From Celeribacter neptunius (GTDB lineage Bacteria; Pseudomonadota; Alphaproteobacteria; Rhodobacterales; Rhodobacteraceae), in assembly GCF_900113955.1 (NCBI RefSeq), contig NZ_FORH01000008.1, positions 186,001 through 250,000 on the forward strand: a stretch of 64,000 bases of DNA, written 5' to 3'. The position numbers and the translations under genes are program-made. Below are positions 1-64,000 of the stretch, piece by piece. The notes beneath the pieces were generated by a model. The model had not been told where the DNA came from and did not search any database. It saw only the letters and a list, made by a program, of their open reading frames with translations. How positions within the stretch are numbered: position 1 is the first letter of the stretch; each line of letters opens with the position of its first letter.

Positions 1-60
1 AACCTCGCGCCGGGTCTTCATGCCCTGATCGAATTTTTCGCTCACGTTTTTCCCGGTCAT
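1..60 (-). CDS. pcaC: 4-carboxymuconolactone decarboxylase, N-terminal fragment
   Basis: Only the first 20 codons are inside the window; the gene continues beyond position 1. The reverse strand reads MTGKN followed by VSEKFDQGMKTRREV, which I recognise as the start of PcaC (gamma-carboxymuconolactone decarboxylase, protocatechuate branch of the beta-ketoadipate pathway). Its ATG overlaps the stop of pcaD as ATGA, so the two are translationally coupled. A GTG at the V of VSEKF is an alternative start closer to the usual PcaC N-terminus. The remaining pca genes of this operon are probably just outside the window. Confidence 0.8.
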   Translation of the reverse strand, partial: MTGKNVSEKFDQGMKTRREV

Positions 61-839
61 GCCGCGATCCTTTCCACGAATTTCATCACGGCCTCGGTAA
101 AGGCCTCGGGCGCCTCTATGGCGGGCAGGTGCCCGGTGTCTTCGAACATCACCAGATCGGCGCGCGGGAGCGCCCGGGCCAAGGCTTCGACCACCTCGGG
201 CGGGGTCGCCAGATCGTGTTTGCCGGCCAAGACCAGCGCCGGTTGGGTGATCTCGGGCAGGCGATCAGAAATATCGGTGCCGGCAATCGCGGCACAGGTG
301 GCGATATAGCCTTCCTGATCGGTGCGGGCCAAAAGCGTGCGCCAGAGCGCGGCATTCGGGTTTGCGAGCATCTTCGGCCCGAACCAGCGCGGCAGCACGC
401 CCCCGGCCATCGCCGCCATGCCGGTCTCGCGAATGGCGGCGATCCGGGCGTGCCAGCCATCTGCCGGGCCGAGTTTCGGCGCGGTGTTGGACAGCACCAG
501 ACCGGTGACGCGCTCCGGCGCCATCAGCGCCACATGCTGCGCGATCAGACCGCCGATGGAACAGCCAATGAGAATGGCATTTGCGGGCCCCGCCTCATCC
601 ATCGCCGCGATCACGTCTTCGGCCAGCTCCGGGATTCCATAGCCCTCAGGCGCGGTTTCCGACAAGCCGTGACCGCGCTTGTCCATGCGCAGCGTGACCC
701 AACTTGGCGGCAGGTGGCCACAGACCTCGTCCCACATCCGAAGATCGGTTCCCAAGGAGTTGATGAACACAAGAGCGGGGCCGGTGCCGCCCTTGTGGTG
801 CAGATGCATGGTGCCCCAGTCGCGTTTCAGTGCGTGCAT
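57..839 (-). CDS. pcaD: 3-oxoadipate enol-lactonase
   Basis: Alpha/beta hydrolase of 260 residues, the usual PcaD length, hydrolysing beta-ketoadipate enol-lactone to beta-ketoadipate in the cytoplasm. The nucleophile elbow GCSIGG places Ser94, and the likely acid and base are Asp209 (GKHD) and His237 (DTGH). The start is preceded by GAAGAGG at normal spacing. It is the first gene of the operon running into pcaC (ATGA overlap) and is divergent from pcaQ. The PcaQ-type site at 912-927 lies in the shared promoter region. Family assignment rests on both sequence and context; a generic hydrolase annotation would miss the pathway. Confidence 0.93.
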   Translation of the reverse strand: MHALKRDWGTMHLHHKGGTGPALVFINSLGTDLRMWDEVCGHLPPSWVTLRMDKRGHGLSETAPEGYGIPELAEDVIAAMDEAGPANAILIGCSIGGLIAQHVALMAPERVTGLVLSNTAPKLGPADGWHARIAAIRETGMAAMAGGVLPRWFGPKMLANPNAALWRTLLARTDQEGYIATCAAIAGTDISDRLPEITQPALVLAGKHDLATPPEVVEALARALPRADLVMFEDTGHLPAIEAPEAFTEAVMKFVERIAA

Positions 840-911
840 GGAATCCTCTTCCCTTTTGCTCAGATTGCCATAATTGTTTTCCCCTTAAAAATACAATATG
901 ACGTCATTGAT

Positions 912-927
912 ATAACCAAATGGATAT
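912..927. promoter_or_regulatory. Candidate PcaQ operator
   Basis: ATAACC-AAAT-GGATAT in the pcaD-pcaQ intergenic region. The PcaQ motif described in rhizobia is ATAACC-N4-GGTTAA. The left half matches exactly and the spacing is right; the right half keeps GG and the A/T pattern. It ends 7 bp before the pcaQ start, which suits autoregulation together with activation of pcaDC. Confidence 0.6.
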
Positions 928-933
928 GAGTGA

Positions 934-1851
934 ATGGCGCTGCCCAATGGTCTGAAACTTCGTCATCTCGAGGCCTTTCTCGCCGTTGCCGAGGCCGGCA
1001 CGATTTCGGCCGCCGCCAGAGCGCGGCATGTCTCGCAACCGGCGCTGTCGAAGACCATTGCCGAGCTGGAGACCCAGCTGGGCACGCCTTTGTTCGATCG
1101 TTTGGGGCGTCGGGTGGTGCTGACCCCGGCGGGAGAGGGGTTTCGCCGCCATGCGCTCGCCTCCTTGCAAAGCCTCGAGGCCGGGGTGCGCGCACTCACC
1201 GGTGGCGGCCGCCTGGATGTGGTCAAGGTCGGCGTGCTGCCGACCGTGGCGAGCGGGCTGTTTCCCTCCGTGGCGCTGGAATTTTCGGAGCTCAGGCCGG
1301 ATGCCCGCATCGCCGTGATCACCGGGCCGAACCGCTACCTGATCGAGCGGATGCGCTCGGGCGGCTTGGATCTCGTGGTCGGGCGGATGGCGCCGGCACG
1401 CGAGATGGCCGGGCTGTCCTTTGAGTATCTCTATGACGAGACCGTCTATCTGGTGGCGCGCAGGGATCATCCGGGGCTGGGTCTTTCGCCGGTCGAGGCG
1501 CTCAGGCGCTACCCGGTGATCCTGCCCAATCCCGGCTCGATCATTCGCCAGCAGGTGATGCAATATCTGATTGCCTCGGGGCTTGATGAAAGTGTGAACG
1601 TGCGGTTCGAGACCGTGGCGCGGCCCGTCGGCCTGCCTTTGGTGGAGCGCTCAGACATGCTCTGGTTCATCTCGCGCGGCGTCGTTGAACGCGAGCTTGC
1701 CGAGGGGCGGATCGCGACCTTGGATCTCGGTGTCGATTACCTCACCGGCGCGGTGGGGCTGACCCGGAAATTCGATTTCACCCGCGACAGCCCGGCGGAT
1801 TTTCTCGCCAGCCTGTTGCATCGGCGGGCGAAGGATTTCTCCGCCCGCTGA
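934..1851 (+). CDS. pcaQ: LysR-type activator of the pca genes
   Basis: LysR-type regulator of 305 residues. The N-terminal winged helix-turn-helix spans about residues 8-66 (LRHLEAFLAVAEAGTISAAA and the ...QPALSKTI recognition helix). The C-terminal effector-binding domain follows from about residue 95. Divergence from pcaD, the PcaQ-like site in the intergenic DNA and the nearby pcaIJF identify it as PcaQ, which in other alphaproteobacteria responds to beta-carboxy-cis,cis-muconate. No clear Shine-Dalgarno sequence is seen before the ATG, so the exact start is slightly uncertain. It is convergent with pcaF, with a strong hairpin between them. Confidence 0.9.
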   Translation: MALPNGLKLRHLEAFLAVAEAGTISAAARARHVSQPALSKTIAELETQLGTPLFDRLGRRVVLTPAGEGFRRHALASLQSLEAGVRALTGGGRLDVVKVGVLPTVASGLFPSVALEFSELRPDARIAVITGPNRYLIERMRSGGLDLVVGRMAPAREMAGLSFEYLYDETVYLVARRDHPGLGLSPVEALRRYPVILPNPGSIIRQQVMQYLIASGLDESVNVRFETVARPVGLPLVERSDMLWFISRGVVERELAEGRIATLDLGVDYLTGAVGLTRKFDFTRDSPADFLASLLHRRAKDFSAR

Positions 1852-1872
1852 GTGCCTTCAAATGAGGGCTGT

Positions 1873-1920
1873 GCCTGCCGAGGGGCAGGCGGGCGCCGCC
1901 CGGCGTTGCCGCCGGGCGGC
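1873..1920. terminator. Two hairpins between convergent pcaQ and pcaF
   Basis: A 7-bp stem (GCCTGCC-GAGG-GGCAGGC, 1873-1890) is followed by a perfect 11-bp stem (GCCGCCCGGCG at 1895-1905 pairing with 1910-1920, loop TTGC). There is no U-tract, but the position between two converging genes suggests a bidirectional terminator. Confidence 0.6.
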
Positions 1921-1937
1921 AGGTCTGGGAGTGCGCG

Positions 1938-3137
1938 TTACACCGCTTCGAGGGCAATCGCGATGCCCTGACCGACGCCGATGCACATGGTCGAGAGCGA
2001 CTTTTCACCGGGTTTCAGCTCCAACATCGCCGTGCCGGTGATCCGGGCGCCGGACATGCCCAGCGGGTGACCGATCGAGATCGCGCCACCGTTCGGGTTC
2101 ACACGCGGGTCGTCATCGGCAATGCCGAGATCGCGCAGCGTCGCGAGGCCTTGCGAGGCGAAGGCCTCATTCAGTTCGATCACCGTGAAGTCTTCCTGTT
2201 TGAGACCCAGACGTGCCATCAGTTTCTTCGAGGCGGGCGCCGGTCCAAAGCCCATGATCCGTGGCGCGACACCGGCGGCGGCCCCGCCCAGCACCTTGGC
2301 AATCGGGGTGAGCCCGTGCTTTTCGGCGGCTTCCTTGGAGGCAAGGATCAGCGCCGCGGCGCCATCGTTGACGCCCGAGGAATTACCCGCGGTGATCGTG
2401 CCATCTGCCTTGACGAAGGTCTTGAGCTTGGCCAGGGCCTCGATGGTCGTGGACGGGCGCGGGTGCTCATCCTCGGAGACCACGATGGGATCGCCCTTGC
2501 GCTGCGGAATGGTCACCGGGGTGATTTCTTTCGCCAGACGACCGTTCTCCATCGCCGCGCCCGCCTTTTGTTGCGAGCGCAGGGCAAACAGGTCCTGATC
2601 CTCGCGCGAGATGTTGAAATCCTCCGCGACGTTCTCGGCGGTCTCCGGCATGGAATCGACGCCGTATTGCGCTTTCATCAGCTTGTTGACGAAGCGCCAG
2701 CCAATCGTGGTGTCATAGATGGCATTGGTACGGGTGAAGGCGGTTTCCGCCTTCGGCATCACGAAGGGGGCGCGGGACATGCTCTCGACGCCACCGGCGA
2801 CGATCAGATCGGCTTCACCGGCCTTGATCGCGCGGGCGCCGGCGATGATGGCATCCATGCCTGAGCCGCAGAGCCGGTTCATCGTCGTGCCCGACACGGT
2901 CTCTGGATAGCCCGCCAGCAGCAGCGACATGCGCGCGACGTTGCGGTTGTCTTCGCCGGCCTGGTTGGCACAGCCAAAGATCACGTCATCGATCGCCGCG
3001 AGATCCATCGACGGGTTGCGCTCCGCCAGAGCTTTCAACGGGATCGCGCCGAGATCATCGGCCCGGACGGAAGACAGTGCGCCGCCGTAACGGCCCACGG
3101 GGGTGCGGATATAGTCGCAGATATAGACGTCGGTCAT
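1938..3137 (-). CDS. pcaF: 3-oxoadipyl-CoA thiolase
   Basis: Thiolase of 399 residues that cleaves beta-ketoadipyl-CoA to succinyl-CoA and acetyl-CoA, the last step of the pathway. Visible motifs are the acyl-binding cysteine in NRLCGSGMDA (about residue 90), the GHPLG histidine motif near residue 350, and the C-terminal CIGVGQG catalytic cysteine. I chose the ATG at 3137 because AAGGAGG lies 7 nt upstream; a GTG one codon earlier would leave only 4 nt. It is the third gene of pcaI-pcaJ-pcaF, 12 bp after pcaJ. Confidence 0.95.
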   Translation of the reverse strand: MTDVYICDYIRTPVGRYGGALSSVRADDLGAIPLKALAERNPSMDLAAIDDVIFGCANQAGEDNRNVARMSLLLAGYPETVSGTTMNRLCGSGMDAIIAGARAIKAGEADLIVAGGVESMSRAPFVMPKAETAFTRTNAIYDTTIGWRFVNKLMKAQYGVDSMPETAENVAEDFNISREDQDLFALRSQQKAGAAMENGRLAKEITPVTIPQRKGDPIVVSEDEHPRPSTTIEALAKLKTFVKADGTITAGNSSGVNDGAAALILASKEAAEKHGLTPIAKVLGGAAAGVAPRIMGFGPAPASKKLMARLGLKQEDFTVIELNEAFASQGLATLRDLGIADDDPRVNPNGGAISIGHPLGMSGARITGTAMLELKPGEKSLSTMCIGVGQGIAIALEAV

Positions 3138-3149
3138 CACAGGTCCTCC

Positions 3150-3842
3150 TTACAAATCTTGCGGAACAATCAGGTCAAGAACGTCGCCGTCGGTGTGGAG
3201 CGTCGCGCCCGTCACCGCTTGCAGTTCTTCCATGGAAATCTGCGGCAGTTTTTCGCGCAGAATGAATTTGCCGCCTTCGATGTCGATCACCGCGAGCGAT
3301 GTGTAGACACGGGTCACACAGCCGACGCCGGTCAAAGGGAAGGTGCAGGTTTCGACCAGTTTCGGCTGGCCTTTCTTGGTGACGTGATCGGTGACCACGG
3401 CGACGCGTTTGGCGCCATGCACCAGATCCATTGCGCCGCCCACGGCTGGGACACCTTTGGAGCCCACGCGCCAGTTCGCCAGATCGCCGTTTTGCGCGAT
3501 CTGATAGGCGCCCAGCACGGCGAGATCGAGATGCCCGCCGCGGACCATGGAAAAACTGTCGGCATGGTGAAAGAACGACGCGCCCGGGTTGAGCGTGATC
3601 GCCTTTTTCCCGGCGTTGATCAGATCCCAGTCCTCTTCGCCCTCGGCAGGCGCCTTGCCGAAGCCCAGCACACCATTTTCGGTGTGATAGGTAACATCGC
3701 GGCCCTCGGGTTGGAACTTGGCGATCATCTCGGGAAAGCCGATACCGAGGTTCACATAAGAGCCGTCTTCGATATCCTGCGCGGCGCGCCAGGCGATCTG
3801 GGCGTTGGAGAGCTGATCTTCGAGAATGTTGAAATCGGACAT
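3150..3842 (-). CDS. pcaJ: 3-oxoadipate CoA-transferase subunit B
   Basis: Beta subunit (230 residues) of succinyl-CoA:3-oxoadipate CoA-transferase, which activates beta-ketoadipate before thiolysis. The catalytic glutamate sits in the HTENGVLG motif. The family GxGFP element is present as NLGIGFPE. Its ATG overlaps the pcaI stop as ATGA, as expected for the two subunits of one heteromer. Confidence 0.94.
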   Translation of the reverse strand: MSDFNILEDQLSNAQIAWRAAQDIEDGSYVNLGIGFPEMIAKFQPEGRDVTYHTENGVLGFGKAPAEGEEDWDLINAGKKAITLNPGASFFHHADSFSMVRGGHLDLAVLGAYQIAQNGDLANWRVGSKGVPAVGGAMDLVHGAKRVAVVTDHVTKKGQPKLVETCTFPLTGVGCVTRVYTSLAVIDIEGGKFILREKLPQISMEELQAVTGATLHTDGDVLDLIVPQDL

Positions 3843-4561
3843 CAGTAGACCACTCCCGTGCGCACCAGCACTTCTTCTTGTTGCGGTTCAGAGACTTCGA
3901 CGATCGCGTCGACGAAAATGCCGGGGGTGATCACCTGTTGCGGATCAATGCTGCCCGGTGCGCCCAGCTCGGACACTTGCGCGATGGTCTTGGTGGCGGC
4001 CATGGCCATCAGCGGATTGAAGTTCCGGCCCGCCATGCGATAGGTCATGTTGCCGACCGTGTCGCCCATCTGGCCCTTGATCAGCGCGTAATCGGCCTTG
4101 AGCCAGCTTTCACGCACATACATCTTTCCATCGAATTCCTCGGTCGGCTTGCCCTCCGCAAGTTCGGTGCCGAAGGACGTTGGTGTGTAAAACGCCGGGA
4201 TGCCGGCGCCACGGGCGCGGATGCGCTCGGCCAGCGTGCCCTGCGGCACCAGCTCGAGCTCGATCTCGCCGGCGAGGAATTTCTCGTTGAAGGCTTCGGC
4301 ATTCGAGGACCGCGGGAAGGAACAGATCATCTTCTTGACCATGCCCGCCTTGATCATCGCGGCGATGCCGATATAGCCATTGCCGGCATTGTTGTTGATC
4401 ACGGTGATGTTCTTCGGGCTGCCGGTGGCGCGGAACCGGTCAATGAGCGCGTGAATGAGTTCGATCGGCGCGCCGGAGCCGCCAAAGCCACCGATCATGA
4501 CCTGTGCGCCATCGGGGATCTCCGCGACCGCCTCGGCCACGGTAGAGATGGTTTTATCCAT
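3842..4561 (-). CDS. pcaI: 3-oxoadipate CoA-transferase subunit A
   Basis: Alpha subunit of 239 residues. The GGFGGSGAP CoA-binding glycine loop lies near residues 24-32 (family GGFG), followed by NNNAGNG. The reading frame is open upstream to 4798, but AAGGAGAG precedes the ATG at 4561 and homologues start with the same MDKTIS-like sequence, so the upstream part is not coding. It is the first gene of pcaIJF and divergent from the IclR regulator. The 61-106 bp intergenic region (depending on the regulator start) must hold the pcaIJF promoter. Confidence 0.94.
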   Translation of the reverse strand: MDKTISTVAEAVAEIPDGAQVMIGGFGGSGAPIELIHALIDRFRATGSPKNITVINNNAGNGYIGIAAMIKAGMVKKMICSFPRSSNAEAFNEKFLAGEIELELVPQGTLAERIRARGAGIPAFYTPTSFGTELAEGKPTEEFDGKMYVRESWLKADYALIKGQMGDTVGNMTYRMAGRNFNPLMAMAATKTIAQVSELGAPGSIDPQQVITPGIFVDAIVEVSEPQQEEVLVRTGVVY

Positions 4562-4622
4562 GAGTCTCTCCTTATGATTGCTCCTGATGTAGACCTCAGG
4601 ACCGGAGAGGCGAAGGTGTTTT

Positions 4623-4676
4623 GTGCGCATGTTGACATTTGTTCGGATCTCGACAAATCTCGTGCGCATGACGAAC
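4623..4676. promoter_or_regulatory. Candidate PcaR/PcaU-type operator repeats
   Basis: GTGCGCATG occurs twice, at 4623-4631 and 4662-4670. The reverse complement of 4662-4676 (GTTCGTCATGCGCAC) matches the PcaR/PcaU box GTTCGATAATCGCAC at 11 of 15 positions. A weaker copy starts with GTTCGGATCTCGA at 4641. TTGACA at 4632-4637 could be a -35 element for the regulator gene. The repeats overlap its possible starts, consistent with autorepression and control of pcaIJF. Confidence 0.5.
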
Positions 4677-5426
4677 AAATCTTCTGATACGATCTCCTCT
4701 CTGGCGAAAGGGCTGCGGGTGCTCGAATGTTTCGGGGCGAAAACCCCGAAGCTCTCGATCACCGATGTCTCGAAAATGACCGGGCTCGACCGCGCCACCG
4801 CGCGGCGCTGTCTGTTGACGCTGCATGCCGAGGGCTATGCCGATTACGATGGCAAATTCTTCACTCTGACACCGCGCACGCTGCGGCTCGGCATGGGGGC
4901 GATCTCGTCCCTGCCGCTGCCACAGATCGTTCAGCCCTGGCTCGACCAGCTCACCGAACAGATCGGCCAGAGCTGTTCCGTGTCCATTCTCGACGGCACC
5001 GAGATCGTCTATCTCGCCCGTGCGGCGCAGAAACGCGTCATGTCGATCGGGCTGATGCCCGGCTCGCGCCTGCCGGCGCATTGCACCTCGATGGGGCGGG
5101 TCCTCTTGGCGGCGCTGCCCGAGGACGAGGCGCGGGCCATTGTCGAGGCCTCGGATCTCTCGCCGCGCACCCGGTTCAGCGTCACCGAGCCGGACGAGGT
5201 GATGAAACGCCTCGAAGAGGTGCGCAGCCAGGGCTATGCGATCATCGATCAGGAGGTGGAAATCGGTCTGCGCTCCATCGCCGTGCCGCTGGTGGACGGG
5301 CGCGGTGCGGTGGTGGCCGCGCTCAACACCGGCATGGCCGCGACACAGGACAAGGTGGAGGCATTGGTGCCGATCTACCTGCCGCGCCTGTTGAACGTGC
5401 AATCGGGGCTGCGCCGGGTGTTGTGA
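4668..5426 (+). CDS. pcaR: IclR-family regulator of pcaIJF
   Basis: IclR-type regulator of about 252 residues. An N-terminal winged helix-turn-helix (about residues 8-70, with SITDVSKMTGLDRATARRCL) is followed by the IclR effector domain containing GSRLPAHCTSMGRVLLAAL and the C-terminal DQEVEIGLRSIAVP element. Divergence from pcaIJF and PcaR-box-like repeats support a PcaR/PcaU role, sensing beta-ketoadipate or protocatechuate. The start is uncertain: the ATG at 4668 fits family length but has no Shine-Dalgarno sequence, whereas a GTG at 4623 has GAAGG 6 nt upstream and would add 15 residues. It is convergent with bioN, only 12 bp away. Confidence 0.85.
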   Translation: MTNKSSDTISSLAKGLRVLECFGAKTPKLSITDVSKMTGLDRATARRCLLTLHAEGYADYDGKFFTLTPRTLRLGMGAISSLPLPQIVQPWLDQLTEQIGQSCSVSILDGTEIVYLARAAQKRVMSIGLMPGSRLPAHCTSMGRVLLAALPEDEARAIVEASDLSPRTRFSVTEPDEVMKRLEEVRSQGYAIIDQEVEIGLRSIAVPLVDGRGAVVAALNTGMAATQDKVEALVPIYLPRLLNVQSGLRRVL

Positions 5427-5438
5427 CGCGGCGAGCGC

Positions 5439-6032
5439 TCAGTCCAGGGATCTGGCCTCGATCGCTTCGGCGATCTCGTCGGCGGATTTGAGCACGCGCA
5501 CCACCAGCGGGGCGACGAGGGCCAAAAGGCTGCGTTCGATGCCGCGGGCGCGCTGGGCCTCGCGCACCTCTTCGAACTGATCGCGGATCATCGGGATGAA
5601 GCGCCACACCAGCGAGATCGCCAGCGCGATCTTGTCCTTCGGCAGCCATTTGGGGGCACGGGACAGGAGCGCCAGAATGCCGTCGGTGAACTCGCTTGCC
5701 TTGGTCGTATAGGTCACCAGAGCGGCGGCCATCAAAAGCGCGATGAGACGCAGCGTGACGAATGCGGCCATGGCGAGATCTTCGAGCCAGAGCTGGGCCG
5801 CAAAGATGATCACGAGCACATAGAGCGCCGGGCGGACGGCATCGAAAGCATGGCGCGGGCGCAACCCGGCGATGCCGTAGCCAAGCGCGATGAGCAACAG
5901 CCCAAGCCCGAGCATCAGCGAATGCGACACCACGAACAGGGCCGTGCAATAGAGAAACAACAGCGCGAGCTTCCAGGCCGGGCGCATCCGGTGCAATGCA
6001 CTCGCGCCGGGAATATAGAGATCGCTCAGCAT
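5439..6032 (-). CDS. bioN: Biotin ECF transporter, transmembrane coupling protein
   Basis: Energy-coupling-factor T component (197 residues, CbiQ/BioN family). Several hydrophobic helices fill the first 120 residues. The cytoplasmic coupling helices end in the characteristic Ala-Arg-Gly type motifs: AQRARG near residue 165 and EARSLD at the C-terminus. It links the ATPase BioM to the substrate-binding protein BioY. It is the last gene of bioY-bioM-bioN, 4 bp after bioM. The vitamin specificity comes from the neighbouring bioY, not from this gene. Confidence 0.88.
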   Translation of the reverse strand: MLSDLYIPGASALHRMRPAWKLALLFLYCTALFVVSHSLMLGLGLLLIALGYGIAGLRPRHAFDAVRPALYVLVIIFAAQLWLEDLAMAAFVTLRLIALLMAAALVTYTTKASEFTDGILALLSRAPKWLPKDKIALAISLVWRFIPMIRDQFEEVREAQRARGIERSLLALVAPLVVRVLKSADEIAEAIEARSLD

Positions 6033-6036
6033 CGGC

Positions 6037-6708
6037 TCAGCCCTTTGCCCGGGCGAGACAGCGGTCCCGATAGGCCGGGATCACCTCGGATGGCGTACCA
6101 TCGGCAAAGACCGTCCCGCCCTCGATATGCAGGATGCGGTCGAACCCCATCAGCAGCTCAAGATCATGGGAGACCATGACGGCGGGCTGGGGCAGGGCGG
6201 CGAGCATATCCATGAAGCGCAGCTTGTTGGGCAGGTCCAACAGCGTGGTCGGCTCGTCGAACACGATGAGATCGGGCCGGGTGACCAGCACGCCCGCCAG
6301 CGCCACCATCTGCTTCTCGCCGCCCGAGAGCTGATGCGTCAGGCGGGCGCGCAGATGGGCGATCGACAGGGTCTCCAGAACCTCGTCGATCCGGGTCTGG
6401 ATTTCGGCTTTCGAGAGCTTGCGGGACTTGAGGCCAAAGGCCAGATCTTCCTCGACCATCGGATAGACGATCTGATTGTCCGGGTTCTGGAACACGAAAC
6501 CGACATGGCGGCGCAGATCGTCCCCCCAGCCTTCGGCCCGGATCGTGCCGGAGGTCGGTTTTTGCAGGCCGTTGAACAGCCGCAGGAAAGTGCTCTTGCC
6601 GGAGCCGTTCTCACCGATCACGCCGATCCGTTTCTCGGTGAGGCTGAGGCTGATCTCCGACAGGATCCGGCGACTGCCTTTGGTGACGCAAACCCTGTCG
6701 AAAATCAT
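6037..6708 (-). CDS. bioM: Biotin ECF transporter, ATP-binding protein
   Basis: ABC ATPase of 223 residues. Walker A is GENGSGKST, the Q-loop lies in FVFQNPDNQI, the signature is LSGGEKQ, Walker B is LIVFDEPTTLLD and the switch histidine is in MVSHDLE. FQNPDNQ is typical of ECF A components. It powers biotin uptake with BioN and BioY. Confidence 0.92.
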   Translation of the reverse strand: MIFDRVCVTKGSRRILSEISLSLTEKRIGVIGENGSGKSTFLRLFNGLQKPTSGTIRAEGWGDDLRRHVGFVFQNPDNQIVYPMVEEDLAFGLKSRKLSKAEIQTRIDEVLETLSIAHLRARLTHQLSGGEKQMVALAGVLVTRPDLIVFDEPTTLLDLPNKLRFMDMLAALPQPAVMVSHDLELLMGFDRILHIEGGTVFADGTPSEVIPAYRDRCLARAKG

Positions 6709-6733
6709 AGTCTTGGTGTCCTTCGTGCAGGCC

Positions 6734-7282
6734 TCAGGCGGCCTGACCGATGATCGGGTAGGATTTCTTCACCGTGACCATCACGGCGGCCGCGATCAGC
6801 GCCTTGACGATGTCGCCGGGGATGAAGGTGACGGAGCCCATGAAAGCTTTCGAGAGCGGCACGTCCGCCATCAGCGAAATGCCCGGGATGCCCAATGCAT
6901 ACATCACGACGATGCCGCCGGCGACACAAATCAGCGTGGCAGAGACAAAGGACAGCCCGTCCCAGAACTTCTCGGTCATCCAGCCGATGGTGAAAGCGGC
7001 GGCGACCCAGCCGGCGAGGAAACCTGCGGTCGGGCCGAAGAAGACCGAGAGACCGCCGCGCCCGCCCGACAGGAGCGGCAGGCCGATGGCGACGAGCACC
7101 AGAAGCAGAATGATCGACAGCGCGCCACGCTTGGCGCCAAGGATGCCACCGGCGAGCATGATGCCGAGAGATTGTGCGGTGATCGGCACCGGCAGAAGCG
7201 GCAGGGTCACCGGCGGAAATACCGCCATGACGGCGGTCAGGGCGGCGAAAAGGGCGATAAGAACGATGTCGCGCGTGGTCAT
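6734..7282 (-). CDS. bioY: Biotin ECF transporter, substrate-binding S component
   Basis: BioY-family membrane protein of 182 residues with about six hydrophobic segments. The biotin-site-associated elements PVPITAQSLGIMLAGGILGAK and FGPTAGFLAGW are visible. I used the ATG at 7282, preceded by AGAGGAC; the frame stays open to 7441 but that extension is not family-like. It is the first gene of the operon. I found no clear BioR-type TTAT..ATAA palindrome upstream. No hairpin is obvious in the 254-bp gap towards arsJ. Confidence 0.93.
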   Translation of the reverse strand: MTTRDIVLIALFAALTAVMAVFPPVTLPLLPVPITAQSLGIMLAGGILGAKRGALSIILLLVLVAIGLPLLSGGRGGLSVFFGPTAGFLAGWVAAAFTIGWMTEKFWDGLSFVSATLICVAGGIVVMYALGIPGISLMADVPLSKAFMGSVTFIPGDIVKALIAAAVMVTVKKSYPIIGQAA

Positions 7283-7536
7283 ATCAGAGTGTCCTCTGTG
7301 CAGGGGATGCCGGATTGACCGGCGTTCATTGGTTATGACGCCGAGTGATAGCCATGCCGCTGCCTTGCGGTAAACCCCTTTTTTGGGACAGGGGCGAGTC
7401 CGGGAGAATGTTCTTTGCAAACCCGCAAGGAGACTATGCAACGTTCCGGGGATGTTGCGGATGTTGCAAAGAATTGCGCGAATTCTCCCGTAAAATCAGA
7501 CCTTTTGGTCAGGAATACCACCGCTGCTTGCGCGGC

Positions 7537-8799
7537 TCAGCTCTGCAATCTGCGGGCCGAGAGGAAGCTCAGCCCCGCCATCACACCCGCCGTCGCGAGG
7601 CAGAGCGGCAAGCCCCCCGCCTGATAGGACAGGCCCGACAGAAGCGTGCCCAGAAGCCGCCCTGCCGCATTGGCCATGTAGTAGAAGCCGACATCCATCG
7701 TCACCCGCTCGTCGCCCGAGAAGGCGAGGATCAGGTAGGAATGCACCGAGGAGTTGACGGCAAAGACAAAGCCGAAGAGCAACAGCCCGGCCACCAGCGC
7801 CAGTGTCAGCCAGAGCACCGGTGCCCCGGCGATCAGCGCCAGCGCGGCAAGCACAAAGGGGATCGGGGTCAGCAGGCCCACCCAGCGCACCGCCATCTGT
7901 GCACCGGCGGACTCATCGCCCGCTGCGCCCCTGAGAAACCGTGGCGCGATACCCTGAACGAAACCGTAGCCAATGATCCAGAGCGCCATGAAGGCACCGA
8001 CGATGAAAAACGCCTGTCGCGCGCCCTCGGGCGTGCCGTCGGAGAAGATCGCCTTGAAATAGATCGGGATGCCGACCACGAACCACACGTCACGGGCGCC
8101 GAACAGGAACATGCGGGCCAGCGACAATTGGTTGATCCGGCGGTCCTTCGACCAGATCGCGGAGATCTTCGTGCCCTTCTTGCCGGTCGGCAGGCCTTTC
8201 GGCATGAAAATCGCGACCGCGACGAGGATCGCGGCAAGGGCGATGGCCATGCCCCAGACCGCCGCCTTGAACCCTGCGAGCGCCAGAAGCGCCGCACCGA
8301 GGAAAAAGCCGAAACCCTTCACCGCGTTTTTCGACCCGGTGAGCACGGCGACCCATTTGAACAGGCTGCCGTCGCCCTTGGGTGCGAGGATCTTGACCGC
8401 CGATTTCGATGACATCTTGGCCAGATCCTTGGCCACACCAGAAGCGCCCTGGACCGCCATGACATAGAGCACGGAGGCCGGTACAGACCAGGCCGGATCG
8501 AGCCCGGCCAAGGCGGCCAGCGCGCCGATCTGGATCAGCAAGCCGGCGTAAAGCGTCGAAGTCAGGCCGAAGCGCGCTGCCAGCCAGCCTGCCGAGAGGT
8601 TGGTGACCACGCCGGCGATCTCATAGAACAGGAACAGGTAGGCGAGCTGGATCGGTGAAAACCCCAGCCCGTTGAAATGCAGCAGCACCAGCATCCGCAG
8701 CCCGCCATCGCAGAGCATGAAGGCCCAATAGGCCGCCGTCACCGCCATATAGGCGCGCATCGGATTGTGGGCCTGATCTGCCGGCGCTGTCGATGGCAT
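7537..8799 (-). CDS. arsJ: Organoarsenical efflux MFS transporter ArsJ
   Basis: Major facilitator protein of 420 residues with about 12 hydrophobic segments. It resembles the ArsJ family through its GGLRMLVLLHFN start region, the long cytoplasmic stretch AKDLAKMSSKSAVK and GARDVWFVVGIPIYF. ArsJ exports 1-arseno-3-phosphoglycerate made by the companion GAPDH. The ATG at 8799 overlaps the GAPDH stop as ATGA, a decisive context for ArsJ rather than a generic MFS carrier. Net effect: arsenate is detoxified without reduction. Confidence 0.87.
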   Translation of the reverse strand: MPSTAPADQAHNPMRAYMAVTAAYWAFMLCDGGLRMLVLLHFNGLGFSPIQLAYLFLFYEIAGVVTNLSAGWLAARFGLTSTLYAGLLIQIGALAALAGLDPAWSVPASVLYVMAVQGASGVAKDLAKMSSKSAVKILAPKGDGSLFKWVAVLTGSKNAVKGFGFFLGAALLALAGFKAAVWGMAIALAAILVAVAIFMPKGLPTGKKGTKISAIWSKDRRINQLSLARMFLFGARDVWFVVGIPIYFKAIFSDGTPEGARQAFFIVGAFMALWIIGYGFVQGIAPRFLRGAAGDESAGAQMAVRWVGLLTPIPFVLAALALIAGAPVLWLTLALVAGLLLFGFVFAVNSSVHSYLILAFSGDERVTMDVGFYYMANAAGRLLGTLLSGLSYQAGGLPLCLATAGVMAGLSFLSARRLQS

Positions 8800-9809
8800 C
8801 ACATGGACCCCGCGACCATGCGGGCGATATCCGCCAGACGGCAGGCATAGCCCCATTCATTGTCATACCAGGCGTAGATCTTCACCTGCGTGCCGTTGAT
8901 CACCATGGTCGATTGCGCATCGACGATGGAGCTGCGGCTGTCGTTGACATAGTCGGTCGACACCAGGGGCCGGGTCTCATAGCCGAGAATGCCGTCGAGG
9001 TCACCTTCGGAAGCGGCTTGAAAGAGCGCGTTGACCTCGTCCGCCGTGGTTTCGCGCTCCACTTCAAAGACGCAATCGGTGATCGAGGCGTTCAACAGCG
9101 GCACCCGCACCGCATGGCCATTGAGACGGCCCTTCAGTTCCGGGTAGATCAGCGTGATCGCCGTGGCAGACCCCGTCGTGGTCGGAATGAGGTTCATCGA
9201 CGCGGCGCGGGCCCGGCGCATGTCCTTGGCCGGACGGTCGACGATGGTCTGGGTGTTGGTCACGTCATGGATCGTGGTGATCGAGCCGTGTTTGATGCCG
9301 AGAGCTTCGTGGATCACCTTGACCACCGGCGCGAGACAGTTGGTGGTACAGGAGGCCGCCGTCACCAGATCGTGCGTGGCCGGATCGTAAAGATCGCTGT
9401 TCACCCCGTAGACCAGATTGAGCGCGCCTTCTTCTTTCACCGGGGCCGAGACCACGACCTTTTTCACCCCGGCCGCGTAATAGGGCGCGATGCGCTCCTT
9501 GGTCTTGAAATAGCCGGTGCAGTCGATCACCAGATCGACGCCCAGTTCCGAGAGCGGCAGATCCTCGATCTTCGCCTTGCGGGTCAGCATCATATGCGTG
9601 CCATTCACCGTGAGACTGTCGGCGTCATGGGAAATCTCGCCATCCCAATGCCCGTGCACCGAGTCGAATTCCAGCAAGAGCGCATGCTGTTCCGGATCGC
9701 CGGCCAGATCGTTGAGCAGGACGATATGTTCGCCGAGCCCCCGGTCGAACAGGTCTCTGAGGGCAAGCTTGCCGATGCGGCCGAGGCCATTGAGCGCGAT
9801 TTTGGGCAT
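8799..9809 (-). CDS. ArsJ-associated glyceraldehyde-3-phosphate dehydrogenase
   Basis: GAPDH of 336 residues with N-terminal Rossmann fold ([13 protein letters not shown]) and catalytic Cys154 in SCTTNCLAP with His181 nearby. It differs from the glycolytic type in many loops and lies between an arsR-arsC fusion and arsJ. In this setting the enzyme uses arsenate in place of phosphate to make unstable 1-arseno-3-phosphoglycerate, which ArsJ exports. A housekeeping role is unlikely because of the ATGA coupling to arsJ. Confidence 0.9.
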
Positions 9810-9833
9810 GGGGATGTCCTATGGGAATGGAAT

Positions 9834-10655
9834 TTACAGCGTTGAGAGCGTGTCGATTTCGGATTGCAGCGACAGCCGGTCGAGACGTTCGATCGGCAGT
9901 GCGGTGAAGGCCTCGATCCGGCGGCGCAGCGCCTCATAGGTCTTGGCAAAGGCCAGGGCCCGTTCGGCCTCCGTGCCCTCCGCTTTCACCGGGTCGGGCA
10001 GGCCCCAATGGGCCGAGAGAGGCTGACCCACCCAGGGCGCGCAGTCTTCGCTCGCCGCCGTGTCGCAGACGGTGAAGACGAAATCGAAATCCGGGGCGCC
10101 TTCGCCCTGAAATTCCGAGATATCCTTGGAGTGCATGCCAACGGTCTCATGACCATTGCGCGCCAGCAGATCGAGGGTCTGCGGATTGATCGCGCCGCTG
10201 GGGGTGGTGCCGGCGGAATAGGCCGTGAACCGGCCGTCGCCCAGATCGCGCAGAAGCGCCTCGGCCATGATCGAACGTGCCGAATTGCCGGAACAAAGAA
10301 ACAGCACCCGATAGGGCCGGGCGCGCTCGGGCTCCGTGCTCTCGAAGGGCAGGCAGACATCCGGGCGACCGCGACAGCAATCGTTGACCAGATAGCCCAC
10401 GAGCCCCTCACAGCTTTTCATGTCGACCTTGTAATAGAGCGACCGCCCGTCGCGGGTGCTGCTCACCAGCCCGGCGTCCATCAGGTCGGACAGGTAGCCC
10501 GAAAGCGTGTTGGCTTTCAGATGGAGTGCCTCGGCGATCTCGGTCGGGCGCACCGGACGCGGCGCGAAGCGCATCAGCAGGCGAAACACGGACAGCCGTC
10601 CGGCATGTCCGAGGGCGGCAAAGGCCTGAGGCGCGGTGTCACTGTCAAAAGCCAT
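9834..10655 (-). CDS. ArsR-ArsC fusion: arsenical repressor and arsenate reductase
   Basis: Protein of 273 residues with two domains. Residues 1-100 form an ArsR-type winged helix (PTEIAEALHLKANTLSGYLSDL) ending in a cysteine cluster, Cys93, Cys94 and Cys101, like the As(III) site of the Acidithiobacillus-type ArsR. Residues 114-273 form a low-molecular-weight-phosphatase-type arsenate reductase with P-loop CSGNSARS (Cys121-Arg127) and further cysteines at 197 and 205. The start at 10655 has GGAG 6 nt upstream; ATGs at 10670 and 10667 lack this. It heads the arsRC-gapdh-arsJ operon. Confidence 0.9.
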   Translation of the reverse strand: MAFDSDTAPQAFAALGHAGRLSVFRLLMRFAPRPVRPTEIAEALHLKANTLSGYLSDLMDAGLVSSTRDGRSLYYKVDMKSCEGLVGYLVNDCCRGRPDVCLPFESTEPERARPYRVLFLCSGNSARSIMAEALLRDLGDGRFTAYSAGTTPSGAINPQTLDLLARNGHETVGMHSKDISEFQGEGAPDFDFVFTVCDTAASEDCAPWVGQPLSAHWGLPDPVKAEGTEAERALAFAKTYEALRRRIEAFTALPIERLDRLSLQSEIDTLSTL

Positions 10656-10691
10656 GGGAGACTCCATCATGTGGATTCAATTAATTCGACA

Positions 10692-10701
10692 ATTCGCGAA
10701 T
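10692..10701. promoter_or_regulatory. Candidate ArsR operator
   Basis: A perfect 10-bp palindrome, ATTCGCGAAT, lies 37 bp before the arsR-arsC start in AT-rich DNA, with a related AATTCGA at about 10683-10689. ArsR-family operators are typically AT-rich imperfect palindromes overlapping the promoter. Confidence 0.4.
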
Positions 10702-10913
10702 AATGGAAATAAATGAGTCTGGCAAATGAAACTTTCATGACAGGGGAGGGGCGAAAGCCGGATTGAAGCCCGATCTGAGTCGGCATCTGAGCGGTCAAAG
10801 GGTGAGACACCCCGACGCAGACCCACCCCCAGAGCGCCATGATCGATTGCACTTCAGCCCCGGACATGTCAGCAAAGGGCAAGACAATAAAGCTCCGCCC
10901 GGATCACGCGCAT

Positions 10914-12617
10914 ATGACAAAACGGAAAAAAGACAGAGCCATCGCTCCGGAGCGACGGATGCTCTCTGCGCTTTTGGCGCGGGAGAAATCTGCGATCGGC
11001 CTGGCCTCCTGGCTCTCCGCCCTGTCGGGCTTTCTGTGGTTGCCGCAGGCCGCTCTCGTCGCCGCCACGTTCTCGCACCTGCTTCTCGGCGAGGGCGGCG
11101 TGCGCGTGGGCACAGGCGTTCTGAGCTTTCTCGGCTTTGCCGCGCTGCGTCTCATTCTGAACTATCTCGCCGAAGGGCTGCTGTTTCGCGCCGGTCAGGC
11201 GATCGTCACCCAGATGCGGCAGGAGATCCTCGCCCGCGAGGGGCAAAACTTGGGCACCTCTGCGCTGGGCGGGCCGGGGGCGCTGGCGGCGCTGGCGGGC
11301 GAAAAGCTCGACGCGCTCCTGCCCTATATCACCCGCTACACTCCGGCGCAGAAACGGGTGATGACCGTGCCCTTCGCCATTCTCGCGCTGGCCTTCTGGC
11401 AGAGCTGGGCCGTGGGGCTGGTCTTCGTCATCGCCGGTCCGCTGATCCCTGTGTTTATGGCGCTGGTCGGCTATGCCGCCAAGGAAGCCTCCGAACGCCA
11501 GATGCAGGAAATCGGCTCGCTTGGCGATCTGCTGGTCGACCGTCTGGCGGCGCTGGCCGATATCCGGCTTCTGGGCGCCGCACCGCGGCTGATCGAGCGG
11601 TTCGATCGTTCCGCCGACGATCTACGCAGCCGCACCATGGCGGTGCTGCGCATCGCTTTTCTCTCTTCCACGGTGCTGGAGCTTTTTGCCGCGCTGGGCG
11701 TCGCGATGGTGGCGGTCTGGGTCGGGTTTTCGCTTCTGGGCGAGCTGAGTTGGGGCGCCTGGGGCGGTGGCATCACGCCTTGGGCCGGGATTTTCCTCTT
11801 GCTGCTGGCGCCCGATTATTTCCAGCCGCTGCGCGATCTTTCCGCCGCCTGGCATGACAAGGCCGCCGCTCTGGCGGTCGCCGGCGAGCTGGCCAAATGG
11901 CAGGACCATGAGGCCGAAACGCTGCTCGGCACTGGCGCCAAGCGCGCGCCGCTTTCCGGTCCGGCCACGGTCCGGCTCAGCGGTGTGGCGGTTCGGCGCG
12001 GTGGGCGCAAGATCATCTACCCCGATGCCGAGATCGCGCCGGGCCAGCGCGTCGCCCTTTCCGGCCCCTCGGGGGCGGGCAAGACCACGCTTTTGCGCCT
12101 GATCGCCGGGCTGGACCGACCCGCGGCGGGGACGATCATGGTGGCGGGTCAGCCGCTCAGCGACGAGACTGCCGACGGCTGGCGGGCGCGTCTCGGCTGG
12201 ATGCCGCAGGCGCCGATGTTTCTGGCCCGCTCGCTGCGCCATAATATCGCCTTTGGGGCGCCGCTCAGCCCCGATCTGTTGTCTGAGACCGCGCTTGAGG
12301 GCGTTCTCAAATCCCTGCCCAAGGGCGATCTCACGATCCTGGGCGAGACCGGCGGTGGTCTCTCGGGGGGCGAAGCCCGCCGGGTCATGCTGGCCCGCGC
12401 GCTGGCCGCGCGCCCCGATGTGGTGCTGGCCGATGAACCCACCGCGGATCTCGATCACGAGACGGCGGAACGGGTGACCGAGGCACTGCTGGCGCTGGCG
12501 GAGCGTGGCGCCACCCTGATCGTGGCCACCCATGATCCCAAGCTCATTGCCAAGATGGACCGGGTGATCGACGTGGCGCCGGCAGGGCGCGACGCGCAGG
12601 AGGCAACCCATGGCTAA
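10914..12617 (+). CDS. cydD: Cysteine/glutathione ABC exporter subunit CydD
   Basis: ABC half-transporter of about 567 residues with an N-terminal six-helix membrane domain (about residues 20-310) and a C-terminal ATPase: Walker A GPSGAGKTT, signature GGLSGGEARR, Walker B VVLADEPTADLD, switch ATHD. CydDC exports reduced thiols to the periplasm and is needed for cytochrome bd assembly. The start is uncertain: in-frame ATGs at 10839, 10866 and 10914 all have weak ribosome sites; 10914 best matches where family similarity begins. It overlaps cydC by 8 bp. Confidence 0.9.
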   Translation: MTKRKKDRAIAPERRMLSALLAREKSAIGLASWLSALSGFLWLPQAALVAATFSHLLLGEGGVRVGTGVLSFLGFAALRLILNYLAEGLLFRAGQAIVTQMRQEILAREGQNLGTSALGGPGALAALAGEKLDALLPYITRYTPAQKRVMTVPFAILALAFWQSWAVGLVFVIAGPLIPVFMALVGYAAKEASERQMQEIGSLGDLLVDRLAALADIRLLGAAPRLIERFDRSADDLRSRTMAVLRIAFLSSTVLELFAALGVAMVAVWVGFSLLGELSWGAWGGGITPWAGIFLLLLAPDYFQPLRDLSAAWHDKAAALAVAGELAKWQDHEAETLLGTGAKRAPLSGPATVRLSGVAVRRGGRKIIYPDAEIAPGQRVALSGPSGAGKTTLLRLIAGLDRPAAGTIMVAGQPLSDETADGWRARLGWMPQAPMFLARSLRHNIAFGAPLSPDLLSETALEGVLKSLPKGDLTILGETGGGLSGGEARRVMLARALAARPDVVLADEPTADLDHETAERVTEALLALAERGATLIVATHDPKLIAKMDRVIDVAPAGRDAQEATHG

Positions 12618-14250
12618 GCTCTGGCATATCTTCCGGCTCATGATGCGTGGCGAGGCGAAATCGCTCTGGCGCGGGCTGTTGCTCTCGGCGCTGGTGCTGA
12701 TGATGGGCGCGGCGCTTCTCGGCCTGTCGGGCTGGTTCATCGTCGCCGCCTCTGCCGCCGGGCTTCTCGGCACCGGCGCGGTGTTCGACGTGTTCCGCCC
12801 CTCGGCCATGGTGCGGTTTCTCGCCATTGGCCGCACGGCCACACGCTATGGCGAACGCATCCTGACCCATGACGCCACGCTCCGCGCTCTGACACGACTG
12901 CGGGTGACGCTGTTGAGCGGCCTGGCAAAGCGCTCGCACGAGCGGCTGATCCGGCTCCGGGGTGCACAGGCCCTGAACCGGATCATCGCCGATGTCGATG
13001 CGCTGGACGGCGTGCCGCTGCGGCTGTTCCTGCCGCTGATCGCCGGTGGCGCGACGCAGCTTTTGGCACTGCTGTTTCTGTCCTGGCTGGTCGATTGGCG
13101 CGTCGCCCTGCCGATCTTCCTGATCTTTACCTTTGGCGCGCTCGCCGTGCTGCTGTGGGGCATCCGGCGCGCCCGTGTGCCCTCGCGCCGGGCGGAAGCG
13201 GCGGCGCAGGCCTTTCGCACCCGCTTTATCGATCTGCTGACCAGCCGCGAGGATCTCGCGCTCTATGGTCAATTGCCCGATCAGTCCGAGGCCTGTCTCT
13301 CGGCCGAGGCGCGGCGGCAAGCGGCGGCCACCGCCACCGATTTTGTCGAACGTCAGGCCGGTGCTGCGCTGATGGTAATTTCCGCCCTGGCGGCGGCTGT
13401 GGCGCTGTGGATCGGCGGAGACCTGGCGCAGGCCGGCGTGATCACCCCGGCACAGGCGGCGATCGGGTTCTTCGCCGCGCTGGCGCTGATGGAAACCGTG
13501 GCGCCGCTGCGTCGGGCGGTCGCGGAAATGGGCCGGATGATCGGTGCCGCGCGGCGTGTGATCGCGCTGACGGAGGGGGCCTTGCAAGAGGGGCAGGGGG
13601 CAGACCCCGAGCTGTCCCGCGCGACCCCTGTACAACTGCGGTTTGATCAGGTCGGTTTTGCTCGCAACGGGGCGCAGCCGGTGATCGAAGGTTTCGATCT
13701 GAGCCTCGGCGCCTCCGAATGGGTGGCGTTGAAAGGCCCCTCGGGCGTTGGCAAAAGCACGGTGCTCTTGATGGCTGCCGGCGCGCTCGCCCCGACGCAA
13801 GGGCAGGTGACGCTGAACGGCCAGCCGGTGACGGAACTCGCCCCCGGCACCGTGACCCTCGTCGGTCAGAGGGCCGCACTCATTCAGGGCAGCATTGCCG
13901 AGAACCTGCGACTGGCCGCGCCCGAAGCCGATGACGCGGCGCTCCATGCCGCGCTCAGGGCGGTGGCGCTCGACGAGGTGATCGCCGCCAAGGGCGGGCT
14001 CGAGACCGGGCTCGGGCCGCGCGGCGCCGGTCTTTCGGGCGGCGAGACGCGGCGGCTGGTGCTGGCGCGTGCGCTTCTCAAACAGCCGTCGGTCCTGCTT
14101 CTGGATGAGCCGACCGAAGGGCTCGATCATCCGACGGCCGAACGGGTGCTCGCGGGGATTCGCGCGGCCCTGCCTCAGGCGGTGATTCTGATGGCGGCGC
14201 ATCGCGCCGAAGAGCAGGGCGCCGCCGACAAGATCGTGACCCTCGGCTGA
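12610..14250 (+). CDS. cydC: Cysteine/glutathione ABC exporter subunit CydC
   Basis: Second half-transporter (546 residues) of the CydDC heterodimer. The membrane domain (residues 1-300) begins with WHIFRLMMRGEAKSLW. The ATPase has Walker A GPSGVGKST, signature LSGGETRR and Walker B VLLLDEPTEGLD. It overlaps cydD by 8 bp, so the two are coupled. About 270 bp of regulatory DNA separates it from cydA. Confidence 0.93.
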   Translation: MAKLWHIFRLMMRGEAKSLWRGLLLSALVLMMGAALLGLSGWFIVAASAAGLLGTGAVFDVFRPSAMVRFLAIGRTATRYGERILTHDATLRALTRLRVTLLSGLAKRSHERLIRLRGAQALNRIIADVDALDGVPLRLFLPLIAGGATQLLALLFLSWLVDWRVALPIFLIFTFGALAVLLWGIRRARVPSRRAEAAAQAFRTRFIDLLTSREDLALYGQLPDQSEACLSAEARRQAAATATDFVERQAGAALMVISALAAAVALWIGGDLAQAGVITPAQAAIGFFAALALMETVAPLRRAVAEMGRMIGAARRVIALTEGALQEGQGADPELSRATPVQLRFDQVGFARNGAQPVIEGFDLSLGASEWVALKGPSGVGKSTVLLMAAGALAPTQGQVTLNGQPVTELAPGTVTLVGQRAALIQGSIAENLRLAAPEADDAALHAALRAVALDEVIAAKGGLETGLGPRGAGLSGGETRRLVLARALLKQPSVLLLDEPTEGLDHPTAERVLAGIRAALPQAVILMAAHRAEEQGAADKIVTLG

Positions 14251-14334
14251 CAGCCGCCGCAGCAATCTGTCTTTTCGGCCTGTACTCACGTTTAAGTGAT
14301 TGGCAGAACGCCCAAATTCCCGGGGGCGCGCTGG

Positions 14335-14361
14335 CATGTCGCGGTACAATCGACATGTCGC
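14335..14361. repeat. Direct repeat CATGTCGC in the cydA leader region
   Basis: CATGTCGC occurs at 14335-14342 and again at 14354-14361, i.e. 19 bp apart. It lies 56-82 bp upstream of the FnrL-like site. It could be a pair of binding sites for a second, unidentified redox regulator; the function is unknown. Confidence 0.35.
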
Positions 14362-14416
14362 AGGTCTAGGAAGGCCGCAGTCGTCAATAAATGCTATATT
14401 TAAAATATGTGATTTA

Positions 14417-14430
14417 TTGACATGGGTCAA
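14417..14430. promoter_or_regulatory. FnrL/FNR-type site upstream of cydAB
   Basis: TTGAC-ATGG-GTCAA is a perfect palindrome of the CRP/FNR form TTGA-N6-TCAA. Its centre (14423.5) lies about 30 bp before a plausible -10 element TTTATT (14451-14456), which gives an activator position near -41.5. This predicts oxygen-limited activation of cydABX. Confidence 0.75.
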
Positions 14431-14517
14431 AGTGACCGATGGCGGCGCACTTTATTCCCAGGCTAGAAACATGCATCTGCGGGATATCTTTTGCCCGCGT
14501 AACAGGAGCAAGGGAAA

Positions 14518-16131
14518 ATGGAATTCGGACTCGTTGAGCTGTCGCGCCTGCAATTCGCGATGACAGCCATGTACCATTTCCTCTTCGTGCCGCTGACGCT
14601 TGGTCTGTCGATCATCGTGGCGATCATGGAGACGGTCTATGTCATGACCGGCCGCCCGATCTGGCGGCAAATGACGAAATTCTGGGGCACGCTTTTCGGG
14701 ATCAACTTCGTTCTCGGCGTGGCCACCGGCATCACCATGGAATTCCAGTTCGGCATGAACTGGTCCTATTACAGCCATTACGTGGGCGATATCTTCGGTG
14801 CGCCACTGGCCATCGAGGGGCTCATGGCCTTCTTCATGGAAGCGACCTTTGTCGGCCTGTTCTTCTTCGGATGGGACAAGCTGTCGAAAGTGGCGCACCT
14901 CGTGGTCGCCTGGCTGGTGGCCATCGGCTCGAACTTCTCCGCGCTCTGGATCCTGATTGCCAATGGCTGGATGCAGCACCCGGTGGGGGCAGAGTTCAAC
15001 CCCGACACCATGCGCATGGAGATGACCAATTTCTTCGAAGTGGTGTTCAACGAGGTGGCACAGGCGAAATTCGTGCATACGGTTTCGGCCGGCTATGTCA
15101 CCGCCGCCGTCTTCGTCCTGGGCGTGTCGTCGTGGTATCTGCTGAAAGGCCGTCACACGGAGCTGGCCCGGCGTTCGATCGCGATTGCCTCGGCCTTTGG
15201 TCTCGCGGCGGCGCTTTCCGTCGTGGTTCTGGGCGATGAGAGCGGTTACTCCGCCTCGCACACCCAGAAAATGAAACTCGCCGCCATCGAAGGCATGTGG
15301 GAAACGCAGGACGCTCCGGCCTCCTTCACCCTCGTCGGCATTCCGGATTCGGACGCCCGCGAAACCCATTACGCCATTCACATCCCCTATGTGATGGGGC
15401 TGATCGGGACGCGCTCGCTGACCCAGGAAATTCCGGGCATCGACAAGCTCGTGGCCGAGGCCAATGAGCGGATCCACTCCGGGATCACAGCCTATGATGC
15501 GCTGATGACCATTCGCGAACAACGTGACGCAACGCCGGCTTCGGTGCGCGCCACCTTCGAGGAAAACTCCGAGAACCTCGGCTTTGCGCTCTTGCTCAAG
15601 CGCTATGTCGATGATCCGCGCCAGGCCACCGAAGAACAGATCGCCATGGCCGCCGATGACACCGTTCCGGGCGTCGGGCCGCTGTTCTGGGCCTTCCGGA
15701 TCATGGTCGGTCTCGGCTTCAGCTTCATCGCCGTGATGCTGTATTTCTTCTACCGCGCCTCCTTCCGCGGCATGCGTTTCCCGCGTTGGGCGCTGCGCCT
15801 CGGGGTGGTGATCATCCCGGCGCCGTGGATCGCCGCCGAGCTTGGCTGGTTCGTCGCCGAATTCGGGCGTCAGCCCTGGACCGTGGACGGGGTGCTCCCG
15901 ACCGCGCTCTCGGCCTCGAACCTGTCGATCACCGATCTGCTGATCACGCTGGCGGGCTTTGTCATCTTCTACACGGTGCTCTTCATCGTCGAGATGGGTT
16001 TGATGCTCAAATACATCAAGAAAGGCCCCTACATGGATGTCGAAGAGACCGACAGCTGGATGGAGCGCCATGCGCATCGCCTGCGCACCCATGATGGCAA
16101 AGGTCCCTTTGCTGCTGAACCTGCGGAGTAA
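14518..16131 (+). CDS. cydA: Cytochrome bd ubiquinol oxidase subunit I
   Basis: Integral membrane subunit of 537 residues. The N-terminal MYHFLFVPLT places the haem-b595 histidine near residue 20. The b558 histidine lies in AKFVHTVSAGY, and GRQPW is the invariant motif of the oxidase. The Q-loop after GYSASHTQKMKLAAIEGMW is long, as in the E. coli-type oxidase (522 residues). The enzyme oxidises ubiquinol and reduces oxygen with high affinity. It is preceded by AGGAG and followed 5 bp later by cydB. Confidence 0.97.
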   Translation: MEFGLVELSRLQFAMTAMYHFLFVPLTLGLSIIVAIMETVYVMTGRPIWRQMTKFWGTLFGINFVLGVATGITMEFQFGMNWSYYSHYVGDIFGAPLAIEGLMAFFMEATFVGLFFFGWDKLSKVAHLVVAWLVAIGSNFSALWILIANGWMQHPVGAEFNPDTMRMEMTNFFEVVFNEVAQAKFVHTVSAGYVTAAVFVLGVSSWYLLKGRHTELARRSIAIASAFGLAAALSVVVLGDESGYSASHTQKMKLAAIEGMWETQDAPASFTLVGIPDSDARETHYAIHIPYVMGLIGTRSLTQEIPGIDKLVAEANERIHSGITAYDALMTIREQRDATPASVRATFEENSENLGFALLLKRYVDDPRQATEEQIAMAADDTVPGVGPLFWAFRIMVGLGFSFIAVMLYFFYRASFRGMRFPRWALRLGVVIIPAPWIAAELGWFVAEFGRQPWTVDGVLPTALSASNLSITDLLITLAGFVIFYTVLFIVEMGLMLKYIKKGPYMDVEETDSWMERHAHRLRTHDGKGPFAAEPAE

Positions 16132-16136
16132 CTGAC

Positions 16137-17300
16137 ATGATCCTGCATGAATTTATGACATTCGAAGTGTTGCGCGTGATCTGGTGGTTGCTGCTGGGCG
16201 TGCTGCTGATCGGCTTTGCGCTGACCGACGGGTTCGACATGGGGGTGGGCGCGCTTCTGCCCTTCGTCGGCAAGACCGACAAGGAACGTCGCGTGGTGAT
16301 CAACACCATCGGCCCGGTCTGGGAAGGCAACCAGGTGTGGTTCATCCTTGGCGGGGGGGCGATCTTTGCCGCCTGGCCGCCGCTCTACGCGGTTTCCTTC
16401 TCGGGCTTCTATCTCGCCATGTTCCTGGTGCTGGCGGCGCTGATCCTGCGTCCCGTCGGCTTCAAATACCGCTCGAAGCGCGACAGCGCCAAATGGCGGA
16501 CCACCTGGGACTGGGCCCTGTTCGTCGGCGGTGCCGTGCCGGCTCTGGTGTTCGGCGTGGCCGTGGGCAATGTGCTCCAGGGCGTGCCCTTCTACCTGAC
16601 GCCCGACATGCTGATGCCGATGTACGAAGGCAATGCGATCATGAAGCTGCTGGGTCTGCTCAATCCCTTCGCGCTTCTGGCCGGTGTGGTCTCGCTCTCC
16701 ATGCTTCTGATGCATGGCGCGGCCTGGCTTGGTCTCAAGACCGAAGGCTTCATCCAGCAGCGGGCGCAGAAGATCGGCACCGTGGCCGGGATCGTCGCCG
16801 CCGTCGCCTATGCGCTGGCCGGGCTCTGGCTCGCCATGGGCATCGACGGTTACCAGATCCTCGGTGAGGTGGTGAAAGACGGCCCCTCCAATCCGCTCTA
16901 CTCCGAGGTGAGCAAGGGGGGCTCCTGGATGGCGGCCTATGCGGCACGTCCCTGGATCGTCATCGCGCCGATCATGGGGTTCGTCGGCATCGGCATGGCC
17001 GTGATGGGCCTGCGCAAAGGCAAGGAAGTCTCGACCCTTCTGTGGTCGAAACTGGGGATCACCGGGATCATTTCCTCGGTCGGTCTGACCATGTTCCCCT
17101 TCATCCTGCCCTCGACCGTCGACCCGAACAGCTCGCTTACCGTCTGGGACAGCTCCAGCTCGCATCTGACCCTCTTCGTGATGCTGCTCTGCGCGATCAT
17201 CTTCGTGCCGCTCATCCTCGCCTATACCGCCTGGGTCTACAAAGTGCTCTGGGGCAAGGTCACCGAGGAAGACCTCGACAACAACGCTCAGAGCTACTGA
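16137..17300 (+). CDS. cydB: Cytochrome bd ubiquinol oxidase subunit II
   Basis: CydB of 387 residues with about eight or nine membrane segments. It begins with the family pattern LRVIWWLLLGVLLIGFALTDGFDMG and contains GPVWEGNQVWFILGGGAIFAAWP. It forms the heterodimer with CydA. It is followed after 16 bp by the small subunit cydX. Confidence 0.97.
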   Translation: MILHEFMTFEVLRVIWWLLLGVLLIGFALTDGFDMGVGALLPFVGKTDKERRVVINTIGPVWEGNQVWFILGGGAIFAAWPPLYAVSFSGFYLAMFLVLAALILRPVGFKYRSKRDSAKWRTTWDWALFVGGAVPALVFGVAVGNVLQGVPFYLTPDMLMPMYEGNAIMKLLGLLNPFALLAGVVSLSMLLMHGAAWLGLKTEGFIQQRAQKIGTVAGIVAAVAYALAGLWLAMGIDGYQILGEVVKDGPSNPLYSEVSKGGSWMAAYAARPWIVIAPIMGFVGIGMAVMGLRKGKEVSTLLWSKLGITGIISSVGLTMFPFILPSTVDPNSSLTVWDSSSSHLTLFVMLLCAIIFVPLILAYTAWVYKVLWGKVTEEDLDNNAQSY

Positions 17301-17316
17301 GAGAAAGGACCAACAC

Positions 17317-17451
17317 ATGTGGTATTTTGCCTGGCTTCTCGGCCTCCCGCTCGCCGCTCTGTTCGCGGTTCTGAACGCGATGTGGCTGGAAATGCGCGAA
17401 GATGCCTGCCTCGCCGATGAAGGTGGCGAAGCGTGCAATCGAGACACCTGA
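17317..17451 (+). CDS. cydX: Cytochrome bd small subunit CydX
   Basis: A 44-codon gene that length-filtered gene callers would miss. The peptide starts MWYFAWLLGLPLAALFAVLN and continues AMWLE, the hallmark of CydX/YbgT: one membrane helix followed by a short acidic tail. CydX stabilises haem binding in CydAB. GAGAAAGGA upstream is a good ribosome site, 16 bp after cydB. A strong hairpin follows, ending the operon. Confidence 0.93.
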   Translation: MWYFAWLLGLPLAALFAVLNAMWLEMREDACLADEGGEACNRDT

Positions 17452-17513
17452 TCTAAAGTCCTGCAGGCGGCATTCGACCTGCCCCTGCACCTCTCTTTGT
17501 CCCTTCAGGTGAC

Positions 17514-17548
17514 CGCTCCGGGGATGTCGTTCCACCATCCCCGGAGCG
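17514..17548 (+). terminator. Terminator of cydABX
   Basis: A perfect 13-bp stem, CGCTCCGGGGATG (17514-17526) pairing with 17536-17548, loop of 9 nt, followed by CCTTTC. It lies 63 bp after cydX. Confidence 0.75.
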
Positions 17549-17601
17549 CCTTTCAAACTGTGCCGCCCGCTGCCCTGTGGGCGGAATTTTCCGCACCAAA
17601 A

Positions 17602-17619
17602 ATATGCATACATATGCAT
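17602..17619. promoter_or_regulatory. Repeated ATATGCAT operator before the SQR-like gene
   Basis: ATATGCAT at 17602-17609 and again at 17612-17619, exactly one helical turn apart. The region is AT-rich and ends 23 bp before the chosen start. The repeat can also be read as an inverted repeat (ATGCAT-ACAT-ATGCAT). A repressor of the ArsR type (SqrR/BigR-like) would fit a sulfur-responsive gene, but the match to a known box is not established. Confidence 0.45.
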
Positions 17620-17642
17620 GCAAATATATTATGGAGAGAAAC

Positions 17643-18959
17643 ATGCACTCACCAAAATCCCCGGCGTTGAACCGCAGAGGATTCCTCGGTCTGGCGGCCG
17701 GGGCAACGGCGCTGACGGTGACCGCGGGCAACGCCCAGGCCGCCACCGTCAAGACCAACGCGAAAATCGTCATCATCGGCGCAGGTGCCGGCGGCACCGC
17801 GCTGTCGAACCGTCTGATGGACCGGCTCGAAGGTGCCCAGATCACCCTGATCGATCCGCGCAAGGAGCATCTGTATCAGCCCGGGCTGACACTCGTCGCC
17901 GCCGGGCTCAAACCGGCAGATTACGTCACCTCCGAGACCTCCGACTGGCTGCCCAAAGGCGTGACGCTCATTCAGGAAAAAGCCGCTGCCATCGACCCCG
18001 TCGCGAAAACCGTATCGACCGACGGCGGTCAGACACTGACCTACGATTTCCTCGTCGTGGCCCCGGGCCTCATTCTCGATCATGATGCCATCGAAGGCTT
18101 CTCGCTCGACATGGTCGGGGAAAACGGCATCGGTGCGCTCTACGCCGGACCGCAATATGCCGCCGCCACCTGGAAAGCCGCGTCGAAATTCATCGAAGAG
18201 GGCGGCCATGGCATTTTCACCCGTCCGGGCACCGAGATGAAATGCGCCGGCGCGCCTCTGAAACACACTTTCCTGATCGACGACCGTCTGCGTCGTGCCG
18301 GCAATCGCGGCAAGGCCGAGATCACCTATGGCGCTCATGATGGCGCGCTCTTCGGTGTGCCGATCGTCTCGGAAAAGGTGCGCATGCTGTTCGGCGATCG
18401 CGACATCGCTCCGGTCTATCGGCACACGGTGAAAGCCATCGATGCGGGCGCCAAGCGCGTGACCTTCAACACCGCCGAGGGCACCGAGGAGATGGATTAC
18501 GATTATATCCACCTGATCCCGCCGCAGCGCGCCCCCGAGGTGATCCGCCAGTCCGGCCTGTCCTGGGCCGACAAATGGACCGATCAGGGCTGGGTCGAAT
18601 GTGACATGGCAACGCTGCAGCACCTGCGCTACCCGGAGATCTGGGCGCTTGGCGACGTCGCCGGCGTGCCGAAAGGCAAAACCGCCGCCTCCGTCAAATG
18701 GCAGGTGCCGGTGGTCGAGGATCAGATCGTTTCCGCCATCGCCGGCACCACGCCGACCGAGACCTATGGCGGCTATACCTCGTGCCCGATGATCACCAAG
18801 ATCGGTCGCGCCATGCTGGTGGAGTTCGACTACAACAACAACCTGACCCCGTCCTTCCCGGGCATCATCCCGCCGCTCGAAGAGCTGTGGATTTCCTGGC
18901 TGATGAAAGAGGTGGCGCTGAAAGCCACCTATAACGCCATGCTGCGTGGCAAGGCCTGA
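17643..18959 (+). CDS. Tat-exported sulfide:quinone oxidoreductase-like flavoprotein
   Basis: FAD-dependent oxidoreductase of 438 residues. It starts with a twin-arginine signal (NRRGFLGLAAGA, arginines 11-12, likely cleavage after AQA near residue 33), so it should fold in the cytoplasm and be exported. The FAD-binding loop is IVIIGAGAGG. Two SQR-type cysteines remain (EMKCAGAP and TSCPMI); a third SQR cysteine is not obvious. The start at 17643 has GGAGAG 6 nt upstream; an ATG at 17631 would swallow that site. Natural substrate unproven: sulfide or another reduced sulfur species is likely. It is followed 12 bp later by a DUF5368 protein. Confidence 0.8.
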   Translation: MHSPKSPALNRRGFLGLAAGATALTVTAGNAQAATVKTNAKIVIIGAGAGGTALSNRLMDRLEGAQITLIDPRKEHLYQPGLTLVAAGLKPADYVTSETSDWLPKGVTLIQEKAAAIDPVAKTVSTDGGQTLTYDFLVVAPGLILDHDAIEGFSLDMVGENGIGALYAGPQYAAATWKAASKFIEEGGHGIFTRPGTEMKCAGAPLKHTFLIDDRLRRAGNRGKAEITYGAHDGALFGVPIVSEKVRMLFGDRDIAPVYRHTVKAIDAGAKRVTFNTAEGTEEMDYDYIHLIPPQRAPEVIRQSGLSWADKWTDQGWVECDMATLQHLRYPEIWALGDVAGVPKGKTAASVKWQVPVVEDQIVSAIAGTTPTETYGGYTSCPMITKIGRAMLVEFDYNNNLTPSFPGIIPPLEELWISWLMKEVALKATYNAMLRGKA

Positions 18960-18971
18960 GGAGAGAGCGAC

Positions 18972-19334
18972 ATGAAAGAACTCACTTTTGAAACCCTGAT
19001 CGCCGTGTTCGAGGAAATCTTCGGCCGCGGGCTGTTCTGGATCATGGTCGCCGCCGCCGCCGTGGTGACGCTGGCCTATCTCTTTGTGCTGATCCGTGAT
19101 CGCGCGGTGAGCTGGCGCAAATTCCTCTGGGCGCAGCTGTCGATGCCGGTGGGCGCCGTGGCCGCGGTCTGGTTCGTCATGGGCATGACCCACTCGAGCC
19201 CGGCGGACATCGGCGGGGCGGTGGATCTCATCGTTTTCCTGGGCGTTGCTGTGATGGGCGCGATCGGTATGGCGATCCTCGTCTACACGCTCGAGTCGCT
19301 GGTGAAACCGCGCAAAGCCAAATTGGAATCCTGA
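18972..19334 (+). CDS. DUF5368 membrane protein
   Basis: Protein of 120 residues with three predicted membrane helices (around residues 21-42, 52-75 and 86-108) and basic cytoplasmic ends. I recognise it as the DUF5368 type, a family found beside the SQR-like flavoprotein in Rhodobacteraceae. The 12-bp gap and the shared terminator make one transcription unit. An anchor or electron-accepting partner for the exported flavoprotein is an inference; no cofactor-binding motif is visible. Confidence 0.7.
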   Translation: MKELTFETLIAVFEEIFGRGLFWIMVAAAAVVTLAYLFVLIRDRAVSWRKFLWAQLSMPVGAVAAVWFVMGMTHSSPADIGGAVDLIVFLGVAVMGAIGMAILVYTLESLVKPRKAKLES

Positions 19335-19368
19335 GGGTCGTCCCGTTCCGTTCGACCTGAAGGGTGGG

Positions 19369-19403
19369 CGCCCCCGGTGTGCGGACCGGGGGCGTTCTTT
19401 TTT
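19369..19403 (+). terminator. Rho-independent terminator
   Basis: A perfect 10-bp stem, CGCCCCCGGT (19369-19378) with 19385-19394, six-nt loop, then TTCTTTTTT. It ends the SQR-like/DUF5368 unit. Confidence 0.93.
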
Positions 19404-19435
19404 GAACCGTGCCGGGCGCGTCGGTCGGGGGGCAC

Positions 19436-19945
19436 CTATGTGAATGAATAGGCGTAGACCTTGTTCAGATATTTCTGATCATCGATACGAAAATGCGTTT
19501 CTCCGACCTGTTCGAACCCGCGGGACAGATAGAAGGCAATCGCAGGCGCATTCTCCGCATTCGTCGTCAGCCAGACGGATGTTTCGGCCCTGTCCCGACA
19601 CTGTTGAAAGACCGCTTCCAAGAGCCGCTTGCCGATGCCCTTTCCATGATGACGGGGCTGCACATAGAATGTCGCAATCTCCGTATCGGAACAGCCCGCC
19701 ACCGGTGCTGTGCTGTCAGAAGAGACGCGGATGAAGCCGTCGATCCCTTCTTCGTTCTCGGAGACGAGGATGAATTGACGCGGGTCCGAGATCTGCTTTT
19801 CGATCTTTGCCGGTGTGAATTCGTTCAAGGCGAAATCGGCGAAAAAGCGGTTCACACCGCGTCGAAGATAGGTGCCGATCCAAACCTCAATCGAGATGGC
19901 GGCGATGCTGGATGCATCGGAACGGGTCGCTCTGCGTAAACTCAT
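19436..19945 (-). CDS. GNAT-family N-acetyltransferase
   Basis: Protein of 169 residues with the GNAT fold. The acetyl-CoA loop is VQPRHHGKGIGKRLLEAVF (R/Q-x-x-G-x-G/A). The C-terminal N-A-x-A-x-x-F-Y element is NAENAPAIAFYLSRGF. The frame is open upstream to 20131, but similarity starts at MSLRRATRSD, so the ATG at 19945 is used. The substrate cannot be predicted. The gene looks less GC-rich than its neighbours and lies alone between two transcription units, so it may be a later acquisition. The next 219 bp (19946-20164) show no gene. Confidence 0.8.
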   Translation of the reverse strand: MSLRRATRSDASSIAAISIEVWIGTYLRRGVNRFFADFALNEFTPAKIEKQISDPRQFILVSENEEGIDGFIRVSSDSTAPVAGCSDTEIATFYVQPRHHGKGIGKRLLEAVFQQCRDRAETSVWLTTNAENAPAIAFYLSRGFEQVGETHFRIDDQKYLNKVYAYSFT

Positions 19946-20164
19946 GTCCGACAGGCTTGATATTCCGGCGAGGATGTCAAGGACATCCCGTGTGACTGGG
20001 TGGCACCGCGAGAGTTGCACGCCCCTGGCCATGTCTGATTTTGCCGAGGAGGTGGTCCGCGCCGCGCCGCGGCGAGGGCGATTGGGTGGTCCAGATACAG
20101 CCTGCGGGGGCCGACGAAAGTCCGACACCAATCCGACGCTTTGCCGACAGGGCTTTCGCGGCGC

Positions 20165-20941
20165 CTATTCCGGTAGGAAGCGGCTCAGCGCAATCGCCTC
20201 CTGGTCGCCCATCAATGCCCAGGCGGTCTCCATATGCGCCTTCATGATCGCCCGTGCCGCCCCGGCGTCGCCCTCGCGCAGAGCCGCCAGCAACCGGGTC
20301 TGGAAATCCAGTCCGCGCAGTCGCAGCTCCGGGTTCACCGGGGTGTAGAGTTGGCGATAGGTGGTGATGTCGGACAGGAGCTTGACCATGAAATCGATGA
20401 CGAAACCCAGAAGCGGGTTCCTGGCCTGTTCCGCCAGCACCGCGTGAAAGCGCAGCGAGGCGATATGCTGTTCGCGCTCCTCGTCCTGGGTGCGCGCCGG
20501 CACCTGATAGAGCGCGATGATCTCGGCCAGTTGATCGAGCACTTCCGGGGACAGTTTGCCGGCCAGTGCCGCGGCGTTCTCGGGTTCGAGCGCGCGCCGC
20601 ATCTGATAGATGTCACCGATGGTCAGGTTCTTGAAATAGAAGTAATTTCCCAAGAGCGCCTTGGCGCGGGTGCGGCTGACCTCGTGGACAAAAGAGCCAC
20701 CGCCCGGTCCGGTCCGGGTCTTGATCAGGCCTTGCGCCTCGAGGATGCGCATCGCCTCGCGGATCGTGCCCTTGGCCATGCCGAAATGCGCCATCATCTC
20801 TGGCTCGGAGGGCAGCCGGTCGCCGGCCTGCATGCCGCGTTCGACCACCCAATCCTTGATCGCCTCGGCGACGCGGGCGGGGCGGGACAGCCGGGGTTCC
20901 GTCGGCTTTTCAGCCTTCGAGCGGGTGGTGGCAGGCGGCAA
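20165..20941 (-). CDS. GntR-family regulator with FCD domain
   Basis: Regulator of about 258 residues. The winged helix (about residues 25-95) has RLPSEPEMMAHFGMAKGTIREAMRILEAQGLI. An all-helical FCD ligand domain follows, with D/H-type metal-ligand positions such as LRFHAVLAEQ. No ATG lies at a sensible place; a TTG at 20941 with GGGAGAAG upstream is the best start, overlapping the ABC ATPase gene by 32 bp. It ends the peptide-importer operon and probably senses its substrate; the paired palindromes at 26548-26585 are likely targets. Confidence 0.82.
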   Translation of the reverse strand: MPPATTRSKAEKPTEPRLSRPARVAEAIKDWVVERGMQAGDRLPSEPEMMAHFGMAKGTIREAMRILEAQGLIKTRTGPGGGSFVHEVSRTRAKALLGNYFYFKNLTIGDIYQMRRALEPENAAALAGKLSPEVLDQLAEIIALYQVPARTQDEEREQHIASLRFHAVLAEQARNPLLGFVIDFMVKLLSDITTYRQLYTPVNPELRLRGLDFQTRLLAALREGDAGAARAIMKAHMETAWALMGDQEAIALSRFLPE

Positions 20942-21866
20942 GTTGATCTTCTCCCATCGGGCGCAGTCGGGGTTCTTCGGTGCGGCACAGTTCCGTGGCG
21001 TGCACACAGCGTCCGGCAAAGGCGCATCCGGGCGGCGGGTTGAGCGGATCGGGCAATTCGCTGTCCTTCTGCTCGGGGGCTGTGAGGGCCCGCCCGACCA
21101 CCGGCGCGCTTTCGGCCAGAAGCTTGGTATAGGGGTGTTTCGGGGATTTGAAAATATCCTCCGCCCTGCCGATCTCGACCACCGAACCGAAATAGAGCAC
21201 GACAACCCGGTCGGAGACCGCCTCGACCACCGCCAGATCGTGGGAAATGAACAGGTAGGTGAGATTGAATTGCGCTTTCAACTCGGCCAGCAGGTTCAGC
21301 ACCTGGGCCTGAACCGACACATCCAAGGCCGAGACAGGCTCGTCCAGAACCATGATTTCCGGGCTGGCCGCCAGCGCCCGGGCGATGCCGATCCGCTGGG
21401 CCTGACCGCCGGAGAACTCATGCGGATAGCGGTCGAGAAATTCCTCGCGCAGGTTGACCGAGGCGAAGATCTCGCGGGTCCGCTTGTCGCGCGCCGGCTT
21501 GTCGAGACCGTGCAGGCGCTTCAGCGGCACCTCCATGATCTGGCGAATGGTCTTGCGCGGGTTCAAGGACGAGATCGGGTCCTGAAATACATATTGAATG
21601 AGCCGCCCGAAAGCCGCCGGATCGGCGGTGTCGAGCGCCTTGCCGGCGATCTCGATCTGGCCTTTCGTGGGCTCCAACAGCCCGACCAGCATCCGTGCCA
21701 ATGTGGATTTGCCACAGCCGGATTCGCCGACGATGCCAAGGGTTTCGCCCTTCTCGACGGCAAAGGACATTGGCCGGACCGCGCGCACGCCGGGCGGTGC
21801 TTTGCCAAACAGCGGCTTGGCCAGCGGGAAGGTTTTCGCGAGTTCGGAGATTTTCAGCGCTTGCAT
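20910..21866 (-). CDS. Peptide-type ABC importer, ATP-binding protein (DppF-like)
   Basis: ATPase of 318 residues: Walker A GESGCGKST, Q-loop FQDPISSLNPR, signature SGGQAQRIGIARAL, Walker B MVLDEPVSALD. The C-terminal oligopeptide-transporter extension carries a cysteine cluster (PGCAFAGRCVHATELC), typical of the iron-sulfur site in DppD/F and OppD/F proteins. The start at 21866 overlaps the preceding stop as ATGA. Confidence 0.92.
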   Translation of the reverse strand: MQALKISELAKTFPLAKPLFGKAPPGVRAVRPMSFAVEKGETLGIVGESGCGKSTLARMLVGLLEPTKGQIEIAGKALDTADPAAFGRLIQYVFQDPISSLNPRKTIRQIMEVPLKRLHGLDKPARDKRTREIFASVNLREEFLDRYPHEFSGGQAQRIGIARALAASPEIMVLDEPVSALDVSVQAQVLNLLAELKAQFNLTYLFISHDLAVVEAVSDRVVVLYFGSVVEIGRAEDIFKSPKHPYTKLLAESAPVVGRALTAPEQKDSELPDPLNPPPGCAFAGRCVHATELCRTEEPRLRPMGEDQLAACHHPLEG

Positions 21867-23764
21867 CAGATGGCCTCCTCGGGAAACAGGCAACGCACGG
21901 CGCGAGCTGCCATGCCTTCGAGCGCCATGCCTTCGCGTGCCGTGCCTTTGAGCGCGATGGTGCCCGTGCGGCAGGTCTCGCTGGCCTTGTCACAACGCGC
22001 GGCAAAGGCGCAGCCCTCGGGCAGGTTGTCCACCACTGGTGGCAGGCCGGGGATCGTCGCCAGTTCGCGTCGCCCGCCACCGAGTTCCGGCACACAGGCA
22101 ATGAGGCGCTTGGTATAGGGATGGGCAGGGGCGTCGAGCACCGCCATGGTCGGACCTTCCTCGACGATCTGGCCGGCATACATCACCGCCACCCGGTCGC
22201 AGAGCTGCGCCACCACGCCGAAATCATGGGTGATGAAAATGATCGCCAGCCCGCGTTCGCGCCGCAGCTCATCCAGAAGCGCGAGGATCTGCGCCTGTAC
22301 CGTCACGTCCAATGCGGTCGTGGGTTCATCGGCGATGATCACGTCCGGATCGTTGGCCAAGGCCATGGCGATGCCCACGCGCTGGCGCATGCCGCCGGAC
22401 ATTTCATGCGGGAAATTGTCCAAGCGCTGCTCGGCATTGGGGATGCGCACGGATTTCAACAGCTCCAGCGCCTTGGCGCGCGCTTCCGTTCTGGACGTGT
22501 CGTGATGCGACTGGATCGCCTCGATCAGCTGATCGCCGATCTTGTAGAGCGGATGCAGCGTCGCCAGCGGGTCCTGAAAGATATAGGCGACATTCTCGCC
22601 ACGTTTGGCGCGCAGGCTCTCATAAGATGCTGATAGCAGATCCTCGCCGCCATAGCGCACCGCCCCGCCGGTCACCACGCCCGGCGGCGAGGCGACGAGC
22701 CCCATCACCGAGAGCGCGGTGACGGATTTTCCAGAGCCGGATTCGCCAATGATGCCAAGGCATTCGCCGGGGTTCACGTGGAGCGAGACCCGATTGACGG
22801 CGCGATAGATGCGCGGCCCGACATGGAATTGCGTCTCGAGTTCCTGCAGGTTCAGGAGGCCTTTCTGATCGGCCTCGGGCACCGCGCCCTTGCGGTCCAC
22901 GAGGGTCGTGGCGCGCGGACGCGAGAGCGCGCCGGATTTGAGCCGCGGATCGAGCGCATCGCGCACCCCGTCGCCCAGCAGATTGATCGACATGACGATG
23001 AGGAAAATCATCAGGCCCGGCACCACAGATGTATGTGGCGCGGTGATCAGTGCCGCGCGCGCCTCGCCCAGCATCGAACCGAGATCGGCGTCGGGTGGCT
23101 GGCTGCCAAGGCCGAGAAAACTCAGCCCGGCGGTCTCGAGGATCATCCAGCCTACCGTGGTGGAAATACCGATGACGATCACCGGCAGCACATTGGGCAA
23201 AAGCTCCGAGGTGATGATCCGTGTGTGCCCGAGGCCCGCGAGCCGTGCCGCGTCGATGAATTCGCGGCCTGCCAGCGAGACGGTGATGCCGCGGATGTTG
23301 CGGGCAAAGAACGGCACATTGACCGCCGCCACGGCGATCAGCGCATTCATCAATCCGGGGCCGAGGGCCGCGACAATGGCGAGTGCCAGAAGGATATAGG
23401 GAAAGGCCATCAGCATATCGATGCCGCGCATGATCAGATTGTCGATGCGCCCGCCGAAATAACCGGCGATGATGCCAATCGCAGAACCAACAAACGCGGC
23501 GGCAAAGGCCGAGATCAGCCCGATCGCCAAAGATACCCGCGTGCCATGCATCAGGCGGGCCATGAGGTCCCGCCCCAAATGGTCGGTGCCGAGAAGATGG
23601 CCTTCGGAAAACGGTCTGAGGAAGCGGTCGCCGGTGGCGGTGACATTCGGGTCGGGCAGGGGAAGCAGCGGTGCGATGAGCACCAGCACGAGGATCAGCC
23701 CCAGCACCACAGCCCCGAGACCGGCGAGCTTGTTGCGAAACAGCAGGCGAAGGAAAGTCGTCAT
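21866..23764 (-). CDS. Fused ABC permease and ATPase (DppC-DppD fusion)
   Basis: Protein of 632 residues. Residues 1-275 are a DppC-type permease (six helices, EAA loop around GREFIDAARLAGLGHTRI). After a short linker, residues 310-632 are a DppD-type ATPase: Walker A GESGSGKSV, Q-loop FQDPLATLHPL, signature MSGGMRQRVGIAMAL, Walker B VIIADEPTTALD, and a C-terminal cysteine cluster (GCAFAARCDKASETC). Such fusions fix the permease:ATPase ratio at 1:1. The tail contains three five-residue repeats (see 21906-21953). Frameshift-free throughout. Confidence 0.92.
   Translation of the reverse strand: MTTFLRLLFRNKLAGLGAVVLGLILVLVLIAPLLPLPDPNVTATGDRFLRPFSEGHLLGTDHLGRDLMARLMHGTRVSLAIGLISAFAAAFVGSAIGIIAGYFGGRIDNLIMRGIDMLMAFPYILLALAIVAALGPGLMNALIAVAAVNVPFFARNIRGITVSLAGREFIDAARLAGLGHTRIITSELLPNVLPVIVIGISTTVGWMILETAGLSFLGLGSQPPDADLGSMLGEARAALITAPHTSVVPGLMIFLIVMSINLLGDGVRDALDPRLKSGALSRPRATTLVDRKGAVPEADQKGLLNLQELETQFHVGPRIYRAVNRVSLHVNPGECLGIIGESGSGKSVTALSVMGLVASPPGVVTGGAVRYGGEDLLSASYESLRAKRGENVAYIFQDPLATLHPLYKIGDQLIEAIQSHHDTSRTEARAKALELLKSVRIPNAEQRLDNFPHEMSGGMRQRVGIAMALANDPDVIIADEPTTALDVTVQAQILALLDELRRERGLAIIFITHDFGVVAQLCDRVAVMYAGQIVEEGPTMAVLDAPAHPYTKRLIACVPELGGGRRELATIPGLPPVVDNLPEGCAFAARCDKASETCRTGTIALKGTAREGMALEGMAARAVRCLFPEEAI
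21906..21953 (-). repeat. Three 15-bp repeats in the fusion-protein tail
   Basis: Degenerate 15-bp units encode ALKGT, AREGM and ALEGM in tandem near the C-terminus of the permease-ATPase fusion. The period keeps the reading frame. Likely a recent slippage expansion of the linker before the last residues. Confidence 0.6.
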
Positions 23765-23784
23765 GGCGGCCCCTTGCGTCTTGA

Positions 23785-24732
23785 TCAGGTTTTGATGCGC
23801 GGATCGAGGAGGCTCTGGGCCACATCGACAGCGATGTTGAACAGCACGTAACAGGCGGCGACAAAGACGACGCCGCCTTGCACCAAAAGGATGTCACGCT
23901 TGAGAATGGCATCGACCAGCATCCGGCCCACGCCGGGCCATTGGAACACCATCTCGATATAGACCGCGCCGGAGAGCACGAAGCCCGCCTGAATGCCCAG
24001 CACCGGGATGATCGCCACCATGGCGGCGCGGAGCGCATGGCCCATCAGGACACGGCGTTCCTTGACGCCCTTGGCCCGTGCGGTGCGGATGTAATCCTGA
24101 CGCAGCACCTCGAGCATGGCAGAGCGCGACATCCGGGCGACCACACCGGTGGCTACGGCCGCGAGCGCGCCGGCGGGCATGATCAGATGGCGGATCAGAT
24201 CGGGCAGATCGCCGCCGCCATAGATCGCATACATACCCGAGACCGGCAGCAGGCGCAGGTCCACCGCGAAGATCAGGATCATCATCATGCCGAGGAAAAA
24301 CGACGGCACGGAAATGCCGATCAGCACGACGAAGGTGATGAGCTTGTCGGCGAGACCGTATTGCCGCGCGGCGGAGATGACGCCGGCGAGAATGCCCAGT
24401 ACGGCGCAGAGCACAAAAGAGGTGCCGGCGAGAACGAGTGTGGCGCTGAACCGTTCGAGGATTTCGTCCAAAACCGGCCGGTTGAGCGAAAAGGACCGCC
24501 CGAAATCGCCGGTCAACATATTGCCGAGCCAGATGAAATAGCGCTGCACCAAGGGTTTATCGAGGCCTAGATCGCGGTTCAGCTTTTCGACATTCTCCGG
24601 CGTCGCGTAGCTGCCGAGAATGGCGGTGGCGGGATCTCCGGGGATCATCGCCATGATCAGAAACACGATCACGGTGATGCCGAGGAGCACGGGAATGGCG
24701 GAAATCAGGCGTTTCAGGATGTAGCTGCCCAT
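23785..24732 (-). CDS. Peptide-type ABC importer, permease (DppB-like)
   Basis: Permease of 315 residues that begins with the DppB/OppB hallmark, a first helix followed by MIPGDPATAILG. The EAA loop is EVLRQDYIRTARAKGVKERRVLMGHALR. Six membrane segments are visible. It pairs with the fused permease-ATPase downstream (20 bp). Confidence 0.92.
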   Translation of the reverse strand: MGSYILKRLISAIPVLLGITVIVFLIMAMIPGDPATAILGSYATPENVEKLNRDLGLDKPLVQRYFIWLGNMLTGDFGRSFSLNRPVLDEILERFSATLVLAGTSFVLCAVLGILAGVISAARQYGLADKLITFVVLIGISVPSFFLGMMMILIFAVDLRLLPVSGMYAIYGGGDLPDLIRHLIMPAGALAAVATGVVARMSRSAMLEVLRQDYIRTARAKGVKERRVLMGHALRAAMVAIIPVLGIQAGFVLSGAVYIEMVFQWPGVGRMLVDAILKRDILLVQGGVVFVAACYVLFNIAVDVAQSLLDPRIKT

Positions 24733-24905
24733 GGGTGCGCTCCCCTGTTGGCTGGCGAAAAACGGATGTCGGAAACGTGTCGGCTTTCCGTCGGACTATT
24801 GTCGGGCACGGATGGCGGGCGCGGAAAGCCGCAGATGACCGGGCGCGATCCCTTGATCCCATGGCAGGGATCAGGGAACCGCGTCCGGAGATCAAGACTT
24901 GCAGA

Positions 24906-26501
24906 TCACTCCTTGGTCACCGACTGCAATTGCAGCAGGAAGGAGGGCTCGAGCGAGAAATTCCCGACCCGATCCGTGGTCACCGCATTCTGTTTCCAGT
25001 TGGCGACAAAGACCCAAGGGGCGTCTTCCTGAACGATCGCCTGCATTTCCTTGTAGAGCGTGGCGCGTTCCTCCTGATTGGTGGACACACGGGCTTTTTC
25101 CAACAGCGCGTCGACCTCGGGGTTGGAATAATAGCCGGAGTTGAAGCCGCCCTTGTCGGGCCAGGCCTCGGTCCGCAGAGCCAAAAACGGCAGGGTGTCC
25201 GGGTCATTGGTCATCCAGGCCATCTCGGCCATGTCCGCCTTGCCCTCGAGGCCGGGGTTCACCTCGCCCAGGAAAGTGTTCCATTCATAGGTCTCGATTT
25301 TCACGTCCAATCCGACGGCCTCGAGATCGGCCTGGATCGCCGTGCCCATGGGGATCGGGTCGAGCATGCCGGAGCCGCCCTCGGTGACGTAGAAGGTCAG
25401 AGAGGCGCCCTCGGCCCCGGCCTCGGCCAGAAGTTCCTTGGCCTTTTCCGGGTCGTAGGGATAGGGATCGAGCGCCTCGTTATAGGCCCAGGCGAAAGCG
25501 GGCGGGGTCGGTCCGGCGGCGACATCGGCGGTGCCTTCGAGCACGTCATTCACCAGCGCCTCTTTGTTGATCGCGTAATTGGCGGCCTGACGGACGCGTT
25601 TGTCGGCAAAGGGGCCTTCTTTGGCGTTGAGGATCAGGAACCAGAGATGCGGTCCGGCCTGTTCGACGATATTGAAAGCGTCGCTTTGGAATTGCGACAG
25701 CGCGGTCGGCGGCACCTCGACCATCATGTCGATGCCGCCAGCGAGCATTTCGGCGACGCGGGTGTTGGCATCCGTGATGGGACGGAACACCACCGCCTCT
25801 GTGCCGGCGGGATCGCCCCAGTAATCGGGGTTCTTCTCGATCACCACGGCCTCGTTGGAGCGCCATTCGGCGAATTTGAACGGGCCGGTGCCCGCCGGGT
25901 TACGGCCGAAATCGACGCCATTTGCCTCGACCGCCGCGGGCGAGACCATCAACCCCGTGGGATAGGCGAGATTGGACAGGAAGGGCGCGTAGGGGCCGTT
26001 CAGTTTGAATTTCACGGTGTACGTATCCACCGCTGTCGTTTCTTCGATCGCCGAGAAGAAGAAGGCCAGCGGGAAAGGTCCGGTGTTGTAATAGGGGTGG
26101 TCCTCATTGAGCATCCGGTCGAAATTGAATTTCACCGCCTCGGCGTTGAAGGGTGTGCCATCGTGGAACATTACGCCTTCGCGCAGATGGAATGTGTATT
26201 CCGTGCCGTCCTCGGAGATCTCCCAGCTGGTCGCCAGACCCGGGGCCACTTCGAGCGTGCCGGGGGCGTATTTCACCAGGCCTTCGTAGAGATTTACCAG
26301 AATGCGGAAGTCATTCACCGCCGTCACCGCCGCCGGGTCGAGCGATTTGGGTTCGGCGATCTGACCGACGATCAGCACGCCTTCGGGGGTTTGTGCGAAG
26401 GCCGGGGCCCCCAGCGTGACCAGGCCGCTCATCAGCGCCGCGCCGGCCGTGGCCATCAGGCCGCTCATCAGGCCGCGACGTGTCCAATTGAAAAGTTCCA
26501 T
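24906..26501 (-). CDS. Peptide-type ABC importer, periplasmic binding protein
   Basis: Extracellular solute-binding protein family 5, 531 residues. The N-terminus has a Tat-like signal (WTRRGLMSGLMATAGAA) with likely cleavage after APAFA. The family elements EPKSLDPAAVTAVNDF, NLYEGLVKY and GTGPFKFAEW are visible. The start at 26501 has GGGAG 8 nt upstream; a GTG at 26510 is too close to it. It is first in the operon. The substrate could be a peptide, glutathione or an opine-like compound; the linked DUF1028 gene does not settle it. Confidence 0.9.
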   Translation of the reverse strand: MELFNWTRRGLMSGLMATAGAALMSGLVTLGAPAFAQTPEGVLIVGQIAEPKSLDPAAVTAVNDFRILVNLYEGLVKYAPGTLEVAPGLATSWEISEDGTEYTFHLREGVMFHDGTPFNAEAVKFNFDRMLNEDHPYYNTGPFPLAFFFSAIEETTAVDTYTVKFKLNGPYAPFLSNLAYPTGLMVSPAAVEANGVDFGRNPAGTGPFKFAEWRSNEAVVIEKNPDYWGDPAGTEAVVFRPITDANTRVAEMLAGGIDMMVEVPPTALSQFQSDAFNIVEQAGPHLWFLILNAKEGPFADKRVRQAANYAINKEALVNDVLEGTADVAAGPTPPAFAWAYNEALDPYPYDPEKAKELLAEAGAEGASLTFYVTEGGSGMLDPIPMGTAIQADLEAVGLDVKIETYEWNTFLGEVNPGLEGKADMAEMAWMTNDPDTLPFLALRTEAWPDKGGFNSGYYSNPEVDALLEKARVSTNQEERATLYKEMQAIVQEDAPWVFVANWKQNAVTTDRVGNFSLEPSFLLQLQSVTKE

Positions 26502-26547
26502 CTCGTGCACTCCCTGCTTTGTCGATGGTCTGTTATTGGAATCGAAT

Positions 26548-26585
26548 TTATCACGATAATTTGCATAGTCAATTTTTCATGATAA
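26548..26585. promoter_or_regulatory. Paired palindromic operators between dppA-like and DUF1028 genes
   Basis: TTATCACGATAA (26548-26559) is a palindrome TTATC-NN-GATAA. TTTTCATGATAA (26574-26585) is a second copy with one mismatch, 26 bp centre to centre. Both lie in the divergent promoter region. The FCD/GntR regulator at the end of the importer operon is the natural candidate to bind them. Confidence 0.6.
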
Positions 26586-26671
26586 ATAGGAGAGGTGCCG
26601 GCCAAGCCCTGCTCATAATCGCGCCGAACCGTTCAGTCAGACCATCTTCAGATCACAAGAGGACCGCTCGC

Positions 26672-27337
26672 ATGACCTTTTCCATTCTCGTCAAGGACCC
26701 CGAGACCGGCGCCATCGCAGGCGCGGCGGCCACCGGTTCGCTCTGTGTCGGCGGATGGGTGCTGCGTGGCGATCTGCGCGCGGGCATGTCGGCCTCGCAA
26801 GGCGCGTCCCCCTCGACATTCTGGGGCGAAGACGTGCTCGCGGCGATGCGGGGCGGGCAGGGCGCGGCAGAGGCGGTCGCCGCCGTCACGACCCCGGATC
26901 GCAAGCGCGCCGACCGGCAACTCTCGGCACTGGATCTCAGCGGGCAGGGGGCGGCCTTCACCGGCGAGGGCAACACCGATGCCAAGGGCGCGGTGCGGTT
27001 CGAGAATGGTGTGGTGGCGGGCAACTTGCTCAGCGATCTCAAGGTCCTGGAGGCGATCCGGGATGGTTATCTCGCGGCCTCCGGGCCGCTTGGCACGCGG
27101 CTTATCACGGCGCTGCGCGCCGGCGCGGCGGCGGGGGGCGACAGTCGCGGACTTCTCTCGGCGGCGCTGTTGATCCTGCATGAGGATCGCGCGCCCCTGA
27201 CACTCCGGGTGGACTATCACGAGAGCGATCCGATCGGTGCGCTTGCGACGCTTTGCGGTAAGGCGACCAGTGGCGACTATGCCTTCTGGGCGCGTCAGGT
27301 GCCGTCGCTGAGCGATCCGATGCGCGGCCTCGACTGA
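26672..27337 (+). CDS. DUF1028 family protein
   Basis: Protein of 221 residues with the DUF1028 pattern: MTFSILVKDPETGAIAGAAATGS at the start, GMSASQGAS, and NMxGNLL-like GVVAGNLLSDLKVLEA. DUF1028 proteins have an Ntn-hydrolase-like fold and often sit beside peptide or amino-acid importers, which suggests cleavage of an imported substrate; this is not demonstrated. AAGAGG precedes the ATG; the open frame upstream to 26519 includes the operators and is not coding. Confidence 0.82.
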   Translation: MTFSILVKDPETGAIAGAAATGSLCVGGWVLRGDLRAGMSASQGASPSTFWGEDVLAAMRGGQGAAEAVAAVTTPDRKRADRQLSALDLSGQGAAFTGEGNTDAKGAVRFENGVVAGNLLSDLKVLEAIRDGYLAASGPLGTRLITALRAGAAAGGDSRGLLSAALLILHEDRAPLTLRVDYHESDPIGALATLCGKATSGDYAFWARQVPSLSDPMRGLD

Positions 27338-27431
27338 GCCGGGACGCGCGCAAGGGGAGGGCGTTTCGCTTTACATCACGGGGTGGCTCCGGTAAGCGCG
27401 GGGGCAAGTTTGAGAGGGGCGAAACGAGCTC

Positions 27432-28184
27432 ATGTGCGATACTTCCATCATCATCCCCTGCCGCAATGAAGCGGAGAATATCGGTGCGCTTCTCGACGAG
27501 ATCGCCACGGCCTGTGTGCCGATCGGTCCTTATGAGATCATTGTCATCGATGACGCTTCCGACGACGGCATGGCGGAGATCCTGGCAAAACGGATGAAAT
27601 TCATGCCGCAGCTGCGGGTGATCCGTCACGACCGCTCCGGCGGGCAATCGGCCGGGGTGCATAGCGGCGTGCGCGCCGCCCGTGGCACGGTGTGCTGCAC
27701 GCTCGATGGCGACGGTCAGAACCCGGGCACGGAAATTCCCAATATGATCGCGCCCTTTGCCGGGCCGGAGGGGGCGAAGATCGGTCTCGTCGCCGGGCAG
27801 CGGGTCGGGCGTCAGGACACGTTCTCGAAACGCTACGCGTCCAAGTTTGCCAATGCGCTGCGCGCCAAAATCCTCAAGGACGGCACCCGCGACACCGGCT
27901 GCGGGCTCAAGGCCTTTCGTCGCGACGATTTTCTCGGGCTGCCCTATTTCGATCATATGCACCGCTATCTGCCGGCGCTGTTCGCCCGCGATGGCTGGCA
28001 GATCGCCCATGTCGACGTGTCGCACCGGGCGCGCGGCGGTGGCCGGTCGCATTACTCGAACCTGCAACGCGGCCTGGTCGGCATTGTCGATCTGATGGGG
28101 GTGGCCTGGCTGCTCAGGCGCCGCAAGAAATCGCGGCCGGAAGAGATCGTGGCAGAGGTGATGACCCCGCAGGCGGGGGAGTGA
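27432..28184 (+). CDS. Family 2 glycosyltransferase (dolichyl/undecaprenyl-phosphate sugar synthase type)
   Basis: GT-A glycosyltransferase of 250 residues: IIIPCRNEAENI, IDDASDDG and the metal-binding CTLDGDGQNP. Late elements GCGLKAFRR and HRARGGGRSHY match ArnC/DPM1-type enzymes that load a sugar on a polyprenyl phosphate. There is no C-terminal membrane domain. Followed 4 bp later by a LAB_N protein and then an ArnT-like transferase, so the three probably decorate lipid A or another envelope glycan. Confidence 0.88.
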   Translation: MCDTSIIIPCRNEAENIGALLDEIATACVPIGPYEIIVIDDASDDGMAEILAKRMKFMPQLRVIRHDRSGGQSAGVHSGVRAARGTVCCTLDGDGQNPGTEIPNMIAPFAGPEGAKIGLVAGQRVGRQDTFSKRYASKFANALRAKILKDGTRDTGCGLKAFRRDDFLGLPYFDHMHRYLPALFARDGWQIAHVDVSHRARGGGRSHYSNLQRGLVGIVDLMGVAWLLRRRKKSRPEEIVAEVMTPQAGE

Positions 28185-28188
28185 GCCG

Positions 28189-28521
28189 ATGACCTGGCTG
28201 ATGACGATCCTGCATGTCGACACGCTGCCCGAGCTCTGGTGGGTGCTCTTCGGTCTGTCGGCGCAGCTGATGTTTACCGCCCGGTTTCTGGTGCAATGGA
28301 TCGCCTCTGAGCGGGCGAAGGATTCCGTCATGCCGGTGGCGTTCTGGTATTTCTCGCTGGCCGGCGGGCTGATGCTGTTTGCCTATGCGGTCTATCGCAA
28401 GGATCCCGTGTTCGTGCTCGGCCAGTCGCTGGGCGTCATCATCTATTTCCGCAATCTCTGGCTGATCTATGCAAACCGACGCGCCCAAAACACCCCAAGC
28501 GACACCAGCCTCTCCGAGTGA
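28189..28521 (+). CDS. LAB_N (lipid-A-disaccharide synthase N-terminal domain) membrane protein
   Basis: Protein of 110 residues matching the LAB_N family: WWVLFGLSAQLMFTARFLVQWIASE, VMPVAFWYFSLAGGLMLFAYA and FVLGQSLGVIIYFRNLWLI. Three hydrophobic helices are seen. LAB_N proteins are small membrane proteins found with polyprenyl-sugar transferases. The 3' end overlaps the next gene by 53 bp. Confidence 0.88.
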   Translation: MTWLMTILHVDTLPELWWVLFGLSAQLMFTARFLVQWIASERAKDSVMPVAFWYFSLAGGLMLFAYAVYRKDPVFVLGQSLGVIIYFRNLWLIYANRRAQNTPSDTSLSE

Positions 28522-29923
28522 ATGGCTGCCACTGGCGGCTGGCTTTGCGCTGTTGGCCGTGGCGCTGCGGCTCTTGGCGCTTGCCTTTGATCGCACCGAT
28601 CTTTTCGTCGATGAGGTGCAATATTGGTTCTGGGGGCAGAACCTCGATTTCGGCTATTATTCCAAGCCGCCGCTGATTGGCTGGCTGATCCGGGCGGTGA
28701 CCGACCTGGTGGGCTCGGATGCCGCCTTCTGGGTGCGCATGCCCGGGGCGGTGCTGCATGGGGTCACCGCGCTTTTGCTCGGCGCTGTGGCGGCACGATT
28801 GGCAGGGCGCAGGGCGGCGCTCTGGACCGTGGGGCTCTATCTGAGCCTGCCGTTTGTGGCGCTGGGCTCGGTGATGATCTCGACCGATACGGTGATGGCG
28901 CCCGCCTACGCGGCCGCGCTTTTGTTCTTCTTCCGCACGGCCGAGACGCGGCAGATGCGCGATGCGCTGGCCACCGGGATCTTTGCCGGTCTCGCCTTCA
29001 TGGCGAAATATGCCGCGATCTATTTTCTCGCCGGCGCGGCGATGGTGATGCTCAGCCAGCCGCAATTTCGGCCGGGCTGGCGCAATCTCACGCTGATGCT
29101 CGCCGGCTTTGCGGCGGTGATTTCGCCCAATGTGATGTGGAACCTGTCGCATGATCTGACCACGGTCGCGCATACGATGGACAATGCCGGCTGGGTGCGG
29201 CACGGCGCGGCTTTCGATTTCGGCTCCATGGCGGAATTCGTGCTGAGCCAGTTCGGGGTTTTCGGCCCGGTGACCATGGCGGCTCTGATCCTCGCCTATC
29301 TCCGGCCGTTGAGAGGCGCGGGCGGTATGCGCCCCGCTCTGGTGCTGTTTTCCATTCCGGCGCTCCTGGTGGTGACGGTGCAGGCGCTCCTGGACAAGGC
29401 CTATGCCAATTGGGCGATTGCCAGCTATTTCGCCGGGGTGATCCTTGCCGTGACCGTGCTGCCGCCGCTCTGGCGCAAGATCGCGCTGGTGATCAACCTG
29501 GCGCTTTCGGCGCTCTTGCCGCTGATCATTGTCCTGGCGCCCTGGCCCGAGCTGAACGGGCGGCCCTTGGCGGAGCGTTATCTCGGGCGTCACGCCCTGT
29601 CCGAGAGCATTCTCGATCTCGCAGAGCGCGAAGGCCTGCCCGTGGTCACGGGAAATCGCGATATCATCGCCGATCTGTTCTATATCGGGCGTGACCGGGG
29701 CGTCGCGCTTTATGCGCTGCCCGAGACCGGGCGGGCGTCGAGCTATTACGCGCAGAACCGGGCGTTGCCTTCCGGGCAGGAGGGCGACGTGCTGGTGATC
29801 TGGGCCGGCGAGCCTGTCCCCTGCAAAGATCTGATCCCCTTGGAGGGGTTGGTTCTGACCGGGGTCTACAGCCGAAGCGCGCTTCATGCCGGACGTGTGT
29901 CCGCGCAATGCCTGTTCGACTGA
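28469..29923 (+). CDS. ArnT-like glycosyltransferase family 39 protein
   Basis: Membrane glycosyltransferase of 484 residues with about ten or more helices. The conserved first periplasmic loop FVDEVQYWFWGQNLDFGYYS has the catalytic-type acidic pair, followed by KPPLIGWLIRA as in PMT/ArnT enzymes. It should transfer a sugar from a polyprenyl phosphate carrier to lipid A or a protein on the periplasmic side. The ATG at 28469 lies inside the LAB_N gene; no later start is in frame before the first helix. Confidence 0.87.
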   Translation: MQTDAPKTPQATPASPSEWLPLAAGFALLAVALRLLALAFDRTDLFVDEVQYWFWGQNLDFGYYSKPPLIGWLIRAVTDLVGSDAAFWVRMPGAVLHGVTALLLGAVAARLAGRRAALWTVGLYLSLPFVALGSVMISTDTVMAPAYAAALLFFFRTAETRQMRDALATGIFAGLAFMAKYAAIYFLAGAAMVMLSQPQFRPGWRNLTLMLAGFAAVISPNVMWNLSHDLTTVAHTMDNAGWVRHGAAFDFGSMAEFVLSQFGVFGPVTMAALILAYLRPLRGAGGMRPALVLFSIPALLVVTVQALLDKAYANWAIASYFAGVILAVTVLPPLWRKIALVINLALSALLPLIIVLAPWPELNGRPLAERYLGRHALSESILDLAEREGLPVVTGNRDIIADLFYIGRDRGVALYALPETGRASSYYAQNRALPSGQEGDVLVIWAGEPVPCKDLIPLEGLVLTGVYSRSALHAGRVSAQCLFD

Positions 29924-29942
29924 ACCTCAATTGAGCCTCAGT
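29921..29942 (+). repeat. 11-bp duplication at the stop codon of the ArnT-like gene
   Basis: TGAACCTCAAT (29921-29931, starting at the stop codon) is followed by TGAGCCTCAGT (29932-29942), 9 of 11 bases identical. Confidence 0.4.
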
Positions 29943-30007
29943 TGTGTCCATGCAAATGGCGCCGATCGGATCGCCGGACGCTATGTGAACCCGCCACATG
30001 AAAACGA

Positions 30008-30034
30008 CCGGCCTGCGCCTTTTGGGCAGGCCGG
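30008..30034. terminator. Bidirectional terminator between convergent glycan genes
   Basis: CCGGCCTGC (30008-30016) pairs with GCAGGCCGG (30026-30034). T-rich DNA follows on the plus strand (GCTTTGATTTT) and TCGTTTTC on the minus strand. It serves the ArnT-like and the sugar-transferase genes. Confidence 0.75.
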
Positions 30035-30058
30035 CCGCTTTGATTTTAGGAGTGGTCC

Positions 30059-30109
30059 CAGGGGGTTGGCCATGGGGTTTGGCCATGGAGTTTGACCGTG
30101 GGGCGGGCC
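30059..30109. repeat. Degenerate 13-bp tandem repeat
   Basis: ATGGGGTTTGGCC (30072-30084), ATGGAGTTTGACC (30085-30097), a degenerate GTGGGGCGGGCC (30098-30109), and a truncated first unit before them. It lies 24-74 bp downstream of the sugar-transferase stop on the minus strand. Confidence 0.5.
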
Positions 30110-30132
30110 GTGGATCTGGCGGTGTCGGAACT

Positions 30133-30813
30133 TCAGTGCCCCGTGGGTTTCAAGACCACGGTGACCGTGCGCAGGATCAGTGCGATATCGGTCATCAGGC
30201 TGAGCTTGCGATAATAGAGATTGTCGAATTTGATCCGGGCGACAAAGCTGGTCTCGCCACGGCCCGAGACCTGCCAAAGGCCGGTGATGCCCGGGCGCAT
30301 CTTGAAATAGGCTTCGCCCTTTGCCGCCTCATACATCATCTGCTGGCTGGGCATGAAGGGGCGAGGACCGACAAAGCTCATGTCGCCCTTGAGCACGTTG
30401 AGCACCTGCGGCAATTCATCGAGCGAGGTCTTGCGGATGAAATTGCCGATCTTGGTGATCCGCGGATCATGGCGCAGTTTCTGATAGGTCTGCCATTCTT
30501 TCGCGATCTCAGGATTTTCCTGACAGAGCTTCAGCAAGATCGCATCCGCGTCGACATGCATCGAACGCAGCTTGTAAAACTGGAATGTCTTGCCGTTCCG
30601 TCCGACGCGCCGCTGGGCGTAAAAGGCCGGACCACCGTCGAGCTTGACCAGAAGCGCCAGGATCAGAATGACCGGCACCACAATCGGCGAGACCATGAAG
30701 AAGAAGAGCAGATCAAACAGACGTTTCCCGACACTTTTATAGAGCGAGAACTTCGCCTTTGATGTGGGGTGTATAAGTGAGAAATCTTGGGAGGACTTAG
30801 AAACATATGTCAT
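30133..30813 (-). CDS. Polyprenyl-phosphate sugar transferase (exopolysaccharide initiation)
   Basis: Protein of 226 residues with a basic N-terminus, one hairpin-like membrane segment (LFDLLFFFMVSPIVVPVILIL), and the catalytic domain of the bacterial sugar transferase family: FYKLRSM, RKTSLDELPQ, FVGPRP and PGITGLWQVSGRG. It adds the first sugar phosphate to undecaprenyl phosphate (ExoY/WbaP C-terminal type). The start at 30813 has GGGGAAAACC upstream; the 22-codon open extension is not family-like. Confidence 0.9.
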   Translation of the reverse strand: MTYVSKSSQDFSLIHPTSKAKFSLYKSVGKRLFDLLFFFMVSPIVVPVILILALLVKLDGGPAFYAQRRVGRNGKTFQFYKLRSMHVDADAILLKLCQENPEIAKEWQTYQKLRHDPRITKIGNFIRKTSLDELPQVLNVLKGDMSFVGPRPFMPSQQMMYEAAKGEAYFKMRPGITGLWQVSGRGETSFVARIKFDNLYYRKLSLMTDIALILRTVTVVLKPTGH

Positions 30814-31456
30814 GGTTTTCCCCAACCGTAAGAACGAACCAACTACCAACGCGTAACTTTGCGACTGTGACTTAGTCACTCTACTGCTGTCGCGAGAATT
30901 TGTTTACCCTATGGTAACCATTTTTTCGGGAAAGATTGAACCAACTCTGTTGCCGCGGCGCAGAATTCGCCGATGCTGATGCAAAAAGCATCGCTTTGAA
31001 GTTCGGACTATTTGAAATTTATGGTTAATATGACGATTTTGCGAAATATTGCGACCTGCGCTGTTAGCGAAAATACGCCCAATCGGGAAACGATTCGCCT
31101 TGGGGCGGACGGGAGGCGCTGCGATGCAGCAGCGGGCCGGGGTCTGTTGATTCCATCTGGCCGGGGACACCGCCCAAGAGAATGGGAAAGAGAATGGGAA
31201 TGTGGGTGGAACACGAGGTAGAAGCGGAGGGTGCGCAGCTGAAGTTTCTGCCTGCCGTCGATCCTCTCTCTCGTCGCCGTGCTTGACGCGGGCGATCAGG
31301 CGGGGGCACAAAGTGCCTCGATTGGCTGAAACCTGGCGCCCCCACGGTGCGCTTGATCTCAACGGTGTGTTTGACATCAACAGGGTGCCCAGGCGTGAAC
31401 GGCGCTGCGTTGCGGCCCCGGGCGCCTGAGGCGGAACAAAGGAACATGGAAGAACA
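30814..31456. other. Gene-free stretch between the sugar transferase and modB
   Basis: About 640 bp with no supported gene on either strand. It begins AT-rich (30880-31060, with several GTTACC/GGTTAATATG-type segments), as expected of promoter DNA for the sugar transferase. The part from 31170 holds short tandem repeats (31178-31201 and a looser 18-bp pair TTGATCTCAACG / TTGACATCAACA at 31353-31388). No modA-like coding sequence and no clear ModE-type palindrome was found. Confidence 0.55.
31178..31201. repeat. 12-bp direct duplication
   Basis: GAGAATGGGAAA (31178-31189) and GAGAATGGGAAT (31190-31201), 11 of 12 identical, adjacent. Non-coding. Confidence 0.55.
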
Positions 31457-32161
31457 ATGGCGGATGCAAGTGCCTGGTTCGGCGCCGAGGAATGGCAGGC
31501 CATCGCCCTGTCGCTGAAAGTGGCCTTCTGGGCCTCGCTTCTGAGCCTGCCGTTCGGGGTTTTCATCGCCTATGCGCTGGCGCGCTGGCGCTTTCCCGGG
31601 CGACAGCTCCTCAATGGGCTGGTGCATCTGCCGCTGATCCTGCCGCCGGTGGTCACCGGTTACCTGCTGCTTCTGACCTTTGGTGCCCGCGCGCCTCTGG
31701 GGGCGTTCCTCAAGGATTTCGGCATCGTCTTTTCCTTTCGCTGGACCGGTGCGGCGCTGGCCGCGGCCATCATGGGCTTTCCGCTGATGGTCCGTGCGAT
31801 CCGGCTGTCGATCGAGGCGGTGGACCGCAAGTTGGAGGAGGCCGGGTCCTCTCTCGGGGCCTCGCCTTTGCGGGTCTTCTTCGAAGTCACCTTGCCGCTG
31901 TCCTGGCCCGGCATTCTCGCGGGTGCGGTGCTGGCCTTTGCCAAGGCGCTGGGCGAATTTGGCGCGACGATCACCTTTGTCTCCAATATTCCGGGCGAGA
32001 CCCGGACGCTGCCCTCGGCGATCTACGCGTTTCTTCAGGTGCCGGGCCAAGAGGGCGCGGCGCTCAGGCTGGTCGCGGTCTCGGTCACCCTCGCGATGGC
32101 GGCGCTTCTGGCGTCGGAGCTTCTGGCGCGTCGCGTGGCGCGCAAGGGGGCGGCGCGATGA
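31457..32161 (+). CDS. modB: Molybdate ABC transporter permease
   Basis: ModB permease of 234 residues, five or six membrane helices. The coupling loop is EEAGSSLGASPLRVFFEVTLP. PLILPPVVTGYLLL and AKALGEFGATITFVSNIPGETRTLP are typical of ModB. AAGGAACATGGAAGAACA precedes the ATG. It is coupled to modC by an ATGA overlap. A periplasmic ModA gene, normally first in this operon, is not found upstream in the window. Confidence 0.92.
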   Translation: MADASAWFGAEEWQAIALSLKVAFWASLLSLPFGVFIAYALARWRFPGRQLLNGLVHLPLILPPVVTGYLLLLTFGARAPLGAFLKDFGIVFSFRWTGAALAAAIMGFPLMVRAIRLSIEAVDRKLEEAGSSLGASPLRVFFEVTLPLSWPGILAGAVLAFAKALGEFGATITFVSNIPGETRTLPSAIYAFLQVPGQEGAALRLVAVSVTLAMAALLASELLARRVARKGAAR

Positions 32162-33258
32162 GCATGCAGATTGCCCTGCGGCATGGCTTTGCCGATTTCA
32201 CGCTGGATGTGACGTTCGACGTGCCGGCCGGGATCACCGTCCTGTTCGGCCGGTCCGGTTCTGGCAAGTCCACGGTCATTCGCGCCGTCGCCGGGTTGCT
32301 CCATCCGGAACGCGCGCGGATCGAGCTCGAAGGCAGGGTGCTTTGCGACACCGCGGCCGGGATCTGCCTGCCGCCGCACAGGCGGCGGATCGGCACGATC
32401 TTTCAGGACGCGCGGCTGTTTCCGCATCTCACCGTGAAGAAGAACCTCGATTTCGGTCGCCGGTTCGCCCGCCGGAGCGTGTCGGAGCGCGAGGTGGCGC
32501 AGATGGTCGAGATGCTCGGCATCGGTGCGCTGCTCGACCGCCGGCCCGATGGTCTGTCGGGCGGGGAACAGCAACGTGTCGCCATCGGTCGGGCACTCTT
32601 GTCCGGGGCGGAGTTGATTCTCGCCGACGAGCCGCTGGCGGCGCTGGATGAGGCGCGCAAGGCGGAGATCCTGCCCTATTTCGAGCGCTTACGCGACGAA
32701 TTGTCCGTGCCGATGCTCTATGTCAGTCACAGCCCCGCCGAGGTGGCACGGCTCGCGACCACGGTGATCGCGCTGGAGCGTGGCAAGGTGATCGCGCAGG
32801 GACCCGCCACCGAGATCCTCAGCGATCCGGATGTGCTGCCGGTGGGGGCCGCGGGCGCCGGGGCGCTGATCCTTGCGACGCTCAAGATGCATCACCCGGA
32901 CGGGGTGAGCGAGCTCAGCGCCGGTGGCGCGCCGCTGTTCCTGCCGCAGGTCGAGGCGGTGCCCGGGGCCGAGCTGCGCCTGCGCATTGCGGCGCATGAG
33001 GTGATTTTGTCACCCAGGCGTCCCGAGGGCCTTTCGGCACTCAATATCCTCTCCGGCACGATCGCCGAGCTGCGCGAGGAACCGGGCACCGGCGTGCTGG
33101 TGGTGTTGGACACCCCGGCCGGGCGGATCCTGTCCCAGATCACCCGCCGTTCCGCCACGGCCCTGGCCCTGCGCGAGGGCATGCCCTGTCATGCGGTGAT
33201 CAAGACATTGTCGATTGCCCGCGAGAATTACGGCGGGGGAAACCCTCGCGGAGTTTGA
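32158..33258 (+). CDS. modC: Molybdate ABC transporter ATP-binding protein
   Basis: ATPase of 366 residues: Walker A GRSGSGKST, Q-loop FQDARLFPHLTV, signature LSGGEQQRVAIGRALL, Walker B LILADEPLAALD. The C-terminal region (about residues 295-360, LNILSGTIAEL) is a TOBE/MOP molybdate-binding domain. The ATG overlaps the modB stop as ATGA. Immediately at its stop codon a 14-bp tandem repeat begins. Confidence 0.93.
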   Translation: MSMQIALRHGFADFTLDVTFDVPAGITVLFGRSGSGKSTVIRAVAGLLHPERARIELEGRVLCDTAAGICLPPHRRRIGTIFQDARLFPHLTVKKNLDFGRRFARRSVSEREVAQMVEMLGIGALLDRRPDGLSGGEQQRVAIGRALLSGAELILADEPLAALDEARKAEILPYFERLRDELSVPMLYVSHSPAEVARLATTVIALERGKVIAQGPATEILSDPDVLPVGAAGAGALILATLKMHHPDGVSELSAGGAPLFLPQVEAVPGAELRLRIAAHEVILSPRRPEGLSALNILSGTIAELREEPGTGVLVVLDTPAGRILSQITRRSATALALREGMPCHAVIKTLSIARENYGGGNPRGV

Positions 33259-33339
33259 GGCCCACTCTTTGCGACCCACTCCTTGCGGCCCAGTCTTCGA
33301 GGAGCAGCCTTTGAGGCCCAGTCTTTGAGGTCGGTCAAA
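33256..33339 (+). repeat. 14-bp tandem repeat starting on the modC stop codon
   Basis: Six consecutive 14-bp units begin exactly at the TGA of modC: TGAGGCCCACTCTT, TGCGACCCACTCCT, TGCGGCCCAGTCTT, CGAGGAGCAGCCTT, TGAGGCCCAGTCTT, and a diverged TGAGGTCGGTCAAA. Units 1, 3 and 5 differ by only one or two bases. There is no coding potential. Confidence 0.8.
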
Positions 33340-33438
33340 GTGCCGTAAGAGGCGTTAGGATAGAGAATTTTCAGAAGTCGCAAGAAAAGCTATACTTGCG
33401 TATGCCGGAAAAAACGTTACACATGCAAGAAATTGAAT

Positions 33439-33456
33439 ATTAGGCGGATGCCTAAT
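33439..33456. promoter_or_regulatory. Inverted repeat before the RND exporter genes
   Basis: ATTAGGC-GGAT-GCCTAAT, a perfect 7-4-7 inverted repeat, 17 bp before the start codon and just before the ribosome site. It could be a TetR- or MarR-type operator or a translational hairpin; no regulator gene is adjacent. Confidence 0.5.
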
Positions 33457-33473
33457 CACAGACAGAGGTCCAC

Positions 33474-34460
33474 ATGCACCGCACGCTTTTGCTTTCGATG
33501 ATGCTCCTGCCCGGGTCGCTCCTGGTCGGCGCGCCCGCCTTTTCTGACACGATGACGATCACGCCCACGGTGGTGACCGAATGGAAACCGATCTATGCCG
33601 AGGTGGAGACCCGCGATCAGGTTCCCTCGCGGGCCCGGATCGGCGGCACCATTACGGCGCTTGATGTCACCGAGGGCGATATGGTCGAGGCCGGCCAGCG
33701 CGTGGCGCTGATCGAGGACACCAAGCTCTTGTTCCAGATCGAGGGGATCGATGCCCAGCTCGACGCCTATGGCTCGCAGTTGGTGAAGGCGCAGGACGAT
33801 CTGACGCGTGGCGAATCTCTGGCCGAGCGCGGAGTGATTTCGAGCGCCAGCCTGCAGGCGCTGCAAACCAATGTGACCGTGCTCGAAGGCCAGATCACCT
33901 CGCTCCAGTCCGAGCGCCAGGTGGTATCGCGGCAGATCGAGGAGGGCGAGGTGCTCGCCGCCGAGGCCGGGATGGTGCTCGATGTGCCCGTCTCCAAGGG
34001 CGCGGTGATCATGGCCGGGGAACAGGTGGCGATGGTCGGGGCCGGTGGCACCTATCTGCGTCTGGGCGTCTCCGAACGCTATGCCGACAATCTCAATGAG
34101 GGCGACACGATCGAGATCTCCGAAGGCGCCGGTGTCATCGAGGGCCGGCTCGCGAAGATCTACCCGTTGATCCAGAGCGGCCGGGTCGAGGCCGATGTCG
34201 AAGTCGAGGGGCTGAGCTCGCGCTTCGTCGGCCGCCGGGTGCAGGTGCGCCTGCCGGTCGGGACCTATGAGGCGCTGATGGTGCCGCAATCCGCGCTGAC
34301 CCAGTCGGGCGGTCTGGACTTTCTGATGGTCGAGGCCGATGGCCACACCACCGAACATGTGGTGGTGCCGGGCAATACGCGCCTCGTCGACGGCATCCCC
34401 TATGTTGAAATCCTGAGCGGGCTCGAAGCCGGCGATGTGGTGGTGACCTCCCATGAATAA
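33474..34460 (+). CDS. RND efflux periplasmic adaptor (membrane fusion protein)
   Basis: Protein of 328 residues with a signal peptide (cleavage likely after APAFS). The lipoyl half-motifs are RIGGTITALDVTEGDMVEAGQRVALIED and GMVLDVPVSKGAVIMAGEQVAMVG. A short coiled-coil hairpin lies between them (about residues 90-160) and a beta-barrel follows. It bridges the inner-membrane pump to an outer-membrane channel. AGAGGTCCAC precedes the ATG. It overlaps the pump gene by 8 bp. Confidence 0.9.
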   Translation: MHRTLLLSMMLLPGSLLVGAPAFSDTMTITPTVVTEWKPIYAEVETRDQVPSRARIGGTITALDVTEGDMVEAGQRVALIEDTKLLFQIEGIDAQLDAYGSQLVKAQDDLTRGESLAERGVISSASLQALQTNVTVLEGQITSLQSERQVVSRQIEEGEVLAAEAGMVLDVPVSKGAVIMAGEQVAMVGAGGTYLRLGVSERYADNLNEGDTIEISEGAGVIEGRLAKIYPLIQSGRVEADVEVEGLSSRFVGRRVQVRLPVGTYEALMVPQSALTQSGGLDFLMVEADGHTTEHVVVPGNTRLVDGIPYVEILSGLEAGDVVVTSHE

Positions 34461-37400
34461 TCCGCACGGACCGACGGGTGCGCTCGGCATTGCCGGGCGT
34501 CTGACCCGCGCTTTCATCCTTTCCCCTCTCACCCCGCTGTTCCTGCTGGCGGCTCTGGCCGTGGGGCTCATCGCCCTTGGTGCCCTGCCGCGCGAAGAGG
34601 AGCCGCAAATCTCCGTGCCGTTGGTCGACATCCATGTCAGCACCGCCGGTCTCAAGGCCCAGGACGCGGTCAAGCTGGTGACCGAACCACTGGAGACCAT
34701 CGTCAAGGGCATCGATCAGGTCGAACATGTCTATTCCGACAGTCGCGACGACCATGTCATGGTCACCGCGCGGTTTGACGTGGGCGTGCCCTCCGAGACC
34801 GCCATCGTGCGGGTGCGCGACAAGATCCTCGCCAATCTCGACCGGCTGCCCGTGGGCATTCCCGAACCGCTGGTGGTCGGGCGCGGCATCAATGACGTGG
34901 CGATCGTGGCGCTGACCTTCACCCCCGCCGAGGGCAACACGGAAATGACCTCGGCCGATCTCACCCGGGTGGTGAAAGAGGTCGAGGTGCGTCTGGCCCG
35001 GATCGAGAACGTCGGCCTGACCTATGTCATCGGCGGCTCGGAAGAGGCGCTTCGGATCGCACCGGACCCGGAAAAACTGGCGCTTTACGGCATCACCCTG
35101 CAACAGTTGGCCGGCAAGGTCCAAGGCGCGAATTCTGCGGCGCCCACCGGGTTGGTGCGCGATGGTGGCGAGCAGATCGGCCTGATCGTCGGCAAGACGC
35201 TGACCACGCCGGAAGAAATCGGCAATCTCGAACTGACCGCGCGTGACGGGCGCACCGTCTATCTGCGCGACGTCGCCGATGTCGCCTTTGTTTCCGATCT
35301 CGATGAGCATCACGTGGCGAACCTGACCCGCGCCGGGGCGGACGCCGGCCATGGGGCCGCTGCGGAGGTTGACCTCACCGCGCCGGTGATCCGCCGTCCG
35401 GCGGTGACGCTGGCGATTGCCAAACGGGCCGGCGCCAACGCGGTGGTCGTGGCCGAAGAGGTGCTGCACCGGGTCGAGACCATGCAGGGCGAGATCATTC
35501 CCGACAGCGTTTCCGTCGAAGTCACCCGTGACTATGGCGAGACGGCGAATGAGAAAGCCAACGAGCTGTTGTTCCACCTGGCGCTTGCCACCGTGTCGAT
35601 CATCGTGCTCGTGCTCTTTGCCATTGGCTGGCGCGAGGCCATCGTGGTCGCCATCGTCATCCCGGTGACCATCCTGCTGACGCTGTTCGCCTCTTACATG
35701 ATGGGCTACACGCTCAACCGGGTGTCGCTCTTTGCGCTGATCTTCTCGATCGGGATTCTGGTCGATGATGCCATCGTGGTGATCGAGAACATCGCCCGGC
35801 ACTGGGGGCTCAAACGCCCGGGACAGAACCGTTTCGGGGCTGCCATCGCGGCCGTGGCCGAGGTCGGCAACCCGACCATCGTGGCCACGCTCACCGTCGT
35901 GGTGGCGCTGCTGCCGATGCTGTTTGTCTCCGGTCTGATGGGGCCCTATATGTCGCCGATCCCGGCGAATGCCTCGGCGGCGATGATCTTTTCCTTCTTC
36001 GTGGCGGTGATGATTACGCCCTGGCTGATGCTGAAGATCGCCGGGCGTGCCGAGCTGCACCACGATGATGAGGAAGGCACCCCGGGCGGCAAGCTCGGCA
36101 AGCTCTACACGAAGATCGCGGCGCCGATCCTGCGCTCGAAAGGTGTGGCCTGGATCTTCCTCTTGGCGGTGATCGTGCTGTCCTTCGGCTCGCTGGGCGC
36201 GCTCTACACCAAGGACGTGACGGTCAAGCTTCTGCCGTTCGACAACAAATCCGAGCTGGCGATCATGCTCGACCTGCCCGAGGGCTCGTCGGTCGAGGCC
36301 ACGGACGCCATCGCCCAGGAGGCCGGACGGCTGGCCATGACCATGCCGGAGGTGGTGTCGGCGCAGACCCATGCGGGCACCGCTGCGGCTTTCAACTTCA
36401 ACGGATTGGTGCGGCATTACTACCTGCGCGAAAACCCGGAAATGGGGGAGGTGCAACTCAAGCTCCTGCCCAAGGGCGAGCGCGATCGTACCTCGCATGA
36501 GATCGCGCTTGAGCTGCGCGAGCGCCTGCTCGAAGGCATCTCTGTGCCGCCGGGCACTGCGATGAAAGTGGTCGAACCGCCGCCCGGACCGCCGGTGATC
36601 TCGACGCTTCTGGCCGAGATCTACGGGCCGGATGGCGAGACCCGCCGCGCGGTTGCCGAGAAGGTGCGCGAGGCCTTCGAGAGCGTCGATTTCATCGTCG
36701 ATACCGATGACAACTACGGTGTGCAGGCGCGTCGCCTGCGGGCGGAGATGAAGCCTTCGGATCTGAACTTCTACAATGTTCAGGAGGCCGATGCCGCCCA
36801 GACGCTGCAGCTTTTGAACAGCTACAGCACGGTGGGCTATTCGCATCGCGGCGAAGGCCGTCGTCCGATCCCGATCGTCATCGGTCGTGACAAGTCCGAC
36901 CGGGTGATGGACGCTGCCGCGCTGTCGACGCCGGTGCCGGCCAATGCCCTGCCGGGCGGCCGCGGCGTGGTCGAGCTGGGCGATGTGGTGCAGATCACCG
37001 AGGAGAAGACCTCTTTCCCGATCTTCCGTCACAACGGCTATGACGCGGTGATGGTTCAGGGCGAGCTGGCCGGGGCCTATGAGGCGCCGCTCTACGGTAT
37101 GATCGCCGTGGGGGACAAGCTCGACGAGATGGATTGGCCGGAGGGCATGAAGCCGGAAATCTCGCTGCATGGTCAGCCGACCGACACCGCAACGCCGACG
37201 CTGTTGTGGGATGGTGAATGGGAAGTCACCTGGGTCACCTTCCGCGACATGGGGGCGGCCTTCGGTGTGGCGCTTCTGGGGATCTATATCCTCGTGGTGG
37301 CCCAGTTCGGCTCTTTCCGCCTGCCGCTGGTGATCCTGACGCCGGTGCCGCTGACCTTCCTGGGCATCATGATCGGGCATTGGCTGTTCAATGCGCCATT

Positions 37401-37710
37401 CTCGGCGCCGTCGATGATCGGGTTCATCGCGCTGGCCGGGATCATCGTGCGGAACTCGATTCTCTTGGTCGATTTCATCCGCAATGCCGATGACGAGGGC
37501 AAGGTGACGGTGGAGATCCTGTTGGAGGCGGGCGCGACCCGGTTCAAACCGATCCTGCTGACCGCGATTGCGGCGATGATCGGCGCGGCGGTGATCCTTG
37601 CCGACCCGATCTTTCAGGGTCTGGCGCTGTCCTTGTTCTTCGGGCTCCTGTCCTCGACCGCGCTGACGGTTCTGGTGATCCCGGCGATCTACCGCATTTT
37701 CAAGATGTGA
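34453..37710 (+). CDS. RND efflux transporter, inner-membrane pump
   Basis: AcrB-type pump of 1085 residues with 12 helices and two large periplasmic loops. The proton-relay aspartate pair is in GILVDDAIVVIENIARH (helix 4). Motif LARIENVGLTYVIGG lies in the first porter domain. The 3' half repeats the topology, ending TVLVIPAIYRIF. Substrates are unknown. No TolC-like gene is within the window, so an outer-membrane channel must come from elsewhere. Confidence 0.93.
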   Translation: MNNPHGPTGALGIAGRLTRAFILSPLTPLFLLAALAVGLIALGALPREEEPQISVPLVDIHVSTAGLKAQDAVKLVTEPLETIVKGIDQVEHVYSDSRDDHVMVTARFDVGVPSETAIVRVRDKILANLDRLPVGIPEPLVVGRGINDVAIVALTFTPAEGNTEMTSADLTRVVKEVEVRLARIENVGLTYVIGGSEEALRIAPDPEKLALYGITLQQLAGKVQGANSAAPTGLVRDGGEQIGLIVGKTLTTPEEIGNLELTARDGRTVYLRDVADVAFVSDLDEHHVANLTRAGADAGHGAAAEVDLTAPVIRRPAVTLAIAKRAGANAVVVAEEVLHRVETMQGEIIPDSVSVEVTRDYGETANEKANELLFHLALATVSIIVLVLFAIGWREAIVVAIVIPVTILLTLFASYMMGYTLNRVSLFALIFSIGILVDDAIVVIENIARHWGLKRPGQNRFGAAIAAVAEVGNPTIVATLTVVVALLPMLFVSGLMGPYMSPIPANASAAMIFSFFVAVMITPWLMLKIAGRAELHHDDEEGTPGGKLGKLYTKIAAPILRSKGVAWIFLLAVIVLSFGSLGALYTKDVTVKLLPFDNKSELAIMLDLPEGSSVEATDAIAQEAGRLAMTMPEVVSAQTHAGTAAAFNFNGLVRHYYLRENPEMGEVQLKLLPKGERDRTSHEIALELRERLLEGISVPPGTAMKVVEPPPGPPVISTLLAEIYGPDGETRRAVAEKVREAFESVDFIVDTDDNYGVQARRLRAEMKPSDLNFYNVQEADAAQTLQLLNSYSTVGYSHRGEGRRPIPIVIGRDKSDRVMDAAALSTPVPANALPGGRGVVELGDVVQITEEKTSFPIFRHNGYDAVMVQGELAGAYEAPLYGMIAVGDKLDEMDWPEGMKPEISLHGQPTDTATPTLLWDGEWEVTWVTFRDMGAAFGVALLGIYILVVAQFGSFRLPLVILTPVPLTFLGIMIGHWLFNAPFSAPSMIGFIALAGIIVRNSILLVDFIRNADDEGKVTVEILLEAGATRFKPILLTAIAAMIGAAVILADPIFQGLALSLFFGLLSSTALTVLVIPAIYRIFKM

Positions 37711-37733
37711 GCCGATCGCTACCTGAAAACGCG

Positions 37734-37762
37734 AAAGGGGAGCGCATGGCGCTCCCCTTTTT
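37734..37762 (+). terminator. Terminator of the RND operon
   Basis: AAAGGGGAGCGC (37734-37745), three-nt loop, GCGCTCCCCTTT (37749-37760), then TT. A perfect 12-bp stem with a T-run; the reverse strand may also serve the chemoreceptor gene. Confidence 0.9.
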
Positions 37763-37790
37763 CATGATGAGATCCGGATCGGATGCGGCC

Positions 37791-39881
37791 TCAGGCGCTG
37801 CGGGCCAGGGCCGTCGGCGCGGTTGCGCTTTCGATCGCCCGGGCCGAGGCCGAGCCCTGTTCGAGCGAGAAGAACTCGAGATCGTGTTCCATGTTGGTGA
37901 TGGAGCCGCGCAGGGTCACCGTGGCGGCATTGGTTTCTTCCGACATGGCGGCGTTTTGCTGGGTGGTCTGATCGAGCTGGTTCATCGCCGAGCTCAATTG
38001 CGCCAGACCGGTGGCCTGTTCCGTGGTCGAGGTCGCGACCTGGGCGATGCCCTCATGGATATGTTCGGCCACATCGCGAATGCGCGCCAGCGCCGAGCCG
38101 GCTTCGCGCACGAGGCTGACCCCGCCCGCGACCTGCTGGCTTGACGTGTCGATCAGCGTCGCGATCTCGCGGGCCGCATCCGAGGAGCGCTGGGCCAGGG
38201 CCCGGACCTCGGACGCGACGACGGCAAAGCCGCGCCCCGCTTCGCCGGCCCGCGCCGCCTCGACCCCGGCATTGAGCGCCAGAAGATTGGTCTGGAAGGC
38301 GATATCGTCGATCACCGAAGTGATCGAAGCGACCTGTTTCGAGGAGCTTTCGATTTCATCCATGGCGCTGATCGCGCGCACCACCACCTCATCGGCCTGC
38401 ATCGTGTGCGACCGCGCTTCGCCGGACTGGGCCTGTACATGGGTGGCCGTATCGGCGACGCCCTTGACCGAGGCCAGAAGCTCATCCAATGCCGCGGCGC
38501 TTTCCTCGAGCGTGGCGGCCTGATGTTCCGTGCGTCTCGCCAGATCATCGGTGGCCTGTTCGATGGCCTCGGATTCGCTCTTGAGGATCAGGGCCCCGTC
38601 GGTGATCCCGCCGACAATGTCGCGCAGTTTCAGGACGGTGGTATTGAAGCTCTGGCGAATGGCGTCGAATTCGCCCAAATTCCTGTTGAGCTGGATCGAG
38701 AGGTCGCCCCCCGAGAGCGCCCCAAGCCCGGTCATCAACGTGTCGACCGTCTGGCGGTAGACCGTGGTGTCGACCGCGAATTTGACGATCTTGACCACCT
38801 CGCCGGCGGCGTTCTTGATCGGGTTGTAGCTGGCGCGGATGCTGACACGTTTGCCGCCCTTGCCGATCCGTTCATATTCGTCGCTCAATGCTTCGCCGGT
38901 CCGCAGGCGCTGCCAGAAATCCGCGTATTCCCGGGATTGCGCGAGCGCGGGGTCGACGAATATGCGGTGATGCTTGCCGAGAATCTCGGCTTCGCTATAG
39001 CCGAGAATGTCGCAGAAATTGCGGTTGGCCCTGAGCACCGTGCCATCGGGGGCGAATTCGATCACGCCCTGGACTTTCTGAATCGCATCGAGCTGGCCGC
39101 GGGCATCGGCCTCGAGATTCTTGGCATCGGTGATGTCGAAGGCATATTTGACGACCTTGAAGGGCCGGCCCTCGGGATCGATCAGGGTTTCATAGGTGGC
39201 CTCGAGCCAGATCGTGTCACCGTTCTTGGCGGTGCGCCGTACCTGCCCCTTTTCGGAAGAGCCCTTTTTCAACCGGGCCCAGAGATCTCGGTACTCCTGC
39301 GTTTCGGCCAGGTCCTTCGGCATGAATATCCGGTGGTGCTTGCCGCGGATCTCCTCGAGCGTATAGCCGGTGGCCTTCAGGAACAGATCATTGGCATGCA
39401 GGATCTGACCGTCGAGGTCGAATTCGATAAAGGCCATCGAACGGCGGATGGCATCCTCTTTCGAGCGATTGTCGCGTCGTTTCAGATGCATACGCGAGAT
39501 TTCCCGGCCGATGATATAGATCGCCGTGACCTTGCCTTCCTTATCCTTGAACGGGCTGTAGGTGGCGCTGAACCAAAACTCTTCACCGGCCTTGTTCAGC
39601 CGCGGCACGATCCCCTTGCGGGTCTCGCCGGCGAGAATGCGTCCCCAATGCGCGCGGGCTTCCGCATGGTCTTTCGGGCGGATGAAAAAGGTATAATCCT
39701 TCCCCAGAACCTCCTCGGATCCATATCCGGTCACCTCACAGAACAGATCGTTGACCGTGACAATCTTGCCCTCGGGGTCACAGGTGAGGATGAGATGCGT
39801 GTCCTCGAGCACCTGTTCGAGGGGCGAGGCAGGGCTGCGTTTGTCGGCAGATGCACGAGATTTGAAGAGCTTAGAAAACAT
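37791..39881 (-). CDS. Soluble chemoreceptor with three PAS domains
   Basis: Methyl-accepting chemotaxis protein of 696 residues without any membrane segment. Three similar PAS-PAC units lie at about residues 25-135, 145-255 and 265-375; each has a GY(G/T/S)-EE/AEI-GK-H-like segment such as [22 protein letters not shown]-like linker (near 385-430) follows, then the signalling hairpin with [20 protein letters not shown]. The repeated PAS units suggest redox or flavin/haem sensing (Aer/BdlA style). It ends with no CheR-binding pentapeptide that I can see. Confidence 0.9.
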
Positions 39882-39965
39882 CCGGGACTGGTCCTGTAAA
39901 GCGAAAGTCCGGAAGAGTGTAAGGGGCGCGCCTTACCGATTGGTTTATTGGCTGCGAAAACGAAA

Positions 39966-39985
39966 AGGGCGCCCTGAGGCGCCCT
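39966..39985 (-). terminator. Terminator of the isocitrate dehydrogenase gene
   Basis: AGGGCGCC-CTGA-GGCGCCCT hairpin (8-bp stem) followed on the minus strand by TTTTCGTTTTCG. Confidence 0.85.
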
Positions 39986-40010
39986 GTCCATATTCTCGGA
40001 TGTAAAGTTC

Positions 40011-42197
40011 TCAGCCGATGATGGCGTTCAGCGTCGCCGACGGGCGCATGATCGAGGCGATCTTGGCCGGGTCGGCGTGGTAGTAACCGCCCATATCGGC
40101 GGGATCACCTTCAGCCGCTTTCAGCTCTTCGAGGATCACGGCTTCCTTTTCGACCAGCTCTTTGGCGATCGGCGCGAAATGGGCGGCGAGATCGGTGTCA
40201 TCACCCTGGGCGGCCAGTGCCTCGGCCCAGTAGCGGGCGAACCAGTAATGCGAGGAACGGTTGTCGTTCTGGCCGACCTTGCGCTCCGGCGACTTGTTCT
40301 CAAGAAGCAGCTTCTGGGTGGCAACCTCGACGGCGGCGCCCAGCACGGCGGCTTTCGGGCGCGATTTGGTGGCGAGGAAGTTGTAGCTTTCGCCCAGAGC
40401 GCAGAATTCGCCAAGGCTGTCCCAGCGCAGGTGGTTCTCTTCCTGAACCTGCTGCACGTGCTTGGGCGCGGAGCCACCGGCACCGGTCTCGAACAACCCG
40501 CCGCCGTTCATCAGCTTGACGATGGAGAGCATCTTGGCCGAGGTGCCAAGCTCGAGGATCGGGAACAGGTCGGTGAGGTAGTCACGCAGGACGTTGCCGG
40601 TGATGGTCACGACGTTCTTGCCCTTGCGCATCTCTTCCCAGGAGAAACGGGTCGCCGCGCGCGGGTCCATGATCGGGATGTCCTTGCGGGCTTCCTTGAG
40701 GGCCGGGGCGACATATTTGATCAGCTCGGCGTCATGGGCACGGTTCTTGTCGAGCCAGAAGGCGCCGGTGCCTTCGACGTCGAACCGTTCGATGCCGGTT
40801 TTGATCCAGTCGAGGATCGGGGCTTTCTTGGCGGTGCAGCTCCGCCAGATGTCGCCGGCTTCCACCTCGTTCGACAGCAGAACCTCGCCAGAGGCCAGCA
40901 CGATGGAGACGGTGCCGTCGGCGGGCACTTCGAACGTGGTCGGGTGGGAGCCGTATTCCTCGGCTTTCTGCGCCATCAACCCGACGTTGGAGACGGCGCC
41001 ACAGGTGGTGACGTCGAGCGTGCCGGTCTCTTTGAAATATTCCACGGTCTCGTCATAGACGCAGGCGTAGGAATTGTCCGGGATGCAGCATTTGGTGTCG
41101 GCGGCCTTGCCATCCGGACCCCAGCCGATGCCACCGGCCTTGATCACGGCGGGCATGGAGGCGTCGATGATCACATCCGAGGGCACGTGCAGGTTGGTGA
41201 TGCCGCGGTCCGAGTCGACCATGTACATGGCCGGTTTCGCGGCCAGCGCGGCCTTGAGATCGGCTTCCATCTCGGCATTGCCGGCGATGAGCTTTTCGAG
41301 CGCGCCGATGCCCGAATTCGGGTTGAAATCGAGCTTGTCGCCATGTTTGGCGAGGAAGTCTTCGAGATAGACGGAGACGAAATGGCCGAAGATGATCGGG
41401 TCGGAGACCTTCATCATCGTGGCTTTCAGATGCACGGAGAACAGCACGCCCGGCTCCATGCTGGCGATCTCGGCCTTGATGTAGGCCCGCAGCGCCTTGG
41501 CGGAGAGGAAGGTCGCGTCGACGATCTCGCCTTCGAGATAGGAGAGCCCGTCTTTCAGAACCGTCTCGCTGCCGTCCTTGGCGGTGAAGACGATCTTGGC
41601 GGCGCCGGCCTGAGCGGCGGTCACGGTGGCGGCTTTCTCATTGGCGAAGAAATCATTGCCCGGCATGGCGGCGACGGTGGTCTTCGAGGTGGATTTCCAC
41701 TCGCCCATGCGATGCGGATTGGCTTTCGCGTATTCTTTCACGGCCTTGGCGGAGCGACGATCCGAGTTGCCTTCGCGCAGCACCGGGTTCACGGCGGAAC
41801 CTTTGACGGTGTCGTATTTGGCGCGCACGGCTTTCTCTTCGTCGGTTTGCGGATCGGCGGGGTAGGCCGGGATCGGGTAGCCCTGGGACTGCAGTTCCTT
41901 GATCGCGGCTTCGAGCTGCGGCACCGACGCCGAGATGTTCGGCAGTTTGATCACGTTAGCGTCCGGGGTCTTCACCAGTTGGCCAAGCTCGGCGAGATCG
42001 TCGGAGACGCGCTGTTCTTCGGAGAGGAGATCCGGGAAGAGGGCCAGGATACGGCCGGCCAGCGAAATGTCGCGAGTCTCGACATTGATGCCGGCAGCCT
42101 TGGAGAAGCTGTCGATGATCGGCAGGAGCGAGCCACGGGCGAGCTCGGGGGCTTCGTCCACGATGGTGTAGATAATGTCGGGTGTTTTGTCGGCCAT
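40011..42197 (-). CDS. icd: NADP-dependent isocitrate dehydrogenase, monomeric type
   Basis: Protein of 728 residues, the length of the monomeric (IDH-II) family. Visible are [40 protein letters not shown] (substrate-binding segment) and [10 protein letters not shown]. It oxidises isocitrate to 2-oxoglutarate and CO2 with NADP+ in the TCA cycle. GGAGGACCCC precedes the ATG. Monomeric IDH is common in Rhodobacteraceae and replaces the homodimeric enzyme. Confidence 0.96.
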
Positions 42198-42582
42198 GGG
42201 GTCCTCCGGTTTAACGAATCCAGCTCAGGGTCGGACCCTGATTGGGTTGCATGTCAGGCTTGGCAAAGCGCGTAGCCCAGGCGGGCGCGCAAGTCAATGT
42301 GTGCCACTGTATACCGTGCTCTTTGGCGGCGCTTTGTCACTGTTGCCGCTACCAGAGACGGGGAGAGGGCGAAGGCCCCGAGGCGTCCAACGTGATCTGC
42401 GCAAGGCGAGGGGATTTTGAACCCTCCGGGGACAAGCGACTTGGTGCGATACGCGCCGTGGCCAGCCCGCCGGGACATCGTGAAAGGCGGGGTTATCGAC
42501 CAAGCGGCAAAAGAAAATGATCAAAAACTAGGCGTCTGCGTATTTGATGAACGATTGCCGCAGCGCAAAAGCGCGAATCTGA
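42198..42582. other. Gene-free stretch between icd and the Anbu locus
   Basis: About 385 bp of divergent promoter DNA. Several short open frames exist but none has a ribosome site or recognisable product. A T-arm-like segment (GAGGGTTCAAAA on the minus strand near 42415-42426) does not belong to a full tRNA. No strong hairpin was found. Confidence 0.5.
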
Positions 42583-42612
42583 TTGTCGCGGCGATTTCCG
42601 CGGCTCTAAATT
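42583..42612 (+). promoter_or_regulatory. Predicted promoter giving a leaderless mRNA
   Basis: TTGTCG (42583-42588), an 18-bp spacer, and TAAATT (42607-42612). The ATG at 42619 lies 7 nt after the -10 element, where transcription would start, and no Shine-Dalgarno sequence precedes it. Both facts point to leaderless translation of the ATP-grasp gene. Confidence 0.4.
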
Positions 42613-42618
42613 CATCTC

Positions 42619-44043
42619 ATGAGCGAGACGAACATTTTCGATGAAATGTGGGGTCGCGACGAGGCTCTTCGCGCACCTTACAATGAATTTCAGAGCTGGT
42701 TTCAGGGCGAAGACCTGAAGCGGCTCCGGGCAAAGCAGCGCGAGGCGGAAGAAGTGTTCCGGCTCACGGGGATCACCTTCAACGTCTATGGGCGGAGCGA
42801 GGCCGAAGAGCGGCTCATCCCCTTTGACATCATTCCGCGGATCATTTCAGGCCGGGAATGGCAGAAGCTCTGCAAGGGCATCGAACAGCGGGTGCGGGCG
42901 ATCAACGCCTTTTTGCATGACATCTACAACCGTCAGGAGATCATCAAGGCCGGGCGTCTGCCGCTCGAGATGATCACCAAGAACGAGGCCTTCCTGCCGC
43001 AGATGATCGGCATGACGCCGCCGGGCGGGATCTACACCCATATCGTCGGTGTCGATCTGGTGCGCACCGGGCCGGATCAGTTCTACGTGCTCGAAGACAA
43101 TGCGCGCACGCCCTCGGGCGTGTCCTACATGCTCGAGAACCGCGAGACCATGTTGCAGATGTTCCCGGAGCTGTTCTCGCGCAACCGGGTGCAGCCGGTG
43201 CAGAATTACCCGGCCAATCTGCGGCGCTCCTTGGCCGCCTGCGCGCCCAATCGCTGCGAGGGCAAGCCCACTGTGGGCGTGCTGACCCCGGGGATTTATA
43301 ATTCCGCCTATTTCGAACACGCCTTCCTCGCCGATCAGATGGGGGTCGAGCTGGTCGAGGGCCACGATCTGCGTGTCATCGACGGCAAGGTCGCGATGCG
43401 CACCACCCAGGGCTACAAGGCGGTCGATGTGCTCTATCGCCGGATCGATGACGATTTCCTCGATCCGCTGAATTTCAACCCGGAAAGCGCGCTGGGCGTG
43501 CCGGGGATCATGGATGTCTACCGCTCCGGCGGCATCACCATCGCCAATGCGCCGGGCACCGGCATTGCCGATGACAAGGCGATCTACAGCTACATGCCCG
43601 ATATCGTCGAATTCTACACCGGTGAGAAAGCCATTCTCGAAAACGTGCCGACCTGGCGCTGTTCCGAGCCCGACAGCCTCGCCTATGTGCTCGACAACCT
43701 GGCCGATCTGGTGGTCAAGGAAGTCCATGGCTCCGGCGGGTACGGCATGCTGATCGGCCCGACCGCGACGAAGAAGGAGATCGAGGAATTCCGCAGGAAG
43801 CTCAAGGCCCGGCCCGGCAATTATATCGCCCAGCCGACCCTGTCCTTGTCCACCGTGCCGATCTTTACCAAATCCGGGCTGGCGCCGCGTCATGTCGATC
43901 TCAGACCCTTTGTCCTGTGTTCGCCCGAGGGGATCGATATCACCCCGGGCGGCCTCACCCGCGTGGCCTTGGAAAAAGGCTCGCTGGTGGTGAACTCGTC
44001 GCAGGGCGGCGGGACCAAGGATACATGGGTACTGGAGGACTGA
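42619..44043 (+). CDS. Circularly permuted ATP-grasp protein (type 2)
   Basis: Protein of 474 residues of the circularly permuted ATP-grasp family (formerly DUF404/DUF407). Visible are IPFDIIPRIISGREW near the start, GVDLVRTGPDQFYVLEDNARTPSGVSYMLENR (ATP-grasp core with metal ligands) and KEVHGSGGYGMLIGP. ATP-grasp enzymes ligate carboxylates to amines through acyl phosphates. It opens the operon with an alpha-E protein, a transglutaminase and Anbu, an arrangement conserved in many proteobacteria and predicted to make or modify a peptide. Confidence 0.9.
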   Translation: MSETNIFDEMWGRDEALRAPYNEFQSWFQGEDLKRLRAKQREAEEVFRLTGITFNVYGRSEAEERLIPFDIIPRIISGREWQKLCKGIEQRVRAINAFLHDIYNRQEIIKAGRLPLEMITKNEAFLPQMIGMTPPGGIYTHIVGVDLVRTGPDQFYVLEDNARTPSGVSYMLENRETMLQMFPELFSRNRVQPVQNYPANLRRSLAACAPNRCEGKPTVGVLTPGIYNSAYFEHAFLADQMGVELVEGHDLRVIDGKVAMRTTQGYKAVDVLYRRIDDDFLDPLNFNPESALGVPGIMDVYRSGGITIANAPGTGIADDKAIYSYMPDIVEFYTGEKAILENVPTWRCSEPDSLAYVLDNLADLVVKEVHGSGGYGMLIGPTATKKEIEEFRRKLKARPGNYIAQPTLSLSTVPIFTKSGLAPRHVDLRPFVLCSPEGIDITPGGLTRVALEKGSLVVNSSQGGGTKDTWVLED

Positions 44044-44047
44044 CGCG

Positions 44048-44989
44048 ATGCTCGGCAAAACCGCAAATGGCCTCTACTGGATGTTCCGCTATCTGGAACG
44101 GGCCGAAAATACCTCTCGCCTTGTCGAAACCGGTCAGCGCATCGGCCTGACCCGGCTGGGTCAGGATGACGATGAATGGGGCTCGGTGATGCAATCGGCC
44201 TCTGTGCTGAATGGCTATAATGCCTCTCATGACGAGGTGACGAAAGACGCGGCGATCGACTGGATGCTGCGCTCAAAGGACAACCCGGCGTCGGTGCTCT
44301 CGACGATTTCGGAAGCCCGGCAGAACGCCCGCATGGTGCGCACGGCTCTGACCCATGAGGTCTGGGAGGCGATGAACGGCTGTTACATGGCCGCCAGGGA
44401 GGCGCTGGCGCGCAAGGTCTCGGAACGCGATCTGCCGGCGGTCCTGGGCCTCATCCGACAACGCACGGCGCTGGTGCGCGGCGCCACCCATGGCACGATG
44501 CTGCGCAACGACATCTATAATTTCGTCCGCATCGGCACCTTTCTCGAACGCGCCGATGCCACCGGGCGCATCCTGGACGTGAAATATTACGTGCTCCTGC
44601 CCTCGGCCATGGCGGTCGGCTCCTCGATCGACAATGTGCATTGGGAAACCATCCTGCGTTCGGTCTCGGCCCGCGGCGGCTTCCGCATGGCCTATGGCTC
44701 TCAGGTCAACGCCCATGACATCGCGCAATTCCTGATCCTTGATCGGCGGATGCCGCGCTCGCTGAATTTCTGCGCCACCAAGATCCATGCCAACCTGCGC
44801 CATCTGGCGACGGATTACGGCACCGAGCCGCAGTCGCTGGTGATGTCGCAGACGCTGGTCGATCGTTTCCTGAAACATGATATCGACTCGGTTTTCGACT
44901 ATGGTCTGCATGAATATATCCAGACCGTGTTGAGCACCCTTGGCCGGCTCGGCGGTCAGATCGAAAAAGACTACCGGTTCTACGAGTGA
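44048..44989 (+). CDS. Alpha-E domain protein
   Basis: All-helical protein of 313 residues (formerly DUF403). It begins MLGKTANGLYWMFRYLERAENTSRLVETG and contains FLERADATGRILDVKYYVLLPS, which is the family pattern. Function is unknown; it is nearly always adjacent to the circularly permuted ATP-grasp protein, and fusions of the two are known. The gap to the upstream gene is 4 bp. Confidence 0.9.
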   Translation: MLGKTANGLYWMFRYLERAENTSRLVETGQRIGLTRLGQDDDEWGSVMQSASVLNGYNASHDEVTKDAAIDWMLRSKDNPASVLSTISEARQNARMVRTALTHEVWEAMNGCYMAAREALARKVSERDLPAVLGLIRQRTALVRGATHGTMLRNDIYNFVRIGTFLERADATGRILDVKYYVLLPSAMAVGSSIDNVHWETILRSVSARGGFRMAYGSQVNAHDIAQFLILDRRMPRSLNFCATKIHANLRHLATDYGTEPQSLVMSQTLVDRFLKHDIDSVFDYGLHEYIQTVLSTLGRLGGQIEKDYRFYE

Positions 44990-44994
44990 GCGAC

Positions 44995-45798
44995 ATGCGT
45001 CTCCATATTCGACATACGACCAAATATTCCTTTGAAAACCCCGTGACCTACGGGCTGCAACAGCTGCGCAAGACGCCGAAGAGCGATCATGGGCAAGAGG
45101 TGATTGCCTGGCAGACTTCGGTGATTGGCGGGCAAAAGGAGCTTTCCTATCACGACCACATGAACAATCTGGTCGAGCTGATTTCCTTTGAACGCGACGC
45201 CACCGAGCTCACCGTGTCCTGCGAAGGTACGGTCGAGATTGCCGAGACCCATGGCGTGGTCGGTCAGCACCGCGGGCCGTCGCCCTTGTGGCTCTTCGAC
45301 AAGGTGACGCCGCTCACCAAACCGGGGGCGGGCGTGCGGGCCCTGATCAAACAGGTCGAGGGCGACAGCGAGCTTGACCGTTTGCATGCGCTCTCGCGTG
45401 CGGTGGGCGCCGCGATCAAATATGAGATCGGCGCCTCGCACCCGGAATGGAGCGCAGAGGAGGCCCTCAGCGAAGGCAAGGGCGTCTGTCAGGACCACGC
45501 CCATGCCTTTATCGCCTGTGCCCGCGAGATGGGATTCCCGGCGCGCTATGTCTCCGGCTATCTGATGATGGATGACCGGCAGCTGCAGGACGCCACGCAT
45601 GCCTGGGCCGAGGCGCATGTGCGCGGGCTCGGTTGGGTCGGTTTCGACGTTTCCAACGAAATTTGCCCGGATCAGCGCTATGTCAGGGTCGCAACGGGGC
45701 TGGACTATACGGATGCTGCCCCTGTAACAGGGACGCGATATGGCGGCGAGGGCGAGACTCTCTCCGTCGAGATCGAAGTGGTGCAGCAACAACAATAA
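44995..45798 (+). CDS. Transglutaminase-like cysteine protease
   Basis: Protein of 267 residues. The bacterial N-terminal beta domain (MRLHIRHTTKYSFENPVTYGLQQLR) precedes a transglutaminase core with catalytic Cys in GKGVCQDHAHAFIA, His in THAWAEAHV and Asp in WVGFDVSNE. It probably cleaves or forms an amide bond in the peptide handled by this operon. The ATG at 44995 is preferred; a GTG at 44986 overlaps the previous stop. Confidence 0.9.
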   Translation: MRLHIRHTTKYSFENPVTYGLQQLRKTPKSDHGQEVIAWQTSVIGGQKELSYHDHMNNLVELISFERDATELTVSCEGTVEIAETHGVVGQHRGPSPLWLFDKVTPLTKPGAGVRALIKQVEGDSELDRLHALSRAVGAAIKYEIGASHPEWSAEEALSEGKGVCQDHAHAFIACAREMGFPARYVSGYLMMDDRQLQDATHAWAEAHVRGLGWVGFDVSNEICPDQRYVRVATGLDYTDAAPVTGTRYGGEGETLSVEIEVVQQQQ

Positions 45799-45810
45799 GG
45801 GCTGGCGCAA

Positions 45811-46542
45811 ATGACCTATTGCGTGGGCATGATGCTCGATAAGGGCCTCGTCATGATGTCGGACACCCGGACCAATGCCGGTGTCGACAATATTTCCACC
45901 TTCAAGAAGATGTTCACCTGGGAGGTCCCGGGCGAACGTATTCTGACGGTGATGACGGCGGGCAATCTGGCGACGACGCAGGCACTTGTGTCTTTGCTCG
46001 ACGAGCGCACCAAGGCGCCCGAGGACCGCGAGCCCTCGATCCTTTCGGCGCCTTCGATGTTTCAGGTCGCGCGTCAGGTGGCCAAGACGCTGAAATCGGT
46101 GATCGCCACCCATGCCGACGAAGGCCAGCGTGCCGACAGCGCTTTCAATGCCACGGTGCTTCTGGGCGGTCAGATCAAGGGCTCGCCGCCGCGTCTCTTC
46201 CTGATCTATCCCGAGGGCAATTTCATCGAGGCGGGGGCGGAGACCCCGTTCTTCCAGATCGGCGAGACCAAATACGGCAAGCCCATTCTGGTGCGCGCCT
46301 ATGATCCGGAGATGTCCTTTGAGGAGGCGGTGAAGCTGATGCTCGTGTCCTTCGACAGCACGGTGAAGGCGAACCTCTCCGTCGGTCTGCCGTTCGATCT
46401 GCAGGTCATCGAGCGCGACACCTACAAGGTGGCGCAACAGTGCCGGATTGCCGCGGACGATCCCTATTATCTCGAGATTTCAACGAGCTGGGGCGAGGCT
46501 TTGAAATCGGCGATGGACAGCCTGCCGAGTTTCAAATTCTGA
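45811..46542 (+). CDS. Anbu, proteasome-related Ntn hydrolase
   Basis: Protein of 243 residues. After removal of Met1, Thr2 becomes the N-terminal nucleophile (MTYCVGMMLDKGLVMMSDTRTN), with the Asp of SDTRTN and a lysine in FKKMF as in proteasome beta-type subunits. There is no propeptide. Anbu (ancestral beta subunit) forms open helical or dodecameric rings in characterised species. It ends the operon. A physiological substrate is not established anywhere to my knowledge. Confidence 0.9.
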   Translation: MTYCVGMMLDKGLVMMSDTRTNAGVDNISTFKKMFTWEVPGERILTVMTAGNLATTQALVSLLDERTKAPEDREPSILSAPSMFQVARQVAKTLKSVIATHADEGQRADSAFNATVLLGGQIKGSPPRLFLIYPEGNFIEAGAETPFFQIGETKYGKPILVRAYDPEMSFEEAVKLMLVSFDSTVKANLSVGLPFDLQVIERDTYKVAQQCRIAADDPYYLEISTSWGEALKSAMDSLPSFKF

Positions 46543-46559
46543 CGCCTCAGGGTGTCGCG

Positions 46560-47552
46560 CTATGGCGTTTCCAGACTCAGGTTCGGCTTCGGCATGAGCC
46601 CCGGCTGCAACCCGCGTTCCACGTAATCCCAGGTCGCCATGGCGATCATTGCGGCATTGTCGGTGGCCCATTTCATCGGCGGCAGGCAGAGCTCTACGCC
46701 ATGTTTTGCGGCCACCTTGCCCATCGCGTCGCGCAATTGCGGTGAGGCGGCGACACCGCCGACGATCACCAGAGAGCGGGGTTTGCACGCGTCCAGCGCC
46801 CGATCCGCCTTGGCCGCCAGAACATCCATGCAGGCCGCGACGAAAGAGGCGGACATGTCCTCGACCGAGACTTCGGGGTGTTTTTCGATATGCCGGGCGA
46901 CCGAGGATTTGAGACCGGAGAATGAAAACTCATAGGCCTCGTTCTTCATCGGCCGGGGCAGGCGCAAGACCGGCTGACCGGCCTTGGCCGCCTTGTCGAT
47001 GGCAGGTCCGCCGGGCATGCCGAGCCCGAGCATCCGCGCCACCTTGTCATAGCTTTCGCCCACCGAGTCGTCCCGCGTCGACCCCAGAAGCCGGTAGGAC
47101 CAGGCGTCCTTGAGCTCCGCGATCAACGTATGCCCGCCGGAGACCAGCATGATCACCGCCGGGAATTCCGTCCGACCGCTTTCGAGCGCGACGGAACGGA
47201 TGTGACCGCGCAGGTGGTTGACGCCATAGGCCGGCACATCCCACGCCATGGACAGCGCTTCCGCCGTGGAGAGGCCAACGAGAAGCGAGCCGATCAGGCC
47301 GGGTCCCCGGGTGACGCCGATGGCGGTGAGGTCTGCGGGCGTGACCGAGGCCTCTTCCATGACGCCCTGAACCGTCGGCAGAATCGCCTCGAGATGGGCG
47401 CGTGAGGCCAGTTCCGGGTAGACCCCGCCGAAGGCCTCGTGGATCTCGAATTGCGACACCGTCCGGATCGCCGCGACATGGCCCGCACGGTCGACCAGCG
47501 CCACCGATGTGTCGTCGCAAGAGGTCTCGATGCCGAGGATCAACCCGCTCAT
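46560..47552 (-). CDS. tsaD: tRNA threonylcarbamoyltransferase TsaD
   Basis: ASKHA-fold protein of 330 residues. The metal-binding histidines are in the NHLRGH motif. The start GLILGIETSCDDTSVALVD and SGGHTLIAEL are typical. It transfers threonylcarbamoyl to A37 of ANN-decoding tRNAs in complex with TsaB and TsaE. The ATG at 47552 overlaps the tsaC stop (ATGA); the open extension upstream lies within tsaC. Only 17 bp separate its end from the convergent Anbu gene. Confidence 0.95.
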   Translation of the reverse strand: MSGLILGIETSCDDTSVALVDRAGHVAAIRTVSQFEIHEAFGGVYPELASRAHLEAILPTVQGVMEEASVTPADLTAIGVTRGPGLIGSLLVGLSTAEALSMAWDVPAYGVNHLRGHIRSVALESGRTEFPAVIMLVSGGHTLIAELKDAWSYRLLGSTRDDSVGESYDKVARMLGLGMPGGPAIDKAAKAGQPVLRLPRPMKNEAYEFSFSGLKSSVARHIEKHPEVSVEDMSASFVAACMDVLAAKADRALDACKPRSLVIVGGVAASPQLRDAMGKVAAKHGVELCLPPMKWATDNAAMIAMATWDYVERGLQPGLMPKPNLSLETP

Positions 47553-48142
47553 ACCAGAACCTCCCGAATTTCCGCATCGGTCACCACCCCGTGGCGTTCG
47601 ATCCGCACCGGTTCCAGCGTACAATTGACGATGGTCGAGGGGGCCGGGGCGGCGCCCTTGCCCGGCACGGTCAGGTCCGGCGTGCCTTCGAGCTGCGCGC
47701 GCGCCTCATCGGTGGTTGCCGGCGTGACGGCGCCGGAGCGATTGGCGGATGTGACCATCAAAGGCCCGGCAAGCCGCAAGGCCTCAAGCAGCAGCGCATT
47801 GTCGGGAATGCGGATGGCGATCTCGGACCGGTCCATGAGCCAGCCGGGCGCGCGCATCGGGTCGAGCGCAAGCACCAGCGTCAGCGCGCCGGGCACATAG
47901 GCGCTGTTCAAAAGTTTGACCGCAGGCGCGGGGATCACCGCGCCAAGCCCGGCAATCTGCTCCACCCCGGCGACCATGATCGGCAGGTTCTTGTCGCGCG
48001 GGCGTTGTTTCAGTTCGTAAATGCGATCCACGGCTGTGGTGTGCGCGGGCGACGCGGCCAGGCCAAGCACCGTATCCGTGGGCATCAGCACCACGCCGCC
48101 CTCGGCGAGGGTCTTGGCAATCTGCTCTGCGGACACACTCAT
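47549..48142 (-). CDS. tsaC: L-threonylcarbamoyladenylate synthase (TsaC/YrdC type)
   Basis: YrdC-domain protein of 197 residues. GGVVLMPTDTVLGLAA and KQRPRDKNLPIMV (KxR...K/S-x-N) form the nucleotide- and threonine-binding site; SANRSG is the late motif. It makes threonylcarbamoyl-AMP from threonine, bicarbonate and ATP. No Sua5 C-terminal domain. Coupled to tsaB and tsaD by 4-nt overlaps on both sides. Confidence 0.93.
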   Translation of the reverse strand: MSVSAEQIAKTLAEGGVVLMPTDTVLGLAASPAHTTAVDRIYELKQRPRDKNLPIMVAGVEQIAGLGAVIPAPAVKLLNSAYVPGALTLVLALDPMRAPGWLMDRSEIAIRIPDNALLLEALRLAGPLMVTSANRSGAVTPATTDEARAQLEGTPDLTVPGKGAAPAPSTIVNCTLEPVRIERHGVVTDAEIREVLV

Positions 48143-48780
48143 TCCAGCACCTCGACAATCGGCCAGGCCCGGGCCTCCGGCGCGGGCGTCGGGGCCGCCA
48201 AAGCCAGCTTGAGCATGGTTTCCATCGCGGCCATATTGGTCACGGGCGATGCGTGGCCCTCAACTTCGATATTCCCGGCGAGATCGTAATCATCCATGTT
48301 TTGGATCTGCTCTAAAGCAGATTTTTCCAGACAATGTTCGTAATGTACGAGCTTTCCGCCCGTCGCGTCAGGCTCATAGATCCCGAAATGCACATGCGGG
48401 CGCGCCGCGCGGCGCAGGATCGCGACGGGTTTCGCACTGCCATTCGAATGTCCGGCGACCTCGGCGCCCAACAGCTTGAACGCGGGCAGGGCCAGAATCG
48501 GAAGAGACAGGGCGAACCCCAGAGCATTGGCAAAAGCGGCGGCGGTGCGGGTGACGCCCAGCCCGCCGGGACCGATGTCGCAGGCGATGAGGCTGAGATC
48601 ATTCAACTCGGCCCCGATTTCGCTCAACCCTGTCTCCAAGAGCATGCGATAGTCGCGCGAGCCGGCCAGCGCCTCAACCGTCGAACTGTCGAAGATAATC
48701 GCATCGCCGCGCCCGAGCGCCAGCGCGGGCACGCCGTTCGAGGCTTGAAGCAACAGGGTGATAGATGTGCCGGTCGTCAT
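48139..48780 (-). CDS. tsaB: t6A biosynthesis protein TsaB
   Basis: Protein of 213 residues with the half-size ASKHA fold of TsaB/YeaZ. GPGGLGVTRTAAAFANALGFAL is the diagnostic segment (family GPGSFTGLRIG). The N-terminus lacks the usual D-T-S (LLLQASNG here), as in divergent alphaproteobacterial TsaB. It is the scaffold that activates TsaD. It is divergent enough that automatic annotation might call it hypothetical. Confidence 0.85.
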   Translation of the reverse strand: MTTGTSITLLLQASNGVPALALGRGDAIIFDSSTVEALAGSRDYRMLLETGLSEIGAELNDLSLIACDIGPGGLGVTRTAAAFANALGFALSLPILALPAFKLLGAEVAGHSNGSAKPVAILRRAARPHVHFGIYEPDATGGKLVHYEHCLEKSALEQIQNMDDYDLAGNIEVEGHASPVTNMAAMETMLKLALAAPTPAPEARAWPIVEVLE

Positions 48781-49262
48781 GCGAGCGCCTCCAGAACCTG
48801 GGTCCAGCGTGGCGCATCAGAGGTGAGCGTCAGGACCCGCGCAGTCTCTTCCTCACCGAACCCGATGCGGATCGACAGAGGGGCGTCGAAATAGCCTTCG
48901 ATCCGCTCGCCCCATTCGATGACGGAAATCCCGGTCTCGAGATAGTCTTCCAGCCCGAGGTGATAGAATTCCTGCGCGCCTTTCAATCGATAAGCATCGA
49001 CATGCAACAGCGGGCCCTTGGGGGTCTCGTAGATATTGGCAATCGTATAGGTCGGGCTGGTCACCGCCTCGTCACAGCCCATTGCGCGCACGAGCGCGCG
49101 GGTGAATGTGGTCTTGCCGGCCGCCAATGCGCCGTCGAGCAACACCACATCGCCGGCGCGCAAATGCTCCGCCAGCGCGGAGGCGATCCGCGCCGTGTCG
49201 TCTTCGCTCGCAACTGTGATGTGCTTTTCCGCCACGTTCCCTGCCACCGTCGGCCCGTTCAA
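48777..49262 (-). CDS. tsaE: t6A biosynthesis ATPase TsaE
   Basis: P-loop ATPase of 161 residues. Walker A is GALAAGKTTFTRAL; TSPTYTIANIYE and HVDAYRL are family-specific; ISVIEWGERI is Walker B-like. It resets the TsaBD complex. First gene of tsaE-tsaB-tsaC-tsaD, each junction being an ATGA overlap. An in-frame later start is possible but MNGPT has no competitor with a better ribosome site. Confidence 0.92.
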   Translation of the reverse strand: MNGPTVAGNVAEKHITVASEDDTARIASALAEHLRAGDVVLLDGALAAGKTTFTRALVRAMGCDEAVTSPTYTIANIYETPKGPLLHVDAYRLKGAQEFYHLGLEDYLETGISVIEWGERIEGYFDAPLSIRIGFGEEETARVLTLTSDAPRWTQVLEALA

Positions 49263-49318
49263 TTCCCCTGCGATTTAGGCCAATCGGCGGCAAAGGTCCA
49301 TGCCCTGCGGGCGAGGGG

Positions 49319-49354
49319 CGCCCGGTCTCAACTCCAGTCTCAGCTCCGGCCTCA
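49319..49354 (-). repeat. 12-bp tandem repeat starting on the dtd stop codon
   Basis: On the minus strand three consecutive units TGAGGCCGGAGC, TGAGACTGGAGT, TGAGACCGGGCG begin exactly at the dtd stop codon. Because the period is a multiple of three, this gives three in-frame TGA codons in a row. Confidence 0.75.
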
Positions 49355-49792
49355 GCTTTCGGTGTCGAGCCAGATCGTCACCGGGCCGTCATTCACCAGC
49401 GAGACTTTCATATCGGCGCCGAATATGCCGTTCTCACTGGGCACGCCCTCGGCCACCAGCCGTTCTGTGAAATACTCGTAGAGCTCCTTGCCGCGATCCG
49501 GCGCGGCGGCGGTGGAGAAACCGGGGCGATTGCCCTTGGTCTCGGCGGCGAGCGTGAACTGGCTGACCACCAATGCGGTGCCGCCAATGTCGCGGACCGA
49601 GAGGTTCATCTTGTCCGCCTCGTCCTTGAAAATCCGCATCTTGGCAATCTTGGCCGCGAGCTTGTCGGCCTGGGCCTCGCCGTCCTCGCGCATGGCGCAG
49701 ACCAGCACCAGAAGCCCCGGGCCGCTTTGCCCGACCACCTCGCCATCGACCTTCACCGCGGCTTCGGAAATTCGTTGGATGAGGGCGCGCAT
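49352..49792 (-). CDS. dtd: D-aminoacyl-tRNA deacylase
   Basis: DTD of 146 residues with both active-site motifs: SQFTL ([11 protein letters not shown]) and NDGPVTI (family NxGPVT, Gly-cisPro). It hydrolyses D-amino acids and glycine mischarged on tRNA. It begins [17 protein letters not shown], as in the family. It lies downstream of a sugar kinase gene with a 14-bp gap, and upstream of tsaE on the same strand, so translation quality-control genes are adjacent. Confidence 0.95.
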
Positions 49793-49806
49793 GTAGGGGC
49801 TCCGTC

Positions 49807-50730
49807 TTAGGTCAGTTCGTGATCCCAGGGCGGGTTGGCGCCGGCGCGGCTGACGGTCACGGCGGCGGCTTTCGCCCCAAGGGAGAGCGCCGATGCGAGG
49901 GTTTCCGCGTCGAGCTCTGCCAGTGCCTGTTTGGTCAATTTTCCCGCCCGTTGCAACCCGGCCAGAAGCCCGGCGTTGAACGTGTCGCCGGCGCCGACGG
50001 TGTCGACCACCTCGACGCGTTCGGCCTTGATATGGGTGGTGCCATGGGCGGTGACGCCCTTGACGCCTTCGGAGCCCATGGTGAGGCAGACCAGCTTGAC
50101 GCCCTTCGCGAGAAGCGCCGCGATATGGGCGTCGATGTCGCCATCGCCCATCAGCCAGAGAAGGTCCTCGTCAGAGACTTTGACGATATCGGCATGCGCC
50201 AGCATATGTTCGATCCGTGCACGATACCGGGCTTCGTCCTTGATGAACCCGGGGCGAATGTTCGGGTCGATCATGGTGACGCGGGTGGCGGAGGCGCGCA
50301 CGAACAGGCTCTCATAGGCCGCGCCGCAGGGCTCGACCGGCAGCGAGATGCCGCCACAGAACAGCGCCTCGACCGTGTCGGGCAGGGCGGGCAGATCGGC
50401 CTCGGAGAGCATCCGCCCGGCGGTGTTCTCGTCATAGAAGGCGTAGGTGGCGTGGCCATCGACCAGCTTGACGAAGGCGACGGTACAGGGGCGATCCTTG
50501 GTCACCGCGAGTTCCGTGTTCACATGGCTCTCGGCAAGTTTTTCCTTGAGCAATTCGCCAAAGAAATCCGTCGAAAACCCGGTGAAGAACCCGGTTTCGG
50601 CGCCCAGTCGGCTGAGCGCCACGGCGGTGTTGAACACCGCGCCGCCGGCGTAAGGCGCATAGGCGTCTTCGCCCAGCGTGGTGGTGCGGGGCAGCATGTC
50701 GATCAGGGCTTCGCCAGCGCAGAGGATCAT
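49807..50730 (-). CDS. PfkB-family sugar kinase (probable fructokinase)
   Basis: Ribokinase-type protein of 307 residues. The N-terminal [20 protein letters not shown] and C-terminal [17 protein letters not shown] (catalytic Asp in GAGD) are the two PfkB signatures. GEALIDMLP at the start is typical of fructokinases. A LacI-type palindrome sits between its predicted -35 and -10 boxes, so sugar-dependent derepression is likely. GGAG precedes the ATG. Confidence 0.88.
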
Positions 50731-50758
50731 CGGTGTCTCCTATCGTCAGATTGCCCCG

Positions 50759-50788
50759 TTTGTAGGGCTGATAGCGCTATCATATCAA
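50759..50788 (-). promoter_or_regulatory. LacI-type operator within the sugar-kinase promoter
   Basis: TGATAGCGCTATCA (50769-50782) is a perfect 14-bp palindrome with a central CG. It lies wholly within the 18-bp spacer between a predicted -35 TTGATA (50783-50788, minus strand) and -10 TACAAA (50759-50764). This is a classical repressor arrangement; no lacI-type gene is in the window. Confidence 0.7.
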
Positions 50789-50799
50789 GAAGAATCCGC

Positions 50800-51951
50800 T
50801 CAGTAGCCCTGCTGGTTCATCGCCACGAAATATCCGACGACAGCGGCAACGATCAGGCCGAGGATCACGGCAAAGGCAATCTTGACCGCGGAATAGGGGC
50901 GTTCGCCCTGGACCTGTCCGGTGCGGCCGTTGACGACGAAACGGTAGCTCTTGCCGCGAAACTTGTAGGCGGCGGTCCAGACCGGCAGGAGGATGTGCTT
51001 ATAGGTGATGTCGCCGTAGCGCGGGGTCATCTGATGGATGCGCTGGCGATCGCCCCCGATGTCGAATTTGATATCGCGGGTGATGACCCGCTCCATCTGA
51101 TCGCGGGCATGGGAAAACCCGCCATCGAGCGAGACGGTATAGGATTCGGCGCGATAGCCGGCGAGATAATCGGGGATATAGGGCTCGAGCGCAGCCAGAT
51201 CCCAGGGCGCAAGCCCGCTGACATATTTGACCGGCAAGGCGGAGCTGGCAACGACCAGCACATCGTCGAAAAACCGCGCGACCTGGCCACGGACGCGGCG
51301 CCATTTGGTCCGGCGGCGGCGCTGGGTTTTACCGTTGACCTGTACGGTGGTGTAATAGTCCGTGCCGCGCTCGCCGGAATACTCCGTTTCGGTCTGGGCG
51401 TCGAAGGTCCAATATGGCATGTAGATGCCGTTCAGCTTGCGCCCCTTGCGGGCATATTGCTTGAGCGCGTTGGGCGCGAACCAGAGCTGTCCGAGCCAGT
51501 CGTTCATCGCCTGATGGGCGCGTTCTTCGGACATGGCAAAGGGCAGCACGCCCTGCGGCTTGATCTGACGATGCGCGCCGGTGTCGGTGACCACGGGGGT
51601 CGCGCAATAGGGGCATTCCGTGGCGTGGACCGTGTCGTCGAGCGTGAGCCGCGCGCCGCAATTGGGGCAGGTGGTGGTGCGCACCTCTTCGGTGACCGGC
51701 GCGGTCTCCGGGGCGCCCTCGAGGGCGAGCTGAAACAGGTCACCGTGATGCAGATGGCCGGGGGCGCGGGCGGCGTCGAAATCCATTTCGCGCGGCGGCA
51801 TGGCGCCGCCGGTCTCGATGGTCTCATGGGCGCCGCAATGGGTGCAGACAAGATCGCCCCGCTCCGGATCGAAACGCATGTCCGCCCCACAGGCGGTACA
51901 GGGGAAACGATGGTCGTCCGAAAGGGCGGAGTTCTTTTCGTTCGGAGCCAT
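50800..51951 (-). CDS. Zinc-ribbon membrane protein (YdjG-like)
   Basis: Protein of 383 residues with two N-terminal zinc ribbons, Cys18/21/36/39 (CTAC...CTHC) and Cys95/98/113/116 (CPNC...CPYC). A conserved middle region follows (IYMPYWTFDAQTETEYSGERG), and a single membrane helix lies near the C-terminus (IAFAVILGLIVAAVVGYFVA). It resembles the Bacillus YdjG type, which acts with an SPFH protein and PspA at the membrane. A partner SPFH gene is at 54662-55780. TFIIB-like ribbons alone would not justify a DNA-binding role here. Confidence 0.75.
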   Translation of the reverse strand: MAPNEKNSALSDDHRFPCTACGADMRFDPERGDLVCTHCGAHETIETGGAMPPREMDFDAARAPGHLHHGDLFQLALEGAPETAPVTEEVRTTTCPNCGARLTLDDTVHATECPYCATPVVTDTGAHRQIKPQGVLPFAMSEERAHQAMNDWLGQLWFAPNALKQYARKGRKLNGIYMPYWTFDAQTETEYSGERGTDYYTTVQVNGKTQRRRRTKWRRVRGQVARFFDDVLVVASSALPVKYVSGLAPWDLAALEPYIPDYLAGYRAESYTVSLDGGFSHARDQMERVITRDIKFDIGGDRQRIHQMTPRYGDITYKHILLPVWTAAYKFRGKSYRFVVNGRTGQVQGERPYSAVKIAFAVILGLIVAAVVGYFVAMNQQGY

Positions 51952-51962
51952 TTTTACCTCTA

Positions 51963-51968
51963 TTTAAC
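51963..51968. promoter_or_regulatory. TTTAAC element upstream of CZB protein 1
   Basis: TTTAAC, 55 bp before the start at 52024. Comparable TTAAC/GTTAA elements precede the three other CZB genes (52899, 53543, 54170). CtrA half-sites in Rhodobacterales are TTAAC-like, so this may be one; a single hexamer is weak evidence alone. Confidence 0.3.
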
Positions 51969-52023
51969 AGGGACGTGGCAAGACATGCGGCGATTCAGTT
52001 CAGTGCATAGGAGAAGGGGTAAC

Positions 52024-52434
52024 ATGGCTGTAGCATCTAGCAGAAGCGAGACACAAATTCGCGATGCAATTTGTGCCCATGGGGACTGGCGTCGCGCGCT
52101 TGACAAGAGCATCGATCATGGGGTTCTCGACAAGTCGGCCGCAGAGATTGCAGACAATACGCAATGTGCGTTTGGCCAATGGCTGACTGAGCTGGAAGGG
52201 GAGCAGCAGGCGGGCAGCCCGTCGATGCAAAAACTCGAGATGGTGAAGCGTATTCACGCCCGGTTTCACACCGAAGCGGGACAAATCGCCCATGAGGTCG
52301 AGCTGGGAAACCACGCTGAGGCCCGCAAGATTTTCGATGACAATCATTTCCGGCGGGTGACCAATTCGCTGGTGCTCAATCTGCATGATTGGCGCAAGGA
52401 TTTCCCCAGTGCTTTGGGCGCCTCGGGCGCATAG
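52024..52434 (+). CDS. Stand-alone CZB zinc-binding protein 1
   Basis: Protein of 136 residues consisting of one CZB (chemoreceptor zinc-binding) domain. The ligand set His19 (AHGDW), Cys48 (CAFGQW), His78 and His82 (IHARFH) has the spacing of the known DgcZ site. There is no chemoreceptor, GGDEF or membrane part. Unlike copies 2-4 it lacks a second cysteine four residues before the ligand cysteine (ADNTQC). The C-terminus carries NSLVLNLHDWRKDF. AGGAGAAGGGG precedes the ATG. It is divergent from the zinc-ribbon gene. Confidence 0.85.
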   Translation: MAVASSRSETQIRDAICAHGDWRRALDKSIDHGVLDKSAAEIADNTQCAFGQWLTELEGEQQAGSPSMQKLEMVKRIHARFHTEAGQIAHEVELGNHAEARKIFDDNHFRRVTNSLVLNLHDWRKDFPSALGASGA

Positions 52435-52460
52435 GACGGCGCGGGCGGGGCCGGTGCCTG

Positions 52461-52781
52461 TCATGTGAGCTCCGCCTGTTCGAACCCGACCACCTGCGCG
52501 ATCTGATCCCGGGTCGGGCTGGTGAAGCGCAACACCAGACAAAACAGGGCCACGCCGATGCCATCCCGGGTGAGACGCCCGGTGATGGTGGCGGCTTTGC
52601 CCTCGGAGACGATCTGGGTCACGGTCACGCTGACCGGCGCGGTGATCCCCGGCATCGCGGCCAGAATTTCGGCCCGGCCCACCATGCTGTCGTGGCCGGT
52701 GCGGTCCCAGCTCGCCGTTTCCGACAGGCTGGACGGGGCCAGGGTTCCGATACCAAGAAAGGCCAGCGCCATGTCGATCAT
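52461..52781 (-). CDS. Small protein with a possible NTF2-like fold
   Basis: Protein of about 106 residues lying antisense between CZB genes 1 and 2. The pattern (helices, then VSVTVTQIVSEGKAATITGRLTRDGIGVALFCLVLRF strands) resembles SnoaL/NTF2-like folds. GGAG 6 nt before the ATG at 52781 supports this start; the frame continues open to an ATG at 52928 (155 residues), without a ribosome site. Convergent with CZB 1, 26 bp away. Function unknown. Confidence 0.5.
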   Translation of the reverse strand: MIDMALAFLGIGTLAPSSLSETASWDRTGHDSMVGRAEILAAMPGITAPVSVTVTQIVSEGKAATITGRLTRDGIGVALFCLVLRFTSPTRDQIAQVVGFEQAELT

Positions 52782-52898
52782 GGGCTGCTCCGTCGCGTCG
52801 GGCCGCAGATCGGCGGCGTAGCGCAGGCGGGTTTGCGGGGCGGGTGTGATCGCGTCTGATCCCTGGCTGATCTCGGGTTCCTCCCGCTGTTTATCACC

Positions 52899-52906
52899 GG
52901 TTAAGT
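52899..52906. promoter_or_regulatory. GGTTAAGT element upstream of CZB protein 2
   Basis: GGTTAAGT, 65 bp before the start at 52972. The same octamer occurs upstream of CZB protein 3 (53543-53550). Its complement, ACTTAACC, contains TTAACC, the Rhodobacterales CtrA half-site pattern. Confidence 0.4.
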
Positions 52907-52971
52907 GGTTGCCAATACCCTCTGCCATTAAACTTGGTGTCTGAACCCTCTTTTGGCGAGGTATGTGAGCG

Positions 52972-53382
52972 ATGCGAGAGATCCTGGGGAAAGATGGCGA
53001 CAGCCGGTTGCGGGATGCGATTTGCGGCCATGTCGATTGGCTGCGCAAATTTCAGGTCTGTATCGAAAAGGGGGCGCTCGATCGCAGCGCCCATGACATC
53101 TCCTGTCACAACAAATGTGATTTCGGGAAATGGCTGGAAACGCTGGCCGTCGATCCCTCGGATCCGACCTTGCAGAAATTCGGCATTATCGACGGGCTGC
53201 ACCGGCGTTTTCACAGCCAGGCCGGAGACATCGCCCACAAGATCGAAGCCGGGTTGCAGCAGGAGGCGCAGGAGGCTTTCAGCTCCAAGTCGTTCCGGCG
53301 GATGACCCATTCTCTGGTCCTCAATCTCCACGATTGGCGTCAGGATTTCAAAGCCTCAATGACCCCAGGCGATTCGCTGTAA
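52972..53382 (+). CDS. Stand-alone CZB zinc-binding protein 2
   Basis: Protein of 136 residues, single CZB domain. Predicted ligands His20 (GHVDW), Cys49 (CDFGKW), His77 and His81 (LHRRFH). A further cysteine, Cys45, gives a C-x3-C arrangement (SCHNKC) shared with copies 3 and 4. The C-terminus has HSLVLNLHDWRQDF. GAGG lies about 10 nt upstream of the ATG. Confidence 0.85.
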   Translation: MREILGKDGDSRLRDAICGHVDWLRKFQVCIEKGALDRSAHDISCHNKCDFGKWLETLAVDPSDPTLQKFGIIDGLHRRFHSQAGDIAHKIEAGLQQEAQEAFSSKSFRRMTHSLVLNLHDWRQDFKASMTPGDSL

Positions 53383-53542
53383 CCGTTGCCCCGATCCCCG
53401 CTCGGTTCGGGACCGAGGCCTGTATTGCCTGGGCACGCGGTTTTGCGATGGTCTTGCCGCGGCTTTATGCGTCCTCTTTTTCACCTTCTCTTTCCGCCTT
53501 CTCCTTTCGCAATATGCGATCTCGCTTGGCATGTTTACGTAG

Positions 53543-53607
53543 GGTTAAGTGCCGCACCCTAGGGTGCGCGCGTAAGTCTCTGACTTGCTTGTGAAATACT
53601 TTATTAT
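53543..53607 (+). promoter_or_regulatory. Promoter region of CZB protein 3
   Basis: GGTTAAGT (53543-53550) is followed by a perfect 16-bp palindrome CGCACCCTAGGGTGCG (53553-53568). A likely promoter is CTGACT (53580-53585), a 16-bp spacer, and TATTAT (53602-53607). The palindrome centre would be near -53 and the GTTAA element near -67, both activator positions. Confidence 0.5.
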
Positions 53608-53622
53608 GACGAGAGGGTTTTC

Positions 53623-54030
53623 ATGCCGCACCATGATCAAAACCACGTAACCCACCATGATGACAGCCAGATACGCGACGCGATATGCGGTCATGTGGAC
53701 TGGCTGCGAAAATTCGCCGTTTCGCTGGAGACCGGGAAGCTTGACAGATCGGCGCATGACATTTCCTGCGACGACCGGTGCGATTTTGGCCAATGGCTGA
53801 CGACACTGCGTGCCGATCCCAATGATCCGGCGATGGAAAAACTGGATGTCATCAAGGCGCTGCACAGCCGGTTTCATCGCTACGCCGGCGAGATCGCGGG
53901 AAGGCTCGAAGCCGGGGAGAAAGAGAATGCGCATGCGCGTTTCACCTCTCCGGCCTTCAAACGGGTGACCAATTCTCTGGTCCTGAACCTGAATGACTGG
54001 CGACAGGATTTCAAACCGCTCATGGTCTGA
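53623..54030 (+). CDS. Stand-alone CZB zinc-binding protein 3
   Basis: Protein of 135 residues. Ligands His24 (GHVDW), Cys53 (CDFGQW), His81 and His85 (LHSRFH), with the extra Cys49 (SCDDRC). Distinctive is an N-terminal histidine-rich leader, MPHHDQNHVTHHDD, with five histidines in 12 residues, which may add metal affinity. The C-terminus has NSLVLNLNDWRQDF. GAGAGGG precedes the ATG. Confidence 0.86.
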   Translation: MPHHDQNHVTHHDDSQIRDAICGHVDWLRKFAVSLETGKLDRSAHDISCDDRCDFGQWLTTLRADPNDPAMEKLDVIKALHSRFHRYAGEIAGRLEAGEKENAHARFTSPAFKRVTNSLVLNLNDWRQDFKPLMV

Positions 54031-54063
54031 GGCCGAAGGGCTGGCGGATTTGCCGGCGCTCGC

Positions 54064-54093
54064 CCCAAACCTGATTTGCCCAAACCTGATATG
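54064..54093. repeat. 15-bp direct duplication
   Basis: CCCAAACCTGATTTG (54064-54078) and CCCAAACCTGATATG (54079-54093), 14 of 15 identical, adjacent, in the spacer between CZB genes 3 and 4. Confidence 0.65.
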
Positions 54094-54169
54094 CCGACCC
54101 GGCAGGCGCGCCCGTCCTTGTGCTCGAGCGCGCCTTTGGCATGTCCGGGGTCCGGCGATTTGATTCAAA

Positions 54170-54175
54170 TTTAAC
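54170..54175. promoter_or_regulatory. TTTAAC element upstream of CZB protein 4
   Basis: TTTAAC, 66 bp before the chosen start at 54242 (57 bp before the ATG at 54233), in an AT-rich segment (TTCAAATTTAACTGATC). Same element type as before CZB 1. Confidence 0.3.
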
Positions 54176-54241
54176 TGATCCCATTCAACATGAAAGAACA
54201 GGAGGTCACGGGCCTCCCATCATGAGTGAAGGATGAATGGT

Positions 54242-54643
54242 ATGACGACCTCTGCAGAGACACATGACGACACCCATATTCGCGATGCGATTTGTGGCCA
54301 CGTAGACTGGCTGCGCCACTTCAAGACCTGTATCGACAAGGGGCAGCTTGAGAAGGACTCCCATCACATTTCCTGTGACGATCGGTGCGAATTCGGCAAG
54401 TGGCTGAAAACCCTTCCCTTCGAGTCCAATGATCCGATCATGCTGAAACACAGTGTCGTCGTCGGGCTGCATCGCCGGTTTCACGCGGCGGCGGCCGAGA
54501 TCGCGCGCAAGGTCGAGGCCGGGGATCGCGCCGCCGCGAGCGAGGATTACACCTCCCACGCCTTCAGGCGCCTGACCAACTCCCTGATCCTCAATCTGAA
54601 CGACTGGCGTCAGGATTTCAAAAAGATGCAGGCCAAGCACTGA
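54242..54643 (+). CDS. Stand-alone CZB zinc-binding protein 4
   Basis: Protein of 133 residues. Ligands His20 (GHVDW), Cys49 (CEFGKW), His77 and His81 (LHRRFH); extra Cys45 (SCDDRC). Closest to copy 3. The C-terminus has NSLILNLNDWRQDF. The ATG at 54242 has GAAGG 9 nt upstream; the ATG at 54233 directly touches that site, so it is less likely. A small hairpin, GGAGG-N7-CCTCC (54201-54217), lies upstream in the leader. Convergent with the SPFH gene, 18 bp away. Confidence 0.85.
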   Translation: MTTSAETHDDTHIRDAICGHVDWLRHFKTCIDKGQLEKDSHHISCDDRCEFGKWLKTLPFESNDPIMLKHSVVVGLHRRFHAAAAEIARKVEAGDRAAASEDYTSHAFRRLTNSLILNLNDWRQDFKKMQAKH

Positions 54644-54661
54644 AGCCGGGCGGAACCGATG

Positions 54662-55780
54662 TCACACCCCCGGCGGCGGGGGCGGCGGCGCAACGGTGAA
54701 GAGCTGTGCCAGCTCGGTGACATCCTCGGCCCGGAGCCAGCCATCCTGACCCGGGGTCCAGACGAAGCTCTCGCGTTTGAGCGCGCCTTTGGCGGCCATC
54801 TGGCCCATTTCGGCTTTGGAATACGGCCCTTTGGTCTCGCCATTCTCCGCCACATGCCAGACATGTTCGACCGGCGGGGGCGGCGGCGGTGTCTGTGCCG
54901 CAGGGGCGGCAGCTGCGGGACGCGCGCCCCAGGGGCCCATTTGGCTCTGCGTCGCCATGGCCATGCCCATGCCGGCGCCCATGCCCGCCCCCATCGAGGA
55001 TGCCATGGCGGAATTTTCCGCGCTCATGGCTTCGGCGGCGTTGAATTTCATGTAATTGTCGAGATTGCCGACGATGCCCATCGAGGTGCGTTTGTCCATC
55101 GCCGCCTCGACCGCTTCGGGCAGGCTGATGTTTTCGATGTAGAATTCCGGGATGGTCAGACCGTATTCGGCGACCACTTTCGAGATCTCTGTCGCCACCA
55201 GCTTGCCAAGATCGGCGGTATTGGCCGCCATATCGAGAACCGGAATGCCCGAGCCCGCGACGATGCGCGAAAACGCCTGGACGATGATGTTGCGGATCTG
55301 GAACGAGATCTCGTCCATGGTGAATTCGCCGTCGGTGCCGACGATCTCGGTCAGGAACAGCGCCGGATCGGCGACCTTCACGGTGTAGGTGCCGTAGGCC
55401 CGAAGCCGCACCGGGCCAAACTCCGGATCGCGGCAGATGATCGGGTTTTTCGTGCCCCATTTCAGGTTGGCGAACCGCGTGGTGTTGACGAAATACACCT
55501 CGGATTTGAACGGCGAGCGGAAGCCGTGATCCCAATGTTGCAGCGTCGTCAGGATCGGCATGTTGTTGGTCTCGAGCATATAGAGCCCGGGGGTGAAGAC
55601 ATCGGCCAATTGCCCCTCATGGACGAACACCGCCGCCTGACCTTCGCGCACGGTGAGCTTGGCGCCGTATTTGATCTCGTGGCCCTCGCGTTCGAACCGC
55701 CAGACCATGGTGTCACGGCTGTCATCCACCCAATGGATGACGTCGATGAATTCACCAGAGAGAAAATCGAAAATACCCAT
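54662..55780 (-). CDS. SPFH-domain protein with C-terminal GYF_2 domain (YdjI-like)
   Basis: Protein of 372 residues. Residues about 25-245 are an SPFH/band-7-like domain of the virion core protein/YdjI type (IHWVDDSRDTMVWRFERE, REGQAAVFVHEGQLADVFTPG, LDMAANTADLGKLVATEI). A Met-Gly-rich linker (GAGMGAGMGMAMA) follows, then a proline run and a GYF_2 domain (about 310-362, VWHVAENGETKGPYSKAEMG). It ends in a second poly-proline run. It likely scaffolds membrane-associated complexes. GGAGGCCCCC precedes the ATG. Confidence 0.87.
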   Translation of the reverse strand: MGIFDFLSGEFIDVIHWVDDSRDTMVWRFEREGHEIKYGAKLTVREGQAAVFVHEGQLADVFTPGLYMLETNNMPILTTLQHWDHGFRSPFKSEVYFVNTTRFANLKWGTKNPIICRDPEFGPVRLRAYGTYTVKVADPALFLTEIVGTDGEFTMDEISFQIRNIIVQAFSRIVAGSGIPVLDMAANTADLGKLVATEISKVVAEYGLTIPEFYIENISLPEAVEAAMDKRTSMGIVGNLDNYMKFNAAEAMSAENSAMASSMGAGMGAGMGMAMATQSQMGPWGARPAAAAPAAQTPPPPPPVEHVWHVAENGETKGPYSKAEMGQMAAKGALKRESFVWTPGQDGWLRAEDVTELAQLFTVAPPPPPPGV

Positions 55781-55795
55781 GGGGGCCTCCTTAAC

Positions 55796-56776
55796 TCAAA
55801 GATCCTCGCCCATCAGCTCGTAAGCGATCCGGGTCGCGATCGGGCGGGCAATTTCAGGGCGCATGCCGGGGGCAAGGCGCGGGTCGTAGAGAATGCGCAA
55901 GAGCAGCTCGTCATGGCGTGTCAAAAGCGCGAATTCCTCGTCATCGTTGAAAATCGTCGGCCGGGCATAGGGGCTGTCATTGGCCAGTCCCAGCCCCTGG
56001 GCGATTTCTTCGTGGAAGCAGGATTTGCGCAACAAGTCAGGATGTTCGGCGCGAATGATCGCCACGGCGGAGCGGTAAGCCCCGTCATCGGCCGGGTCCG
56101 AGGCCACGACCAGACAATAGGACGAGCGCGGCATGTTGACGACCGAGCGCACCGCATCCTGACCGATGCCGGGAATGAGCTGGGTGAGCCGCGGGCCGAT
56201 GGCGCGGCGCTCATCCTCGTTGAGCACGAGCACGTGGAAATTCGCCCGCGACGATTGCGCAGATGACAGTGAGATGGAGTGGCCCGTGGCATTGGCGAGT
56301 CGGGACACCAGATGGTTGACCGTGGCGCGATCCGTGGCCTGTTTCTCCGGCGACACGGTGGCGCCGAACTCGAGGCCGATCCGCACGGGGACCTGCCAGC
56401 GATGCAGGTTCGCGGGGGTCACCTGGGCCACGAATTGGCCGTTGACCGAGGTATATTCGTCATTCAGCGCGATCGCGTCGAAATTCGCCGCCAGTTGCCG
56501 GGCGGAATAGGGCGTGTCCGGTCCGCCGCCATCGGTGCGCAACAGGTCATTGGCCAGAAGATCGGCCTGCATCCGCGCATAATAGCTCTCGAGCGCGAGG
56601 CTCACCTCGCTGCGTTGCGGGGGCACGGCGGCGATCGGTTGCGGCGCGGGCACTGTGGTCGGACGCGGGGTCGGCGCGGTGTCGGGGATCTGCACACAGG
56701 CGCTCAGCGCGAGGAAAGACCCCGCGCAGAGTGCAGCCCATCTGCTGGCCGACCTATGCCGTCCCGCGATCTTCAT
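55796..56776 (-). CDS. DUF2927 lipoprotein
   Basis: Protein of 326 residues with a lipoprotein signal (LALSAC, lipidated Cys near residue 27), a proline-rich linker, and a DUF2927 domain. CFHEEIAQGLGLAND has the HExxxxxGL pattern of zinc-metalloprotease-like sites in this family. Activity is not established. The ATG overlaps the telA stop as ATGA, so it is part of the same operon and places this operon at the envelope. Confidence 0.82.
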   Translation of the reverse strand: MKIAGRHRSASRWAALCAGSFLALSACVQIPDTAPTPRPTTVPAPQPIAAVPPQRSEVSLALESYYARMQADLLANDLLRTDGGGPDTPYSARQLAANFDAIALNDEYTSVNGQFVAQVTPANLHRWQVPVRIGLEFGATVSPEKQATDRATVNHLVSRLANATGHSISLSSAQSSRANFHVLVLNEDERRAIGPRLTQLIPGIGQDAVRSVVNMPRSSYCLVVASDPADDGAYRSAVAIIRAEHPDLLRKSCFHEEIAQGLGLANDSPYARPTIFNDDEEFALLTRHDELLLRILYDPRLAPGMRPEIARPIATRIAYELMGEDL

Positions 56777-57957
56777 CAGGAGGGAACGGCCGGCCCCGCC
56801 GCATTGGCAGAGGCTTTTGCCGAGGCCAGCGTATCGCGCAGATTGGCTTCCATGGTCTTGAGCTCGACCTCGGCCTCGGCGCGTTTGCGCTTGCCCTCAT
56901 CGGCAATCTGCAGGCTTTCCTCGATCGTGGCGATCAGCTCGGCATTGGCGGTTTTCACCGCTTCGATGTCGAAGACGCCGCGTTCCATCTCCTCGCGCAC
57001 CACCTTGTTGGCTTCGCGCAGGTTCTTGGCGTTGGCGGTCAGAAGCTCATTGGTGAGATCGGTCGCTTCGCGCACGGATTTCGCGGCCTCGGAGCTGCGC
57101 TGAATGGTCACCGCCTGCGCCAGCTGGGTTTCCCAGAGCGGCACGGTGTTAACGAGCGTCGAGTTGATCTTGGTCACCAAGGATTTGTCGTTTTCCTGCA
57201 CCAGACGGATCGAGGGCAGCGATTGCATGGTCACCTGACGGGTCAGTTTGAGATCATGCACCCGACGTTCGAGATCGTCACGCGCGGCGCGCAGATCGCG
57301 CAGCTCCTGCGCCTTGATCACCTGATCGGCTTCCGGCGCGGCATCGACGGCGGCGGCCAAGGCCGGGATGTCGGTCTCGTCCAATTCCTTGAGCTTCAGC
57401 TCGCCGGCGGCAATGTAGATCGCCAGCTCGTCGTAGAAGGTCAGGGTCTTTTCATAGAGCATGTCCAGCGACTTGATGTCCTTGAGCAGCTTGTGCTCAT
57501 GGGTCAGCAGGTTGTCGGTGATCTTGTCGATCTGGCTCTGCACATCCTCGAAACGGGCGACGAATTTCGCCATCGGCGCGGCGCGGCCCAAAAGCTTTTC
57601 CCACCAGCTGCGCTCACGGCGCACGTCGAGCTCGGAGACCGAGAAACCGCGAATGGTGGTGACGATGGAACGCAGGCTGTCGCCCGCCGGCCCGACATCC
57701 TTGTTCTTCACATCCTGCAACATCGCCTGGCTGATTTCCTGCAGCTCGGCCTGCGCGGCAGAGCCGAAGCGCACGATCGAATTGGTGTCGCCCATGTCGA
57801 TCTCGGCCTTGGCCTTTTCGACCGCACCTGCGACCGGGGTCTCGGCCAGCGTCGCCGGGTCGAGCAATTCGCCCTTCGGTTCGGGCAGGACCGCGAGGGT
57901 CACTTCCTCGACGTCTTTCAATGCGGCTTCGGCCTGTTGGCGGATAGTATCGGACAT
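56776..57957 (-). CDS. Toxic anion resistance protein (TelA/YaaN family)
   Basis: Helical, coiled-coil-rich protein of 393 residues of the TelA family (VQSQIDKITDNLLTHEHKLLKDIKSLDMLYEKTLTFYDEL is diagnostic). TelA homologues are tied to tellurite, antibiotic and envelope-stress tolerance; the mechanism is unknown. The ATG at 57957 has AGGGGAAG upstream; an ATG at 57987, overlapping the xpaC stop, has none. Confidence 0.88.
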   Translation of the reverse strand: MSDTIRQQAEAALKDVEEVTLAVLPEPKGELLDPATLAETPVAGAVEKAKAEIDMGDTNSIVRFGSAAQAELQEISQAMLQDVKNKDVGPAGDSLRSIVTTIRGFSVSELDVRRERSWWEKLLGRAAPMAKFVARFEDVQSQIDKITDNLLTHEHKLLKDIKSLDMLYEKTLTFYDELAIYIAAGELKLKELDETDIPALAAAVDAAPEADQVIKAQELRDLRAARDDLERRVHDLKLTRQVTMQSLPSIRLVQENDKSLVTKINSTLVNTVPLWETQLAQAVTIQRSSEAAKSVREATDLTNELLTANAKNLREANKVVREEMERGVFDIEAVKTANAELIATIEESLQIADEGKRKRAEAEVELKTMEANLRDTLASAKASANAAGPAVPS

Positions 57958-57983
57958 AGTGGCTTCCCCTGATCCAAACTCGT

Positions 57984-58895
57984 TCATGACATGATTTTAT
58001 CTTTGACGCCTTCACGCGCCAGACGATCGCGCAGCACTTCGATCTCGATGTCGAGGTCTGTTTTATCGTCCAAAAGCAACTTTTTATGACGGGCGTCGAA
58101 ATTCGCTTCGAGATCGTCCAGAAGCGCGAACCAGTCCTGTCGCGCCTGGGCGTTGCGGCTCTTTGCCCAGAGATCGGCATATTTCACCGTCGCATCGCGG
58201 GCACCCAGGAGATAAACGCCCAGGTATTTGCGCGCGGCGGTGAGATCGCGCGGGTCCTCTTCGACGGTGCGGAACATGGCGCGGGCGGTGGTGATGAACC
58301 TCTCCAGCCGGTCCTCGGCCTGGCGGTCGCCGGAGCGGTTGAGCGCCTCACGCATCGCCGACAGATGCGCCTCGGCCTCGTCCACCGCCTTGGCGACGCG
58401 GTCCTGCTGGAACAGGTCGATCTCGTCGAAACCTTTGTTCTTCAAAGGGTCGAGGCCGAAGGCGAGGCTGTGCAGAGCGACGCCGAGCACGGCGAAAATC
58501 ACCGTCTCCAGCGGGCCCCAGCCGAACCAGCCAACGAGCCCGAGGCCAAGCCCGGTCAGAACCGAGCCGAAGATTTTGCGCGGGATTGCCGGGCGGCGCG
58601 AGACCTTGCGCGCCTCATAGGCTTCTTCCGCCTTGAGCCCTTCGCGGGTCAGGAAGGCGGCGCCAACGAGGCAGCCGAGCGCCACCAGATAGCCGGCCAT
58701 GGTGACCGGCCCAGCGCCGAAGGCTTTCCAGGCCAGGGGCAGGGCGGCAAAGAACAACAGGTTCGAACGCGCGCCGACGCGCGACGGTTTCTTGCCGTCG
58801 AAAGGCCGCGCCGCAGGGGCGTTCACCGGCGCCTCGTCATCCGGGGAATAGGCGTCGCCTTTGGGGGAATAGGTGGAGCCGTAGCGCTTGGCCAT
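57984..58895 (-). CDS. XpaC-like membrane protein (5-bromo-4-chloroindolyl phosphate hydrolysis family)
   Basis: Protein of 303 residues: a basic N-terminus, four membrane helices (about residues 43-85 and 108-150), and a helical cytoplasmic part (about 155-300) with LEANFDARHKKLLLDDKTDLDIEIEVLRDRL. xpaC and telA-type genes are paired in Bacillus (xpaC-yaaN) and here. The family name comes from a plate phenotype and does not prove phosphatase activity. The start overlaps the upstream small ORF as TAATG. Confidence 0.8.
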   Translation of the reverse strand: MAKRYGSTYSPKGDAYSPDDEAPVNAPAARPFDGKKPSRVGARSNLLFFAALPLAWKAFGAGPVTMAGYLVALGCLVGAAFLTREGLKAEEAYEARKVSRRPAIPRKIFGSVLTGLGLGLVGWFGWGPLETVIFAVLGVALHSLAFGLDPLKNKGFDEIDLFQQDRVAKAVDEAEAHLSAMREALNRSGDRQAEDRLERFITTARAMFRTVEEDPRDLTAARKYLGVYLLGARDATVKYADLWAKSRNAQARQDWFALLDDLEANFDARHKKLLLDDKTDLDIEIEVLRDRLAREGVKDKIMS

Positions 58896-58981
58896 TACAT
58901 GCCCTGCGCTTTGATCGTGACGTAAAAGGTCAACGCCACCAAAAGGTAATAGGCGAGTTTCGAAAACACGCTGTCGCTCAC
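58895..58981 (-). CDS. Small membrane peptide in the xpaC-telA operon
   Basis: An unannotated-size gene of 28 codons starting with GTG at 58981. The peptide begins MSDSVFSKLAYYLLVALTFY, has one hydrophobic helix (LAYYLLVALTFYVTI) and a short tail (KAQGM). AAGAGGG lies 7-8 nt upstream. Its stop overlaps the xpaC start as TAATG, which couples the two translations. I know no family for it. It may be a regulatory or assembly subunit of the XpaC/TelA system. Confidence 0.6.
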   Translation of the reverse strand: MSDSVFSKLAYYLLVALTFYVTIKAQGM

Positions 58982-59088
58982 GGGCACCCTCTTACGTCAG
59001 ACAGATCTTTCCCAAGATATAGGAAGGAATCGCCTCAGACGAAAGGGTTAAGGGGAGCGGTGGCCCCGCTTTCCCCCTCAGATGCGGC

Positions 59089-60498
59089 TCAGCGCCCGGA
59101 TTTCGGCGGTTTGCCGCCTCTTGCGCCGCCGCCACCCGGTTTTCCACCCGGATTTCCGCCAGGGCGGCCCCCCGGTTTGCCGGCATGCGATTTGAACCCG
59201 GCCGAGCGCGGTTTGCCATCCTTGCCGCCGCCGTGGCTCTTGTAGCCATGGGATTTGAACCCTCCCGGCTTGTCACCGGGTTTGCCGTCACGGCGATCGC
59301 CGGGCTTGCCGTCACGTTTGCCGAAAGGTTTGCCGCCGGGTTTTCCGTCCCGCGGTTTGAAGCCGCCATCCCGGCCGCCATCCCGATCAGAGCCGCGTTT
59401 GCCCTTGAAACCTTCGCCGCGCGGCTTGAAATCGCCATCCCGATTGTCGGCACGCTTTTCGAAATCGCGTTTGCCTTTGAACGGCGGCTTGCCACCCTCA
59501 TCGTCGCGGCGTTTGAAGCCCTGACTGCGCGGTTTGTCGCCGAAAGGCTTGTCGCCACGGGGGCGATCACCACGAGGTTTGAAATCTCCATCTCGATTGT
59601 CGGCACGCTTTTCGAAGTCGCGCTTGCCTTTGAACGGTGGTTTGCCGTCACGGGCGTCATCGCGGCCACGGCTTTCCGTGCGCGGTCCGCCGGGTTTGCC
59701 GGGGCGCGACACCGTGCGTTTGGCCTTGCCGCCTTCACCGATCTCGAGATCTGCGCCCAATTGGTCGCGCAGCACGCGGGCGCGGACTTCCTCGACCTGG
59801 CCGGGTTGCAGGGTGCCGAGACGGAACGGCCCGTAGGACAGGCGGATCAGCCGGTTCACGGTCAGGCCGACATGTTCCATGGCGCGGCGGATCTCGCGGT
59901 TCTTGCCCTCGCGCAGGCCCACGGTGAGCCAGGCATTGGCGCCTTGCTGGCGGTCGAAGGTGACTTCCATGGCCTGGAATTTCTCGCCCTCGATCTCCAC
60001 GCCCTTGCGCAGGGGCTCCAGCATGGCTTCGGAGGCGGTGCCCTTGACCCGGACCCGGTATTTGCGCAGCCAGCCGGTGTCCGGCAGCTCGAGCTTGCGC
60101 TTCAACTCGCCATCATTGGTCAGCAGCAGAAGCCCTTCGGAGTTCAAATCCAGACGCCCGACCGACATCACCCGCGGCATTTCTTTCGGCAGGCTGTCGA
60201 ACACGGTGTCGCGGCCCTTTTCATCCTTGGCCGTGGTCACCAGACCCAGAGGCTTGTGATAGAGCCAGAGCCGCGGCGGTTCCGGTTCGCCGACTTCCTT
60301 GCCATCGACGAAAATCTTGTCTTTCGGCATGACATTGAGCGCCGGCGAGGCGACGACCCGGCCATTCACCGTGACCCGACCCTCTTCGATCAGCGCCTCG
60401 GCCTCGCGGCGTGACGAGATGCCGGCGCGCGACAGCACCTTGGCGATGCGATCGCCCGGCGGGGTTTTCTTTTCTGGCGTTTTGGCGTTGTCAGTCAT
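59089..60498 (-). CDS. Ribosomal large subunit pseudouridine synthase (RluB/RsuA family) with long basic tail
   Basis: Protein of 469 residues. An S4 RNA-binding domain (about residues 15-65, IAKVLSRAGISSRREAEALI) precedes the RsuA/RluB catalytic domain (72-250) with catalytic Asp117 in GRLDLNSEGLLLL. Residues 260-469 are a Gly/Lys/Arg/Asp-rich low-complexity tail with a 26-residue exact duplication (285-310 and 336-361). Tails of this kind in alphaproteobacterial RluB probably bind RNA non-specifically. Possible terminator just after the stop: a bulged GGGG...CCCC hairpin near 59055-59085. Confidence 0.9.
   Translation of the reverse strand: MTDNAKTPEKKTPPGDRIAKVLSRAGISSRREAEALIEEGRVTVNGRVVASPALNVMPKDKIFVDGKEVGEPEPPRLWLYHKPLGLVTTAKDEKGRDTVFDSLPKEMPRVMSVGRLDLNSEGLLLLTNDGELKRKLELPDTGWLRKYRVRVKGTASEAMLEPLRKGVEIEGEKFQAMEVTFDRQQGANAWLTVGLREGKNREIRRAMEHVGLTVNRLIRLSYGPFRLGTLQPGQVEEVRARVLRDQLGADLEIGEGGKAKRTVSRPGKPGGPRTESRGRDDARDGKPPFKGKRDFEKRADNRDGDFKPRGDRPRGDKPFGDKPRSQGFKRRDDEGGKPPFKGKRDFEKRADNRDGDFKPRGEGFKGKRGSDRDGGRDGGFKPRDGKPGGKPFGKRDGKPGDRRDGKPGDKPGGFKSHGYKSHGGGKDGKPRSAGFKSHAGKPGGRPGGNPGGKPGGGGARGGKPPKSGR
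59416..59646 (-). repeat. 78-bp duplication inside the pseudouridine-synthase tail
   Basis: The 26-codon unit starting GKPPFKGKRDFEKRADNR is present at 59569-59646 and at 59416-59493 with identical protein sequence, separated by 75 bp. Synonymous differences between copies suggest the duplication is not very recent. Confidence 0.8.
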
Positions 60499-60562
60499 GG
60501 GAAAGGCCTTTCGTTGGCGCGCTCATACTCTGCACCGGGGCGTATGGGAAGAGCAAAGACAA

Positions 60563-60586
60563 ACGGCCCGCCGAAGAGCGGGCCGT
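60563..60586 (-). terminator. Terminator of ompW
   Basis: ACGGCCCGC (60563-60571) pairs with GCGGGCCGT (60578-60586), six-nt loop; followed on the minus strand by TTTGTCTTTGC. Confidence 0.75.
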
Positions 60587-60616
60587 GAAAAAGATCGAAA
60601 AAAGACCTGTTCGGGA

Positions 60617-61243
60617 TCAGAAGCTCATCACATAGGAAATGCCGAAGACCCAGGGGTCGATCTCGGCCACGCCGATTTTGGAGCCATTCAGTTTCACGTC
60701 GCTGTCGATATCGATCCAGCGCACGTCGGTCCGCAAGGCGCCGCGTTCGCTGATCTGGTAATCGAAACCGGCGTGGAGCGCGACGCCCCAGGAGTCGGAA
60801 AGATCGAGATCGTTGCCCGCGATGGCCCCCTTGGCGGTTTCATCGAAGAAGGCCGTGTAGTTCACGCCGACGCCGAGGAAAGGCGTGAAGGCAGAGCCGC
60901 TGTTGAAGTGATACTGAAGCGAGAGGACGGGCGGCAGATGCTGCGTCGATCCGATCTCGCCCAAGCCGGCGGCGCTGATGTCATGTTTGAACGGCCAGGC
61001 GCCCAGGACCTCGATGCCGAGATTGTCTTTGATGAAATATTCGAAGGTGACGGTCGGGCGCAGATTGTTGCCCACATCCAATTCGGTGGTGCCCAAAATG
61101 GTGCCGTTGTCCGAGTTCGGCATCACGTTGCCAAGGCCGAGGCCGAGGGTCATGGTGCCGGCTTCTTGCGCGAAAGCGGCGGAGGAGATGGCGCAGGTGA
61201 GGCCGAGAACGGCGGCAGCGGCCAGAACAGAAGTTTTCTTCAT
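60617..61243 (-). CDS. ompW: OmpW family outer-membrane protein
   Basis: Protein of 208 residues with signal peptide (cleavage after AAFA, QEAGT). The OmpW family pattern is visible: PTVTFEYFIKDNLGIEVLGAWPFKHDI, then LPPVLSLQYHFNSGSAFTPFLGVGVNYTAFF, and a C-terminal YVMSF with terminal Phe for the BAM machinery. Eight-stranded barrel expected. AAGGGA precedes the ATG at 61243; the open extension upstream is not coding. Confidence 0.9.
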   Translation of the reverse strand: MKKTSVLAAAAVLGLTCAISSAAFAQEAGTMTLGLGLGNVMPNSDNGTILGTTELDVGNNLRPTVTFEYFIKDNLGIEVLGAWPFKHDISAAGLGEIGSTQHLPPVLSLQYHFNSGSAFTPFLGVGVNYTAFFDETAKGAIAGNDLDLSDSWGVALHAGFDYQISERGALRTDVRWIDIDSDVKLNGSKIGVAEIDPWVFGISYVMSF

Positions 61244-61453
61244 GGTCAGTGTCCCTTGGGTATTTATTTTCGCGCGTGGCCCATCCATCGCCCTGCGTGC
61301 GGGATGTGGCTTTGATGTGAGTCAATTCGGCAAAGGCGCGTCAATCTGTCGTAAGGCGGTCGCAAACATGTCATGGCCTGAGGGGGCGGGTGTTGCGACA
61401 CAGGGGTGGTGCGATGGCTTGCCTTTGACGCGTTTGCAGGCCAAAGAAAGCGC

Positions 61454-61903
61454 ATGTCGTTTCGCTCATATATGGATGAGGCCCTGAAAGAGGCCCGGCT
61501 GGCCCAAGCCCGTGGCGAAGTGCCGGTGGGCGCCGTCGTGGTGTCGCCCGGGGGCGAGATCGTCGGGCGCGGCGGCAATCGTACCCGCGAGGACAATGAC
61601 CCGACGGCGCATGCGGAGATCGTCGCGCTGCGCGCCGCCTGTGCCGCGCTGGGTCAGGAGCGTCTGCCGGGGCATGATCTCTATGTGACGCTGGAACCCT
61701 GTCCGATGTGCGCCGCCGCCATGTCGAACGCCCGCATTGCGCGGCTTTACTACGGGGCGCAGGACCCGAAATCCGGCGGCGTTGCCCATGGTGCGAAAGT
61801 GTTCAGCCATCGCCAATGCCATCACGCGCCGGAGGTGTATGATGGCATTGCCGCCCGCGAGGCGGAAGAGATGCTCAAAAGCTTCTTCGCCGCCAAACGA
61901 TAG
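61454..61903 (+). CDS. tadA: tRNA-specific adenosine deaminase
   Basis: Deaminase of 149 residues: zinc motif HAEIVAL (His-Ala-Glu) and PCPMCAAA (P-C-x2-C). It converts A34 to inosine in tRNA-Arg(ACG) and is usually essential. DPKSGGVAHGAKV is TadA-like rather than guanine- or cytosine-deaminase-like. The start is at the ATG of MSFRSYMDEAL; the frame upstream is open but not family-like. Confidence 0.95.
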   Translation: MSFRSYMDEALKEARLAQARGEVPVGAVVVSPGGEIVGRGGNRTREDNDPTAHAEIVALRAACAALGQERLPGHDLYVTLEPCPMCAAAMSNARIARLYYGAQDPKSGGVAHGAKVFSHRQCHHAPEVYDGIAAREAEEMLKSFFAAKR

Positions 61904-61912
61904 GCGCGGGGC

Positions 61913-62161
61913 TCAGGCCGAGACGAGCACGTAGCGCCCGATGCCATAGACATAGAAGCCGGCGAACAGGATGTTGATCCACTTGAGCTGACGCTCGCCG
62001 TGCAGCCAGCCCATGGCCATCCAGATCACGCAAAAGGGCAGGGACAGGAACAGGTTCAGCGGATACCAGTTCTGCACGATCGCCACGGTGGAGGCGATGC
62101 CAAGCATCAGGGCCATGTTTTTCAAAAGCCGCTCGTGGCGCGACAGCAAAATTTCCAGCAT
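61913..62161 (-). CDS. Small hypothetical membrane protein
   Basis: Protein of 82 residues with three hydrophobic segments (NMALMLGIASTVAIV, FLSLPFCVIWMAMGWL, INILFAGFYVYGIGRYVLV) and short basic loops. AAGG precedes the ATG at 62161. Convergent with tadA, 9 bp away. I do not recognise a named family; the topology resembles SWEET/DUF6552-like small membrane proteins of Rhodobacteraceae but this is only an impression. Confidence 0.65.
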   Translation of the reverse strand: MLEILLSRHERLLKNMALMLGIASTVAIVQNWYPLNLFLSLPFCVIWMAMGWLHGERQLKWINILFAGFYVYGIGRYVLVSA

Positions 62162-62415
62162 TTTTGAACCTTGGACAAATCGCAGGACGGGCAACGCGCT
62201 TTCGGGCGGTTGCGGTGCTGCGGATTTTCGAGGGTGTGAGGGGCGGAACGCCTGGGCAACGACCTATCGCAAAACGGCTTTCGCCGCAAGACGGTCTGCC
62301 GTCGTGACGCCCGGCCTTGACCTCGCGGCAGAAAAATCAAAAAAACCGACTGACCTGCGTAGGAGGGCCTGAGGGCGCGCGTATTACCTGTATCGACGCC
62401 GCAATGGAGGTACAT

Positions 62416-62823
62416 ATGCGCATCCGAAATCTGGTCCTGCCCTGTGCTCTTTTCTGCAGCACTGGGCTGGCCACGCCGGCTCTCGCCGCGACCGATATCA
62501 TGACCTATGACGCCAACGGCGATGGCGTGATCACCCTGGCCGAATTCCAGGCCCTGCAAAAAGACAGTTTCAAATCGCTCGACAGCGATGGCAACGGCAC
62601 TGTGATCGTGGCCGAATTACAGGCCCTGCCGGCAGCGCAGGGACGCAATGTCAGCGGCAAACGGCTGATGGCCCGGGATCTCGATGGCAATGGTGCGGTG
62701 ACCGAAGCCGAATTCCTGTCGCAGGCTCCGGGGTTTCAACGCGCCGACCGCAACAATGATGGCGTGCTCGCGGGCAAGGAGCTGGCCCGTGTCGTCGATT
62801 TCCTGACGAAAGCCAGTTTCTGA
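62416..62823 (+). CDS. Secreted EF-hand calcium-binding protein
   Basis: Protein of 135 residues with a signal peptide (cleavage after PALAA or PALA near residue 24) and four EF-hand loops: DANGDGVITLAE, DSDGNGTVIVAE, DLDGNGAVTEAE and DRNNDGVLAGKE. All carry D-x-(D/N)-(G/N)-(D/N)-G spacing, so up to four Ca2+ ions may bind in the periplasm. GGAGG 5 nt before the ATG at 62416 fixes the start. It precedes a secreted protein and an ECF sigma gene. Confidence 0.88.
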   Translation: MRIRNLVLPCALFCSTGLATPALAATDIMTYDANGDGVITLAEFQALQKDSFKSLDSDGNGTVIVAELQALPAAQGRNVSGKRLMARDLDGNGAVTEAEFLSQAPGFQRADRNNDGVLAGKELARVVDFLTKASF

Positions 62824-62886
62824 ACGCGCTCGTCCTCCTGAACTTTTCTGAACGTTCTTCCCCATTCCCTGAAAAGGATCGTAACG

Positions 62887-63213
62887 ATGAAAACAGTCCC
62901 CAAATCTCTTGCCAAATCCCTTTGCGCGCTTTCCCTGATCGCGCCGCTCATGGCCGCGACGCCCGGTTTTGCCCGCGGCCTCACCGTGACCACCGACAAT
63001 GGCGGCACGATCGAAAAGCAACATACCTGCCTGCAGGGCAATCAGGTCGTGGTCTGTGAACAGACGACCACCGGCACCAATGCCGAAGGCCAAAGCGTGT
63101 CGCGCGGCGTCACCCGGACGAACAATGGCGGCAGCACCGATGTCAGCGTGACGGGAACTGGCCCGGATGGCACAACCAAGACCAAAGAACGCGGTCTTAT
63201 CGTCTCCCGCTAA
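62887..63213 (+). CDS. Small secreted protein of unknown family
   Basis: Protein of 108 residues with a signal peptide (cleavage after PGFA, near residue 29). The mature part is Thr/Gly/Asn-rich, with two cysteines (HTCLQGNQVVVCEQ) that may form a disulfide, and repeated TTDNGG/TNNGG/TGTGPDG turns. AAAAGGATCGTAACG precedes the ATG. It lies 63 bp after the EF-hand gene and is probably co-transcribed. No function can be assigned. Confidence 0.7.
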   Translation: MKTVPKSLAKSLCALSLIAPLMAATPGFARGLTVTTDNGGTIEKQHTCLQGNQVVVCEQTTTGTNAEGQSVSRGVTRTNNGGSTDVSVTGTGPDGTTKTKERGLIVSR

Positions 63214-63345
63214 GCGGGGCTCGGTCCGGGCCGCTATCCCCCCCCCGTGGTCCGGACCATCAAATCATCTCAGGGAGCATGGCACAGAACGTGCTACCCT
63301 GTCGGGGGGAGGTTTGGGTCATGAGTTTGATCGGATGAGGGCTGG

Positions 63346-63939
63346 GTGAGCGACAGGGCCGGAACCGTGGGGGAGCCCCCCGGTCACAACCAACGTCAGA
63401 CAGAGGCGAAGGCCCTGATGGCGGCGCTTGCCAATGGCGAGCGGGCGGCTTTGGCGCGGCTGATCGCCCTGTTCGGCCCGGGCATCCGGCGTTACGCGGC
63501 GCAGGCGCTCACGGTGCCGACCGAGGCCGAGGACGTGGCACAAGAGGTGTTTCTCAGGGCCTGGTCCAGGGCCGCGGGCTATGACCCCGACAAAGGCGCG
63601 GTGTCGAGCTGGCTCTACCGGATTGCGGTCAATCTTTGTATCGACCACAACCGGCGCGGCGGGTTCCGACGCTTTGTCGGTATCGACAGCCTGCCGGAGC
63701 CGGAAGACGAAAGCCCCGGCGCCGAGGCCGGGCTGGCGGCGCGGCAAAGGCTGACGCAGGTGCGGCGGGCGATCAAGACCCTGCCGGAGCGTCAGCGTCA
63801 GGCGATCCTGCTGAAAGCGGCGGGCGAGCTGTCGGGGACGGAGATCGCCGCGGCTCTGGGGACGAGCGAGGGGGCTGTGGAACAATTGCTGGTGCGGGCG
63901 CGGGCGCGGCTTCGGGCGCTGATGGAAAAGGAGGATTGA
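63346..63939 (+). CDS. ECF-type RNA polymerase sigma factor
   Basis: Sigma-70 family factor of 197 residues. Region 2 is about residues 40-105 (AEDVAQEVFLRAWSRAAGYDPDKGAVSSWLYRIAVNLCIDHNRR). Region 4 is about 135-190 (LPERQRQAILLKAAGELSGTEIAAALGTSEGAVEQLLVRARARLR). The GTG start at 63346 has GAGG upstream. Its anti-sigma factor or effector is probably the gene that starts 3 bp later. Confidence 0.9.
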   Translation: MSDRAGTVGEPPGHNQRQTEAKALMAALANGERAALARLIALFGPGIRRYAAQALTVPTEAEDVAQEVFLRAWSRAAGYDPDKGAVSSWLYRIAVNLCIDHNRRGGFRRFVGIDSLPEPEDESPGAEAGLAARQRLTQVRRAIKTLPERQRQAILLKAAGELSGTEIAAALGTSEGAVEQLLVRARARLRALMEKED

Positions 63940-63942
63940 ACC

Positions 63943-64000
63943 ATGTCGCAAGGGTATCGCAAGGGCCGGGGGAGCGGACCGGTGCCAAAGGATGACGCGT
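63943..64000 (+). CDS. Start of a gene downstream of the ECF sigma factor
   Basis: The first 19 codons (MSQGYRKGRGSGPVPKDDA) of a gene cut by the window end. GGAGG precedes the ATG and the gap to the sigma gene is 3 bp, so translation is likely coupled. A membrane sensor or anti-sigma factor is common in this position but cannot be confirmed here. Confidence 0.6.
   Translation, partial: MSQGYRKGRGSGPVPKDDA

Follow-up and report, generated by a model that had tools for sequence, protein, structure and literature searches.

What could four small CZB proteins, encoded side by side and each lacking an output domain, be doing in a marine bacterium? The question is raised by a 64-kb stretch of the Celeribacter neptunius genome (the window, that is, the whole stretch of DNA that was analysed), for which an earlier note had proposed a head-to-tail tandem of four stand-alone CZB genes, each with its own promoter, whose products act in trans on a chemoreceptor or cyclase. 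The array and its neighbours are as follows:

50800..51951, minus strand: double zinc-ribbon protein, divergent from copy 1, judged by eye to end in a hydrophobic segment at the C-terminus
52024..52434, plus strand: CZB copy 1, 136 residues, on a long branch in the tree
52461..52928, minus strand: SnoaL/NTF2-like gene (Pfam SnoaL_2, E 0.043, below the cut-off; start picked by eye)
52972..53382, plus strand: CZB copy 2, 136 residues
53623..54030, plus strand: CZB copy 3, 135 residues
54233..54643, plus strand: CZB copy 4, 136 residues (a start at 54242 is equally possible)
54662..55780, minus strand: SPFH (Band_7_1) and GYF_2 protein, YdjI-like, convergent with copy 4 (Pfam)
55796..58895, minus strand: remainder of an envelope-stress operon, DUF2927, TelA and XpaC (Halogen_Hydrol) (Pfam)

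All four CZB genes lie on the plus strand, as proposed, but the tandem is interrupted: the minus-strand SnoaL-like gene sits between copies 1 and 2 and parts copy 1 from copies 2-4. Relatives of this SnoaL-like gene are the usual occupants of the slot in CZB-free Celeribacter.

The assignment to CZB, made earlier from the letters together with the suggestion of a profile search, was borne out by that search: the four copies matched PF13682 with 32.6-39.8 bits (E 5.9e-10 to 1e-7), above the curated cut-off of 29.4 bits. At E 0.1, a Pfam scan of the four proteins returned zero families besides PF13682; none is fused to an MCP signalling domain, as in TlpD, to a GGDEF domain, as in DgcZ-like cyclases, or to any other output domain, in agreement with the earlier statement that chemoreceptor, GGDEF and kinase fusions are lacking. 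A profile search of the C. neptunius genome gave no CZB above the cut-off apart from these four. In the alignment, the zinc ligands H/C/H/H (3His/1Cys, in the order His, Cys, His-x3-His) are intact in every copy, as are the C-x-FG-[KQ]-W segment and the C-terminal SL-LNL-DWR-DF tail, so that the ligand pattern and signature first described hold for all four. The AlphaFold2 model of copy 3, the one CZB copy modelled (pLDDT 85.8), had as its top PDB match the CZB domain of DgcZ (3t9o; TM 0.64/0.71, Foldseek E 0.029, probability 1.00); a model of the zinc-ribbon protein was discarded (pLDDT 37.8). The four genes would accordingly specify soluble single-domain proteins folded as four-helix bundles, each with a 3His/1Cys zinc site and probably homodimeric, like DgcZ-CZB.

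CZB-only proteins are a known class; the four-copy array, its operators and its duplication history are new. CZB-only proteins reportedly make up 27.1% of 10,140 CZB sequences, though some may be incomplete records, and an Arg at 'position 2' of the Cys motif is described as enriched in receptors and as poorly conserved, or replaced by Ala, in the CZB-only subgroup (PMC8262984). On our reading, 'position 2' is the residue after the ligand Cys, which is A, D, D and E in the four copies and never Arg. The proteins resemble the CZB-only subgroup in this residue and in having a single CZB domain with no second detectable one, and differ from it in standing four to an array, each with a CtrA-like operator (see below); the part of that paper available to us states no function for the subgroup (PMC8262984). 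Escherichia coli DgcZ is the best structural match and has the same ligand pattern, and sub-cut-off similarity links PRK09894 (first 130 residues) to the copies; DgcZ and the copies also share H-x2-W, in which a Trp follows the first zinc-binding His at the third position, but this motif is non-discriminating, being found in 28 of the 33 CZB proteins of our quick tree, mostly receptors. Unlike DgcZ, the copies lack GGDEF, are about 20% identical to it and have a zinc site that is predicted. Chemoreceptors of the TlpD/McpA type, with a C-terminal CZB, share the zinc-site pattern, whereas in C. neptunius different genes encode CZB and receptor, and the CZBs branch apart from the alphaproteobacterial MCP-CZBs. 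In the quick tree (computed without G055mcp, G003deg, G411s, G013x, G062s and G188s), stand-alone CZBs split from MCP-borne and GGDEF-borne ones with modest support (SH-aLRT 83). All 12 long-frame proteins scanned were MCP-CZB, and a dCache-MCP-CZB protein is present in one family member; one MCP-CZB fusion clusters loosely with the stand-alone proteins.

How did four copies arise? Nine other Celeribacter genomes have one intact CZB copy in the same slot, antiparallel to the zinc-ribbon and SPFH genes on either side. Copy 1, which has the single G014 copy as its sister, is most likely the copy of the original locus; copies 2-4 are a lineage-specific triplication of a second copy. This history was read from two trees, one calculated without G055mcp, G003deg and G411s, the other, which also served to group the MCP-CZB fusion, without these and G013x. 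The array would then have grown within a stand-alone CZB lineage, the original copy being retained and the second one triplicated. One further genus has an independent three-copy array in the same slot. That the genes are dispensable, drift in an intergenic slot that tolerates them and have no distinct functions among the four copies appears improbable to us, even though decay has occurred repeatedly: the slot CZB of G003 has an internal deletion and no His-x3-His helix, G131 has stops, G253 a fragment and G250 neither the Cys nor the last His, while G111 has one copy without the Cys and a CZB-like gene on a dispersed 720-bp repeat. Against drift, the ligands are intact in all four copies here and in nine of the ten other Celeribacter slot loci, dN/dS is below 1 in 13 of 13 computable CZB pairs (in several of them dS approaches or exceeds 1; two further pairs were saturated and gave no value), and the operator is retained before every copy (see below). 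On the evidence of ligands and dN/dS, the suggestion that the copies are random pseudogenes was dropped for Celeribacter; some slot copies in other genera have decayed.

The constancy of the setting suggests another role, in which the CZBs would be dedicated to the envelope-stress module (XpaC-TelA-DUF2927-SPFH-zinc ribbon), modulating it with zinc or redox state by way of the SPFH protein or the YdjG-like zinc-ribbon protein. The orientation is the same in each of the 16 other tabulated slot loci with a single intact copy, the CZB gene being transcribed away from the zinc-ribbon gene and towards the SPFH gene, and in a 394-genome draw of the family a slot gene or remnant was found in eleven further genera (ten if the identical stretches G411 and G115 are taken once). 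Moreover, the operator of copy 1 abuts the start of the zinc-ribbon gene, the zinc-ribbon protein resembles Bacillus subtilis YdjG as described in the literature consulted, and YdjG, YdjH and YdjI are reported to be required for membrane PspA foci in that organism (PMC8581546). However, the operon on either side is conserved in its own right, and descent alone may keep an inserted gene in place; an SPFH protein occurs in 341 of the 394 genomes and any CZB in only 24; the slot hosts other genes too, with a gap of >300 bp in 12 of 40 CZB-free genomes; and 12 of the 24 CZB genomes have no slot CZB, dinB adjoining the CZB in five. We therefore consider a dedicated envelope role unlikely. The dinB context bears on a further idea, that the CZBs are soluble, high-affinity zinc buffers or metallochaperones, which lend zinc to clients with a zinc ribbon or take it from them; the clients would be the zinc-ribbon protein encoded next door and, in the second context, DinB, whose N-terminus is zinc-ribbon-like. 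The CZBs are devoid of an output domain, the two recurrent contexts adjoin proteins with CxxC pairs, the reported zinc affinity of DgcZ is subfemtomolar (PMC8262984), and dosage could explain four copies. Yet separate conserved operators and loss alongside chemoreceptors (see below) fit signalling better, and other CZB genes lie beside rlmE, beside bpt or near a nifB-like gene, which are not zinc-ribbon genes; since the zinc-ribbon link was spotted afterwards, with no background comparison, buffering is kept only as a rival, and quite an improbable one. Seven further CZB genes from a survey of the class had no common neighbour (by eye).

The upstream regions of the four genes suggest a possible regulator. 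Each contains one copy of a direct repeat resembling the CtrA full site, published as TTAA-N7-TTAA (PMC6180460, PMC4046655):

51953..51968, plus strand: TTTA-N7-TTAAC before copy 1, at -71, 2 bp from the divergent zinc-ribbon start codon
52890..52905, plus strand: TTTA-N7-TTAAG before copy 2, at -82
53534..53549, plus strand: TTTA-N7-TTAAG before copy 3, at -89
54160..54175, plus strand: TTGA-N7-TTAAC before copy 4, at -73 from 54233

TTNA-N7-TTAA[C/G] has exactly four matches in the 64-kb window, one per CZB upstream region (expected, 0.34), the site having been first noticed in these very regions and counted afterwards. With the last base dropped, TTNA-N7-TTAA lies upstream of all 10 of the other Celeribacter slot copies (one of them decayed) and is absent from nine of nine CZB-free Celeribacter slots; its background is 14 matches in 357 kb, and 2 in 120 kb of the C. 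neptunius genome. The match to CtrA is a near one: none of the four sites here has a consensus first half, which among the 14 Celeribacter sites reads TTTA in 12 and TTGA in one, the exact TTAA occurring only before the decayed G003 copy. Outside the Celeribacter slot, the site precedes 4 of 22 CZB genes, in one case on the opposite strand. Regular expressions for a LexA box and for the strict CtrA site had found half sites but no full match in the array, and the full-site variant surfaced only through the genus-wide comparison of upstream regions. A sigma-70 scan of the array was uninformative (two promoter-like sites, one of them before copy 3, against 1.0 expected). Support for the separate promoters proposed earlier comes from the one conserved CtrA-like site before every gene, and not from the sigma-70 scan.

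Flagella and chemotaxis are under CtrA control in this order (PMC6180460, PMC4046655), and the repeats would therefore place the four genes in a CtrA-type swim-or-stick programme of motility, c-di-GMP and polysaccharide. From the domain and its ligands, the way in which the copies arose, the conservation of the sites upstream and the co-occurrence, we tentatively favour, at somewhat short of an even chance, CtrA-controlled soluble zinc/redox sensors that act in trans within the motility/c-di-GMP programme. Each gene would be switched on separately through its repeat, with CtrA as the presumed binder; gain or loss of zinc as zinc or redox conditions change would alter the shape of the protein, which may then modulate, in either direction, a diguanylate cyclase or a chemoreceptor that has no CZB of its own. 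The model for such action is Dinoroseobacter shibae, of the same order, in which a stand-alone sensor, H-NOX, is reported to inhibit an adjacent diguanylate cyclase, Dgc1, a CtrA site precedes a diguanylate cyclase gene, and c-di-GMP genes are tied to CtrA and LexA (PMC6473078); the sensor domain is unrelated, and the partner gene there is adjacent (PMC6473078). A wider proposition, possible but more doubtful, is that stand-alone CZBs make up a family in their own right, diffusible zinc/redox sensors that feed into the CtrA swim-or-stick decision and whose targets in trans are CZB-less chemoreceptors or c-di-GMP enzymes. Rhodobacteraceae genera would have multiplied them independently, to four copies here and to three at the equivalent slot in another genus, so that the zinc response is widened or layered. 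If true, zinc/redox sensing would be tied to the CtrA network; in the literature consulted, a search for papers joining 'CZB' with 'CtrA' returned none. For the CZB-only class, the array offers a naturally occurring family whose upstream sites are conserved, and it makes the in-trans question testable in a marine bacterium.

Action in trans is plausible from the dCache-MCP-CZB protein of one family member and from the distribution of chemoreceptors: slot CZBs are kept with many and are absent or decayed with few. Besides this pattern and the two recurrent contexts, there are named candidate partners. The 10 slot-CZB-positive Celeribacter genomes have 5-10 MCP genes, versus 0-3 in 10 others whose slot is CZB-free or, in G003, decayed (the cut-off of 5 was set after the counts were known, and the low count of G005 comes from an 85%-complete genome). 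Four of four independent pairs agree, but these are the only independent contrasts (p 0.125), and G411, a stretch that may be chimeric, has a CZB but no MCP. The CtrA-like site precedes none of the 10 MCP genes of C. neptunius (nine elsewhere in the genome and one in the window), and co-regulation of MCP genes with the CZBs through the same operator was rejected. It does precede one of the seven GGDEF genes, just ahead of the first in-frame ATG. The MCP gene of the window is a candidate partner:

37791..39881, minus strand: chemoreceptor gene ~12 kb from copy 1; its product has three PAS domains and lacks a CZB domain

Three relatives that have no intact slot CZB also lack this PAS-MCP, the genes on either side of it being conserved there (G005, whose contig ends there, was left out of the table). 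G007 and G013 have the PAS-MCP but no slot CZB, and in G017, where the slot CZB is present, that locus lacks the PAS-MCP; the pair test is weaker than for MCP number, with two to three of four pairs agreeing and none opposed. The association is seen within one sister pair: G014 has the CZB, seven MCPs and the PAS-MCP, and G003 has the CZB that lacks its His-x3-His helix, two MCPs and no PAS-MCP.

The four CZB (PF13682) open reading frames described in the earlier note were borne out, all four products scoring above the Pfam cut-off and matching no other family. Their description as a head-to-tail array holds in that the four copies share a strand, but a minus-strand SnoaL-like gene splits copies 1 and 2. 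The array sits antiparallel within an envelope-stress operon that also includes DUF2927, TelA and XpaC genes, in the slot between the zinc-ribbon and SPFH genes:

50800-51951, minus strand, zinc-ribbon gene
52024, plus strand, CZB copy 1
52461-52928, minus strand, SnoaL/NTF2-like gene
52972, plus strand, CZB copy 2
53623, plus strand, CZB copy 3
54233, plus strand, CZB copy 4
54662-55780, minus strand, SPFH gene

Copies 2-4 share 42-46% identity with copy 1, and all four keep the His, Cys and His-x3-His residues unchanged. The AF2 model of copy 3 is a helical bundle (pLDDT 85.8, five-row alignment), for which 3t9o, the CZB domain of DgcZ, was the best PDB match both by fold (E 0.029) and by sequence profile (E 0.043); an NCBIfam match to the first 130 residues of PRK09894 (diguanylate cyclase) fell far under its cut-off. 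No fifth CZB over the cut-off was found in this genome by profile search, and none of its 10 chemoreceptor (MCP) or 7 GGDEF loci overlaps a CZB gene. Values of dN/dS were 0.09-0.62 among 13 computable CZB pairs and, within the window, 0.25-0.49 at dS 0.8-1.4 (4 of 6 pairs computed).

Within Celeribacter, a CZB over the cut-off is encoded by 11 of 20 genomes, that of the window included. Apart from the window's genome, nine of these carry a single intact slot copy, G013 has a divergent CZB outside the slot, and the slot CZB of G003 lacks the His-x3-His helix. Orientation was tabulated for 16 other intact slot loci with a single copy, nine in Celeribacter and seven in other genera; in each of them the CZB gene diverges from the zinc-ribbon gene and converges on the SPFH gene.

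Comparison of CZB upstream regions across the genus revealed a direct repeat with an 11-bp period. As TTNA-N7-TTAA[CG], it occurs four times in the window (both strands searched), once before each CZB and on the same strand, against an expectation of 0.34, and four were reached in 0/100 shuffles; TTTA-N7-TTAA[CG] occurs three times against 0.00 expected. The pattern was first read off these upstream sequences and the window count is thus not blind; counts in CZB-free slots and background DNA are independent of how it was derived. With the last base dropped, TTNA-N7-TTAA (hereafter, the operator) precedes every one of the 14 Celeribacter slot copies examined (four in the window and 10 in other species, the decayed G003 copy included), lying at -33 to -89. 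Of 22 further CZBs it precedes four, in one case on the opposite strand. It was found in 0/9 CZB-free Celeribacter slots; background counts were 14 across 357 kb of surrounding Celeribacter DNA and two in 120 kb of control DNA from the window's genome. The full CtrA site is published as TTAA-N7-TTAA (PMC6180460, PMC4046655), but among Celeribacter slot sites only the decayed G003 copy has the exact TTAA first half. In the genome of the window, the operator pattern was present at 0/10 MCP genes and at 1/7 GGDEF genes (G000:C14:334060, just before the first in-frame ATG). In this genome's control DNA, the few CtrA-like sites (L281:3737 and 4810; L274:2394) lie by a sugar-transferase-like (polysaccharide) gene, judged by eye, and upstream of a GGDEF gene, a placing that agrees with the prediction for a c-di-GMP/polysaccharide regulon.

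MCPs (matches at E 0.001, 20 Celeribacter genomes) numbered 10, 6, 8, 5, 5, 7, 5, 5, 5 and 7 per genome with a slot CZB, and 3, 2, 0, 1, 3, 3, 3, 3, 2 and 3 per genome with a CZB-free or decayed slot (Mann-Whitney p 1.3e-4, uncorrected). Tree-based independent pairs agreed in 4/4 cases (p 0.125; four pairs cannot reach 0.05), and GGDEF counts were more weakly separated (uncorrected p 0.011). A triple-PAS receptor without a CZB (37791-39881, minus strand), about 12 kb from the array, accompanies a slot CZB in nine genomes, while seven have neither, or a decayed CZB and no receptor; the receptor occurs without a slot CZB in two (G007, G013) and the reverse in one (G017), one of the 20 genomes being unscored. 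On the tree, 2-3 of 4 such pairs agree and none oppose. In G003, G004 and G015 the conserved flanking genes have no receptor between them, and none of the three has an intact slot CZB. Among CZB genomes of other genera, MCP counts run from 0 (G411) to 21 (G364), with no background sample for comparison; G422, from another genus, encodes a dCache-MCP-CZB protein.

Since the window CZBs have no output domain, they must act by binding something, or by zinc binding alone. DgcZ is described as active when zinc-free and inhibited when zinc-bound, and HOCl sensing by CZBs as working through the Cys (PMC8262984); a 2026 preprint proposes the labile zinc pool as the route by which CZBs report redox (PMC13370339). 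Because of the operators, the loss of CZBs along with receptors, and the precedent for a trans-acting sensor set by the H-NOX/DGC of D. shibae (PMC6473078), we favour a role for the window CZBs as putative trans-acting sensors inside a CtrA-type motility/c-di-GMP programme; the choice of partner, the direction of the effect and any threshold differences between copies, the last raised in the earlier note, are inferred. CZB-only proteins make up a recognised subgroup, 27.1% of 10,140 sequences (PMC8262984), and the class is hence already known; an array of them is not named in the titles or abstract openings of the literature found on stand-alone CZBs, and our search returned no paper on CZB together with CtrA. 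The array and the proposed CZB-CtrA link thus appear to be new within the literature searched.

The zinc-ribbon protein, with two CxxC-pair ribbons and a C-terminal hydrophobic stretch (the latter by eye), is in these features like B. subtilis YdjG, described as having two zinc ribbons, an NTF2-like domain and a TM segment (PMC11237479); YdjG, YdjH and YdjI with PspA are described as an envelope-stress system (PMC8581546). In 40 CZB-free control genomes, picked from the SPFH places listed and not a random draw, the SPFH and zinc-ribbon genes are co-directional in 40/40, with a gap of at most 163 bp in 28 and of more than 300 bp, holding other genes, in 12. The slot therefore accepts insertions, and the common position is weak evidence for a functional tie between CZB and operon. 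Five of the 12 enlarged gaps (L216, L227, L231, L233, L242) hold a cytochrome b561-like gene (by eye), and by this repeated occupancy the slot is a recurrent insertion site. A SnoaL-like ORF is present in 8/9 CZB-free Celeribacter slots and absent from G005; SGR-TR-G, FCHV-R and VSFE-like segments of the window gene are conserved by eye. Across the genus the zinc-ribbon protein is far more variable (54-73% identical to that of the window) than the adjoining SPFH protein (86-95%).

In the family draw, Pfam matched 21/394 genomes at E 1e-3 (20 above the cut-off), and a profile built from 25 stand-alone sequences matched 24/394. A slot gene or remnant is present in 12 of these 24:

Intact ligands: window, G062, G115, G188, G197, G364, G408, G411
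Three-copy array, one copy without the Cys: G111
Decayed: G250 (ligands lost), G131 (stops), G253 (fragment)

G411 and G115 are better counted as one, because about 2.5 kb, beginning at a contig end, is 100% identical between them. The two genomes belong to different genera, and the shared stretch (L062:1-2541 against L063) ends inside the SPFH gene, pointing to recent recombination or a chimeric assembly. In five of the 24 (G022, G130, G138, G260, G281) a CZB lies directly 3' of dinB, as a tandem pair in G130; Pfam confirmed DinB in 5/5. These DinB proteins have an N-terminal zinc-ribbon-like CxxC...CxxC segment (L051, L052, L054, L057, L060), and a stomatin-like gene lies beyond in 4/5 loci (Band_7 by Pfam in G022, the others by eye). 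Class-wide, a CZB passes the cut-off in 42/385 genomes, most of the matches falling in long open frames. In G274, a stand-alone CZB (L058:8700-9080) adjoins a SIR2-like gene and has a nifB-like gene (radical SAM plus Nitro_FeMo-Co) nearby.

In two trees, copy 1 pairs as sister with the lone slot CZB of G014 (support 91/85 and 97/90), where the order zinc ribbon-CZB-SnoaL is as around copy 1, and copies 2-4 group as a single clade (98/98; 100/98) close to G011/G012/G018. The slot copies of G111, three in number, lie outside the Celeribacter clade (100/100), and two of them are mutual sisters (100/100); the two arrays therefore arose by separate expansions. In a quick tree, family stand-alone CZBs cluster apart from receptor-type and GGDEF-type CZBs (SH-aLRT 83), joined by one MCP-borne CZB and by two CZB-only proteins from a different alphaproteobacterial family; the 12 long-frame proteins of that tree that were scanned were all MCP-CZB, and both GGDEF rows GGDEF-CZB. 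G111 also has a repeat of about 720 bp, with a CZB-like gene and a terminator-like hairpin, dispersed over several places:

L195:7182-7905
L196:4700-5423
L197:1-722
ends of L198 and L199

No transposase was noticed beside it in the stretches read; its complete copies are 95-97% identical, and it has the look of a small mobile CZB cassette.
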